Source: Xiphophorus maculatus
Lineage: Eukaryota; Chordata; Actinopteri; Cyprinodontiformes; Poeciliidae
Length of the DNA stretch: 64,000 nucleotides
Assembly: GCF_002775205.1 (NCBI RefSeq)
Contig: NC_036454.1
Location: forward strand, 9,630,882 to 9,694,881
Direction: 5' to 3'
The position numbers were made by a program, and so were the translations under genes. Every line of letters starts with the position of its first letter. Within the stretch, counting starts at the first letter, position 1. Of the stretch, positions 1-64,000 are shown piece after piece. A model generated the notes under the pieces. That model worked only from the letters and a program-made list of their open reading frames with translations. It was not told where the DNA came from and ran no database searches.

Positions 1-539
1 CAGAAAAAAGCAACACACCGTTGCCCAGTCCCAAAATATTTAAAGTCTGGACATAATCGTGGTTAATACGATGGGGTGAACTTTAATAGGCCGTTAAATT
101 CTGCAGAGAGGAATGGCCCAAAATTTCTCCACTGTAATACAAAAGACTTGCAGCAGTTATTGCAAACATTTACTTGTAGTCGTTGCTACCAGCAATTACT
201 TTTTTGACTTAAGATCTGTTTGGTTTGGATGACCTTTTTGCTTAGTAAGTTAAATCAGAATTAGAAAACCACTTTCTACAGACAGATTTTTGTAAAGTTA
301 TAACATTTGTTTGATCATTAAGAGAATGGAAGTTTAACCAAAAGGCTAAAACGAAAAACATCTCTAAAAGATTAGATACCTTTCTCAATATGTTCTCATC
401 TTCATTTTGCTTTCCTCTCACTGTAGTGTGCCGAGTAAATTTGCACTGCTGGATCCAGAGTGCATAGTGAACATCCCTGCAGCATGTAATTTCTTTAAGT
501 TTTTAAAACAAATTAATCACCTTGTCCTGTCAGTGATTC

Positions 540-900
540 AGCCAAATGCGCAGTGAGGCCATGCCATAACACCCTCACATAAATCAAAGCACAAGTGGTT
601 CTGAGTGACTAAATGGCAAAATGACAATGTACTCTGACACCTAAATGAATGACACTTTGCTGCTAATGAATGACAAGGCTAATTGCAGGAACGGCTTGTT
701 GCTCTTTGGTTTAGATAAATACTCCAACAAGAGGAGTGCTTTAATTATCTCCAGCGTGTTTGTGCCGGAGCACCGTCGCCGCTGCTTCACTGGAGATGCC
801 TGCTGAACGAGACAAGCTAATTAAGAGCGATTTCCCCGCTCCCCACTCATTAATAACACAACAGCAATTAAGAGGAGCTAGCGGAACATGGTGCATTGGG
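540..900. promoter_or_regulatory. Candidate conserved non-coding element
   Basis: An ORF-free block with several homeodomain-type TAATTA/TTAATTA cores (around 734, 820 and 866) and evenly mixed base composition, set inside AT-rich, simple-sequence-poor flanks. Such texture is typical of vertebrate enhancers near developmental genes, but conservation cannot be seen from one sequence, so this is inference only. Confidence 0.3.
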
Positions 901-3169
901 TGCTAACAAGATTAGCCTCATGGAGCATTGAGTTTACGATGAATAAAGACACACACACGCACACACATATACACAAAGGAGGAGATGGGAAGGAGATTCA
1001 TCTGGGAGAGAAATTTATTAAAAGGTGTTACAGGGAAGAAGAGACATGATGAGGATACAAGAAACTGAGAAGATAGTGAAGAGAAATGAGACAATAATTG
1101 GACAAGAGGAACAGGCTGAAGAATGACCGAAAGCAAACGAAGTTAAATGGGAAAAGAAGGATGTGGGAAGTGCAAACTAGAAAACAGAATATGATGGAAG
1201 ACCAAATGTAAAAATGCAAAGAAAAAAAACTGTCCTTCTGATCCAAGCTCTTTTTTCATTTTTCTGTATTTTTCTTCTCATCGCTGAGTGGCCTTTAAAT
1301 GAACTCTTGCACAAAGGACACTCAGGTTTCTGAGGGCACAGAATAATAAAAGAAGCTAGGAGGAGACTATCCAACTCTGACAGTAACATGGTTTAATGAG
1401 AAAACTGACAGTGATAATAAATTCAGAAGCTAAAACAAAAAAAAAACAAGTGGGTAAATATCACACTCAAGCACAAGTCTGGTGATATAACGAAGATGAA
1501 CAAATCAAGAAACCAATTAAAACAAACACAATGACTCACATGGTCAAGAGGAAAATACTTTTCTTTGCAAAGTTATATTGAAAAGTAAATTTGACCTTAG
1601 AGATTGAAGAAGAGGTTAAACATATTTCCAGTTTCAAGGTTTAGTTACTGTTAGATTACCTGACAAGAACAATATTCAGCCTTTTAGTATGTTAGCATAA
1701 AATTACTTTTTTGGCATCTTAAGAAAAAATGCAAGGTTCTTAATCTTTTTAATGTCATAAAGATATCATTGGATCATCAGATTTGAAAACTTCTATTAAT
1801 CCTTTCACCCTGTAATTTTAACTGTAGAAAATAATTTACTGGTTACATTCTATACAGCACAGGAAGAACGTTTTAATATCTTTTAGCCCGTTGTAATGTC
1901 TTCAAGGTCCTAATCAAGGCACTTCCAAAGAAAAATGTTTCCATCATTCTAAGCATGTGGCACACCTGTAGAGGGTGGTGAAACTTTTGAACCTTTTGAT
2001 CCAGGGATGTGTTTTTGTAACCTGTCACTTGCACAAAGGTGCAAACATAACCTGGTGTATGCAATGTGTCTTTACTAAAGGCATAAATGTTTCACAATGA
2101 GCAGATTTTGCTTTATCACACTAAACAACCTGAAGAGTTGTAGCAGCACAGACGGATCACAAAGGTCCACCATTGTTTTGTTATGTTGTGTACATTGTGA
2201 AAAGTGTGACTGAATGCACAAGCAGAAAATGACATGACCAACTTGATTCATATTGTGTTTCTTAAAAGTTTCGATATGGAGTTAATTGTCAAATCTTTAC
2301 ACTTTACTGTGCTGGCATTTTCACGTAAAGAGGTCAAAGGTCTTACGGGATTAAACACGTTATAGTCTGTTACCTTTGTCTACGATGAATGAAAACGTTT
2401 TAATGGGTTTTTGTCAAAATTGCTTGTTTGTTGGCCTGTAAACATTCCTGACATTTATAGAATTACACAGTACTACAGTTCTATGAAGCACTAATATCTT
2501 CTTTCAGAGTAACAACTGATTATCTGAGTATGTCAGCCATCTTGGCTCAGGGTTAGTCCTGTGAAATGTTGGCTTTAGGTCAAGACAATATTTGCACTGT
2601 TGTCTTGGCTTGCTTTGCATCTGGCATTGCCAGTTTTGCTTTTATTGTGTTAAACTCTATTGCACCTGATTTAAATTTTACATTTACTAACATTTTTCAG
2701 TCTCACCACAAGTTTTTCTTGATTGGTTCAAAAGGAAACGGGTACAAATGGATATTGTTGTATGTCACTTTGTTAATAAGACATACAACAATGTATTTCT
2801 ATTCTGAGAAATGTTTTTCAGAATAGAAAATATCAAAACTGGTTAATATTGAATATAGAAGAGTGAACTTTGCTTTCATGTTCAGCATAAATCATGTCTG
2901 TTATCTGTCTTCACACGTAAGAAATTGCGCCATTAAAAATAACTGACTATGTCAAAGATTAATCCTATCAGTGAAAAAAACATTTCTGTAAGTTGAAGGA
3001 CAGAAAGACAGTCATTTCAAATTAAAAAGAAGCGCTGCGCATTCATAAACTAGCAACCATATCTAATGGAAAGCTGTGACATCTTCTGAACAGTTGAACA
3101 GAACAGAAAAACATCAGGACCAAGGGTATATTCAGAAATCTATGATGTTCCTTTTAAAAGCTGCAGAAT

Positions 3170-3560
3170 ACTGTATCTATAGAGAACAGCTTCCAAGGCA
3201 GCGTGAGCTGAATCTGTGTGGGTCCCTGGCTGCATAAAGAATGTCAGTCACGGTAACTTTTCGTGCTGCATGCATGGAGCTCTTGACATGAGACTCAATC
3301 AGCAGCACTAAAGCCTGCCTCTGCCTCCTGTGCCTCTGCCACCCTGCTTTGGAGTAGACTAATCTCCACTGCAGGATGTAGAGGAGCCATTTGATATTGT
3401 CTTCCCCGGTGTTTTTCATTATCACAGTCTTACTGCTGCTCGCCGGTGGCATTACCTCGACATTAATGGGCTTGACGGGCCGAGAATCACCACACAATCC
3501 TGTCACAACCTCCCATCTCTGCTTTAACTCCCGCTCGCATTTCAAAGCCTCTCTGCTCCT
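3170..3560. promoter_or_regulatory. Candidate conserved non-coding element
   Basis: About 390 bases of higher GC, mixed-composition DNA without microsatellites, splice-bounded exons or transposon ends, flanked on both sides by AT-rich sequence. A minus-strand open frame of 122 codons crosses it, but it shows no recognisable domain. I read it as possible regulatory DNA; a cross-species alignment would decide. Confidence 0.25.
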
Positions 3561-4102
3561 TCTTATCTTTCATCTTCTTTTTTTCTTGCTTTGAGGTGGA
3601 TCTGCAACAGCATCGTGAACAACATTTCTGGGATTTTTCTTCTGTTTTTTTTAGTTAGGTTTCCTGGCAGAATAGAAAAGGCTGACATTAGAATATGAAG
3701 AGCTGGTGACATAGACATAATAACACATAGTTGCTTTGAAGGATTGGAAATTAACAATTGCATGATATGCAAATGTTAAGGAGCTAGTGAAATTACCTTT
3801 ACGATGGACTTTTTGAGTCATAAACAGATATTTTTCCTGCAAATGACAGCCCAAAGAAGCATGGTTTCTTCTGCATTTGCAGATATAACCGTTTTCATTG
3901 CTGTTTGATTGCTATTGATCACTTTACTTCAAGCAGCTCAAATTTTTACTCTGTCTGTGATGTTGTGAAAAAATAGGACACTCCCTATTCAGCTATTATT
4001 AAATGTTCAAATATTGATGCTTTTAGTCACCTCCGGAGAAGAAACTGACTTAATTGCACTTAAAGCAAAAGTGTTAACATTATTTTACTCCCTAAGCAAC
4101 AG

Positions 4103-4132
4103 ATTTCACATAAAATGCATTTTATGTGAAAT
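4103..4132. repeat. 30-bp perfect palindrome
   Basis: The 15 bases beginning ATTTCACATAAAATG are followed directly by their exact reverse complement, giving a 30-bp palindrome with no spacer. No gene or transposon end is attached to it. Confidence 0.9.
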
Positions 4133-7100
4133 GTTAGGAAACTGCAATCTTAATAGTAAGTGCTGAAATGTCGCCTCACTTTTGCTGCGAGATATTTGGG
4201 GGGGGTTCTTGTTTAAATATCCTGTTTTAAGTCATTCCAGAGCATTTTAGAGCGATGGAGATGACGGCTTGGACTTGGCCCATGAATTTCCATTTGTGAA
4301 TTCTCAGCCAGCCCTCGGTGGATTTATTGGTATGTTTTCAATCATCATCATGTTGCAGGGTCCAGCTTTGGTTTCTTTTTTTAGAACCAATGTGTCACAT
4401 TTTCTTTCCTATGATACTCTGTATAATTAATAGAACACATTACATTATTTTGGCCAGGTCCTGCTGTTCTGGTGTCCAAATAATTCAGTTTTCAGACTAA
4501 TTTATCCAAAGAACATTATTCCAGCAGCATTCTCACAAACTTCAGTCTGACCTTCAGCCGGGTTTCCTCTTTGCAAATGTTTCCTGTTAAAAATTAAACT
4601 TGTACAGTTTGTTTCTGATTGCAGAGTCACCTGATATACTGTAGGTCATGTGAGGACAGCATAGGAGACTTTCACTTTTAGCATCTTGCAATCCACTTTT
4701 AGGGTGAAGTTGATTTAAAGGCAACACCTGGGCATGTTGACAGTTTGCTTCACTTGTATTTCGAAACATCTAATAATACTCCTTTCATAGACATGTGATG
4801 TGGAATGCTGATTTGTGATTCTTTCCATTTCAAGTAGGATTAAAAGTGGGTGAGTCTTAATTAATTCTTTATCAGAAAATACTTTTTTTTACTTCAGTAC
4901 AAGGTCTTTTCTACATCCTTTTAATTTTTTGTGCATGATTTTTAGTATTGTTCAAATTTGTATTAAATATCTATGTTTCCAGGAACTACAAAAGCAAACA
5001 AGCCTTCAATGAGAGTTTATATTTTTCACGATTACAGGTGGTTGGTACGACTGATACGTCTTTGCAGAAAACTTCTTTTTTCATCAAATTACATCTGGAA
5101 ATTCTATGAATTTTCTCTTGTGCACTCACACTACAATTGTTTCATTTTAATAAAATTTTTTGTGTTTTAATTGAGTGTTCATTGTACGTTTTATCTTTTT
5201 AATAAGCTTTCTGTGATTGTTAGGGGGAGTAACAGAATAAAAACCATAGTTTTATTTTAAAAGAAAGGTTCATTATTTTATAACTGCAGAACACCAATAA
5301 GCCAAAACTGTTCAGCCTTTAGTCTTTCCTTTAATATTCAAAGAATTATTATTATTATTATTTTTTCATTTTGGGGCAAAGCCACTTTGAATTAAAGGCT
5401 GTCTTACAAAAAGGAAATCTTTTTAGATGACATACTCAGTATCCCAACAGCCTTAAAACCTACAGAAATCTGCCAGCAAATCAGCAGACAAGGCATTCAT
5501 AAGTTCCCCGATGACCAAAACGAGCAAAATGAAAGAATGAGGCTCACAAACACATTTCAGCATACAATTTAGGATAACCGTGACATAAGCTTCAGAATAT
5601 TTCAGAAAACTAGGATGCAGGATGTTTTTTAACGCAAAGATTTCAGGCATTAAGCGGTATGTGCCTGCAGTGGAACATGTCAGCCGTTCAGCACACAAAG
5701 CTTCACACAGCAGGACCAACATCTCTCTCCCTCATGATCCACAGTCAACAGCAGCAGCCAGCCTTTTCTCCCCTGCTTTTGGTATTGATATTTGCTAACA
5801 GCCAAAATTACTTTTTGGAAAGCATCATCTGGGATGTTATATAAAATAATAACTGCTGGATCAACTTTACCTTGTGTTTTATTACATCTTAAAATGAAAG
5901 TAAGAAAATGGAAACTTTTTTTTTTTCTTACATCTCCTCAGGTCACCGGCTGGAATCAGATAGGAGACAATCTGCCTTCTTTTTTGTGCTTCATCGTGGA
6001 TTACAATCTCAATCTTTTGTGCTGTGTTATGTTATTTTATACAGTTCTTCCCAGTATAAGAGCCGTTTAGTAAAAATAACAAATCCAACACATTTTACTG
6101 CCATACATCAATTTGCACCAGCAGAAAAGCTGTAATTGACTGAGGAACTATGTTTGCTTCTGAAAATGCACATCTCCTGGTATCGCCACAGAAACCTCTG
6201 TTAACAGCATGCTTCTGTGTATGGAAAGTGGGTGTATTTGTGTACCAATAGATTGAGAGAAAGCTTTTAATTTTTTTATTTTTTATTTTATAAAACATTG
6301 TAAAGCAGGGAGCATATTTCCAGTGAAGGTTATAGTTTCTCCCTCCTGATGAGGACATTTTGTTGCCAGTGGTTGTGAGATAAACACCTCTTCAGTCTGA
6401 TAATTTGTCATTTTTTCGCTGCATATTGCCATGAAATAAAGAAACAAATTCTACATATAATTTTCATTCAAATCTACCTTTATCAATATTCCTGGTAATA
6501 TTTTTCTAATGAATCACCTGAACATATAAATGGCTATTTATACTAATACCTTGTTGGATGTGCTTTCATAGGTAATGTTTTTTATATACGACATTATAGG
6601 ATACAAAAGACTAATTAAATTAAATGGCAGTTTCTCATCTCGTCTGCAGTTTAGAAAAAGTGTTTCTGGACTAACACTTCCACCTAGCGGTTGATTAGTG
6701 CAAATACAACTGGTTTCAATCTGTCAGCAGCCAAAAATCCATGGGGTTAGAACTGTTTAATCTACTTGGTAGCCAGATGATATGATTTAAATTGTTGAAT
6801 GCACAAAAACACAATACCATTTTTTTTTTAAACTAGAGTAAAAATAAGAAGTATATCAAGAGAAACATTAAACATGATAGAAATTAACTGACTAAAACAA
6901 CATTTGACCTTTGTGGGTAAGTTGTTCTAACCAGTGGTAAATAACATCTAGGGCCTTCCTTTAAGTCCATTTCCTACCCATAGGGGTAATGTATGTAAAT
7001 GGTGGGTGGGTGGAAACCAGTACAATGATTAATCCATGCTGTAAAATGGTCCTGCTGTTTCCTGGTGTTTATCAGAACAACATTTTGGATAAACTGCAGC

Positions 7101-7777
7101 TGTCTGGTTAACCCTCAGATACCTCTACAATAATCAAACACACTAAAAATGAAATCATGCACCAGTTGTTTTGTTATGAGCGTGTGAATGTGTGTGTGAA
7201 TGGGTAAATGAATGTAGTGCAAAACTCTTTGGAGTTCTCTGGACTAAATAAAACACTGTACAAGTACAGGCCATTTAACATTTTTGGGTGTATTGGTAAG
7301 GAACCTTTTATGCTAGCAATGTTTTAAGATAGCAAAGACTGAGTTAGTTAGGTATGATCCAATGAGAATACCTAGGTTTTTGTGCATGCTTGATTTTGTT
7401 TTCCATTGTCTTTATTATATTTCAATAAATAAGCAAAAACATTTTTATCAATGCTACCTAATGCAGCCTTAAGGATTTTGGAGCAATTATAATTAGAAAG
7501 TCAGCAAAGACAATTAATTTAGTCTTAAAGCCATGAAATGAAGAACATTTCCAAAGTACATTTATTGTAATGTAAGTACCAGGACCTAAAATAGTATTAG
7601 TCAACAAAAATAAAGCAATCTGCTACATAAAACATACGTAAATAAGACTAATTTGGAATTAGTGGGGTTAGTCCATTGAGAATAATTCATAACCGTTTTC
7701 AATACATTAAATTTCAACATTTACTTTGAAAATCTTCCAAAACAAAGTGACAACTTGTGCTTTTAAGTGCTGTTAGT

Positions 7778-10700
7778 TTACTGGTGCTCTTTGAGGAAAC
7801 TTCTCATGAAGTCTGCAAGGGCTGCAGTGTCCTCCAGAGTTACAGCGTTGTACAAGGATGCACGCATTCCTCCCACTGACCTGCAGGGGGAGACAAACAC
7901 TCCTGTTCATGTCTACAAAAAAGTCCCTTAGTCTTTCAGTTAGAGCAGGATGGTAAAATGTAAACGTGGAACAATACGAGGTGCGTGGTTGTGCAACAGA
8001 CCTGTGTCCTTTCAGTGAAATCATTCCACGCTTGGCTGCACCCTCCAGAAACAACTTCTCCAAAGACTCATCTCCTTCTTTCTTCCCAACACGAAAAGGC
8101 ACGTTCATGCGGCTCCGACACGCAGCGTCCACAGGACATCTGACCCAGTGGATGACCACACAAATAGTGAGGCTTTATTCTTTGTTACAGAACTATTAGT
8201 ATTATCTGAGGGTCAACTATATTGGTTATGTGAATAACTAAATTGGAAGTATGAGTTATTACTCTGAAGGCAATTTAGATTGATCGATAGCCTAAAGTTA
8301 AAAAATAAAATTGGTCAACTTATTTAGATGTAGTATTTCCAAAGATGGTAAAAGGAAACTTTACCCTCTTTCAAATCTAGGGTTTTTGTCATCTGGACAT
8401 AAAACGTCCCGGTCTTTGACAGATTTGGGTCAAGTTTAAGTTGGAGAGATGACCTGACTTTTGACCCATGAACACTTTTCATAGTCTACTCAATGAGTGT
8501 AAAGTGATCCAATTCTGTGTCTCCAACAAAGGCCCATACCATCACTACTGGTGAAGTGTTTGTGCTGATTTGCTATTTTTGGTTTTCTCCCAAAATAGCG
8601 CAGTACATTATGACCAAACACCTCCACTTGTGCAAACTGTGCAAAAACCTGGGAGCATGTGGGTGCTTTTTCTCTCTTAAATCACATGGAACCAAAAGAA
8701 AAGTACTTCGAAACCTGTCAGCAGAGTTATTGTAGAGTAACGGGTTGTGTCCGAGACCAGTGACGTGAAACTTCTGTGCTAAATTTTACAACAGTTTAAC
8801 AAGTTCACTCTGAAAGCATTAGCCTCGTCTCTTCCAGGTTTTTTTTGCAACACGTAGTATTTTAAGTTACTTTTCTGAAGCTTTAGTACTCACACATAAA
8901 AACCATTTGAAGAGTTGATGATGTCATAAATCATGGAGGACTTCTGCTTGTTGAGTGTTTCCATGGCAGCGCTACCTCCGTTATTCTTGATCCACTCCAG
9001 AACCAGACCCATGATGTAGATGCTGAAGCCAATAAACAGGATTTGAAACAAATAAAAAAAACAATCTACTCTTGCTCTTCTGTTTATTGACAAAATGCTA
9101 AACATCTTAAGACAAAAAGAGTGAACGTAAATCTCTCTCTCACTCCATCTGCATTGTTCTCAATAAAGGTTTCTGACTGTGCAGCAAAAACATTTTGGTT
9201 AGCTCTCTATTGTTTTAAGTGAGCTTCAGCTAAACTTGTGAGCTACTCTGTGTGAATGATACGTCCTCATGCCGTAAACAGAAAAGTATGTACCTAAAAC
9301 ATGGAGGAGTGTTGTAGAGGGAGTTCATGTCAGCCTGCACCTTGTAGTCCAGCACAATGGGGCACTCCTTTAGGGCGTGGCCCAGCAGGTCTTCTCGCAC
9401 GATGACCACTGTAACGCCGGCGCAACCTACGTTCTTCTGGGCGCCAGCAAAAATGAGCCCAAACTACACATTGCCAGTATGAGGAAGGTGTGTTAGATCA
9501 CAACCACTTGAAACATGAGAAATGTTTTCATCAATGTCTAAGAGGCGAGTGTGGAAAGGGAGAAACAAGTAAAATTTATTTTGCTGTCACCTTTGATACA
9601 TCTACGGGCCGTGACAGGAAGTTGGAGGACATGTCGCTGACAAGGACCACGCCGTTGGTTTCAGGCGTGAAGTTGTACTCCACACCGTGGACCGTCTCGT
9701 TGCAGCAGTAGTACACGTACGATGCGGATGGGTTCAGGGTCCAGCTGCTGGGGTCGGGAATTTCTGGAAGAAGCACAAAGAAAACAAAATGAAAGCTAAA
9801 TTAATAATTATTCAAAGTAGAGGCTTAATTCTTTAAATACTAATAGAGTAAATAAATGTGTCAAAAGTGAAATGTAATATTTAATAAATAAAAATAAACT
9901 AAAGCAAAAATGGTCCAAAAAGGAAATGTGAATATCCCAAACTCCAGGTGTATATATGATTTACTTCAATAAAATTGATCAAATATAAAATTTGGTTCAG
10001 CTAATCTTTTTCCATCTTATGAAACTTTGACCACTGTGTTCTACAAATATGTAACTATTCTTATTCCAGACTCTTGGCTTTTCTTTCAGTTTCTATATCA
10101 ACTTTGTTAAAATGTTATATTAATCCATAAAGTGCCCACAAGTCATTTTTAAACTATTTTCTAGAATTTCTACATGATTTTTAACTTATCGAGTTGAGCA
10201 TCAATGTTTTATTTGGAGAACTCTGGCTGACTCCTGTTATATTGCTATATTTGTAAAATAAATAAATTTCACAATGAGAAAGATTATTTATACACACAGT
10301 TCTTTTAAAAACTTTGCAGAATAAACAAATTTTAAGTCATTAAAATAATCTTGTTTATTCATCTTCATTACTTTTTTAAATGACGTCTTAGGTATTATTT
10401 AATGTTTCTCAGTTTTTTCCTTTCATACATCTTGCTTTTTGTATCCTGATCAACTGAATCTGACTATATCATGTTAGAAATTAGGTTAAATTACACTATG
10501 TGTAAGCAAATCTGATTAAATGACTGGATTGTGCCAGAATGAATTAGAAAAACTCAATTTGGACTGAATTGGACTCGGCATAACTTTGTAAAGCGCCCCT
10601 TCATACCTTTTTTTAAAATAATTAAATATTTATTTCATTAATTAAATATGTATTTAATTCAGTTTAAATTAATATTTCTGCTGACATAATGATGATTCAA

Positions 10701-13577
10701 AAGTACTTTTAAGGTTTCCAAGTACTACTGTACAAAAAGTCCCTGTGAAAACTCAAAAGAGACACAACCATGTTGAACAAGCAGCTTCATTCCAGAGTCT
10801 TTCACTGGTAGTTGGGTCTATTGATGATTACGCAATATGCTGGAACAGCTGCCAGATTCTTCTGAGGCTCTTTCCGGATGCAGCCTGAATCACAATGACC
10901 CACTTCTAAGATCTGGAGATATTCTTTTAAACTACTTTTTCTTTTGGAAAAAAAATCAACTTCTGTGCTCAGATGACGACATCATGAAACATTGCCATGC
11001 ACACGTACTCGTGTAACTGTCCAGTTTCGGGTGGATGATGTTGACTTTGCCATATTTCTCTGCTTCTTTTGCAGCTTTAGCTGACCACGTGCCGGTCACC
11101 AGGTAGTCGGCGCACCTGTCCTCTTTTAGACCTATCAGGTTGAGGGGAACGCCACTGAACTGTCCAGAGCCCCCGCCCTGCAGAAACAACACCTTGTAGT
11201 TGTTTGGGATATCTCTGTGGAGACAGAAGTCACTGTGTTACGACGGCCACGCCAAGCCAAGGTCAGGTTTACGCACAAACAAGCAGAAGCTCATGTTATA
11301 CCGAAATGTAAAAAAATTTTTTTTTTATAAATGATCACTATTACTATTACAGTATTATAATTTGTTTTACATATATATTTAAGATTGAGTCCTAACATCA
11401 TTTTTAAGTCAACATTCCACAGTTTTTCAGACTAAAATATCCAGCGTTTGAAAATTTTTCGTGGAGAAAAAAAAATAAATCAGTACAAACTTAATGGATA
11501 TTTGAACAAAAGGCAAGTTTTACAAACTGAAAAATGGATGAATGGATGGACAGATCAATGGATGGAATACTAAAAATTTCACTTACAACAATTCTCGAAG
11601 CAGACTCTCTGACTTGTTGATGATTTTGTTGAAATCTGCTGATCGATGGCTCATCTCTGATTTAAGGAATAAAACGCAGCACGTTAAATATTCTTCTCAA
11701 TAATATTCACACCAGATTCCAGACATATTCTGATCCCAAATCAGTTTCCCTACCCACCAAGAACACTGATCCCAAGGCCACCGTAGCTAAGAAGCTCCTT
11801 CTGAGCTTGAAGCAGCACCTGCAACACATCGCAGATAAAGCATCTCTTCATTACTAATATTGATCAGTGTTTCACAGATTTGAAAAATGTTTTGCAAGAA
11901 TAACGTTTGAACAGCTGGAAAAACAGTTAAATGTAAATCTGTACTCAGGAGGTTTGGTATTTGTCAGAAAACAACCAGAATAGGTTGATTTCAATGAAAC
12001 ATGTTTGCCATGCGGTTAAAATTAATCTTTACTGTGGGAAATAATTTCCATTTGGCTAAAATAAATACCCTTAGCTTCAAAAATCAACAGGAATATAGCT
12101 AAAAGCAAATGTTAAAACTGATTTTATTATCCAACATAAATCTGAACAAAATTAACTCTTGTTTCTTATTGTTGTTGTTTTTTGTTTGTTTGTTTGTTTG
12201 TTTGTTTTTAGCTAAAGGAAATATAAAGTATTGGTTATTTTTGTAGTTATTGGAGTGACATTTGAAATTATAGTTTTGACACCATCATAGCCACTACACT
12301 TTACAATCATTCAACATTTTGTGTTAAAAATAATGAGCTTATTGTAAACTTTGCTTGCCGCTTTCCGTTAATCGAACATTTAAAGATTTTAATGATGCAT
12401 GAATAAAAAATGTTCACCTGCAAATTTATGAGTGAGGGAAAATCTGAACCTGATGAAGGTAAATGACGGACCTACTCCAACACCTCATATTTTCCTTAAT
12501 ACTGGATTTGAAACAGTGCTCACCTGTTTCCTGATGACTTGGAGAGTCATTGTTTAACACTACTCACCAAATGTTTAATTTAGCAGAAATAAATTTATAT
12601 CTTTAAAGCTATCCTTCCAAATAGTTACATGTAGATCAGGGGTGTCAAACTCCAGTCCTCAAGGGCCGGTGTCCTGCAGTTTTTAGATGTGCCACAGGTA
12701 CAAAACACTGGAATGAAATGACTTAATTGCCTCCTCCTTGTGTAGATCAGTTCTCCAGAGCCTTGCTAATGACCTAATTATTCCATTCAGGTGTGGTGCA
12801 GCAGAGGCACATCTAAAAGTTGCAGGACAGCGGCCCTCGAGGACTGGAGTTTGACACCCCTGATGTAGATCATTGTCTATCTCTATATCTAATCATCAAG
12901 ATTAACGCCCAGCATTCAGATTTCTTTAACTTTATCTATTAATTCATCTGTCTTCACAGGTCTAGATCAATATACCTCTCTCTATAAATGTTTTTTTATA
13001 TTTTAAACTAATCAGAAAACTGCAGTTGTTGGGTAAGTCTGTGCTGTGATTTCTTCTTCTGAACAAGCTGTTTTTTCTGCCATCTAGAGGTTGGATGTTA
13101 TAACTGCAGGTGAAAGGCAATAGAAGAAGCGGGTTTCCACATGAATGAATGAAGGCTGATGCAACTCAGCAAGCAGTTTTCAGTCTGATGAGCTGCCACC
13201 ATCTGCTAGGCTCTAAAACCAACAACCAGTTTTCACGCATAACTGCTCAACGAGACGGGAAAAATGACCCATTTCACATGGAAAAATGAAGTACCCTGAG
13301 TTAAGACACGCGATTTAAAGACGAGGTTAAACGCTGCAACATAAACAAAAAAAAAAGAAAACATTTGCAAGGGTGCATCAGCAAAATAAAATCATGTTTC
13401 AACACAGATAGTCAAAAAGATCTTTACGAACAAGGCAGAAATCTATGCAAACTAGCTTGGAATTTTTGGCAGATTTTCGAGACACATGCAAGCAAAGAAA
13501 ACGAGCAGCTGCAAACTTACAGACTGAGGTAGTTTGGCAGGTCCAGCTCCAAAGTTGATGATTTGTTTCCCGTCCAT
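7778..13577 (-). CDS. psat1: Phosphoserine aminotransferase (9 exons, 368 aa)
   Basis: PLP-dependent cytosolic enzyme of serine synthesis; it converts 3-phosphohydroxypyruvate and glutamate to phosphoserine and 2-oxoglutarate. Coding exons (high to low coordinate) are 13521-13577, 11758-11818, 11587-11656, 11009-11214, 9591-9763, 9294-9463, 8894-9022, 8002-8139 and 7778-7880; the phases join without a break to 1107 nt. The start ATG gives [17 protein letters not shown], the family N-terminus. Visible class-V aminotransferase features are the QGGGSGQF substrate and phosphate loop in exon 4, the SDMSSNF strand in exon 5 and the Schiff-base lysine in AGAQKN (Lys199 by my count) at the start of exon 6. 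The C-terminus has the SLKGHR and [11 protein letters not shown] segments. The exon 8 donor (GTCTGT) is weak, but the joined frame is the conserved one. Length matches the vertebrate family (about 370 aa). Polyadenylation signal about 210 nt past the stop at 7561-7566. Confidence 0.96.
11533..11566. repeat. ATGG-type simple repeat
   Basis: Imperfect tandem copies of a GATG/ATGG tetramer in psat1 intron 3. Confidence 0.6.
12168..12207. repeat. TTTG microsatellite
   Basis: A run of about six TTTG units preceded by T-rich sequence in psat1 intron 1. Confidence 0.85.
12637..12862. mobile_element. hAT-type MITE in psat1 intron 1
   Basis: A 226-bp non-coding element with long inverted ends: CAGGGGTGTCAAACTCCAGT at the left and its near-perfect complement ending in GACACCCCTG at the right. 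It is flanked by an exact 8-bp target duplication, ATGTAGAT at 12629-12636 and 12863-12870. CAGGGGTG ends plus an 8-bp duplication are diagnostic of non-autonomous hAT-superfamily transposons. The intact duplication suggests a fairly recent insertion. Confidence 0.92.
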
Positions 13578-16500
13578 GATGTAAAGAAGCTGCAGATGAG
13601 GGATGTTGCTTCAGTTGGTCTTCGCGGTGCTGCGAGTTACGGAGCTTCGCCAGACTGTCACCGCTTGTGTAAAGTGAGGCGTTCAGGGGAATCTAGTAAA
13701 GTTCCAAACTGCATCTGCTACCTACAGAAGTCGTAAGAAATGTAAACCTGATGTATTTGTAGCAGTGTTTTTACAAAGATACATCCGCTTTAAACGTATG
13801 ATTATATATGTTCTTAATCTTGTACATGCTAGCACTGAATTTCACAGAAGGTTTTGCAAGTTAAGCGCAAGAACAGTAAAAAAACAGACAGAACAAAAAG
13901 AAAAAAAACAACTATTTAAAGTACTGTTAGTGAAATAAAGTAGAGTTGATCAAATAAAATCTGAACAAATTCTGATTTATATACTTGGCCGGTTTTTGTT
14001 GAGTCACTCTGAACTTTCAACATCCCCGAGCCAAATGAAGATCAGATCACACCTTTAATTTGTGGCGGGTGTACGATAAGCCGCAGTTGTGAAGTTAAAC
14101 GAGTTCTTCTTGTAATAATCTTTTACATAATCTTAACGATCAGTTAAGAGACAAAAATCCACTCTTGTGCAAAAACCATCTGGAAAGTGGACCACCCTGA
14201 AATTAACAAGTTGTATCAAACTAGTGATCAGTGGCGTGCAACACTTATCCTAAGAGAAGTTATTACACAAAAGTTATGTAAAGACGACCCTTTTCCATCT
14301 TTTGATAAAAACCCTTCACTACCTGTGTAATCAAACTAGAGCTGCTTTTAGATTTTTTTTTCATTATTCATAATACATTCAGCTCTTGTTTGTGCTATGA
14401 AGAGATTATTCAGAAGTCTTGCATGCAATACTGTTTAGTGTACAGTACAATGTAAAATAATTTTGCAGATTTCTATTCAGATCATCAAACTAATGTTAAT
14501 ATTAAAGATAAAGTAAATACAAAAAGAAGTTTCCAAACAATTTTATTTGTTAAGGGGAAATGCTATCCAAAGCATCCTGACTCTATCTGAAAAAGTAACT
14601 GACCTCTAATCCACATAAATGGCTGTGCCATAACTCCCATGAAGCAGTTGTGCAGTCAGTCACAACGGAGTGTTTCAATGCATGGATGGTCTATTTAAGG
14701 TCACACCACAAAAGGGACTATGTACAGGTTTTGACTAGGACATGCTAAAAATGTTAATTTCGACCCATTTCTTGTATTCTGTCGTTTATTGTCCTGCTGC
14801 ATGTCCTAAGTGCTTTTCAGGTGAATTTTACAAACTGAGAACCAGATTTTCTACTTCAGGATTTTCTGGTAGAGACAGAATTCATAGGTCCTTCAGTTAT
14901 GCCCCTTTGTCCAGGTTCAGAAACTTCCATAATTTGAGTCAATCACACTTTCTCAATTGTCTTAACTCAAACATAATAGACAATGCTCAGGATTACAACA
15001 GTTATAAGAATTCAAGGTTCTAGGCTTCTAAATATATGGCTTCTCACCGTTTTACAGATTAAATGATGCTGAATCACGACATAAATTTCCTTCTAAAATT
15101 TTGAAAAAGTACTTGATATAAACATTAAAATAAATTCTAAATGAGGGTGTCCATGTCGTATAATGTTCAAGGAATGAAGTGCATATTTTCTGCTTGCCGA
15201 TTGCTTTTTTTCTCTTTTTATACTTTATGTAAAAATATCACAATATCATCAGCGTAAAGCTGGAAAGGGAAGCATGGAAAATTCCCATTATGTATTGACT
15301 GACAATGATTTGTTATTGGAGAGGACCTTTGAGCAGTAAACAAGATATGGTAATCTTTCAGACATGTTCATTTGTATTGTACAAAAATGGAGGTTGTGTC
15401 ACTTTGAATTATTTACATTTACATAAACCTTTTTACAATTTAGGAAACTTGAACACAGACGACTTTAAGGTGTTTTCTAACTGAGACTCGCTCTCAGATC
15501 TGCTGAAATGAAAAGAGAAAACTATGTGCAAGATGTTTTATTATTGATTTGACCTGGATTTCTAAAGGGAGATTACATGAACATGGCTGAATCTGAAACG
15601 TGTAAAAGACAAACCATCAGATTTCTGTAGTGTATTGCCCACTGTATGACACTAGGTAGTGCTGTGTGACTATAATAACAGTTAAAATTGTTTTCTGTGT
15701 GATTCAAATAGTAAAAATACATTTAAGAGAAAAAGACGATTGACGGATGGCTTTTGATTTGCGATTTCATAAAAGTCAAACAATAATTTATATAGTTCTT
15801 CTCTCAGTTGTATGATCAGAGATAAGTTCAGAGGCCAAAACGTTTTAAAATGACACTTTTGATGACTGTTTAAAATTTGACTACAACTGTCATTGGTATT
15901 TAGTAGTTACTCATTGTAGTGCTATAGATTTTGGTATTCAGGCATGGAGCCTTTCAGAGTTTAATATGTAACTTACTGTGGAAACTGAAACCTTAAGAAG
16001 AAGCTTTAAAATCCTTACGTTACCAAAATACCACATGTTTAAACCGCTGGACTTGAGTGACACAAAGTGTTAACTATGGAAACCATAACTTTTTATACTT
16101 GATATAGGAAATAGGCCTCTACCTTCCAATGACATTACACACACAAGTAAACACAGCAGTTTGACGTTTCAACACGATAATTTTCATACAGGCACTTCCC
16201 ATCTATACCAAAACCCTCTTAGAATCAGCAGAGTTCATGTGAGTTCATGTTTTACTCACCTGTCTGTAGTACAAATGTTTTATTCTCCCTCACACTTGTC
16301 TTTAGACAGAGACCTATGGTTGTTAAAGCATTCTATGCTCTATTTGGAAACAATTATGTAATATTATAATATTAGTTTGGTGGAACTATATAAATTGTTG
16401 TTTCACTTTTTTGAAATTGCAAATCAAACATCAACCTTCAAACTACCTGGATCTTTCTCGATGCAAGAAAAACATGAGAAACATTAGTGATTTCTCCAGT

Positions 16501-17883
16501 TCGTGAATCTCATGAGAGGCTATAAAGCAATTAACTCTTTCTGAACAGCAACATGACAAAGACGCTGATAGCATTTGAGTTGAAACCTGCAACCGAAAAG
16601 AAAGTTCTCATCTCCAGAGTTAACTTTGCCGTGCATAAGAAGGTATTTGCCTGCTTAAAGATCGTTTCTGTTGTTACTTTGTTGTCAAATTTGTTGTTTC
16701 AAATAAACTAATTCCAAAATCAGACAAAAACAACTTTAGTAAATATAAAAATGTTTTAAAAGATAAAATAAGCTATTCAAAGTTATTTAAACCAACCTCT
16801 CTCTATTATCCAAAAAGTAATTACCAATGGTTGGTAGCAATGAGTTATACTTACTTATATTATGGCTACATGAGTAAATTAAAAAGGTCTTATAATAGTA
16901 TCATAATTTTATTTGGCTTGAGTAATATTATTTTGAAGTTACACAACACTTACCTTAGAACAATTTTTGGCCTCTCATCCTGACTCTGATCACATAACTG
17001 AGAGAAGAACGACTGAAATTGAAACATGCAGCAGAGATACACACCTACAAGCCACATTGTTCTAGTGTATTATTTTCTACCTGCTGAGTTTACCTTCCCC
17101 TTTAGAGTGCAAGTCAATTTGCAGCACAGTACATCTTGTCTTCTCACTAGAAGCAGTATGAACTGTTCAGACATACAGTACTTTACCAACTGTAGGTATT
17201 GGTGTCAAAAGTTTGATATTTTGAAAAGTGAGATGTGAAATTTGTTGTTCTAGTGCCTTAGTTTGTTGTTTTGAAAAGATTATATCCAGTTTGGTCAATT
17301 TTATTATTTTATCATTTGAAAATAACTGGATGTCCACAATTTTTAAATTGTCTGTCACTCATCAAAAGACTTTTATGATATTTATTCATGGACATTTAAA
17401 TATGAGTGTTCAATTTTTGCATGCAAGCACTCATTTAGAATTGGGTGATTTTAGTACTAACAAAGTGTTTAGTTCCCCATTCTGACGCTCCTCATATAAC
17501 ATAGAACAATGGCAGGAAAAGGATGTTCAAAGGGTTTTCTGAAACTATTCACTAAAAACATAAACCACTGGAGAAGTTCAAGTGAAATGACCCAGAATTT
17601 GATCTTTTTCAGGCATCGTTGTGTAAAAGGGAATTTCAGAGGAAGAATGTCCAAAGATTATCTAACGCCTGTTTGATTTAGGTTTCAACACAAAAAGACA
17701 TTTAAAAAAATCTAGTGTTTTACCGATTTGTATGGGGCTGATTGATGGAAGTAAAACATGTCAGATTAAACTGAATTCAGTGTTGTTCCTTCTTGGTGGG
17801 AACATTTATTTCTTGCTCATGTTTCCTCTGTCAGCACTACAGCAATATCCAGTCATACCGCAAATATTCCCCAGGTTTGCAGC
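13578..17883. other. Intergenic: psat1 upstream region
   Basis: Begins with the psat1 promoter side (moderately GC-rich to about 13700) and continues as AT-rich DNA. About 14560-15030 resembles a degraded interspersed repeat (it carries the short non-coding open frame 14742-15023), but I could not place its ends. I see no convincing exon chain elsewhere in this stretch. Confidence 0.5.
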
Positions 17884-19624
17884 TCAGTTTGTCTTTTGTC
17901 TGTCATAACATTTGTTTAGATGGTAAGGGAAGCTATGCACCTTGGATTCTTCAAAACACCAGAATAACTCAAAGGCCTCAAAGAACTGCTGTCTCAGCTC
18001 AGCAGTAGAGACTGATGTCTTTGGCAAACCACCACTCCCGTGGGTGATGTTCAGTAATGAATCTCCTTCAGCTGTTATGATATATAGATTTCCTTTTAAA
18101 CTCACTTTGACATCACTGCAGGGGAGTTGTTGTGCTTCTCTTTATGTTTTTTTGTAAAAAAAAAAAAAATGGATAAAGACAAACTTACATAATTCTTTCA
18201 AAATTAATGTTCTGCTCTTGCATCATCCCTGATAGTTAATTATATTACTGTATTCAAGTAAATTTTGTTCACTACTTTGATCTGGATATACTGTACATTC
18301 AATGTTTTACTACTGAATGTGATTTGTTTTTAATTTGTCTGTTTGTTTGTTTTTTGCCCCAATCATCTTTTGGCAATACAAAGATGATTGGGGCAATGTG
18401 CGCGGAAAATGTGTGTCCTTCATTCAAGTACCCTAAAGACTTAAGTTTTTTGGTCTACTTATGATGGCAGAATAATAGTCAGTACAGTATCGATCTTCTG
18501 GGGTTACTGATGCTCAACAAGCTTTCAATAAGCACTGGGGAGTTTAATAGAGGCTAACTTATTCTCACTGAATGAGTTCTTGAATCAATGTTTCACACTG
18601 ATGATGTGCAGCTGTTTTTCTTATTGCTTTTTAATCTTTTTTTGCATTTGCTCAAGCAGCGTCTTTCAATTCCCTTATACCACCGCAAAAAGGACAGGCT
18701 ACGAGTTGCTCCTCCTGAGAAAATCCCTTGACGGTGAAGGGATTAGGCATTGAATCTGGAAAGGTTTCTACCAGATAATTTTTCCTCTTAAACTGATTGT
18801 TGGATAGCTGTATGATGTTCTCAGGCAGAATGGCTCTGGATCGAAGAGCAGTGCTTCTGCCTGTTTGGTTCAGGATGGACAGGGTGCTGCTGATGTTTCT
18901 GGTGTCAGTCTGTGAGATGTCACAAAGTAGCGGTCTCCTCTCAGCCAAAGCAATCAATAGGTCTGACACCTGAGAAGAGAAGTACAGTATAAGACAGAAA
19001 CCAAGTTTGACCATAAACTGGAAATCAGGTGTGTTTCGATCTGTAGGAAATGGCAAATCCTTTAATTTCTTTGAAAGAAATTACATTTTTTATCTTGAAA
19101 GTATTTTTGATCAGTAGTTCTCAAGAATCTTTGAGGGTTTTCTGTCAATCTTGACTGAAAAAACCCCCCAAAAGACCACCACTACACCACCACACAAAAA
19201 TGAACATCATTTTTTTTTTGTGCTGGTTACCTTGTATAGCTGAAAACACCCAAATAGGATCTACCAAGAGCCATTAGAAGGAAACCTTATCTGTCAGTGC
19301 ATTATATGAATTTGAAATCTGCAAAATGTGATCATTACTCAAAAAACAGCAAAAGGGACTTGGTCACTTTACAGTTCAGATAACTCCTTTTGTTGCTTTC
19401 AAACGAACCTGGATGCAAAAGTTAGCAGAGGTCACAAACTGCTGGTCTCAAAGCTAAACATTACAGATAGCATAGACAGGAGCTCAGTTTTTGTTTGGTC
19501 AAAAACATTCATTTGAACAATCTCAAAATTGCATCTTATTTTAAGTAACACTTTTTACCTCGGTTACCTTAATCCCATAAAACTCTCTGCTTTCAGGATC
19601 GCCATCCTTGTATAGATCATCCAT
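17884..19624 (-). CDS. Unrecognised gene candidate, 2-3 exons (about 188 aa as modelled)
   Basis: I do not recognise the family. Exon 1 (19568-19624) starts at ATG and encodes MDDLYKDGDPESREFYGIK, ending in a clean AAG/GTAACC donor. Exon 2 begins after a pyrimidine-rich acceptor at 18969 in the same phase and stays open for about 100 codons (LLIALAERRPLLCDIS; RSRAILPENIIQLSNN; VACPFCGG, a CxxC pair). A third block (upper end 18104 or 18115, stop 17884-17886) encodes KGNLYIITAEGDSLLN and FFEAFELFWCFEES. An AATAAA signal follows at 17805-17810. Joining exon 2 (donor at 18681) to exon 3 in frame needs a weak acceptor at 18105; the better CTGCAG acceptor at 18116 gives a stop. So this is a two-exon gene ending in DAA at about 18652, a three-exon gene with unusual splicing, or a recently broken gene. 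It lies between psat1 and isca1, all on the same strand. Confidence 0.45.
18356..18394. repeat. 15-bp perfect inverted repeat (hairpin)
   Basis: GCCCCAATCATCTTT at 18356-18370 and its exact complement at 18380-18394, with a 9-nt loop. It lies between exons 2 and 3 of the unrecognised gene candidate. Confidence 0.85.
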
Positions 19625-20777
19625 GACTCCTCAACAATCTCAAAACATGTAAAAAATATCAGGCTGTCCTTCAACAATTAAGTAAGACAGCTTCTTGCTG
19701 AGGAAAGCTAGAATTTATGAATACAGTAAGTTGACATTTAAATGATCATAGCAACATGTGCTTCTTTGTTTTTCTTTCCCATAGAAAGCACACCTGGCTA
19801 AATACGATTTCTTCCCAAACCAACAGAATTGTAGTTGTACAATTAAATTGAACTGAATAAAATTAGTCTAAGTAAACATTACAATCTATTAAAGTCATAA
19901 AAGCAAACTGTAGATGAAACAGAACACTTCATTTTGCTTTTTTATTATTCATATGTACACAGACATATTGCACAGGTTAATGATTTTAAGAGCATACAGT
20001 CAACACAAACAATCTTGGCTCTGATCAGGCTAAAACAAAATACCAGAAACATTGTGTACTCTTACATAAGGATACATGTTTTGTGCGTTTGTTTTGTGCG
20101 TATTTGTTGAATTTAAATGTTTTCTTCTATTTACACACATATAAATACATACATAGCAATGTTACAAGCTGAAAAAAACAGCTTCAAGACACTCAAGCTC
20201 CTCCAGTTATCCCATAGATTAGGCTGGAGAACAGGACACTGCGGTGCAATGCTTTTATCAAACAGCTGATGTTGGTTTGCCTTAACATCTCGACTTCAGT
20301 GGAAACTGGATATTTATTACCATCCTAAACCCTAACAGTTTTAAGGACCAGAACCTCTCCAGCTCTCCGATTCCATCAACACACCTTGCACTATTTTCTC
20401 CTGCATTTACCATTAGATCTGACTGAAAATACATTAAAAAAAAAGATTTTAGACTAAAAAAACATCTAGCTTCTGAGGTCCTAATGTTTTCTCAAACACA
20501 GAACTGAGAACAGTAAAACACAAGAGGAACTTTAACCTAAATTAATTTCTGGCTTTGACTACAGATTGTTTTGAAACCTTATCGAGGGCAAAATAAAATG
20601 CATAGATGGATTGATCTGGTGTGTGAATGGTTTGCAGGAAGAGCAGCGGCAGGGACTGAGCGGTGTCCACATCGCGTTGATTTCCTCACACCCAACTTCC
20701 TCGTCGGCCGTCTCTCGTTCTCGAGAGAAAAAGCCGGGGTTCTGAGCCGGGGAGGGGCGGCGGCGGCTCAGCGACGC
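19625..20777. other. isca1 3' UTR and downstream spacer
   Basis: Downstream of the isca1 stop on the minus strand. AATAAA signals on that strand lie at 20313-20318 and 19941-19946, so most of this stretch is probably isca1 3' UTR. The part just past the stop (about 20630-20777) is GC-rich. The upstream side of the 17.9-19.6 kb gene candidate also falls here (19625 onwards). No other exon seen. Confidence 0.5.
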
Positions 20778-23700
20778 TCAGATGTTGAAGCTTTCCCCGC
20801 AGCCACACATGCCTTTGATGTTTGGGTTATTGAAGATAAATTCACTGGACAGCTTTGACTCTACAAAGTCCATCTCAGTTCCTAAAAGGGTGAGCTGAGC
20901 CTTCTTCTCAATAAACACTCTCACACCTGAAGGAAAACACAAAGAACCACTTTTTATTCAAACTAAATTATTCTGGACCTATAAACTTTTAGTTGTTTTT
21001 TCTTCAAAATACTAAAAATATTCAAATGACTTTTTTTTAAGCGTTTTTTAACATAGGTAAGTGTTTTCTAACATATTTTAGTCAACCTGAAGGGAGGAGC
21101 ATCCATGCTGACCTTTTTGGTTTATTTTCATTCAATCACTGCAGTAAATGACAGTGTGCACTACAAAGAAAGATTTGCGTTTCAGCAGATTACGTTTCGA
21201 ATTTTCACTTTTCAAAACCTAATCACAGTGATGAAAAAATGTTGGAGCTTCTTTGTCATTTTCTCTTAAAAAATTAAAATGCCCTGATAAGGCCTCTTCT
21301 CCCTTTAAAAGATGAAAGATCTAAACCTTTTGAACTGCCTCCGAGTTTCTAGTGAAAACATTTCCCTAGCCTTGCTGGCCTTATAATGTTTTAAAAGAAA
21401 TTGACAAAATTTAATCAAAGTTTCTTTGAAACATTTCATTAAGCAAATATCAGTTTATTTTCATTATTTTATATTGTATTTGTGTATTTGCTTTCTTATG
21501 ACTATCAATATATTCAGTAATAAGAAAATTTGAAGCAACATTTTACATATAAGGCTGCACAATATATCACTATTGCAATATCAGTATGAACCATATGGAC
21601 ATTAAAATTTAATATGTTGACTGTTATATGCCAGATATAATAAATCTTATGTTAAAACTGTTAAATGAAATCTCTCTGCAGCTGATACAACTGACAGCCG
21701 GTTATGTTGCTAAAGGTCACAGAGAGTTTCAAGTTTCATAATGACAGATCAGAACCAGAGATGAGGAAAACAAAGACATAACAGCCAATAATGTAATACT
21801 ATGCCATCAAAATTATTTATTTTATGTATGTTTGCGCATTATCCATAAACAAATACATTTTTGGGGAGTTGCTGTTGCAGCAGGACAGAGAACAGATTAT
21901 ACAGACAGTCTTCTTGTTTCCAGGCCATCTTAAAACCCTGATTCCACCAGGAAAAATTCAACATCGTGTTTTCTGAGTTTCTCTCTGTAGCCTGAACTCT
22001 GATTGTTTTATAATGAATAAAAACGCTTACCATCCTGGAGCACTTCCTCATCCGATTTCTCTTTCTCCTTTGTGTATTCCAGAGTGTAAGTCAGGCCATT
22101 ACAGCCACGTGTTCTCACTCCCACCTTCAAACCAATCTGTTGATGCAGCAAACATATATCAAAACACACCAACATACAGGAACTAATAACCAAACAAGTG
22201 CAGGTGTGTTTTCCAACAGACATTTTAGTAAAACAGTCAACTCAAAACCTCTTGGTTTTAAGTTTAATTATTATGCTTAATGAAAAAGTGCACATTTCAG
22301 AATCTCAGCTTAAACAAAGTAAGGCTAAGAATTGATGCTCTTCTTGTCTCCGTGCTTCTGTAAACACAACATGTTGAACTAAAACCCAATAATCAATCTG
22401 TAGAGCTACTGTAGTGTGCTTCAGAAGACATGACTCAGGGTTTTTGTTAAAGGAAATCAACATTTCAATACAACTGTATTTTTCAAAAAACAGAAATAAC
22501 TTCAAGACAATTTTCTGTCAACTAGAGAAACCCGTTTGTTTTAGCAGTATAAAAATAAGCTACTCATCAAACCAAAATCAGTTTATCAGACAACCCGACA
22601 AAGAACAGAAAAGATAAACCATCTCTGAAAGAAAAAAAAAACATTACAGTGAATCATTTTGTATACTCACATATTCTGGTTTGTCCTGCAGCAACAATCT
22701 GATTTTGCTCACAGCTGCAGGAGTCTACAGAAAAGAAAAGAAAAGAAAAAACAGAACTTAAAGCGTGAATCACAAAGCTAAAAAAAACATGTTGGAACTC
22801 TACAGGACATTCTTAGAAAAAAAAACAGCAATGGATACACTAAAAAATATGCAACATAATTTTTTTTCTGTTATTTGACACCTTTCATTTGACTGAGATA
22901 ACACAAACATACTAGAGCTCGTCTGAAATTCAAACCTGCACCTGCAGCGTAACAAAATAACCTGAGCCACATGAAGGGATTTGGGACTCAGAGTTGAAAC
23001 ACTTGGCCATAAGGTGCTAATCCCTTAAAGCACTTAAAATGTGACCATCAGTATGTGTTGCTGTTTTTAAATACACTTACTAGAGCTGTGCTGTGTACTG
23101 ATTTACAGTCATGATCGCAACATCATGAAATGCAAGAAAGCAGCGGGTTACTTGGATGTAGTAACTGGTTAGCTATGTATTCAGGTTTTCTGTGTTTATT
23201 GCCTGCAAATGAATAATGCATTTAGCTCATTGCATTAACTCTTGTTGCCCACACCTAAAAAAATACAGACTGAGATCTTATATTTTGAAGCTGTAATAGA
23301 GACCAAACTGTGCCACAACTTGCAGTTGATTCATTACACTGAACAGTTTAAAAGCAATTTGGTCGTCTGCTATGTCAGAACAAGCCAAGACCATTATGTA
23401 CAACTGTTAGCCTCAATAGATCTTCATCAAATATGTAACATATGATTATAAAGATCCCAGTTATTCCTTGTGAGTTAAGTAACTTCACCCTCCTGTTGAA
23501 GATCTGTTGTTGGCTGTGTCTCCTGTCATGACGTAGCATTTACTTAAGGCTTTATCTCCGGAGGACAAACACATTATCTTGCTGCAGCACTGTAAGCAGA
23601 GACCCTCAGCTGATCGGCTCCATCAGCAACGTTTTAACCCGCCCATTTCAAACGAACCATGATCGCACTGACTGCTTGCTTTTCACTCCATTTCATTTAC

Positions 23701-25867
23701 AACACCGTCTGTTTGTCCACGCAACCACACAATTTACCTCAATAGATAAAACACGCTGATTTTTAAAATCATTTTGTGTTAGGATAATTATTTTAAAGGA
23801 AGTAATTACAGAAGCCACAAAATGTATGAACTTAATTGGGAAAACTGTCAAACATTCACACAAGGATCATCCAAAAATTTCTAATTTGTGCCCAATTTAG
23901 TTAAAATACAGCGAGGGAAACTTAGGAACGTCACAGTTGATCACATGTGATTAAGTATAAATAATGAACATGATTTTTTTTTTTTTGCATAAACAAGTTA
24001 TGCTATAAAGATGGTGGCCTGTTCTTTAACAAATACTTACAGTAACACAAACTCTAATGCTAAAAAAGTTTGATTGCAGCAATATGACTAATATCACAAA
24101 AGATCAGCTACTGTCATTCTGAACAGCTACTGCAATGACTGCCAAGTGTTTAAGGGAAATGGATGCAAACTTTACTTTCTTCAAGTGGAATAGAGTGGAA
24201 TGAGCTAACAACCAGTCGGTCACTATGCTTCTCAGGGTTTTGTTTGGAAGTGTGAATATAGCCGGCTAATCGGTGTGTTTGGTGTAGCATTTGCAGCAAT
24301 GTGGACACTGCACCTGGTCAGTTGTGCTGAATAGAGCTGAGTCAAAAGATGAAGCTTATAATTTACCAGATGACCTACATTCCTAACCTTCTGTCCCATG
24401 CAGCCACTAATGACCAAAAGAATGAGTCCAAGCAGCTGGAATGAGCTGCTCCACAGGGTGGACTCGCCTTCAGGGATCAGGAGCTCAAAGTAAAAAAGGC
24501 AGCTCATCCACATCAGAAAGAGTCAGTAGAGGCGGTTTGAGGGAGATGTGTTACTGTGGGTCATATTTTTGCTCCATTTGCTGGATTTATAAAAAATCTG
24601 AACCGTTTTTATTTCATATTTCAAGTTGACGTTTCAGTGATCCATTTTTGAAATCAGCTTAATAGTGTGAAATAGTGAGAGGAATACATGAATACATTAT
24701 CTTGATATCATTTAAGAGGTTGATTAATGTTCTTTCAAAACTAATTAGAAGAACTGATATACAATTTTAACCAAATCTATTGGACAGAATGCTGTTTTTC
24801 AGCAGGTCCAAATAAGAGAATGCCTCGGGGTAGAGACAGGATTCGTTAGATTATACAGCAGAGTCAGGAAGGGAAATGCCTCAGACTTTTCCCTGATGAG
24901 CTTCAGGGTGTAGCTGGGAAGAAGAAAGTCAGGACTCTATGTTTGACCTGGTCTCAGATAAGGAGTAGAAGACAGATATCTGCAGTTTTGTCGCTATTTG
25001 CCAGAAATATGTGACCCAGTTGCTTTGAAGATCCTTTGAAATCTGTGGTCCACACTTTTTAAAACTTGAAAAACATTAGGCCATTCCCTTGAGAGAGGAT
25101 TTGTTTACTGTGGCATGTGCATGCTTTCAATTCTTTTTGCTAGCTTGTTAGACATCCTGTCTCTGCAAGACTAAGCAAAATATAAACAAACAAAAACTGA
25201 TGAAACTTAGTGTAGTCTCAAAGGTAAAAGCAAAAGCAGACTTCCATACAGCGGCTCCTGTTTTTCTTTAAAATTAAATTAAAAACTAAATTTGGCCATT
25301 GATATCAGCAGTTGGACTAAACGTCCATTAGAGTTTTAGCCAAACGTAATATAACATTTTTAAGAGCTTAAATGCATAGCTCCACTTTGTACGTCGCAAT
25401 TATTTGGAAATTAATGTAAATTGAGGACCGTTGGCTTAATCTAAGATCAGGTTTGGTATAAGATGCGTATCATCGGTCGGCTACTAAGTTGATTTTATTG
25501 TCGAGTTAAGTTTCACTTTAAAAACATAGAACATGAACGCGCATAAATGTATCAGCTATGATAAAGCGGTTTATCAATAACTTAAATAATGACAATTCGG
25601 TAACAGAGCCAACAGCAGGACAGCGATTCACTGATAGCTAGCTACTGCTAACTTAGCCAACTTACACAACTGACACCGCATTAACGGCCGCTGGGGTAGA
25701 ACGCTGCACTTTTCGAGAACCGCACTTACCAAACGGACACAAGACGCGTTTCCCTTTTAATTTTACAAACTAAATGTTTGACTCACCAGAGTTAACGCGG
25801 CTCTTGTGGGAAAAAGTTTTCTTTTATTGACCGCTCGGACGGTCGCTCGCACCAAGGAGGCAGACAT
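20778..25867 (-). CDS. isca1: Iron-sulfur cluster assembly 1 (4 exons, 129 aa)
   Basis: Mitochondrial A-type Fe-S carrier that, with ISCA2 and IBA57, makes [4Fe-4S] clusters for late-acting targets such as aconitase and lipoyl synthase. Exons are 25787-25867, 22671-22724, 22031-22136 and 20778-20926 (390 nt, exactly the 129-aa family length). Residues 1-25 (MSASLVRATVRAVNKRK...) are basic and hydroxylated, as in a mitochondrial presequence. The HesB/IscA fold follows, with the three cluster cysteines intact: Cys57 in TRGCNGLTY, and Cys121 and Cys123 in GMCGCGESFNI at the C-terminus. All splice sites are canonical and phases agree. Intron 1 is about 3 kb and contains nothing recognised. The promoter side (25868-26040) has TATA-less, CG-containing sequence. 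Confidence 0.97.
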
Positions 25868-28848
25868 GTTGATACTGTTAGAATTCATAACATTGGTTTG
25901 CGCAAGCGTGTAAACACATTAGAGAACGCCCCTAAAGAAGGAGGGGCAGGAAATGCCGACAAATGATTGGCTAAGATTTTGACAGGCGGCCAAATAGCCA
26001 ATGAGAAAAGGGGGTGAGGTCCAGTAAGGTAGGCGTAATTTTCAGTTATGTAACCTCTTTCTAATACATCCCATATGATCTGTAACGTCCTACTTTTCTT
26101 TATTTTACTTGATTATGTGCTGCAAAACTGTGTTGAGAACAAATTTTATTTAATTCTTCGTGTTCATAGAGATTATCCTGGTTATTATCTCAAAGGTACA
26201 CCACGGTGAACGCCATTTTTTCAATCTTTTGTTTTTGGATTTCGTGCGGAAAAGATAATAGAACGGAACGTTGTGTACCCGTCACGATCTAATCATGTCC
26301 CAGCACCGCCCATGTCCTAACAACAAGGGGAACCTAACGAAAGTGCGATGATTGTTTGACATCTCCAGTTTTAAAACGTTTTATCTTACACTTAACTTTA
26401 TAAATTCTACAATAAAATGTTGATTGTAATAATTAATCTACATATTCACTGTAATATCTGATTTAAGAACGTTGCAGATGGTTTGTCAGTTTGTTTTTAT
26501 CTTGTTTGTAGTGTCCTGGAGTGCTTTGAAAGGCGCCTTAAATAAAATGTATTATTAATAGCAACAAGTTTTTGTCCTAAAGGATGGAATCATTTGGAGA
26601 TTCTGATTAACAAACCAAAGCCACTGAAAATAGTTGGCAGATTTTCTGTTAATTGGGCTACTTGCCATTTGGAAAAGCCTACAAATAAATCCACTAATGG
26701 GGTCACACTTACCTAATTTTAACAATTAATGAGGACCAGAATATCTCCATTGCCTTTGCACATTAACTCTAAGAACTGAATCTGTAAGTGTACTGTACTT
26801 TTTATTATACCTTCATAAAATCCTTTACTATACATAACTTACATATGTTAAGCTTTCCTGGCAAATAGTATTTATAGAACTGGACTGCACTGTAATGCAC
26901 TCAGCAGCAGCTAGAAGGTTCAAGTCCAAAATCCCTTTATGCATAGAGTTTGCATGTTGTGCATTGACCTCTTGCCCAATGAGTCCTGGAGATAAGCACC
27001 AGCCACCATGCAAGGATAAGCAGGTATAGTTGATGATATTAAACTGTTAGCCAAGTTCCTAAAATACAACTTTAAAGTAATTCATTTTTGCCTCAAAATT
27101 AAATAATGTTCAATTGGAGCTAGGAGCACAGGCATATTGGGGGAAACAAATGATGTGCACAGTGAATAATGTGTGAATACCAACAGTGAAACAATAACTT
27201 TAGTATTTCAATATGTTAGAGGTGATGGTGCACAATAAAAAAAGTAGATTCTTTTGAACATGAATTGTGCCAGTGTACTTTCTACCCTGCTAAAGTGGCA
27301 AAATGAATTACCACACATTTTTTGAGCAGTAGATTTTAGACTCAATTTAAGATTTATTAGGGCAAATCTGAGCACTGATTGCAAGTTTTAGGTAGTGTAT
27401 ATATTTATAGAAATGTTTCATAAAAGTGCGCATAAGGCAGTATTTGACAACAACAAAAAGGAAAGACTCCCCACTGGATTGCAAATTGATGTATAATTGT
27501 TTTTCCCCAGACAAAATGGATTGAAAGCCAGCCTTTCATGCCTGGATCAGGATTCCTTAATTACATATGAAAGCTTTGATCATTTGAGTCCATAAAACAA
27601 ATTTAAGAAGGCTGGCAATAAAATCAATTGTAACATTAGAACTGACCATGAAACCAAAAACTTTTTTTTTGTAGAAAAAGTTTTACAATAAAGGCAAAAT
27701 TTCCATAATTAACAATGAATTAAATCTTTGAGACAAACTAAGCAGCAAAAGAAAACTGAAGGCTGTGGACCTTCACAGTGCAGCTACCAATCTGTGGCAC
27801 TAACAACAAAAGGACACGATTTATAAGTTCATGTGTGTGTGGAGTTTGCAGCAGGAAATACAGACGACTGGAACAGTTGTCTGGTTGGGTTTTTTTCCCC
27901 TAAAAAAACAAAAACCCAACCAGACAACTGTCTGGTTGGGGTTTTTTTTTAGGAAAAAAAAAAATAACTCAGCCAGTGCAGGTATGAAACATTGTCTCCA
28001 AACTGTGTTGCTGCACCGTCATCATGTTTCCAGGCATGTGTGGAGAAACGGCAGAGAACGTTCAACTTCTGTGCTTTGATGATCACATGCAGGCAGATGA
28101 GGAACGGCGTAGTAGTGAAATCATGACAGGAAATTGCAGTTTTGCAATAAAATACAATTTTGCCTTTTCTTCAAATCAGACTTAATGGAGTATTCTAATG
28201 GATTTGAACATAAATAATTAGGCCTCAGTGCAGAACAAAAAACAGAGAAGGTTTGAAATATATCGTTAGGAAATAAAAAGTAGAATGCTACAGGAAACAA
28301 AAACGTTCATTAAAAAAAAAAAATGTAAATGTTCATTAAGTTCTTAAATCCCAATAAAAACCTTAATTTCTAGAAAACAAAAACCACGTAAACTGAGCAA
28401 CGTTTCATAACATGGTCATTTTAGTTTGAAACAGTGTGAATCCAACTGACTAGATCATCAACATTCTTCAATTAATCTGAGCAGAAACAATACTTTAGTA
28501 TTTGCGTAACCCACCATCTTTGAGGGCATTTGGGAGAGGGATTTGAAATTGCTATTATTGGACTGCAGTGTAAAGAATAATAAAAAAAAACCTGAATGCA
28601 AACAGAGACACTGGACATGCATAATGGCTTCTCTTGATAAGCAAAAGCTTTAAAAGCTCCTCTGAGGAGGAAACGCACATAAAAAGGCCCTATTTGGCTT
28701 CAAGTCTTGATGTCCAGGCTTTGGCTTTTTAATGGGCACCCAATGGCCCAGTAGTACCATTCAGATTTAAGGATTTCCCCCGAATCTGGGATGCAGTCTG
28801 CGGCGACAACAGCAGAAATCCTGTGGTCTGAGTGTCCAGTGGCCCTTC
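25868..28848. other. Intergenic between isca1 and the 28.8-30.9 kb gene candidate
   Basis: isca1 promoter side up to about 26040, then AT-rich DNA without recognised exons. Contains the foldback at 27873-27951. The part just left of 28849 is probably the 3' UTR of the neighbouring minus-strand gene candidate, with an ATTAAA variant signal near 28726-28731. Confidence 0.45.
27873..27951. repeat. Foldback with three alternating arms
   Basis: A 22-nt arm at 27873-27894 (containing GTCTGGTTGGG) is followed by its exact complement at 27910-27931 and then by a third copy in the first orientation at 27929-27951, with T/A runs at the junctions. Arm 2 can therefore pair with either arm 1 or arm 3. 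Confidence 0.85.
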
Positions 28849-30898
28849 TCACTCCTCTGGGTTTTTCCTTGGACCAGAACGACCTAAATTTCGACGAGCT
28901 AAGCTACCTAAGAAAACACCAGAAAGCAGATGTTAAGGTTTGTGCAAGCATAATTTTATCCAGACAAGATCAAATGAAAAAAAGACAGGACAGGTGCACA
29001 CACACCATTCAAATAGATTCACAATGGATTTATTTTTACTTCTAAATCCAAGAAAAATTAATTAGCAAATCATGTTCTTTGAACATGAAGAAAACAAACA
29101 GGAGGAGGACAAAGATGTAAAAATTTTGCCAAAGTAAAAACAAGACTGTACTCCACAGTCTAGAGAAACATGGTGGAATCTGGGAATGGTGCAAATATGC
29201 AATGTTCTTATTCTCTCCTCTCACCAACCCTAAAAACAGTCACCCAAAATATAAAAAAGCAATGTTAATTGCCTTTTTCAAAGACCATCCATTGGTGACA
29301 GAAGTGAATGAATCACACATGTAGTTGTTCTAAATGGGAGAGCTGAAACATCATAAATGCACATACTACATTAATCTTAGTTGGTTTATTATGTCTGAAA
29401 ACAAGACCACTCTCCTTTATGAGGTTGGCTAAAGGTCAAAGTAGCTAAGCATCTAATGGCAGTGCTACGATTCCTCTGATTTAACTGGGATTTTACTAGG
29501 ATAGTTCAGGTAATTTTAAGTAAAATCTGTAAAGCAGAAATATCTGTAATAGTTATATCAAATCCCAAGGATTTTTTTCTGCTGTCTGACTCTGGTAGAG
29601 AGGATTTGGCTAATTCTTTCTTACTTTTTGTCCTATGTTTACATCTTTATCAACATAAGAAAAAGTAGCTGTTAGTGGATAAGATAACATACATTGGGCT
29701 GGGAACGGAATACCTATACAACCAAAAGGGAAAAACTAAATGTCTACAAATAAATGTCTCCCAAAAATAGCTAAACAAAATAACAAATGTAGGCATATCT
29801 TATGTAAAATTAGCAATGCAATTAGAATAAATGCGTGGCACACAGGAAGATACTGGAAACGCAAATACCTGCTTGGGGACTTAGAATTACATTCTGTTGC
29901 TTTCTTCTCCTTTCTTCTTGTGCAGATAAGCCCTAAAAAAAAACACCACAATATTACACAGCAGATCATAAGAGAAAATCACTATGATTTTGGATTTAGT
30001 TCAAGAAAACAAACCTGTTTATCCTTCTCTCTCAGACTTTTAAGGTGGCTTAATGAGGAGGACGGAAGGTTCTCCATTTTCACATTACCTGCAAAATGAC
30101 AAACTAAGATAAAGGGTGCAAGACACATCTCCAATTTATTCATCAATATGTTGTATAGATCTCTAATTGTTAAGAACTTCAACAAAACCAATATTTTAAT
30201 AAACTATGATGTTTGAAGAAAATAAAGAAGCTAATATATTCAAAGACCCATGAAAAATGTCAATATAAAGTCATCTTGTCTAATGCATAAAAGCCTACAA
30301 TTGATCCAACTTTTGGCTGCATTTACTTTCAGATCTCACACAATGAGCAAGTCGGTTTGTCTAACTATGAGGTTTGACATCTGGGACTGTCTTCATCCTA
30401 AAAGAAGATACTTCTCTTTTTTCCCCCTGTTCCATCACACTTTACATAGGACACTTTACATAGGACACTTTACATAGGACACTTTACATAGGACTCCTTA
30501 CTTTCTTTCATTGTCATTTCCAAAGACACCGTTCTCTGAGAACAATTTTCCAAAATACTTGGAGTGAAACATCTAGTTTGAAACTCCATGTGATACTCCA
30601 AAACCTCTATAGAAATTACCAAAATTAAATACGTTTTCAGGTTATAGACTGAACTCATAATAGTAGTGTAAGAGTACTCCAGTTTTTCATTTAATATAGC
30701 AGAAAACCATGTATTCATTTGTCTTATTACACGAAGCATGGTGGTCACTTCAGAGAGTTTTCTTTCTATATTGAAGCTCAAAAAACAGTCTAATTCAGTG
30801 ATCTTCTCTCTATCTTTGGTGCAAAGCTTCAGTTGCATTAAAATAAATATCCTCCCTTACTGTGGAAAGGCATACACTCTTGTCTGACTAACGCTCAC
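28849..30898 (-). CDS. Unrecognised multi-exon gene candidate (5' end uncertain)
   Basis: I do not recognise the family. Four exons chain in phase with canonical sites: 30502-30776 (or starting at the ATG at 30838), 30015-30088, 29869-29932 and 28849-28907 with a stop. They encode, in part, KLSEVTTMLRVIRQMNTWFS, NLPSSSLSHLKSLREKDKQ, GLSAQEERRRKQQNVILSPQ and a basic tail SLARRNLGRSGPRKNPEE. From ATG 30838 the model is 534 nt (177 aa) with no broken phase. An alternative 5' exon at 30861-30898 (VSVSQTRVYAFP) joins through an 84-bp intron (30777-30860) to 30776 in frame, so the gene may begin further upstream; a lysine-rich open block near 31090-31135 could be another exon. Predicted character: helical N-terminal part, then a charged, probably disordered tail. 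The 30015 donor (GTTTGT) is weak. Coding status rests on phase agreement only. Confidence 0.5.
30437..30492. repeat. 14-bp tandem repeat, four copies
   Basis: Four perfect head-to-tail copies of ACACTTTACATAGG. On the minus strand they begin about 10 nt after the splice donor of the 30502-30776 exon of the unrecognised gene, and each copy reads TGTAAAGT, itself donor-like. Confidence 0.95.
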
Positions 30899-31235
30899 CT
30901 GCAAAAATCCAGAACTAGTGGAGGCTTTGCCCTGACTAATTGTTAATCCAGTAACTAATCATTCTGTGAGGGTGTATACTCAGAAAAGAAAACATTTAAA
31001 TCTAGAAAAATTCTCTCTTAAGTATGACCTGTTTCAACCCTCTCCATCTGACCAAGTTTTTTGTGTTTCAATTACCTTTTTATCAACAATGCCTTTGGAT
31101 CTTTTTTAGGTTTTCTTAGATTTTTCTCAAACCTAAGAAAAATGTGATATTACACATTAATCAACAAGTTTGTCCTTTACTTTAATCTCAGTTACCAAAT
31201 TTCCCTGATGCATCAAAAATAAAAACAGAAAATGT

Positions 31236-31262
31236 CTCTAGTGTTGGATTCTAACACTAGAG
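31236..31262. repeat. 10-bp hairpin
   Basis: CTCTAGTGTT (31236-31245) and AACACTAGAG (31253-31262), with a 7-nt loop. Confidence 0.7.
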
Positions 31263-31723
31263 GCCTAGTATCAGTTTTATTCAATGTATATTTGAAGAAA
31301 CAGAGATTCATACTTAAACGAGTTAACTCATCATTTTGACCTCAACACTGCACTACCTTGCTGTAATCTAGATGTTAGTCCTGGCTGTGGAACTGTCATT
31401 CAACCCAACCCTCTTGTGGCTCTTTTCAGTACTGAGGGAAATACCAACAATTATTTCTCCTTAGAAAAAAAAAATCATTATCATTTGCTTGTTTTCTGGC
31501 AAGACAGATACTCTACGAGTCAAGAGAAAGGTCTGCTACTCTGCGACAAGATTCTCATAGTAAGCTCTGGGGACCTTTTATGCAAACATTACATAAATCT
31601 TTAAACCTATACTGCATCCTCTTTTCAATAAAATGTGTATTGGTGTCTGAGTATATTGGCTGCTATTTTTGATTTTTGTCAGGGCACCAAATCATCCTCT
31701 AGGTTTATTTTATTTTTTTAAAT

Positions 31724-34700
31724 TTAATAATAAATATCTTTGAGAAAAAAAAAATCCATCCAAGAACCTGCGGGGCTTCTGTAAAGGTGACAGTCCTTCT
31801 TGATGTGGGTGCTTGATCCACACAGGAAGCAGCAGCGCATGTCCAGTGCATCTCGTTTCTTCCAGTGTTCATTCCTATACCTGACTGGATCCATGAACTC
31901 CTCTGCTGAATCGTGAAAGTGCTCTGACCTGTTCTCCGATTCCCGCCTGTGCTTGGGTCTATGACACAACATGCAGTGCATCACATAACGTTCCAGACAT
32001 TTGAGTTGGAAACATGGATCAACTCAAACAAACTTGCTGTGATTATACCCACTTGTTGCGCATGGGGCAGTCTTTCAAAAAGTGTCCGATCTTTCCACAG
32101 ACGCGGCAGCAGCGATCGTTTGGTGCAACTTCTCCCTCGGTCAGAACTTCAGGGTCAAAGAAATACTCCTGCGCACAAGATTTAGAATAGCAGTAATGAA
32201 AAATAATAAAATATAAAATTATGGGGTCTAGATTTCCAAAACTCACCATTTCACTGGGATACTCTGGTGGTAAACCTTTCATGGGTGTACCAAACACTCT
32301 TCTTCCATTGATGAACGCCTTCATGATAAAGTTTGTCACTGTTTAGATGACAAAAAAATAAACAAATCATGAAATGGGGTAACACATAAAAATACATACA
32401 TAAAATACCGACAATATAAACATATAGATTTCAAATAAAGGAACAGAAATCATACTTCTCCTGGAGAGACCAGCACCCAAATTATGATTCAGGTCAAAAG
32501 GATCTGGAATGAGAAAAGAGAGAATTTTGGGAACTGTCCGACAGTAAGCTTTGAGTGTCGGTAAAACTGACCTTCAATGACAATGTACTTGGAAGTCCAC
32601 TGTTTGTTGAACGTGGTGAGGCGGGTATGCTGTCGGATACAAACAACATGCTCTCTGAAGTCAAAGTCCTCTGTGTAGAAGCGGAGCAGACCGAGCCAGA
32701 GCTCCCCCACAGACTCAGTGTTCTGTCCATACAGTGGCCAGTGACAAGGCTGCAGGTGGAAGATAATAACAAATCATGTTATTGATTTGAACTTTACTGC
32801 TTTCCATGAGCACAAACAGCACCTTGCTTAAGTAGTTATGGTGATAGATCAACAAAAGGTAGTGTGAAGCTGAAGGAGGTTTTCATAAATAATCATTTTA
32901 GTGGTGTTAAATAAAGTTTTTGTGAGGATGAAAAGCAAAAATGCATAAATAAGTTTTCATTTTCACATATATGGCTATGTCTGGATTTGGCCTAAAATCT
33001 CCATAAAATCCGTTATTTCTGAAAAACTTAATAGGTTATGTATTCCTTTGCAAGGCGCTTCAAGTAACATTCTCACCAGTGTTTTTAAATCATCAAAGAA
33101 ATAGACGTTCCAGCCATCAACAAGAACTTCCGGCTTTGTTTTTCCACCATAAATCTGCAAAACAACAACACGTGGGTAAATGAAAGATTCTAGCTCAAAA
33201 TAGGTCAGCTTGGGCATTTTAACGGTATGTTGTCTGTACCTCTTGTAGCACAGGGATGACTGGTGGGTTTCTCTGCTGAAGGAAGAACAGGACCATGAGA
33301 GTGTAGGCGTAGGATGAGAGGCTGCCACGGGAAGCATCTCCAATATCGCACATCTTTAGAGGGAAAGCAGAGAATGAGATACTACATAAACAAACCAAAA
33401 AAAAGATGCTTTAGTAGAGTACATTAAGCGCGTTCACCTTTGCAAAAACCTTCATAATATAACAGAGGATCTTCACTCTTCTGTCTATTGCAGCATATGA
33501 TGCTAGCAGACGTGTGTTATGCAAGGCCTGGGAGAAAAAAACAACAGCTTTCAATGGCCTGTCAATAATAATAAATAAAGCAAAGGACAGGAGTTGATTC
33601 CTACCAGTGTGTTGTAGAGGCTGATGTCTCCCTCCAATCCAGTGCGAAGATGGTAAAACTTAACAATGGGTACTTTAGCTGTGGTGATGGGAAGAATATT
33701 CCTAAGACCTGGCAACAGAATAGAATAAAAATATGATTTATTTTCCCACAGTGGGGAAATTCAGATATTTTAATATAAACAGTGTTAATTAATGTTCCTT
33801 AAGCGGTAGCTTCAACTTTACAAAATCAGACAAAAAGTCAACCCTTGATTTAAGCTCGGATAAACAAAAAATTGAGATACTACTGGAATATTTTTGCTGC
33901 AAAATTAATTAATCTAAAAAAATAAAAACTAAAGTAAGTTGTGCAACAACGTAGATCAATCTCTATTCCAGGGGTCCTCAAATCCAGGCCTCCAAGCCTG
34001 GTATAATGTAACTTTTTAGCTGTGTTTCTGGTTCAGCACATTTCAGTCAAATATCTGAATGACCTCCTCTGTGCAGCCGAGCTCTCCGGAGTGTGTTGAC
34101 GCAGAAACACATCTAAAACCTGCAGGACGCCGGCCCTCAAGGCCTGGATTGGAGGATCTCTGCTCTAGTCTATTTAATCACTGCTGCTCTGTCATACCTG
34201 GGTGTTTCTTCAGCTGTCTTGCCAGGCCTTTAATGATATTGATACAGTCAACATCCTGTCAGAGAAAAGTGTATTCTTATGCTTCCTTCTCCAGAAAAAG
34301 AAGTTCATTATGTGATCAAACTTTAATTAGCGCAACATAAAATGTTTACAATAAATCCCATCGAACAGACAAGTACAAAAATCTGACAAACAGATAAATA
34401 ACTTACATCCATCGTTTCCTTTCCCTCCAAAACCATGCAGATATCAAGATCACTCTGCCTGAAGCCAAAACCATTTTTGGATGAGCCAAACAACTGTAGT
34501 CGAGCCCCTGTGCAAAAGAAATTGACCAAAAAGAACCAACAATCTTATAAGTGTGGTGATGTGAAAAACTAACACATCATAATACAATCACAGGTAAACT
34601 TTGGTCATTGCACTGCTTAGTCAGCCTTTCGCAGTCACACATTCTGAGGAGATTTTTATACTGCTACATTGCTTTGGACTTTGGTAAGCAGAGGTGTTTA

Positions 34701-37700
34701 TGGTCGACTCAATAACTGCAAAGTGTTCAGGTTCTCTGGTTGCTAAACGTCTCTGCAGCACCAGCTGCTTTTCACGGGTCATCATTGATGCCTTTCAATC
34801 CTAGGACCAGTGTTAACATACACATATATGTGTATCCAGATAAGCAAACTGACAAATATTCTGTTTTCATCAAACTTGCTAAACTTCCTGATAATCAAAT
34901 ACTGTAAGTAGAAGCACCAGGCAGCTGCTTTCCCTACTAATTCCAATGGAAGTAGCAGGGTGTACTTCGTTTGTTCTGGAACTGTGTTGAAAGTTATGGA
35001 AAAAAATTTTTCCCTTGACTGACAGGTCAAAAGGCTAGTTTTGATTAAAAGAAAAAAAACTAAACTAAATAACATAATGAGAAACATGATTCACTTTACC
35101 AGCAAACTGTCGTCTAACAAAGCTCTCCAAGTCTTGAAGGATGAGCTCTCTTACACCATTTTCCAGGTCATCAGGGGCAAAATCAGCTAAAAAAAACCAA
35201 CAAAACAAACAAAAATTAAAACACAAATCACTTTGCGGTAACTTGGATCTAACAGTGAAGTCATCACATTTGAAAGCCACCAGGAGTCATCGTAGGACTC
35301 ACTTGTTACTGGACAAAAAAAAACGAATGTATTTAACAACCACCTCCTTCTTTGACTGAAACAAGCACTAAATTAATTCAATGTAAGTAGATGTAACACA
35401 AATATATTAAGAATATTCAATCTAGCCTGAAACAAATACAGCAGATCTGTAGTGTTTCTGGATATTAGTTATGTTTATGGTTAAATCTTCCAGCTCATGG
35501 GGCATGTATCAAACAACTCAACTACTGAGTAGAAAACTTCAATAATGCTTTTCAGATGTTGCACACATTGGACGATTTTCGAAAAACACATGGAGTGGTG
35601 CAAAACTGTGTTTGCCCCCTCACAGTTTTGTCTGTTTTAGGCTTTTTTGGTCAGATATAAAAAGTTTCAGATAATGAAATGACTTTCAATAAAGAAAGCC
35701 GTTTCCAAATTATGCTTTTATTTATTAAAGAGATTAGTACTCTCAACTTTATGTTTGCTGCAAGAAACGTACAGGACAGCTCCCCAAAGTGAATCAACTG
35801 AATGCCAGTACTTACTGTAGCATTGCTCACAGACTCTGTTAAGGACACAGAGAAAGTCCGGCGTTAGCGGAGGCAGCGGATCCAGCTCCACCTTCTTAAA
35901 ATCCTCCGGGCAGTCTTTCTTTAGATGTCCATCACGTTTGCACAAGCTGCACACCACCATGTGTGACTACAAAAGTATTATAGTGAGCTTAATTCGGATG
36001 ATTAAGATTTTAGATGCTAAAAGTAAAAAATGGTGCCAAACTTACCTTTCCTTTGGTAAAAGCTTGCTTGGTGAACTCATAAGCACATTGGCTTTGCTGT
36101 TGGTTTGGAATTTTGGTGCTTTCATTTTTAGTTTTACTGATTGAAGGTGAAAGCCTGACATGTGCCAGCTCCTCTTCCTCTTCTTCATCCAGAGAACCAG
36201 GTGTGTCCAAATCCTGAGGCTCCTCATCGGAGAGAAGTTCCTCTCCTGAGATCTCATCCACAGGGAAAATGTCCTCGTCCTCTGTTGTTAAGCTGTCCAA
36301 GTGCTGTCGATCAACGTCAAGATCCTCATCCTGCTCTTCCTCATCCTCCTCATCCTCTGAGAAACTACTCTTGCCCAGGTCGGCCTTTTCCTTCTCTTGC
36401 TCTTCGTCGGAGTCGCTACATTCCTCAACTTCTTCCTCTTCTTCAATGATGCAGTCAGAGTCATCCGGGCCGTCATCTGCACCCTGAGTCTGACTGGGGG
36501 ACTGAAGGGAGAGCTGACTGAAATCAGACAGGCCACTGGCTCCTTCATTCAGGCCCTGCTTGGCTTCGTCTCTGTGGTTAGCAGCAGACGTATTGAGCGG
36601 AAGAGCAAAGTACTTGTATGTAGTCTTGAGGCAGTGGAGGATGTAGTCAAACATTTGCTGGCTGTTCACAGTGCGGGCCACGTTTCTCTTTACAGCAAAC
36701 GGGTCTGAAAAACAGCACATTTTCTCAGTGTTAAGGCATGTTTTCATGAGTCATCACCCCAGTGCCTATCTGAAGCTCAGAGAATAGACTTTAAAATACT
36801 TTTGTTAGTTTAGAAATCACTGAACAGCTTATTATCAAAATACATTAAGGAACTGCTGTTGTTGTATAAACCTTTAAGACCACGTTGGTCTTCTGGTTCC
36901 TGTCTTTTATGATGCAATTGTCATAGCGAAGGGGGAGGAGTCAGGAATGAGCAAGGGGCATTGAAAACTGTCCATCTATGCGGGACAAGTAAACTGGCAT
37001 TTAAAGTGAATTAATAAAAATAATAAAAAGTGAGCCATCTGATCCCATGCCCTAACCCCTTGGTGCTTTCCAAATAAAGTGTAAATTAATTAAAAAAGTT
37101 AACCGACTAAAGCTATGTACTCAGCCTTCAGAGCTTTCAGGTGCCACCAAATATCAAGGCAGCTGAGTAAAAATCTAAATGGATGTGCAAAAATAAAACA
37201 AATTTCTTGCAGCAAAGAATTTGAATGAGTTGTGTCCTCCTGATATGTTGAGAATAAAGTTAATAAAGTTTGTTGTCCTAAAGTGAAAAACTTCCAAGAG
37301 GTATGAACACTGTATGATGTATTTTACAAATGAGAACAGTTAACTTTGAAGAGCTTCTGACCCTCAATAGCAATGCGTTTCTTCGGCCAGTCTTTCATCT
37401 CTCGAGAGAGGACAGTGTTGGTTCGCACACCGATCACGTTGTCGGCCATGATGAACTCCAGTGAGTAGAAGCGAAGCATTTCTATCCAGAGGAGCCCAAC
37501 CTCCACCGGTAGATGGGGACTCTGGAACACCAGTGGTACCTGAAAGCCACAGCCAACTTGCATGAGTTAAATTAATACCTCTGAAATGTTCGTTTGAAGC
37601 AAAACATGTTCAGTTTTCCACAATTAAACATAAACTCAATCTATATTTATTTAAATGTTTTGATTGTGTTTCACTGATTTAGTTTCCATGCTTCTACTTA

Positions 37701-40700
37701 TTACGTTTTGCAGATCTGTTATGGACAAAACATCTTATTCTGATGATGGTAAACTTTACTCATCTTTAAAATTATTTTAAAATTAGCTAATTGTTGTTTT
37801 TATGATTACCTTCCCCTTCATGGTGGAGCTCTCTGCTGGCTGGGAGGATTCTTTGGAGGAAGGGATATTGTAGGTCCAGTGAATATACTCTTCATCAGTA
37901 TGTGTGAGGTTGAAGGCTGAAAGCCTACTCATTGAAAACACCTTAATCTAAAGACAATAAAATTCCAAGATTAGTTCCTACAGAAAGCAAATGGACAGAG
38001 CTAAACATCGGTTTCAGATTGTATTTATTTCCCAGAAGAAATGTAAAAAAAAAAACACACCCCCTGGTTCAGATAAGTCGGCAAGAGAGGCTCTTTACGC
38101 TTCTGTAAGTAGAAGATAACCATGAGGGCAAACACATATGGAGGCAACCCTCCTTCCTCAGGACGGTCGATTTCACAGAGCTACATAAAAGCAGAAAATC
38201 AAGGTAAGTTTTATCAACATAAAAATCTGCATGCTCTATCAGCTTTTCAAACAGCCTGGTTAATCTGAGATAAACAGGAGACATACCTGTGCCCAGTGTC
38301 TGAGGCCCAAGACCAGAGGGAGGAGAAGATGTTCCATGTTGGCAAGAGTAGACAAGTAGGACGTGGTCTGGAAAGCATTTTCATTCCCAGCGCTCACTTT
38401 GCAGGTTAGGCCACTGTTGAGATAAATTATATTTTTCATTCATGAAAACTTTACAACTTTTATACCCTCAGATACATAAAATATATTGTAAACTTTTCTA
38501 TTCCCAGTTGGCTCTTTGTTTTTTTGTTGAATCCATCTAGCATCTGTTTTTTCGACATTTACAGAATACTGAAAAGGTTTTACACATATTAAGAGAAACA
38601 CAGCTTGTGATGCATAATTAAAATTTATATAAACATCAGTTATTTCATCAACAAAGTCAAGAAAGAAGCCAATGACTATTTTAAAAGTTCAGTAGAATGT
38701 GATAAAGACTACAATCTTTGTCAAGAGGAGATGGTGTGATTGTCTTCCAGCTCAGGGTCTTTTAACAAAGAAGTTGTGTCATCAAGCTGAAGAGTTTTAT
38801 TATGCCACTGTAGATGTAAACTCACTGAAGTCCTCTTTATAAAGAGCAGAGGTCAGTACAGGAAAAATCTATCTGTATTCAACAATCGGATGCAGAAGTC
38901 TAGAAGTAGATGCCTCAAATACAAATACAACAAGGTTAGAATGCTTAGAAGCATTACTTTCATCTGTTTTGATGTTTATGTAAAGTTTTTCAATTGTTGC
39001 TATATTCAACTGTAGATGTGCCTGTAAAACTGAAACCCAACATCAGTTTCACTGTGAGACAACCTTAAAAAAATAGGTCTGAAGGAACTGAAAGACAGAC
39101 TGGCGTTCCAGTCTGTCTTCCAGTCTGGCCACAATGCCAACGTCCTTGTTGGCATTGTGGCCAACAAGGACTGCAACGCTACTAGATGCAGGAATTCAGC
39201 TTTGCACTCCATAACAGTGACATTTATAAAAGAGTGGAAAAAATACAACAAAAAAGAAAAGAAAAGAAAAAAATCTAATGTAAAACAGATATCTTGTAAA
39301 AAAGAAAAATGAAAGGAAACCCTTTAAAGATTGGGAGAGCTTTAAAGCTTTTAAGATCATTCTAAAAGATCTTGACATAGTTTGGCTCTTAAAGCTAAGT
39401 GAGATGAAAAAAAGGTGTTTCAACTACATTGCACATTAAGAAAATAGGGCACCTGCCAAATATAAAGAAGACTTCAACAAGGTATCAATACGGGCTCCTG
39501 TCTTGCTTGCTTAATTAAACCAAGCAATATTCCTAATTTTAAAATATATTTTTATCCACTGACTCTAATCCTTGGTACTAACCTCTTTCTTTCTTTACAG
39601 ATGACCACAGGCACCCTGGTATGAAAGTCTGCTTCCACATTGAGAAAAAAAGCTGAAAAGAATTAAATAAATAAATAAAATAAATAAAACGGAAGACATA
39701 AAATCATTTAATGCACATTAGCAGCATGACAGTTTTTATTGTTATGGTGAGATTTCTTCTTTAAAGGATGGTTTGAAGAATAAGGTGACTTACGACTCGC
39801 AGAGAGGGCCTCCTTAACCACCAACAAGACAGCTGGCTGATGCATCTGTGAATAAATTCCAATTCAAGACCTTAACACATCAATAAGAAATGAGATGAAC
39901 GTGGGAAAATCTACAACCCAAAATAAGAATGAATTTTAATATGGCAATATTAAAAAACGATTTACAAGACTAATGTGAAGATTATTACATGTGTCACACA
40001 TAGTGATAAAACATGCATTTAAACTGTCAAACTCACAAACTGTTACTTACGTGAGGTGGGTACTTAATGTCAATGTTGACATCAGAGTCTTTAAATCCAA
40101 ACTTTGTGCAAGATGAGCCATAAAGCCTGAGCCGTATTTCTGCAAGACGAGAAGATTAAAAAAGACTCCAATAGAATTGTCACAAATTAGTCAATAGATT
40201 CAAATAGTGTGACCCGACAGACTGACATACAGCTCAGTAGGTAAAAAAATATATTACAAAAAAAATCACCTGGCAGGCTGGACAGTAGAAAGTCTTGCAT
40301 GACGGAAACAACACTCTCTCTCTTCAAAACATCCTGGTCATTCATCCCATGCTCCTGGACAACTGCCTTTAGAGCTGCAGTCACTGCACTGATGTGCTCT
40401 GGACCAGGAGGCAGGATCTCAGTTAGCATCAACTGCTCCTGTTTCTCCTGTGAACACAAATAAAAACATACGCAGCGGTTTTCCAAAGGATTCAAACTCC
40501 TTCAACTTTATCACATTTTGTCGAATTACAACCCCAAACATCATTAAAATTTTAAAATAATTCAAAATAATTTCTTACCCGAGCCCTCTTCTTGTGCCGT
40601 TTGTCTCTGATGTGTTTGAAGGCATGAGGTATAGATTCAAGGGGAATATCACACAAAGCGCAGGTGTAAAGTGCACCAGGATTGCCATGGGAATTCTAAA

Positions 40701-42615
40701 AACAAAAACAAAAGTCACTAGTACAATATTCTTGAAGTGAATGGATAAATAGTTGAAATACTGTGTACTTGACAGCCGGCACCTTCCTTAGTGGGTATAT
40801 CTCATCTCTCTTTAGTCTTTTCTCTGTTTGGCGTGTGTTCTGGAGGTCTTGAACTGATACTCTGGCTTCCTCCATTTCAAGGCCCTTACACTCTTCACCC
40901 AAGGCTTTCTTCTTGTTTCTGTTTCTCCGTCTTCTTCCTTCAGAATAAGAAATTAAAGTCACTAGTTAATGATGTGCAGACATATCATAAATGGTATGCA
41001 GCAAATTCCAACAAAGTTGGGATGTAAAACATAAATAAAAACAGAATATGAAGATTTGCCAATTCTTTTCAATCTGTATTCAACTGATTTTACTACAAAG
41101 ATAAGCTTTATAATGTTCAAACACATAAGAGACATTCACTTTTGAATTTAGATGCCAGCAACACATTCCAAAACAGTTGCGACAGGGGTAAATTTACCAC
41201 TGTGTTACATCACTTTAGCTTTTAAAGCTGAAGTGTAAACACTCGGTGTTCGGGAACTGAGGACACTAATTGTTGAAGCTTTGTACGTTTAATTTTTTTT
41301 CAAAATGTTTTTGCTTGATGTACTGTTGCTGCTCAACAGTCTGTGGTCTTCGTCGTTATATTTTGCACTTCATAATGTGCCACACATTTTCCATGGAAGG
41401 CAGGTATGTACTGCAGGCAGGCTAGTCTATACCTGCACTCTTTTACTACAAAGTTGCGCTGTTGTAGAACTTGCAGCATGTGCCTTAGCATTGTATTGCT
41501 GGAATAAGCAGGGGTGTCTCTGAAAAAGAAATTTCTTGAATGAAAACATATGTTGCTCCACAACCTGTATGTACCTTTCAGGATTTATATTCACAGATTA
41601 TAATGCAGTGCCGTCTGAGGGATCAAGCATCACAGGCATTCAATGTTGATTTTCAGCCTAGCCGCTTACTTTCTCTGAATCTTTTCATTAAATTGCAGAT
41701 TGTGGATGATGGAATCCCTCTATTCCTTGCAACTGTACATTGAGAAGTGATGTTTCTAAAACTGTTGGGACTATTTGCTTATGCAGATGTTCAGAAAATG
41801 GTGAACCTCACCTCATTCTTGCTTTTGCAACTGAGCCTTTATAGGGTTTGCTCGAGTTTGAGTATTCCTTAACTTTTCAAATCTTCTGTTGCTTCTGTTC
41901 TGACTTTTTTGGAACATGTTGCAGGGATCAAATTCCAAATGAGTTAATATTTTCAAAACAACAATAAAGTTTTCCGCTTGAACATTAAATAAATGTTCCT
42001 AAAACATTATGGTGTTTTAGGAACATCTTGTGTTTGCAGGGCATTAAATTGAATATAGGTAAAAAGATTTGTAAATCACTGTATTCTGTTTTTATTATGC
42101 TTTACCAAACATCACAACTTCATTGGAACAAGGTGATTATCACAGTTGAACACATTTTAGTTTTAATTTGTATTCTTCTTTTGTCATGCAACAATTTTCC
42201 AAAAGATCTCACCAGGTTTATAAGCGATGTCATCTGTGTCCTCTCTCATTCCGTACTCATTTGAACTTTCTCCCAGGTTTCTCCTCCTCCAGTCGTGCTG
42301 CTGCGAATGTCCTCTCCAAATTTCTTCTTGACTGAAATCGTTCACTGAACACCATCGGAGGTCGTCTCTCTGAGAGGGACTCTGACCACCTTTGAATCCA
42401 CCAGGCGAGTAGCCCAGGGGTCCCAGGCCTCCCTTCTTGGGACTTGCATTGTAGGGACCACCCTGGCTCTTCTTGCCGTGCTGACCTCCCTCCGATCGTG
42501 AGTTATGTCCACGAATCTGGTCCTGCATTTTCCAATTTTCTCCCTTGCCTGATGCTGTAGCTCCCTTCTCCCTGCTTTTTTGTTTAGACCTATAGGGTTT
42601 GCTCGAGTTTTCCAT
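31724..42615 (-). CDS. tut7: Terminal uridylyltransferase 7 (25 coding exons, 1245 aa)
   Basis: Cytoplasmic enzyme that adds uridines to deadenylated mRNAs and to pre-let-7 (with LIN28), steering decay or processing. Coding exons (5'>3') are 42213-42615, 40783-40937, 40579-40695, 40270-40447, 40051-40139, 39794-39845, 39583-39652, 38287-38413, 38061-38180, 37810-37947, 37362-37539, 36046-36704, 35816-35966, 35100-35186, 34407-34507, 34198-34255, 33605-33708, 33438-33527, 33240-33353, 33077-33154, 32572-32749, 32456-32503, 32247-32338, 32053-32168 and 31724-31958; together 3738 nt with all phases consistent. Domains: C2H2 finger (C198, C201, H214, H220); N-terminal nucleotidyltransferase copy with GSS at 292-294 and DSDVNID at 302-308 (the copy known to be inactive); an acidic low-complexity linker in the 36046 exon; CCHC knuckle at 768-781; the active transferase with GSS at 849-851, Asp861, Asp863 and Asp922; PAP-associated domain; CCHC knuckles at 1150-1163 and 1211-1224. 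The C-terminus is shorter than in mammals. AATAAA-type signals follow the stop at about 31703-31716. Confidence 0.95.
33969..34162. mobile_element. hAT-type MITE in a tut7 intron
   Basis: A 194-bp element starting CAGGGGTCCTCAAATCCAGG and ending in a decayed complement (GGCCTGGATTGGAGGATCTC then TG). Flanking 8-bp repeats CTCTATTC (33961-33968) and CTCTAGTC (34163-34170) differ at one base, consistent with an older insertion of the same general class as the one at 12637. Confidence 0.85.
39126..39171. repeat. Two overlapping, mutually exclusive hairpins
   Basis: Stem 1 is TGGCCACAATGCCAAC at 39126-39141 with its exact complement at 39148-39163 (6-nt loop). Stem 2 uses GTCCTTGTTGGC starting at 39142 and its complement ending at 39171, so it shares sequence with stem 1. 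Lies in the tut7 intron between the 39583 and 38287 exons. Confidence 0.85.
41006..42128. mobile_element. DNA transposon relic, about 1.1 kb, in tut7 intron 2
   Basis: Long inverted ends: the left end from 41006 (TTCCAACAAAGTTGGGATG, then GTAAAACATAAATAAAAACA) matches the complement of the right end finishing at 42128 (CATCACAACTTCATTGGAA, preceded by a similar CTGTTTTTATT stretch). This end sequence belongs to a DNA element I know to be very widespread in teleost genomes. I cannot name the family with certainty. No intact transposase frame is present; the longest open frames inside are under 80 codons. Confidence 0.75.
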
Positions 42616-43673
42616 GATTCACTTTTGCTATAACTGCAGGATGACATGTAATTGTAATTTAGAATTGTTTTTTTGAATTGTCCAAGGTGTAAAAAATGTA
42701 AGAATAAACAACAGCGTTTAAATAAAAGCTATACAATACAATTCTGGAACTCTTTTCAAATAAAACAGTGCAAAAAAACACAAGAGAACAAAAATAACAC
42801 AGACAATTCAAACGACCCACATGAATTGTGTAGAAGTCCAGCAGTAGCTATGGAAATTTGTAATTATTTTTGTTTTTAGCAATTTTAGTCATTTTGAGAC
42901 ACTGTTTTGCAACAGTATTTCTGTGATTAAAAAAAGACTAAATATAACCTGTCTAGACCCTCTAACTTTGACACATAACTTTTTTTATGAAAATCGTTTC
43001 TGAGGAAAACAAATTATTTGAAAAGAAACAAACAGCATTAATAGTTCTTTAACCAGAAACCATTCGACTGAAACTAAATATCCGCTTAAATTCGGTGTTT
43101 GTACTCTTATCAGCTTGTTTTCTGACTTTTAACCACTAACTTTTATTGTTAGATATTGACAAGAGTAGAAATTTTATTCGACGGGAAGAATGTCTGAAAC
43201 AAAATTAATCTAAACATAAAACTATGAGTAAAACATATAACCAACAAACATTAAGGTTGCTATTTTCGGATAGACTTCTATTGGGCAACACGGCTCAATG
43301 TACGTGGCTAACCGTGAGTCATTTACCAATGACTGTAAGGTTTTTTAGCTTAAGTTAGCAGCGTCTGCAGCATGAAATCCCGCTACCACTTCCACGAGTT
43401 AAACCACACCAATTACGAACGTAACCAACAAATAACATAAATGTTGGACAACTCTGAGAGCTCAGCGCCGCGTCGTAACACAGCTAATGTTAGCTGCTAA
43501 TGTTTAGCTTGCCACTTAGGATAGCTACACAGTTAGCCCAGATGCTAATGTTACGTTTTGTGTTGCGTTTTCTTTCGTCGGTAGCTGTGGACGATGAAGC
43601 CTTTTGTTAAGAAACAGATACAAGAGTACACATCGGTGTTAAAATACATTATATTCGTGGACATGATACGTAC

Positions 43674-43730
43674 TTGTCGGGTTGTTCATGTTGTCTTGCT
43701 GTTGAGTTTGAAAGATGACGTAAAGGACAA
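43674..43730 (-). other. tut7: tut7 non-coding first exon with an upstream ATG (upper end approximate)
   Basis: A donor (ACAA/GTACGT) at 43674 follows GACAACATGAACAACCCG on the minus strand; the next exon has its acceptor at 42633, with the main ATG at 42615-42613. If spliced so, the ATG at 43689 opens a 19-codon frame that runs out of frame across the main start and stops at about 42590. The upper boundary (transcription start) is not visible. Confidence 0.55.
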
Positions 43731-44634
43731 GGACAGGCTTTTTTTTTTTTTTTTTTTTAAATCATGAGCATTAAAGTGAAGTATCACACGGTTCCAAATA
43801 AAATGTGCATATAGTGAAAGATAAATAGCCCCGACTATATTATAAAATAAAATAAAATAAAAGACGAACGCTGCAATAAAATTGGGAAATAAATATGACC
43901 CATTTTGATAACATTGACAAAAATACAATAAAATAGGTAAATCATGACACAAAAAGAAGTGCAACAAAATAACCTACAGCACATGTAAGATCAATGACCC
44001 CGAAAAGACACAAGTTAAAACAGGTTTTCGTCAAAGAAAAAATATTTCTTGTAAGAGAAAAATAACTGACAAGAAATTCTTCTAAAAGTGAACTTGAATT
44101 ACATTACAATAAAGAAGGAAGTCACTAGAGAAACAGAGCAATGATAGTGCAAGTAAAATAAAACAGACTAAGGAAGTACTGAAGAAGGATATATTTTTGC
44201 AGGTAATTGAATGACTTTAATAATGAAATAAGACATTTCACAAAGTTAGAATAATTCTGATAAATAAAATATAACAGAAAAATTATGAAAGACAACAAAA
44301 AATTTAGTCGGAAATTTAGAACCAGCAATTAGTCGAGCCATTAATTAAAATAAATAAGAATAAAAATCTTAAAACCGGTAACTGTATTACATTTTACTTG
44401 GCCTTTACGCAGTTGTTCACTTCTCAAAAGTTGTTTATTTCACATTTTCAAATGAGTAACCAACAATTTTAGGTGACACTCCTGTTAAATATATACATTT
44501 ACACCTTATGAAATAAACTTTGTTTTTCATTTGTTTGTCCTGCAGTGTAAGTCTAAAAGGAACAGCTGCTTGAATTGCCACATTGTAAAGGTTTGTTCAT
44601 TAAAGCAAACATGGGATGGTGAGACTGAGCTCCG
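43731..44634. other. Divergent intergenic spacer between tut7 and ccno
   Basis: About 1 kb separates the head-to-head genes tut7 (minus) and ccno (plus). It has a long T run at about 43739-43758 and then very AT-rich DNA with no coding signal. The ccno-side regulatory sites begin at 44635. Confidence 0.6.
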
Positions 44635-44700
44635 GTTGCCTGAGCAACGGAAGAAAGCCGAGACCCAAGAGCGGGGACTTCCCCGGGAAAAGTGACGTCA
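44635..44700 (+). promoter_or_regulatory. ccno promoter: RFX X-box, kappaB-like site and CRE
   Basis: A full symmetrical X-box, GTTGCC-TG-AGCAAC, lies at 44635-44648, fitting the RFX consensus (two half sites, 2-nt spacer). GGGGACTTCC at 44673-44682 fits the NF-kappaB consensus, and TGACGTCA at 44693-44700 is a perfect CRE. All sit 85-150 bp before the ccno ATG, in the GC-rich stretch just upstream. RFX2/RFX3 are the known activators of motile-cilium genes; binding here is inferred. Confidence 0.75.
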
Positions 44701-44784
44701 CTAAGCGGCACCGCTCTCCATGGAGCATCGAGCACGGTGAAAAGTTTATACACAAAAGCCCTGAAGACTGACGCACAGGTAGAC

Positions 44785-47287
44785 ATGGTGTCATTTAGAA
44801 AGGACGATTCAGTTTGCGATACATTTTGTAAAAGAAGACTCACGCCGCCTCGGCAGACTGCTCGGCACAGAAAGCAGAGACTTGTGTCCAAACTGGGTGA
44901 CTCTGGATTCGAGGACGATCTGGTTTCCTCTCCCATTCCGCCCCGTTGTCGGATGAATGCATTCCAACTGGAGTCAGAAGAACCTGAGTCCGCTGATGGA
45001 CAGCTGTCCCACTGGTACCTTCAGTACGGAGACGTCGGTTTCAGGATCCAGAGGGAGAAAGAGTCGCAGTTTCATCCCTGCCAAAGCCTGGCACGTCAAC
45101 CACAAGTAGGCCAACAGAAATATTTACAGTAGATGACTGAGAATCAAAAATACATAACTGACTTATTCTGACTTGACTGAACACATGCAGTAATATGCAA
45201 ACTACAATTTGACATCATCTTTTAGTTTTTGTCAAGTCAATTTCTCGAGACGCTCACAGAATATGTACTGCTGCAAAAGCAGTAGCGTCTATGCTTCAAA
45301 GTCAACATGGATTTCCTATGTTTTGTCTTTAGATTTTAATTTCACTTTTGATACCCAAACAGAAATGTAAATGTTCCAAATAAAACTTATAGCTAAAACA
45401 TCTCATAAACACAGTGTTTCCCAGTTTTAAGGAATTGTAAAATCTTTGCCATTTTTCTAACTTGAAGTCAAGAGACTATTTTTTAAAGCTTTTGGATTAC
45501 AATGCTCCCCAATGAGAGCCATTATACACAAATGGAGACAACATGGAAGAGTGGTAACCTTTAGGCCTGGCACGATCACAAATTTTGCTGGACGATAAAT
45601 TGTTCCAGAAGATATTGCAATAAATGATAATATTGTTGTTTTGAGACAATTTTTAAGTAAAATTGTGGTAATGGCAAAATAATAATTCAAGAGCACAGTC
45701 TAAGAGATCAGTAAACTTTGGATTATAATGACCATTTAACACTGGAAGACATTTTAAATATCCAAAATAAATAAACAAAACAACAAATACAATTAACTTT
45801 GAAGTCTTTGTAAACAATATTGTCCTTCAAAATAAGGGCTAGTGAGACCAAAACACCAAACATAAGACTTTTATCATCCAGTTTTTGGAAAGAGAGAGAA
45901 AAGAAGAGATAAACGATAAATCATGTCAATGGAAATTATGGAGTTTGTTTTAATTTATCATGCAATTAATTGATTTATTGATTGTTGTGACAGGTCTAGT
46001 AATCTTCCATATCAGAAAGACTGCATAAAGCTACATCTGGGTAATTTGGTTGTGTGATGCTCTTGGGTGGACATGGTCCATTAGAATAATTTGTCAAAAT
46101 TATTCTGAAGGAATCAAAACTTCTGCTCTCTGCATAAAAGAGTGATCTGAAATTCCTGCTGAGCAATTACCCATTTGTATTTATTGCAAACTCTTAATGG
46201 CATTTAACGCTGATAAGAGTGGTACAATCAATTATTAGATTTAAAAGGCATTAATGCTTTGTAATCTACGGAATCAGATTGACTTAGATTATTTTTTCCC
46301 TGAAACATGTGAAAAATAAACAACAAGAAATCCATGAGGGGCAAATACTTTTTCATACAGTATGAGTTGGATCAGTTTTCTGATGATTCTTTACTCTGCT
46401 TGCAGCTGACTGCAGATGCACGCTGTAAGCTGGTGAGCTGGCTCATCCCCGTCCATAAACACTTCCGTCTGTCCTTCGAGTGCTGCTGCCTGACAGTGAA
46501 CATCATGGACAGGTTCCTGGCGTCCACTCCAGTGGCCACAGACTGCTTCCAGCTCTTGGGTGTCACTGCACTCCTATTAGCCAGTAAACAGGTCAGTCTT
46601 CAGTGAAATCTTTCAGAGGCAGATCCCTCTGACTCCATTCAAATATCCCCCATCTCTTTTTTGTCTCTATAGGTGGAGGTGCGCTCTCCATCGGTCAGCT
46701 ATCTCTTGTCTCTGTGCTGTGATGCTTTCACCAAGGAGCAGTTCTGCAACCTGGAGTGCCTCGTCCTGCTCCGCCTTAACTTTCGCCTCGCCTCGCCCAC
46801 CCTGGCCTTCTTCCTGGATTACTTCAGCAATCTCGTCAAGGCTGCCCAGTTTGTGATTGAGAACAACAGCAGTGACGGGTTTTCAGGAGTGAGTTCAGAG
46901 ATAGCAAAGATCAGAAAGTGCAGTGAGCTTGCACAAAAAGTATGTGAGTTGACTCTAGCAGACTATGCTTTCAATAAATACCCACCATCTCTGATTGCTT
47001 GCTGTGCCCTGAGACTTGCATGTGAATTACTGAGAGCCGAACACTGCTTTGCAGAGCAGGCAGTCGTAGAGTTGGTGGAAAACCCATGGGAATGTTTCAG
47101 AGGAGACCAATGTATGCAGCCGGTTTGTATCCAGTCATGTGAAAGCTCTACCTTTAGTCCTGGGCAGTGTTTGACAGTGGAGGCGACTCCAGATCAGGAC
47201 TGCAGTCTGGTGCAGGAATGCAAAGACAACCTAAAGATGTTGGTGTCACTGAATCAGGAGACTCTAAAAGTGATGCCATTAAAATAA
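44785..47287 (+). CDS. ccno: Cyclin O (3 exons, 373 aa)
   Basis: Atypical cyclin needed for mass centriole production in multiciliated cells. Exons 44785-45105, 46406-46591 and 46673-47287 join in phase (1122 nt). ATG 44785 gives [18 protein letters not shown]; the frame is also open upstream, but only via a non-ATG codon, and a short uORF (ATG at about 44719) lies in the leader. The N-terminus is basic and carries an acidic DSGFEDDL motif. The cyclin box spans roughly residues 75-210: [10 protein letters not shown], then [23 protein letters not shown] (the hallmark MDRFL) and [13 protein letters not shown] with the conserved K and E. The second cyclin fold continues in exon 3 ([17 protein letters not shown]). 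The neighbour mcidas is 1.8 kb downstream on the same strand, the vertebrate arrangement. AATAAA signals at 47283-47289 (overlapping the stop) and 47554-47559. Intron 1 holds a hAT MITE. Confidence 0.96.
45562..45998. mobile_element. hAT-type MITE in ccno intron 1
   Basis: A 437-bp non-coding element with imperfect inverted ends (TAGGCCTGGCAC at the left; GTGACAGGTCTA at the right) and 8-bp flanks GTAACCTT (45554-45561) and GTAATCTT (45999-46006) that differ at one base. The terminal TAGG and 8-bp duplication indicate the hAT superfamily. Confidence 0.82.
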
Positions 47288-49099
47288 AACATCAACTTAG
47301 AAGATTAAAAAAGCTGGTTTCTAATTTTTTCTTCTTAGTCTATTATGATGTGTTTGGGAAGCAATGCATGATGATGACTTGTTTTCGTAGATGTGAGCTG
47401 CATAAATCCCTCATGAACAGTCATATGTTTGCAACCACTAAAGGTTTACTTGGTATTATATTTTATTTATTTGTGTTTCTACTTACACATTTCTGTAATC
47501 TCTTTAATGAAGGATTTTGAACCAATGTATCCTATTTATTAATTGTTTTAAGTAATAAAGTGTATGAAAAAAATTGTTGGCTTTTACTTTGGTAGTGCGA
47601 TGCAGCAATCCAAAGCTCAGGTTGTGCAAACTGTCGACAGAATAACTGATGGTCATGTAATAAAGATGTCTATTTGTGCAAAATTGTTATAGAAATACTC
47701 CAAAATACGCATCTGAAATTGTAATGAAAGGTAGTTGCATAACGTACTGATTCAGAGTTGCTGAACATATAAGAGCTGCACATTTAAAAAATAAATAAAT
47801 GAAAACTCCTTCAATTTTATAATTTCTAGATAGCTCATAAATTCACCATCAAATACATTAAAGTTGATTGTAATATTTGAAAAAAGCTAATGGGGTTATT
47901 CATATATTTATCTTGCGCACTTTACATGAATAATCTCACACTTGTCACACATTCACATTTACTTCTGTTGAAGTTAAGAATAAGACATAACGTCTGCCAA
48001 TCGCTGCCATTTCCACTGGCCACTGCGCTGAAAGAAAGCAGAAAACCAAAACTATAGAAATGGATCCAATCACAGCAGGTCAATAACATGTCGGGAAAAC
48101 ACCACAGATCAATTAAAATGTGTCAATCTGATACAGAATTAAATCATTAATCTATTCAACACGGCCACACATCGCCTGAAAGCCAATGAACATGAGACAG
48201 GGGACCTTTCCATCTCATCTTAGAAACCACTTAAGATAGGGTCATGCAATAAATGGCTGGCTCAGCTGGAGTGACCAACACAGAAAATAAACACTTTTCT
48301 AAAAGTAGTGATTCCTGCGGCTATTGTTGCCTGAAGGTCAGCACTTCATCGTTTTTGTTAGCAGCAGTATTTAGAGACAAACTATGCCAACACAGCCCAG
48401 GCAATTTCGCGGTTTTATCTGCTAATCCATTACGCGTGGCAGCTCGGCCACACAGGTGCATTCAGCTCTATAAAGACCAGTTGACATCCCCCTGTTTGTT
48501 TACTAATTGAGGCATTTGTCACAAGTGTTTACTAAACTGTCTGCTCTTAGAGATTTTTTTTTCCTTTTCCACTTTTCTTTTAGAGGGCAGCGAGCTTTGT
48601 TGTGTATAAAAGATGTTTTACGCAAATGGATTGAAATTACGCATGAAAAAACAAGGCGGTATATAAGAATGTTTATAAAACAAATATGTGCGGACGTCAC
48701 ATATTCATCTTTTGTTCAGCCTATACGCAGTCTCTATAATATATATCGTCTCTTACAGTAAATATTCAGTATACTTGTGCATATGTAATTTGCATAATTA
48801 CAATGAGACCTGATTGCTTGGGGATGTTGGCCGCAGATTGAGGGAGCGCTGCGGTACGCACCTGCTGGCGCTGTGATGGCGCCGTTCTGCGCGGCACGGT
48901 TTCCCAGTTTTAAACAGAAAACCCCATACTGCACTAATTTCATCTCCGAGGACGCCGACACTCCCTAGAGACCGAACTTTGATATGATTGGGCCAGGAGA
49001 GGGAAACCGCGGCACACAGAGACACAAACCGGGAGAAAGTCGACTATATCAGCTACAAATCGAAATCATGTCCCTGTCAGTTTCTGATGGATCGAGCTG
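47288..49099. other. ccno 3' UTR and mcidas upstream region
   Basis: ccno 3' UTR to about 47575, then AT-rich spacer. From about 48150 the sequence becomes less repetitive, and 48820-49060 is GC-rich with CG dinucleotides (GGCGCCGTTCTGCGCGGCAC), the probable mcidas promoter and leader. No exon recognised. Confidence 0.5.
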
Positions 49100-51521
49100 A
49101 TGATGGAGACGCAAAAAGAAGGGAACGCTTTCGGTGCTGCTTGGCCCAACAGACTGGGACAGCGTAGGGGGAAAGCAATTGTAAGCAAAGTTCTCTCTCT
49201 TAAGAAAAATGTGCAAGTGAATGAAAATTTTGATGACAGGCGCTATTCCTGCAGGATAAATTCCCGGTTCCAAGAAGCAGCAGCCCTGTCAGTGTTTATG
49301 TTGAATTTCCCCGCATTGCTTGCAAAGGTAAACAACGAATACTGTCACTGAACTCCAAATATTTAGGTTGTTTTTTACACTATCGTTATCTTTTAGGTTT
49401 TGCAACAATAGAATGGAGGGATTTGGAGGACTGTACATCTGCTGTGGAACAGGAGAGAAACTCATTTGTCTCTCAGGTGAGAATAAAATCATTTTACACA
49501 ATAAAATCACAGGAATTTATTTGATCTGGTTACAATACTTGCTGACTCTTGGTTTAGTTTTACAATTGATACAAAACCATCACCAATAGTTTATAGGCAA
49601 GGCAGTCTGAGTCCCCCTCTGTTAATGTTTGACTTTGGGAATCCTGCCCAAATGGGTTTGTAGTTTACACATGACAGGCAGGCTACTAAACACTAGCACC
49701 TCACCTGAAGTTTCTTTCCACACACTGACCCTCTGCACAACATTACACATCTGAAATGACCACCAAGATTCACTCCTGGAGCTCTACTTTGACTTGGTGG
49801 GATTATCAGGAAAGTTGTCATGGTTTCTTTGTGGTTTTAGTTACCAAAACACATTATGTTAATAATCAGCTTTAGTTCTTCACAGGCAAACGAGTCTGAT
49901 ATAGACGAGCAGCATTATGGAGATTATGCAATGGATTTCATCGCAGGTGAGGGAACTAAGTTCTGGCAATGGGATGACTTCTGCTCTAGTCATCCTTCCT
50001 CCAAACTCCTGTTCATTATTTTCTTGGTGATCTTTCTCTTCTCTCAGATTCCACTGCTGCAGGAGATAGCTGTCTGTCTGAACTTCTCCCATTTCAGGGA
50101 TGTGTTATACCCCCTCTGACTCCTCAGAGGGATTTCTCTCCAGAGGACAGCATGGTTCAATCCTCCACAGAAAAAACAGAGGATGGAGTTTCATGGAGGA
50201 GTGTTGCAGAGTGTCAGGGGAGGGCTCATGGAGACTCAATGGCCATCAACAAACAGGTAAAACATAATCTTAGGATTATTTGTGTCCCTGCAGATATGAC
50301 TCAACTTTATCTGATGCAAATGACAAAGCAAAATTTGTGTCCATCATATCATTTAGTGGGGCAAAATATCATATAGTGGGGCAAATTGTTGAATAAATAT
50401 TTCAACAATCTATAAAAAAAATAAAGCTAATGCTTTGGGCCAGCTCTGAATACTGGTTGTTCCAAAGACAAGTGAATCAGGTCAACATTTAAAATTGCTG
50501 CATACAGTTTTAAATATTATGTTTTTCCTGTATGTTGAGAAACATGCAAGAAAACACAGCAGAGAGGAGCCCCAAAAGCAGACAGCATAACTGAAAATAT
50601 CTCGTAACTTCTGTCTGCAGCTCCAGGAGAGTCTTCACAAGCGACAACAAGAACTGAACTCCCTCCAGGAAAGAAACCTGCACCTCAAGCAACTGGCGAG
50701 TCGAGCAAAACACCTCGCCTCAGTCCTTGAAGTGAGTGAAAAAGAAGCTCAAAATCCATCTCTTTATTTTTAGGAACCAGGGTCGTTTTTAGGGGTCATT
50801 TTCTTCCCCCGGCATTTCCAATGCAGGAACCAACAACGAATCTGATAAATGCAGGTAAAAATCTGTCCTAAAAACAATCCTAGTATGGAGGAAAGACCTT
50901 TTGGATTGACCCTGAGGAAGAGGAGGAGCTTTATAAGAGTCTCAAACAGTTCATATTAGTTGAATAGTTACAGCATTTTGTCTCAGTCATGTTTATATAG
51001 AATGTAAAGTGTTATAGAAAAAAGAAAAACGCATATTTATATAGTTGATGAGTGTGAACTTATGATTATTTTGATTCTTTTAGAGACTCATGACAGTCAG
51101 AGATTCTCATGCTGGAGAACCGGAGGTACCAAGCTCTGAAAACACCTCTCTGAGTCCCTGCAAGAGGCAACGCCTGGATGAAGGCTATGAAACAGAGTCC
51201 TCTGACTCTGTGGAGGACATGCTGAGGGATATCAGCACACGCTGCAACGCTGTGCTGCTCAACAATGCTGCAGGATCACCACAGGAGTCCGAGACGATAC
51301 GCATGTATGGCACATTCTCAAGTTTGCAGATGTCCACTCTTAACAACAGCATCACTGTGGATGTTGATGCACCAGAGGGTGCAGAAGATGTCTCATCATT
51401 CAGGACCTCCGTCAGAGAACACGGCACCATTCGGACTCATGGGTTTCCTCATGGGCATGCGTTTACATCAAGGATCCTGCAGGGGGGGTACCGTTTCCGT
51501 TGGGTTCCCAACCACAGCTGA
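49100..51521 (+). CDS. mcidas: Multicilin (7 exons, 350 aa)
   Basis: Geminin-family coactivator that binds E2F4/5-DP1 and launches the multiciliated-cell programme. Exons: 49100-49180, 49255-49327, 49397-49476, 49886-49946, 50048-50256, 50621-50731 and 51084-51521 (1053 nt, phases consistent). Two ATGs stand in tandem at 49100 and 49103. Intron 1 is only 74 bp; without removing it the frame ends at 49351 and cannot join the later exons. The N-terminus has the family FGAAWPNR signature. Exon 5 carries CVIPPLTPQRDFSPED and the geminin-like VSWRSVAECQ, followed by the coiled coil in exon 6 (LQESLHKRQQELNSLQERN, residues about 169-207). Exon 7 has the KRQRLDEGYETESSDSVED segment and the C-terminal TIRT domain (GTIRTHGFPHGHAF, ending RWVPNHS) that contacts E2F. 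AATAAA at 51699-51704 and 51815-51820. Confidence 0.95.
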
Positions 51522-54079
51522 AGTGAGTGACTGCCACAGGGGCTCTTGTGATAAAGGTGCCATAAATCTGAGAGAGAAGTGGGTGGACTGCAGCTGTTAA
51601 TGCTTAACTCCTAATCTATAGTGATATCTGTAAATGATTACATGATGTCTTCCTCAGGTAGCTTGTGAGCTAATCAGACAAAAGTGGTGCTTTAAGGAAA
51701 TAAAACTGCCCACTCTGCTGTTTACATTCTGTTTTTGTTTACACGCCTGGAGATATGAGGAATTTTGAATTCATTGCATTTTTTGTTGGAAAATATATAT
51801 TTTACAAGCCTTGAAATAAACTTCTTTTTGCTTCAATTTTGGAGAAAAACTTGCATTTTGTTTCCCCACACTTGAGCATATATACATGTGTGAAATACAA
51901 CAAATGTTTAACCAGGTAGAAGAAACTTTTCATTGCGAAATCCTGTGTTTGAGCAAAGAAACAAATGTAACCTCATGACCTGCCTTAAGATGCAGAGGCT
52001 TCCTTCATTTTGTTTGAATCTGAGTCTGTGTGGCATGAGAAAAGGCCCTGAGCCCTGGTTCTTCACAGCCATCTTCCTTGTCTATTGCCTTGCAAATTTG
52101 AACAGGTTTTGTTTGCACCGTTTACATGCTCAATAAGCCTGTTACTTCAACTTGCTAAATGTTGTATTGTGGGAGGTGAAGTCCCCAAATCTCTTCTATA
52201 TTTAAACATTCATAAAAATAAATGACAATGGAAAATGGAAAATAAAATCAGCATCCCAGTAAAGCTGAAAAGAGAACGTTGAACAGTCCAGAGCCTTTTT
52301 GTTCCTTAGCCCAGACAAGACACTCCGGACACTGGACACTGTTTTTGGTTCGGTGGTTAGCACAAGGACCGATTCAAAGGCATGTGTGGTGTGTCTTTTT
52401 ACCACACCTTTTCCTTCCACTCAACTTTCTAATAATAAGCTTGGATGGAGCACATCATACAGTCATTACTTGTTGGGGCTTATTTCACAGTAGAGGTTAT
52501 TGAACAATTGTCAAGTCTAAATTTAATTTTGGGGTTTCATACTATGTAAGCAATTATAAAAAATAACTATGGAGACATTTCAAATTCATCACTCCGCAGG
52601 CGTGAATCGATATTATAACATGAGTTTCGCTTTTGCATCGAATTACTTGAATAAATTAACCTTCAGTGATATTCTGAAGAGTTGAAGGGTCATGAAGCTC
52701 GCTGTGAAACGAATGGCTGCCACGGAGTAAAAAGGCATGCAGAGAGCAAGCCTTGTTTGAGCCGATTGGGGCAAATTTGACCGGTTAAGCGGCCGCCAAA
52801 CTGAAGAAGAAAAAAGAAAGTCACAGACACAGTGGGTTTCTAAGGTGAATAAAGGAAGGAGGCTGCAAACAAAAGTCGCGGGAAAGAGGATGGAGGAGAT
52901 AAAAAAAAAAAACCTGTTCCTTAGGTGTTAAGAGTCTGGGTCAAAATGAAAGACTCAGGGTCAAAATAAAAAAATGTCTTTTAAAAAGTGTTAGGGAAAG
53001 ATGCCTGCAAAAAAATTAATAAAAAGAGAAATAAATCAACATAACAGAATAGCGATTTCAACCAATTAGTTAGAGAACAACAAGTGTTGACTTTAATTAA
53101 AGTGTCAGGTTGCCGAATCAAACAGCAAAGGTGTGTTAAACTGGAGCTCCAGAAGCAGCATCCTGCCTCCCCGTGCACCTGTCGCGCTCTTCCAGGCTCG
53201 AGCTCGCGGTGTTTACGGCCCATATGGAGGTAGCAGGTGGCGAGAACGTGCGCACCGCTCGCGCCGTTCAGCCCAGTTAGCGCCACAACAGCAGTTCGTT
53301 ACCAAGCGGTGTGAACCGCACGACTACACAACAGTTATGTTTTGTAATAGCTGCCTGCCATGAGGCAAGATTTATTTCAATCAGATTTAATTTTCTGCCA
53401 GGACTATTAATTGTTTACATCCTAATGCAAAACAAAAAAAGTAGTAATTGCAGTTAGTTAGTTAGTCAAAATATTTATTTTGACTAAATTAAAATTAATT
53501 AAAAACAAATTTCAGATTTGTTTTACGTAAATAAAGCTATTAAGGATGACTATTGTAAACATTTTTCAAGGAAATTCCTTCCTCTACATTTCTTGTCTTG
53601 CGCCAGTCTTCTTAAAATAATAACAACAATAATCTAAAAATATGTGTGGTTTCTCTGACTTTTTTCAAAACATGAGCATTTTAACGCACACATATTCACC
53701 ACTAAATCTACACGTGAAAAAAACACTACTCTAACAGATACAACTGGACTTAACGACTCTGTTCGCACTGACTTGTTCAGTGTTGTAACAAAAGAAAAAA
53801 TATTAAATTAGAAAATAATAAAATGATTCCAAGCTCCTTCTTGGTAAATGATATCAAAATAAGATAGCAAATCCAGCCTCTGGTGTGTAATTAAATTTCA
53901 GGTTTAGATTCTTTATGTTGGGCCAACAGCACGCTGCCGCCTCCTCTTTTAAAGCTTTACCGCGTTGCTGTTTTTCTTTACTTTGTCTACTTAATTGTTG
54001 CACTGGAAACAAGGACGCAAATGGTATCACCAGACAAGCCACTTGAAGTAAAAAAAAAAAAAACAGGACCAGGCCGCCA
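51522..54079. other. Intergenic: mcidas 3' side to the mir-449 host promoter
   Basis: mcidas 3' UTR to about 51830. A GC-rich patch at 53140-53300 has an open plus-strand frame but no splice or homology support. The stretch 53900-54079 leads into the candidate first exon at 54080 and is the likely promoter of the mir-449 transcript. Confidence 0.45.
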
Positions 54080-54180
54080 ATGGCAGAGCAGAAGACGCAG
54101 CTTCCCGCTCTGCTGTCCGCCCTGCAGGAGTATTTAGGAGGGGAGTTGGAGCAGGAGAGACCGCAGGTTCACCGAGACAG
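54080..54180 (+). CDS. Candidate first coding exon of the mir-449 host (cdc20b position)
   Basis: ATG in a near-ideal context (GCCGCCAATGG) opens 33 codons (MAEQKTQLPALLSALQEYLG, then a Glu-rich stretch ending HRDR) that run to a consensus donor CAG/GTATGA at 54180. Position and strand fit exon 1 of cdc20b: downstream of mcidas on the same strand, with the mir-449 hairpins in the following intron and gpx8 nested antisense beyond. The vertebrate CDC20B N-terminus is poorly conserved, so I cannot confirm identity by sequence. Since the downstream WD40 exons look broken, this exon may now serve only a non-coding primary transcript. A GAGGATG... block after a possible acceptor near 54540 does not continue the frame. 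Confidence 0.35.
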
Positions 54181-54348
54181 GTATGACCCGGGTCTCAGCG
54201 GGGTGAAGGGGCTAAAAGTGATCTCTGTAGATAGGTGAAAAATTCACATAGGGACATTCAAATAAGTGGGTAAGTAGATCAAATCATGGAATTAAAATAT
54301 GTGGTGTTGTAGCCCCTCTGTGTATTCCCTTAATCTGTTGTTGCTGCT

Positions 54349-54364
54349 GTTGCTCCTAGGCAAC
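54349..54364 (+). promoter_or_regulatory. X-box-like inverted half sites
   Basis: GTTGCTCCTAGGCAAC, two RFX half sites separated by 4 nt (one more than the usual maximum), between the candidate host first exon and the mir-449 hairpins. Weak evidence on its own. Confidence 0.3.
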
Positions 54365-54649
54365 ACATGCAAACTTTCAACAAATCACAGCCCCTACCTG
54401 GTTCTTTAGCATTAGACACTTTTCAATTATTTTCTTATTAGCTTTCAGTCTTGTTAGACCTTCTTACTGATCAGCTTTGCAGAAACTCGTTTTGTTTTGA
54501 ATTGTGAGCTCAATTGTTTAATTGTTCTTCTTTATTAGGAGGATGCTTTAATGAGGATAATACCTTCTCCCTTCAAGGTAAGATGAAAAGAATAAATCTC
54601 TTTATTCAAATTAAATCAGAATCTCTCTGGTTTCTAGATTACAGATCTG

Positions 54650-54716
54650 AGGTGGAGGTGCCAGTGTGGCTGTAGATCTGTTTGTGTGCAGCTGCACCCT
54701 CTCTGCCCACTGATGC
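54650..54716 (+). ncRNA. Possible third, divergent mir-449-family hairpin
   Basis: The 5' arm has TGCCAGTGTGGCTGTAG and the 3' arm GCAGCTGCACCCTCTCTGCC, which can pair with bulges; the 3' arm recalls that of mammalian mir-449c. The canonical seed GGCAGTG is interrupted (GCCAGTG), so if this is a cluster member it is a degenerate one. Confidence 0.3.
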
Positions 54717-54808
54717 CAAGGTAACCTTTAGAAATACCTGCTGCTGTAGCTGGGCTGCAAAACGTCTCAGGTTGTGTTTTGTGCCGAAGACCTTTGAGTT
54801 GTGACTGG

Positions 54809-54871
54809 TATGGAGGCAGTGTAATGTTAGCTGACGAGTTCTCTTTCAGCTCACAGCGCTCTGCTACCATA
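54809..54871 (+). ncRNA. mir449: mir-449/mir-34 family microRNA hairpin (copy 1)
   Basis: The 5' arm AGGCAGTGTAATGTTAGCTG (from 54814) has the exact miR-34/449 seed GGCAGTG and the family body ...GTTAGCTG. The 3' arm (CAGCTCACAGCGCTCTGCTA, within 54848-54871) pairs with it over 26 positions with a few mismatches around an 11-nt loop. In vertebrates the mir-449 cluster sits in a cdc20b intron next to mcidas and ccno and promotes multiciliogenesis by repressing Notch and cell-cycle targets; the location here fits. Confidence 0.88.
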
Positions 54872-54959
54872 ACGGTTATATTTACGCTCAACTTGTAAAT
54901 GCTGGAGGACTTTTCATATAAATATCTTTAGGTAAAGTATCTCTGGTGCTTTTCAGCTG

Positions 54960-55028
54960 GTTTGTAGGCAGTGTCTCGTTAGCTGGTTGGGTTGTCAGGT
55001 GCCAGCTTACCTGCTGCTGCCCTCAAAC
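54960..55028 (+). ncRNA. mir449: mir-449/mir-34 family microRNA hairpin (copy 2)
   Basis: The 5' arm TAGGCAGTGTCTCGTTAGCT (from 54965), again with the GGCAGTG seed, pairs with CCAGCTTACCTGCTGCTGCC on the 3' arm; the outer stem GTTTG/CAAAC closes perfectly. It is 150 bp after copy 1 on the same strand, so both would come from one primary transcript. Confidence 0.88.
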
Positions 55029-56073
55029 TGTCTGAGATATCCGCAGCAGCTTGACGTTGTGCAATGCTCAATGAATACAGAGAAATCATTGCAATGTAAA
55101 TAAAGAACACCACCATGAATGTGAAGGTTCATCCTCTTTCAGTTATTGGTTTCTAGGTGCTAAGAATTATGGTGTACAATACTCTAAGCATATTTATATA
55201 CCTATACTGAAATGCAAAACCACACAGCACTCATTATTAATAAACATAAAGCTAATGTAAAAGTTGTGTGTAGAAAAACTAAGTTGTTGCTTCCACCTCG
55301 TTTGCAAAGTAAACATCAGCTGTAGCAATGTTCACAAAAAGTAGCTTCATCTCACTCTAGATGCTAAAGGGCCTGGCTTGTTTGCTAGGAGAATGTATAA
55401 TGAAAATGGTACCAAGACTTAATATAGCACCTGAACCATAAGACTTATGAAAAAATGAGAGATGTTTGCCTGTATTGCACACTATCACCTTTAGAGAAAA
55501 CAACAATTCATCCACCCACTAATCTGTGCATGGTGGGGCTTTTTATCAGCAGAGATGTTTAAGCATGAGAACATGCAAACTCCATGTAGAAAAGCCGTAG
55601 GTGAAGATTTGAACAGTGGTTGGAGACGCAACATTTACCACGGTTACAAGGGCATCTCCATGCAGCCCGTTGGAGAAAACAACTGATGATCTTGAAGTAC
55701 ATTATTTTATTGTTGGAAGGATGAGATACAGTTAAGAGGCTCAAATCAGACACTAAAAGGTGAAAAGACAGGCTTCATCTTAAAAACAAGATTGTAAACT
55801 TTAGAAAATTACTTTAAGAAGCACAATGTAGAGAGATTTTTTTTTATTTAAAAACCCAACACTGAGGGCTCAACAACCTTTTATCTTCAGTGGTATCTTC
55901 AATGTCTGATAGAATGGCCAACACTCAAATAAAACCATACCAACACTTCTTTCTGGAGAAACAGATCTCTCTCACATGCCCTCTGCTGACACGTCAGTCA
56001 TTTCAGGCTTTACCAGCACGGCACCATCTGAGATAAAGTGGCAAAATGTCCCATATCTCCCAAGCATTTGCCA
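55029..56073. other. Spacer between mir-449 and gpx8
   Basis: AT-rich sequence that includes the gpx8 3' UTR on the minus strand; AATAAA signals on that strand at 55843-55848 and 55706-55711. No other feature seen. Confidence 0.6.
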
Positions 56074-58058
56074 TTATAGCTCCCCACGTTTCCTTATGAT
56101 GATTTCTCGCACCAGTGCTGTGACCTCTTTTCGGACGCTCTCCATGGATTCGTCTGTTTTCCAGAACCGGATCACTTTTCCTTCCTGATTCACGAGAAAC
56201 TTCCAAAAATTCCACTTTGGTATTTTCTGCACAGAATCTAAAAAAAAAAAAAAAAAAAAAAGACTAGTTTGAGTGGATTATTTTTTTTTAAATTATAATG
56301 ATATCCCAAAACAACAATACAACAGCAAACAAAAATTTTCAACATAGACATTTCTTTACTATAAACAAATACAATTTCCTAACAATGTAACTATGCAAAA
56401 ACAAGAGCATTTACATATTTGTAAGTAGTTTTTTTTTTTTTTTACATCTCTTTAAAAGTGTGTTGAGCTTTTCCGGTAAAACAATACACAGATGTTTACT
56501 GAGAACCTTTGAGAACTCCTCATTGATGTGAATGCCATTCATTTAATACTGGATCATCATGATTTCATCTACTTTGTGCAATATGCCATTCTATTACCAC
56601 TGGCAGCAAAAAAGATCCTGATGATCCTTTCAATGCCGTGTTTAATAGTTTGTACAGTGCTAACTAGATATGAAAGCCTAATCTTAGCTTCTCCAAACAT
56701 TGCCTTTTGTTATTGTTTGGACATAGCTGGTTCTCCTGCCACCATAAATATTTTCTTTGAAAAACATGTGGATAGCTAGTAGTTGAAACAGAGTTTTATT
56801 TCTTGCTTGCTTTCTTCTTTCTGGTGTTCTAACAGGACAATGATCTCAAACAACAATCAAAACTAATTCTAGCAGGTTTATAATAGCCTTCTTGGATTTT
56901 CTTCCTATAAACATTGACTTCAATTTCAGCCCTAAAGACTTCACTTAAGAGCCTGGGTCTCAGCCAGCAAACAAGTCAATAAAATTGACTTGCAGTGGTA
57001 AAATCTTCCAGCCAGAATTTTGCTGGAAGATTGTTGATGTCTAGAAAACAGTTCAACTAACATTTATCCAAATATTAGTGCTGTTGTCTAAATCTTTCCA
57101 AATCATTTTTATGTTTTAAAAATTACCCATCATAAGGAAAAATTAACCAGCCACTGTCTTTTCTGGGTAAAACTCGACCAAGAACCTTCAGAACCCTTTA
57201 ATTATTTAAATATCTGACTCGATGTATACATTGATTTTATCCTGCACAGGTACCCTTTCGATCCTGTGTGGGTTAGAGAAAAGATCCACACTAAATTCAA
57301 GCGTAATATTAATTATATAACCATTACACCCTGAAAAAAACGGACAAGTAATCAATTAAAGTCAGCAACTGCTGTCCGAGATTGTAAATATGCAACAGGA
57401 CATTATATGTTTTCCTGCCGACCTGTGAGGAACCTGAAGGCAGGCTCAGCCTCCGTGCCCAGGATTTTGATCTTGCTGAAGAAGGGGAACGTCACGCCGT
57501 ATGTGGACTTGGCGAAGGCCTCGATGTCGCGGCTCAACCCGCGCTCCGTGTCCCCGAACTGGCCGCAGGGGAAGGCCAGGACGTTGAAGTGAGACGTGCC
57601 CAGCTCCCGGTGCAGCTCCTGCAGAGACTTGTAGCTCGCCTCCGTGTGCTGGCAGTGACTCGCCACGTTTACAACCAGCGATGCCTGAACAGGACAAAAA
57701 CCATGGAGCAATCATTATAATAAAACTCTGCACAGAATGTAATGACAAGAAAGTAGGAAATAAAGAAGAAAAAAGTAATCTCTGTTTCCAAATGAAGATT
57801 TGCAGAGATTTAATGCCAAACTAAAGACGCCTGGTGATGATGTGGACGTACTTTTCCTCGGTACTTCTCCAGGGATACCGTCCTCCCCTTTGCGTCTTTC
57901 ACCTCAAACGAATAAAAGTCCTTCTGTTTTCTGGGCTTCACCAGGTGCGTCTGCAGGAGGAACAAACACCCCACACCGACTGTCATGCTCACCAGGACCC
58001 TAAGCCTTTTTATTCTGGCTTTGGAGGACTTGGTGGGATAACCTCCGAGAGCCTCCAT
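56074..58058 (-). CDS. gpx8: Glutathione peroxidase 8 (3 exons, 210 aa)
   Basis: ER-membrane thiol peroxidase of the CysGPX type that removes H2O2 made during oxidative folding, using protein disulfide isomerases as electron donors. Exons 57852-58058, 57423-57684 and 56074-56237 join in phase (633 nt; the human protein is about the same size). A short basic cytosolic tail (ARIKRLR) precedes a single membrane anchor at about residues 22-40 ([15 protein letters not shown]), then a lumenal thioredoxin-fold domain: [15 protein letters not shown] with peroxidatic Cys80 (cysteine in place of selenocysteine), LAFPCGQFG with the catalytic Gln, and KWNFWKFLV with the catalytic Trp and Asn. The C-terminus KRGEL is a KDEL-like retrieval signal. 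The exon 2 donor (GTCGGC) is weak. It lies antisense between the mir-449 hairpins and the cdc20b remnants, i.e. nested as in mammals. Confidence 0.95.
56242..56261. repeat. Poly-A run in gpx8 intron 2
   Basis: About 20 consecutive A residues on the plus strand, forming the pyrimidine tract of the exon 3 acceptor on the minus strand. Confidence 0.8.
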
Positions 58059-61000
58059 CTTGGAGGGGGGGAGTTAGGAGTCCTGCAGAAAAGTCTGGGC
58101 TGGGCGGACTCGAGGATGAAAGTAAAATGAAGTTAACGGGGTTAAAAAAATCCCTACAAACAGGAAACTCATTGCCTTAAAAAAAAACAACAAAAAACAA
58201 CAGTTTCTAAAGGCTGTGCTAAATTCAAAAATCACGGTTCTTAAACATTTCATACCATGTTATACCAGGTCAAAAGTTATGAAGAAATTTCTAATAAAAT
58301 TTCTTGGGAGACTTTTTAAATTCGCAGAGACACGAACATTTTATTGTGAAATTCTTAAGAGGAAACAACTATCCAAAAGTTGATTCTAGGAATTGTTGTC
58401 AGCTTTGGGGTGACTATTACTTTTGCCAAAGTATAAAATTTATGAAATGTACAACTTCTCATGCCCAATGTTTTTTTATTCAAAGGGCCACAACGAAGCC
58501 GACGAAGTCGCATACAAACGCTTCAAGAGGCGGAGCATCCATGGGAGCAGCAGCGGAGGTCCAGCTGCTAGTACACCGCTGCCCTTTGGGGGGCGCTGTG
58601 ACTCTCTCTTTGAGTTTTACACCTTCTGTCGGAGGCTGGAGCTCGAATTGTCACGGAGAAACCACATGCAAGAACACAATGTCCTGCAATAAGACATGCG
58701 AGGTGCTGCAGAAACCTCTGTAACACCTTCTGATAAAGATAATAAATAATCTTAAATGTGATCAGGAAACTAAGATGTTACCAAAATTAGGATTAAAATT
58801 CCAGTTTGTGAAAATAGTATATCAAAAAATAAACATATTTATTATACTCACTTACCCATGACAAGCTTGCAAACTGTTCTTCTTATTCATTGGGTTGCAA
58901 GATATATTTAATTATTTCACTGACATTAAAGACACATACATGTTCATGTTTTATTTAACATTATTCAAATATACTATGGAAATGCAAACAAACTAATAAA
59001 AAACATCAACATAAATGTGCACTGTAGAGAAAATGAAGGTTTCATTGCACTGTGCAATAAAGATGAAATAAATGTGTTGTGCATCTTGCAGGGTCCTTGC
59101 GATGCTGTCTTTTTACCCGCATTGAGGGTACCACTGAACACACACCACTGCACATTCGTGTTGCAATAACACATTTGCACAGCTGTTAAAAACCTCGTCT
59201 TGACATATGGTTTGAGTGTAGTTTCACTTCAGTTCATTTTGGTTTATAGGAATATGAACAGTTTCCCATCTCTTACAAGCACATAAAGTTGGTAAATTGC
59301 TGTATTGATTACGCGTTTCTGTGGCATTTGAAGCTGAGTCATCTCTGGTGGGCAACTGCAGAAGACATTTGTGACTTTAAACTCACCACAGCAACGCTCT
59401 GTGAGATCCAGAAGATGGACGAAAGCAGAAATGCCAACAAATAAGGTTGGTAATAAAGATGTGCAAAAATGGCTTTTTCAGAGGTCTTTGACTCTCGAAT
59501 TGAGTAAAAAAAAAACAAAAGTGGTGTACAAGTTTAAATCTTTCATGGTGGCAAATGTTCAAGAATTTCTTTTAATGTTGTCAGCAGCTTGTACTTTCAC
59601 TGTGCCAGGTAAAAATATAATTACTGCCCCACAGTGCCTATAATAAAGTATTCACATCCTTGAATGATTTTACAAATCAATCATCATCATCAACATAATT
59701 AGTTTCTTTTGACAAAGAAATTTACAAATAAACCCCCTTCATATCAAAGTGAAAATGGATGTCTACAAAATAATGGCAAATAAATAAAAAATGTGTCACA
59801 TAGATTAATTGACTGCATAAATATTCCCCTGCTTCAATTCAGTACTTAGTATATGCATGTTTGGTAGCAATCACAGAACAGAATCTGTGGATAGCTCTCA
59901 ATTTTTACTCCATTCTTTCTTGGCAAACTGTTCAAGCTCTGAAAGGTTGTGCGAGGATTCGCTGTGAACAGCCATTTTCAAATCCAGCTACAAACTCTCT
60001 ATGGGATTTGACTGGGCCACCCCAGAACAGCTACATTGTTGTACCATATGTGAGTCTTTAGCTGGAGGCTTCTAGCTTTACAATAAAGAAGCTGTAGTTC
60101 TCTTGCTGCATTCATTTTACCTTCTGCCTTTACCAGCTTTGAGACCCTGTTGCAGTGAAGCATCCCCACAACATGACTCTGCCACCACCTTGCTTCACAG
60201 GAAGGATGGTGTCTGCCAAAAATAGTGCCTTGACTGATGGGCAGAAAGTTAAATTTTGGACTAATCATAACTTTCTCCAACATGCCTTTTGATGTCAGCG
60301 ATTTTCTCCCATATAGCTTTGACTGACAACAGTTGTATGCAGAGTCTCTCTCATCTCAGCTGCTGGAGCTTGTAACTGCGGAGTCACTGATGGCTTCCAT
60401 CACTAGTCTCTTTGTGCAGTCATTCATGATGTGAGAAAAGGCTGATGAGATTTACACACATGCATATTCCGCTGAATTTTGCATCTGCATTATGTAGCTT
60501 TTATAAAAATATGTTTTTTACAGTACAAATGTGACAGTATAATATGAGACGGATCATTTGTGAAAGATTCTAATAAATTCTTAAAGCCCCAAATTGTTAC
60601 CTTTAAATCTATGATACATATGTAAACTCCTCTGTAGACGTGTTTTTGTACAGTTTTTATTCAGACTTGGCCAGATCTGCTCAAATTAGCACCTCTGTGC
60701 TGCTCAATACCTAAAATCATCTTGTCTAGTCAAGTTATGAAATCTACAAACTCTTGCAGATTTCTTACTTAAAGCAACAGAAGCCGCTGGGGCCTGTGTT
60801 TGTCTTTAGATCGACTTGCATTCTTATATTTATGTAGTTCCTAATCTCAAACATTACATAAAAGTCTTCTACAAGTCTTATATAGAAATAAAGAACCTTT
60901 GCACAAATCACAGTACATTTGAATAACATTTTGATAAGAAAAACACAGGTCTGCATGCATCATGCAATACTTTAAATTATAATAAATCAAATCATGTATG

Positions 61001-62199
61001 TATGTATTGTTTTGTTGTTGCAGAGATTAGTGAGAGAACATGTGAGTTGAAGAATTTTGCCAATATGAATTTGCAGGGAAAGACACAATCCCTACTGAAT
61101 GGCTGCTGTAAGAAAGAAAACTTTTTACAGAAGGGAAGGAAAGTTAAAAAAGATTTAACTTTTCCATTGATCAACATTAAATAAAAGTTTAGCCTTTTTC
61201 TATTTTTCATTTGTGCTCAGTCACGTGTAGATAACTCGCAGTCTAGGCAAAAGATACACAGCTGTGCAAAAGACATTTCCATGTTCTGCTTTGAGTCAAA
61301 CCTTTCTGTTAAGGAAGTGAGGTTAGAAGTATAATCACACTTCTTGTCTACAGACCAGAAGAGATAAACTCCTCTTTAGTTAAAGACAGAAATCTCCTCT
61401 TATAAAGAAGATCAACTGCGAACTATGGTCATTATGGTCAATATGACTCACAGCTCCAGCACAAAATAAAACTTGCATGGAGTTGTTTTTGGCTTTAAAT
61501 CAAAATAGGTCATTTGTTAATGCGCAGCAAGACAGATTGTCCATAAAACTTCTAGATGCACAGTACCTTGTGTGCATGAAACAGAACGTCGTGCATACTA
61601 ATCATAAAATGTAATGGTGTGTTAAATTTGTAAGGTTAGAATTCTCCAGGTGCAAGTAAAAACAGGAATTAAATGTACTTAATGTTAGAAGAATAAACTG
61701 TTTATTTGCACATTCTTGGTATGATATTATAACAGTAGCACAGTGGTCTCGTAAAATGTCAATATCTGAACATGCTCAATTTTGACTAAATTGGCTCAAA
61801 ACACATTCTTCTCAGCATATGCAACTGATTGTTAGTGTGGTCTCTGACCACAGGCAGATGGGTTTTTTATGGTGGTTTTGCTCAAAGAGGTTCTTATGTC
61901 ATAGCTTAAAAGCTTTAAAACTATGCACCATCATATTTTAGATCTCAAACATTTAAAATAGTAACAATTATGATCAATGATAATGTGCTCTCTTTTACAT
62001 GCACCCATTAAAAGACATAAAGCAGTATTGTTGTAGTTATAAGTTGCCTTTTTCGTGCAGTAACATTCCTTGTTTTGTATGTTGGTTATACAGAAAAGGG
62101 AAATTGACTTTCCTGTATTCTGTATATATATAAAAAAATAACTAAGCCAGTACAATTTTCTCTTTATCAGTTTCAACTGAGTTCATTAGCCTCTTTTAG
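58059..62199. other. gpx8 upstream region and cdc20b-position intron
   Basis: gpx8 leader and promoter first. A GC-richer patch at about 58490-58640 carries a 139-codon plus-strand frame without domain, splice or start support. The repeat at about 59630-60450 follows. A splice-acceptor-like site at about 61021 precedes a short open block (CELKNFANMNLQGK) that might be a decayed cdc20b N-terminal exon, but the match is too weak to call. Confidence 0.4.
59630..60450. mobile_element. Interspersed repeat of a common fish type (boundaries approximate)
   Basis: The text around TTCAATTCAGTACTTAGTAT, GGCAAACTGTTCAAGCTCTG and CTGCCACCACCTTGCTTCAC is a familiar dispersed-repeat consensus in teleost genomes. 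I recognise the pattern but cannot assign the family or exact ends. No intact open frame. Confidence 0.55.
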
Positions 62200-63435
62200 T
62201 CCAACTCTTCTTCTATCTTTGACCTTTCGGACACCTATCTTCTCGACTGTAGTTGTGATGGAATTGCTGCTGCACCGGGTTTTGCCATTTATCTTTGGAT
62301 ATCTCTGGAACACTTTCAACCTAGTCCAGATTAAAGTCAATCTGTCTGAGCTGGAGTTGGGATGGTAGAGGTATCGGCACAGGGAACAGATGATGAGAGA
62401 TACAGGTAAGCTAAAAGCTATAAAACCATTTCACAAAAATGGTGGGGGTCTCTATGAGGGGAAATTTGAGACATATTTGTACTAGAGTGACAGTTTGTGG
62501 TGTCTCACTGTTTCTGTTTTACGTTTAGTTGGGGATGTTGACCACAAGTAGAGCATGTGGCGTGTTCAGTCACACTTGTCTCTAGTGTCAGCGCTTTCCT
62601 GGAAACAGCAGTTATTCAGCAGGTGCTGGATGGTCATCTCTCATCAACAGAAAATTAGTTATTTAAAATTCTTACCTTGTTATTTTACGACTGGATTAGT
62701 GGTTTTTGATTTTTGTCCTGTGACTGTAGGCATTAGGATGGTGACCATGGCTGAGAAAAGGGATTGCTACAAGAGGAAGGCAGAAAGATGAACAGCTAAG
62801 AATCTGGGAGACAATCTGGATCTTGTTTGACTTCCTTCAATGCAAATTCACAGGTGGTGATGACTTAAAGTCCATTAGATTGTATTATATTCATTACGAT
62901 TTACTGTGAATAAACCCTTCATGATTTACTCCCTATAAGTCTACAGATCTGTTGTCTCAGATGGAATGGAAAGGAAGATGTTTGGTCTCAGGGCTTCCTC
63001 ATGAATTTATCACCTGTTGGAGATGGATGCCCCCCTCCCTCAGATGAATCCACCAGCTCACATGTCAGAAGATTAACGAAACAAATTAAATGTTCCACTT
63101 TTGTAGCAGTCACAAATTTCTGTTTAACACATTTTCACCACCCTGACAGGAATGCTTGTATTATATCATCGTACTGCTCAGTAATATAGCACATCTGTCA
63201 TTTCCCACTGAGATAGTTCATTTTTGAGACGGTTTTCACTGACTCATTATCGCTGGGGGTCTTCAGTGAAAACAAAACTATTAATGAGTCATAGCAGTCA
63301 TATGGGAGGTCTCAGTTTCCTGGCTCATGCAGTGGAAACATGGCGTTGGGGAGGGGGGATAACCTCTGAGAACATCCTTTTTGAAACCTCACGAAGGCGA
63401 GGAGCTGTTGATCAAACCTTGGGGGTCCTCTTGGT
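62200..63435 (+). pseudogene. cdc20b: Decayed cdc20b WD40 exons
   Basis: Several blocks in the right order and strand resemble the CDC20-family beta-propeller. Block a (62200-62405, flanked by TTTTAG and GTAAGC) reads LSDTYLLDCSCDGIAAAPGF then AIYLW, like the family's YYLN..LDWS...VAIALG..VYLW; it meets a stop at 62332-62334, continues one frame over as LSWSWDGRGIGTGN (family SVSW..G..LA.GT) and meets two TGA codons at 62391-62396. Block b (from 62529) has one base missing in the expected LWDV, a TAG at 62549-62551, then QSHLSLVSALSW, a near-exact family match. Weaker blocks: 62730-62815 (ending LRIW), 63018-63050 (DGCPPPSD versus DWCPWQSD) and about 63380-63430. Multiple frame breaks and stops argue for a unitary pseudogene. 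Sequencing error could explain one lesion but not all. N-terminal exons were not found apart from the candidate at 54080. Confidence 0.6.
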
Positions 63436-64000
63436 CTAGTGTTGTCATAATGTGAACGGCATGATGAAGAGGATGGTTTAAATGCAAATTGTCATTAAAC
63501 AAAAGCATTTAGTGATGCACCAATGCATCAGAAACTTGTCGTGGTTTTTGTGGTTGATCTTTTGAGAACAACATGTTACACAATAAGTACTGAAACCCTG
63601 AAGAGACAAAAAAGATAGAATTCCGTTCTTCTCTAAAGGTTATGATGCATTTTATGTGCACTCTGGAATTTCATGCCAAATCCCTTATCTTTTGTGTAGT
63701 GTATGTAGACTTGAAGGTTTTGAAGTTTTTAAATTGTTAACTGTGATCTAACTTTTTATATCTCATCAACATACCATTTCAACAGAGACATGTGCACTTT
63801 TGAAGGTCATAGTATATATTATCAATATTATATATTGGACTTGACATCCTTCTCAGAAAAATGTGTTCTTGAAGAAGAACATCTATAATAAGTAAGGTGA
63901 AGTGTTTTACCTATGATTGTCACCACCTGGACGATGGTGGTGGGAGTTCGTCCCTCAATTGGAGGATTGCCGATTAAATTCCCACTCTGTCCACCTTTGT
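63436..64000. other. Right edge of the window, no gene recognised
   Basis: AT-rich DNA after the last cdc20b-like block; no exon, repeat end or RNA gene that I can support. Confidence 0.6.

What the first reader, a model, noticed from the sequence alone, without database searches (positions are those of the whole stretch)
62200..63435. cdc20b appears to be a unitary pseudogene while its nested microRNAs and gpx8 survive
Seen: WD40-like blocks in collinear order on the plus strand, with an in-frame stop at 62332, double TGA at 62391-62396, a lost base at about 62531 and TAG at 62549, yet conserved stretches such as QSHLSLVSALSW. Known: in other vertebrates CDC20B hosts mir-449 and has GPX8 nested antisense. 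Inference: this lineage lost the protein, leaving the locus as a microRNA host. It would show the host protein is dispensable for multiciliation and that selection keeps only the hairpins.
Basis: partly seen in the sequence, partly recalled or inferred. Interest (0 to 1): 0.75.

Follow-up and report, generated by a model that had tools for sequence, protein, structure and literature searches.

The report
Decayed cdc20b gene around surviving microRNAs
In this fish the gene for Cdc20b, a protein that frogs and mice need to build cells with many cilia, has rotted into a relic, while two small regulatory RNAs beside it and a gene nested within it look intact.

Summary
At 62.2-62.9 kb lie decayed, collinear WD40 exons of a CDC20-family gene; a frameshift-tolerant alignment beats 100 of 100 shuffled queries and 62 of 62 other tiles. 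The host genome (704 Mb) holds an intact cdc20 and two intact fzr1 genes; no intact cdc20b was found, so 'unitary pseudogene' is well supported. gpx8 is intact. Two mir-449 hairpins are the best of 57 scored candidates genome-wide, though below Rfam's cut-off. One CEP63-family locus passes its cut-off, in line with the report that ray-finned fish have no Deup1. CDC20B loss is published for Otomorpha fish, where mir-449 went too; an intronic microRNA outliving its host is known from medaka miR-499. New here: cdc20b decayed in place with mir-449 and the locus kept. Transcription and selection were not tested.

The parts
62227..62405 (+). cdc20b relic exon A (TYLLDCSC..YLW..EIQ); TAA 62332, a frame change just after it, TGA-TGA 62391-62396; donor CAG|GTAAGC kept
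   Evidence: start approximate
62529..62622 (+). cdc20b relic exon B (LWDVDHK*SMWRVQSHLSLVSALSWKQQLFS); one base lost near 62531, TAG 62549; acceptor TTTACGTTTAG kept
   Evidence: end inferred from the intron position in the intact cdc20 of the same genome
62623..62729 (+). 107 bases where the exon GSRSGHIHHHDVR..AVK (about 79 codons in the intact cdc20) should lie: exon missing
   Evidence: 49 of 100 and 19 of 100 shuffles as good; exon layout of cdc20
62730..62853 (+). cdc20b relic exon D (ALGW*PWLRKGIATRGRQKDEQLRIWET/SGSCLTSFNANSQ); TGA 62742, frame change near 62815; acceptor and donor kept
62947..63026 (+). possible cdc20b relic exon E (ICCLRWNGKEDVWSQGF..), with a frame change
   Evidence: weak: 2 to 3 of 100 shuffles as good, and the longer alignments pass it by; for it speak position and acceptor CTACAG
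54800..54880 (+). mir-449 hairpin 1
   Evidence: RF00711 38.0 bits, E 1.1e-5, gathering score 60.4; fold z -5.65, 0 of 200 shuffles as stable
54952..55036 (+). mir-449 hairpin 2
   Evidence: RF00711 49.7 bits, E 3.4e-9, gathering score 60.4; fold z -1.97, 10 of 200 shuffles as stable
54080..54180 (+). possible first exon of the old cdc20b transcript (ATG, donor CAG|GTATGA)
   Evidence: sequence; likeness to the recalled human N-terminus not significant (12 of 100 shuffles as good)
56074..58058 (-). gpx8, three coding exons (58058-57852, 57684-57423, 56237-56074), 210 codons, intact; nested between the hairpins and the relic exons
   Evidence: (shortest of four splice models, the one that fits GPX8)
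49841..51521 (+). mcidas exons; coiled coil in the frame 50591-50773 matches multicilin
   Evidence: 4bry, E 1.2e-7; other exons by eye, no Pfam match
44644..47284 (+). ccno-like cyclin exons
   Evidence: 46673-47284: Pfam Cyclin_C E 2e-8; 44644-45129 no match, included by position; name by synteny

Best explanation
The locus is the ancestral cdc20b gene of a teleost, decayed in place into a unitary pseudogene. Shown: collinear relic exons with five in-frame stops, at least three frame changes and a missing exon; splice borders where the intact cdc20 of this genome has them; synteny; no intact copy found elsewhere; intact gpx8 inside it and two mir-449 hairpins near its 5' end. Inferred: ray-finned fish have no Deup1, so the Cdc20b protein, which frees centrioles from deuterosomes in mouse and frog, lost its job, while transcription from the old Mcidas/E2F-driven promoter is kept because it delivers pri-miR-449. 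A protein gene with intronic microRNAs has become a microRNA host. The confidence given is for the pseudogene; for continued hosting see the novel case.
For: Alignment against shuffles and tiles (own cdc20 as query 138 against at most 82 in 100 shuffles); stops and splice sites; last exon best of 144 tiles, 53 against 40, and 0 of 100 shuffles; exon D piece matches CDC20 over 42 of 42 positions, E 3.2e-8; three intact CDC20-family genes and no fourth; lectin and trypsin-family (granzyme-like) genes downstream; gpx8 control with 0 stops and 0 frameshifts, 105 of 166 identical; mir-449 in the genome; one CEP63-family locus over the cut-off; papers by passages.
Against: No transcript, small-RNA or selection evidence. 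Both hairpins score below Rfam's gathering score and hairpin 2 folds only modestly better than shuffles. N-terminal exons were not identified. The relic is no closer to CDC20B than to its paralogues (identical: CDC20 71 of 199, CDC20B 72 of 195, FZR1 69 of 197; scores 132, 121, 99), so the name rests on synteny and on the last exon, which fits CDC20B (53, 0 of 100 shuffles) and not CDC20 (36, 28 of 100). The aligner puts 1 or 2 frameshifts, but 0 stops, into intact genes when the query is a distant paralogue, so single frame changes count for less than the stops. On 54-64 kb CDC20 ran on into implausible upstream pieces.
Confidence: 0.8

Rival explanations
1. The protein is lost and the hairpins are merely not yet decayed; the locus is no longer used and miR-449 is also on its way out.
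For: Both hairpins are below the Rfam gathering score; mir-449 is lost with CDC20B in Otomorpha (PMC8470418 passages); no expression data.
Against: The hairpins keep seed, arms and fold while exons of the same gene carry many lesions; hairpin 1 is more stable than 200 of 200 shuffles; they are the two best of 57 scored candidates in the genome.
Confidence: 0.12
2. The relic is a decayed second copy and an intact cdc20b lies elsewhere, in a gap, in a withheld stretch, or too divergent for the search.
For: The genome search scores only its best candidates, the assembly may have gaps, and the relic itself was not among its rows.
Against: Exons of paralogues with 36 to 54% identity to the CDC20B query were found at three loci on C6; the relic sits in the ancestral slot beside gpx8, mcidas and granzyme-like genes, with introns kept, so it is not a retrocopy.
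Confidence: 0.05
3. Assembly or read errors in a functional gene.
For: None found; reads were not available.
Against: Five stops, at least three frame changes and a missing exon lie in under 1 kb, while gpx8 next door shows none by the same method, nor do cdc20 and the two fzr1 genes against their own best query.
Confidence: 0.02

Closest known systems
CDC20B / mir-449 locus of tetrapods (multiciliary locus MCIDAS-CCNO-CDC20B; PMC6220262 passages)
   Same: Gene neighbours, mir-449 near the 5' end (second intron of CDC20B in mammals), gpx8 nested on the other strand (recalled), granzymes beyond (recalled).
   Different: Here the protein gene is dead.
CDC20B loss in Otomorpha fish such as zebrafish (PMC8470418 passages)
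   Same: Ray-finned fish without CDC20B.
   Different: There mir-449 is lost as well and mcidas and ccno lie on different chromosomes; here the locus and mir-449 remain and the relic can still be read.
miR-499 without its host MYH14 in medaka (PMC3716903, abstract)
   Same: An intronic microRNA outlives its protein-coding host in a teleost.
   Different: There the host is completely absent and miR-499 expression was shown; here relic exons remain and expression is untested.
Zebrafish hoxDb cluster reduced to a single microRNA (Woltering and Durston 2006; seen only as a reference title in PMC2080641)
   Same: Protein genes gone, microRNA kept.
   Different: A duplicated gene cluster, not a single host gene.

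Membership tests
cdc20b orthologue (decayed) | CDC20-type WD40 sequence in collinear exons | tested here: met
   0 of 100 shuffles as good
cdc20b orthologue (decayed) | Synteny with gpx8, mcidas, ccno and granzymes | tested here: met
   (Pfam says trypsin; granzyme is my reading); MCIDAS-CCNO-CDC20B from PMC6220262 and PMC8470418, the rest of the human order recalled
cdc20b orthologue (decayed) | Closer to CDC20B than to CDC20 and FZR1 | tested here: inconclusive
   CDC20 132, CDC20B 121, FZR1 99; last exon 53 for CDC20B, 36 for CDC20
unitary pseudogene | Disabling lesions | tested here: met
   five stops; frame changes and missing exon
unitary pseudogene | Not a retrocopy (introns kept) | tested here: met
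   borders VQ|LWD, |ALGW and SQ|ICC as in the intact cdc20
unitary pseudogene | No intact copy in the genome | tested here: met
   cdc20 and two fzr1 genes only; limited by assembly and by the sensitivity of the search
unitary pseudogene | Lesions shared within a lineage | not testable with these tools
   no related genome held
mir-449 family | Match to the Rfam model at its gathering score | tested here: not met
   49.7 and 38.0 bits against 60.4; E 3.4e-9 and 1.1e-5; nothing at gathering score
mir-449 family | Hairpin, seed and genomic position | tested here: met
   seed compared by eye with the Rfam consensus and recalled miR-449a
mir-449 family | Mature small RNA | not testable with these tools
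   no small-RNA data
GPX8 | Intact glutathione peroxidase frame with GPX8 as best match | tested here: met
   (3kij, E 7.3e-73)

The most novel reading that the evidence does not exclude
In a teleost lineage outside Otomorpha, Cdc20b protein was lost while its locus stayed on as a dedicated non-coding host that still delivers miR-449 under Mcidas/E2F control; with Deup1 absent too, this natural knockout separates the microRNA role of the multiciliary locus from its deuterosome role.
Probability: 0.5. Interest if true: 0.65.

Novelty: new member of a known kind. Interest (0 to 1): 0.52.

Why it matters
From knockdowns in mouse and frog CDC20B is called essential for multiciliogenesis, and the nesting of miR-449 in it crucial (PMC6220262, passages). 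A fish that lost the protein but kept the hairpins, mcidas, a ccno-like gene and the gene order is a natural experiment that pulls the two products apart, and it fits the idea that Cdc20b serves deuterosomes, whose core protein Deup1 ray-finned fish are reported to lack.

Tried and rejected
Single open frames against PDB and Pfam: no CDC20 or WD40 match; an AMP-binding hit (E 0.0017, below its cut-off) was taken as chance. WD40 block at 63.03-64.0 kb: rejected. N-terminal exons of cdc20b: not detected in 53.9-56.0 and 58.05-62.26 kb (12 of 100 for the first 60 residues, 50 of 100, 4 of 40 shuffles as good); 56.0-58.05 kb, where gpx8 lies, was not scanned for them. Exon B piece alone: CDC20 at E 1.6 or worse, below two repeat-built designed proteins and a lectin (11 of 11 rows). 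Exon D piece, whose frame was set with the CDC20 alignment: WDR5 and FBXW7 rank above CDC20 by summed repeats, but among the 60 of 126 rows shown only CDC20-family chains match over all 42 positions. In the longer alignments exon E is passed by (CDC20B) or replaced by implausible pieces (own cdc20). The bacterial promoter scan says nothing about a fish. Inverted repeats at the likely transposon remnant: two short pairs only. Papers: one search (five terms) found 0. No paper on cdc20b decay with mir-449 kept was seen in the listings (30 of 14,618 rows, none with cdc20b; 30 of 392; 19 of 19; 12 of 92; 10 of 52; 2 of 2); the library is open-licence only. Passages of PMC10689204, PMC11545745 and PMC4159003 added nothing on cdc20b loss.

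Full report
What is there. The window is C12:9630882-9694881 of a 704-Mb genome in 101 contigs; that it is a teleost is my inference from gene content and compactness. From left to right it holds ccno-like cyclin exons (44.6-47.3 kb, Cyclin_C E 2e-8), mcidas exons (49.8-51.5 kb; coiled coil matches multicilin 4bry at E 1.2e-7), two mir-449 hairpins (54.80-54.88 and 54.95-55.04 kb), gpx8 on the minus strand (56.07-58.06 kb) and the region of the finding. Beyond the window follow a C-type lectin exon and trypsin-family exons that I read as granzyme-like. MCIDAS-CCNO-CDC20B is the published multiciliary locus (PMC6220262 and PMC8470418, passages); the places of GPX8 and the granzymes in human are recalled.

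The relic. An aligner that allows frameshifts and introns places CDC20B and CDC20 on 62.2-63.03 kb with introns at 62406-62528 and 62854-62946. In 62.0-64.0 kb CDC20 scores 132 (shuffled query: mean 54.1, maximum 86, 0 of 100 as good) and CDC20B 121 (maximum 93, 0 of 100); the best of 62 other tiles are 73 and 71. Over 54-64 kb CDC20 reached 157 by running into implausible upstream pieces from 54871 on, so long alignments need care. The stops are TAA 62332, TGA 62391, TGA 62394, TAG 62549 and TGA 62742, the last making W*PW out of WCPW. A base is missing near 62531; the frame changes after 62332 and near 62815. In the intact cdc20 of the same genome introns fall at VQ|LWD, ILS|GSR, AVK|ALAW and SQ|VSS; the relic keeps VQ|LWD, the border before ALGW, and SQ|ICC, but the exon GSRSG..AVK is gone: 107 bases separate exon B from exon D. 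Exon E is weak (2 to 3 of 100 shuffles as good) and is passed by. The last repeat was not found in 63.03-64.0 kb but at 64205-64285 in the contiguous DNA: LHWAINPVNAHIFSEGANQSFHLWDLY against [27 protein letters not shown], score 53, 0 of 100 shuffles, best of 144 tiles (next 40); with CDC20 as query the same place scores 36, which 28 of 100 shuffles reach. Kept introns speak against a retrocopy.

Is it unitary? With the recalled CDC20B as query the host genome gives 28 matches at E up to 10, the best eleven at three loci on C6; CDC20 gives 75, led by the same loci and other WD40 proteins. The three are cdc20 (199 of 289 identical to human CDC20) and two fzr1 genes (274 of 289 and 252 of 288 to the recalled FZR1), each without stops or frameshifts against its own best query; against more distant paralogues the aligner adds up to 2 frameshifts but no stop. 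No fourth gene appears. The relic itself was not among the rows, so a very divergent copy could be missed; an intact gene should score like these paralogues.

What survives. gpx8 reads as 210 codons over three exons (the shortest of four splice models), best PDB match GPX8 (3kij, E 7.3e-73); the same aligner finds 0 stops, 0 frameshifts and 105 of 166 identical residues. The hairpins match Rfam mir-449 at 49.7 and 38.0 bits (E 3.4e-9 and 1.1e-5 over 16.5 kb), under the gathering score of 60.4; they fold with z -5.65 and -1.97 (0 and 10 of 200 shuffles as stable). In the genome search 57 of 77,463 first-look candidates were scored; four match at E up to 1, these two being the best, the others at C1 and C17 (31.9 and 27.6 bits), perhaps mir-34; two of the 14 control genomes, both bacterial, also gave matches below the cut-off, so the weak ones mean little. 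In mammals mir-449 lies in the second intron of CDC20B (PMC6220262); here a possible first exon (54080-54180) and, by eye, a possible second (54539-54577) precede the hairpins, without significant likeness to the human N-terminus.

How it probably came about. CDC20B in mouse and frog frees centrioles from deuterosomes (PMC6220262, passages). Ray-finned fish are reported to have no Deup1 (PMC4926731, passage), and in this genome one locus, on C9, passes the cut-off for the CEP63 family (that the model would also catch Deup1 is recalled). A protein that serves deuterosomes would have little left to do, while the microRNAs, which act on Notch and the cell cycle (PMC8470418, passage), are kept. 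The loss of the protein frame is shown; continued use of the locus as a microRNA host is inferred.

Known or new. Otomorpha lack CDC20B and mir-449 and have the locus broken up, while certain Euteleosteomorpha keep it (PMC8470418, passages). Medaka keeps and expresses miR-499 without MYH14 (PMC3716903, abstract). So the loss and the principle are both known; cdc20b decayed in place with mir-449, gpx8, mcidas and a ccno-like gene kept was not met in my searches. I file it as a new member of a known kind.

Noticed in passing
L011:1187-1267 (window numbering 64205-64285): Relic of the last cdc20b exon, its frame open to a later stop, just outside the window.
   Followed up: yes
59630-60450: Sequence that resembles a DNA-transposon remnant common in fish (recalled), between gpx8 and the relic exons; only two short inverted-repeat pairs found.
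   Followed up: partly
L012 and L013 (C12:9703801-9723600): Four trypsin-family (granzyme-like) exons in a row downstream, suggesting a tandem family.
   Followed up: partly
G000:C9:25668768-25670859: The only locus over the cut-off for the CEP63 family in the genome; stops inside two matches probably come from reading across introns.
   Followed up: partly
L015 and L016 (G000:C6:12052000-12058500 and 4493000-4500500): Two intact fzr1 genes, perhaps from the teleost genome duplication.
   Followed up: partly
30437-30501: Tandem repeat of ACACTTTACATAGG, about four copies.
   Followed up: no
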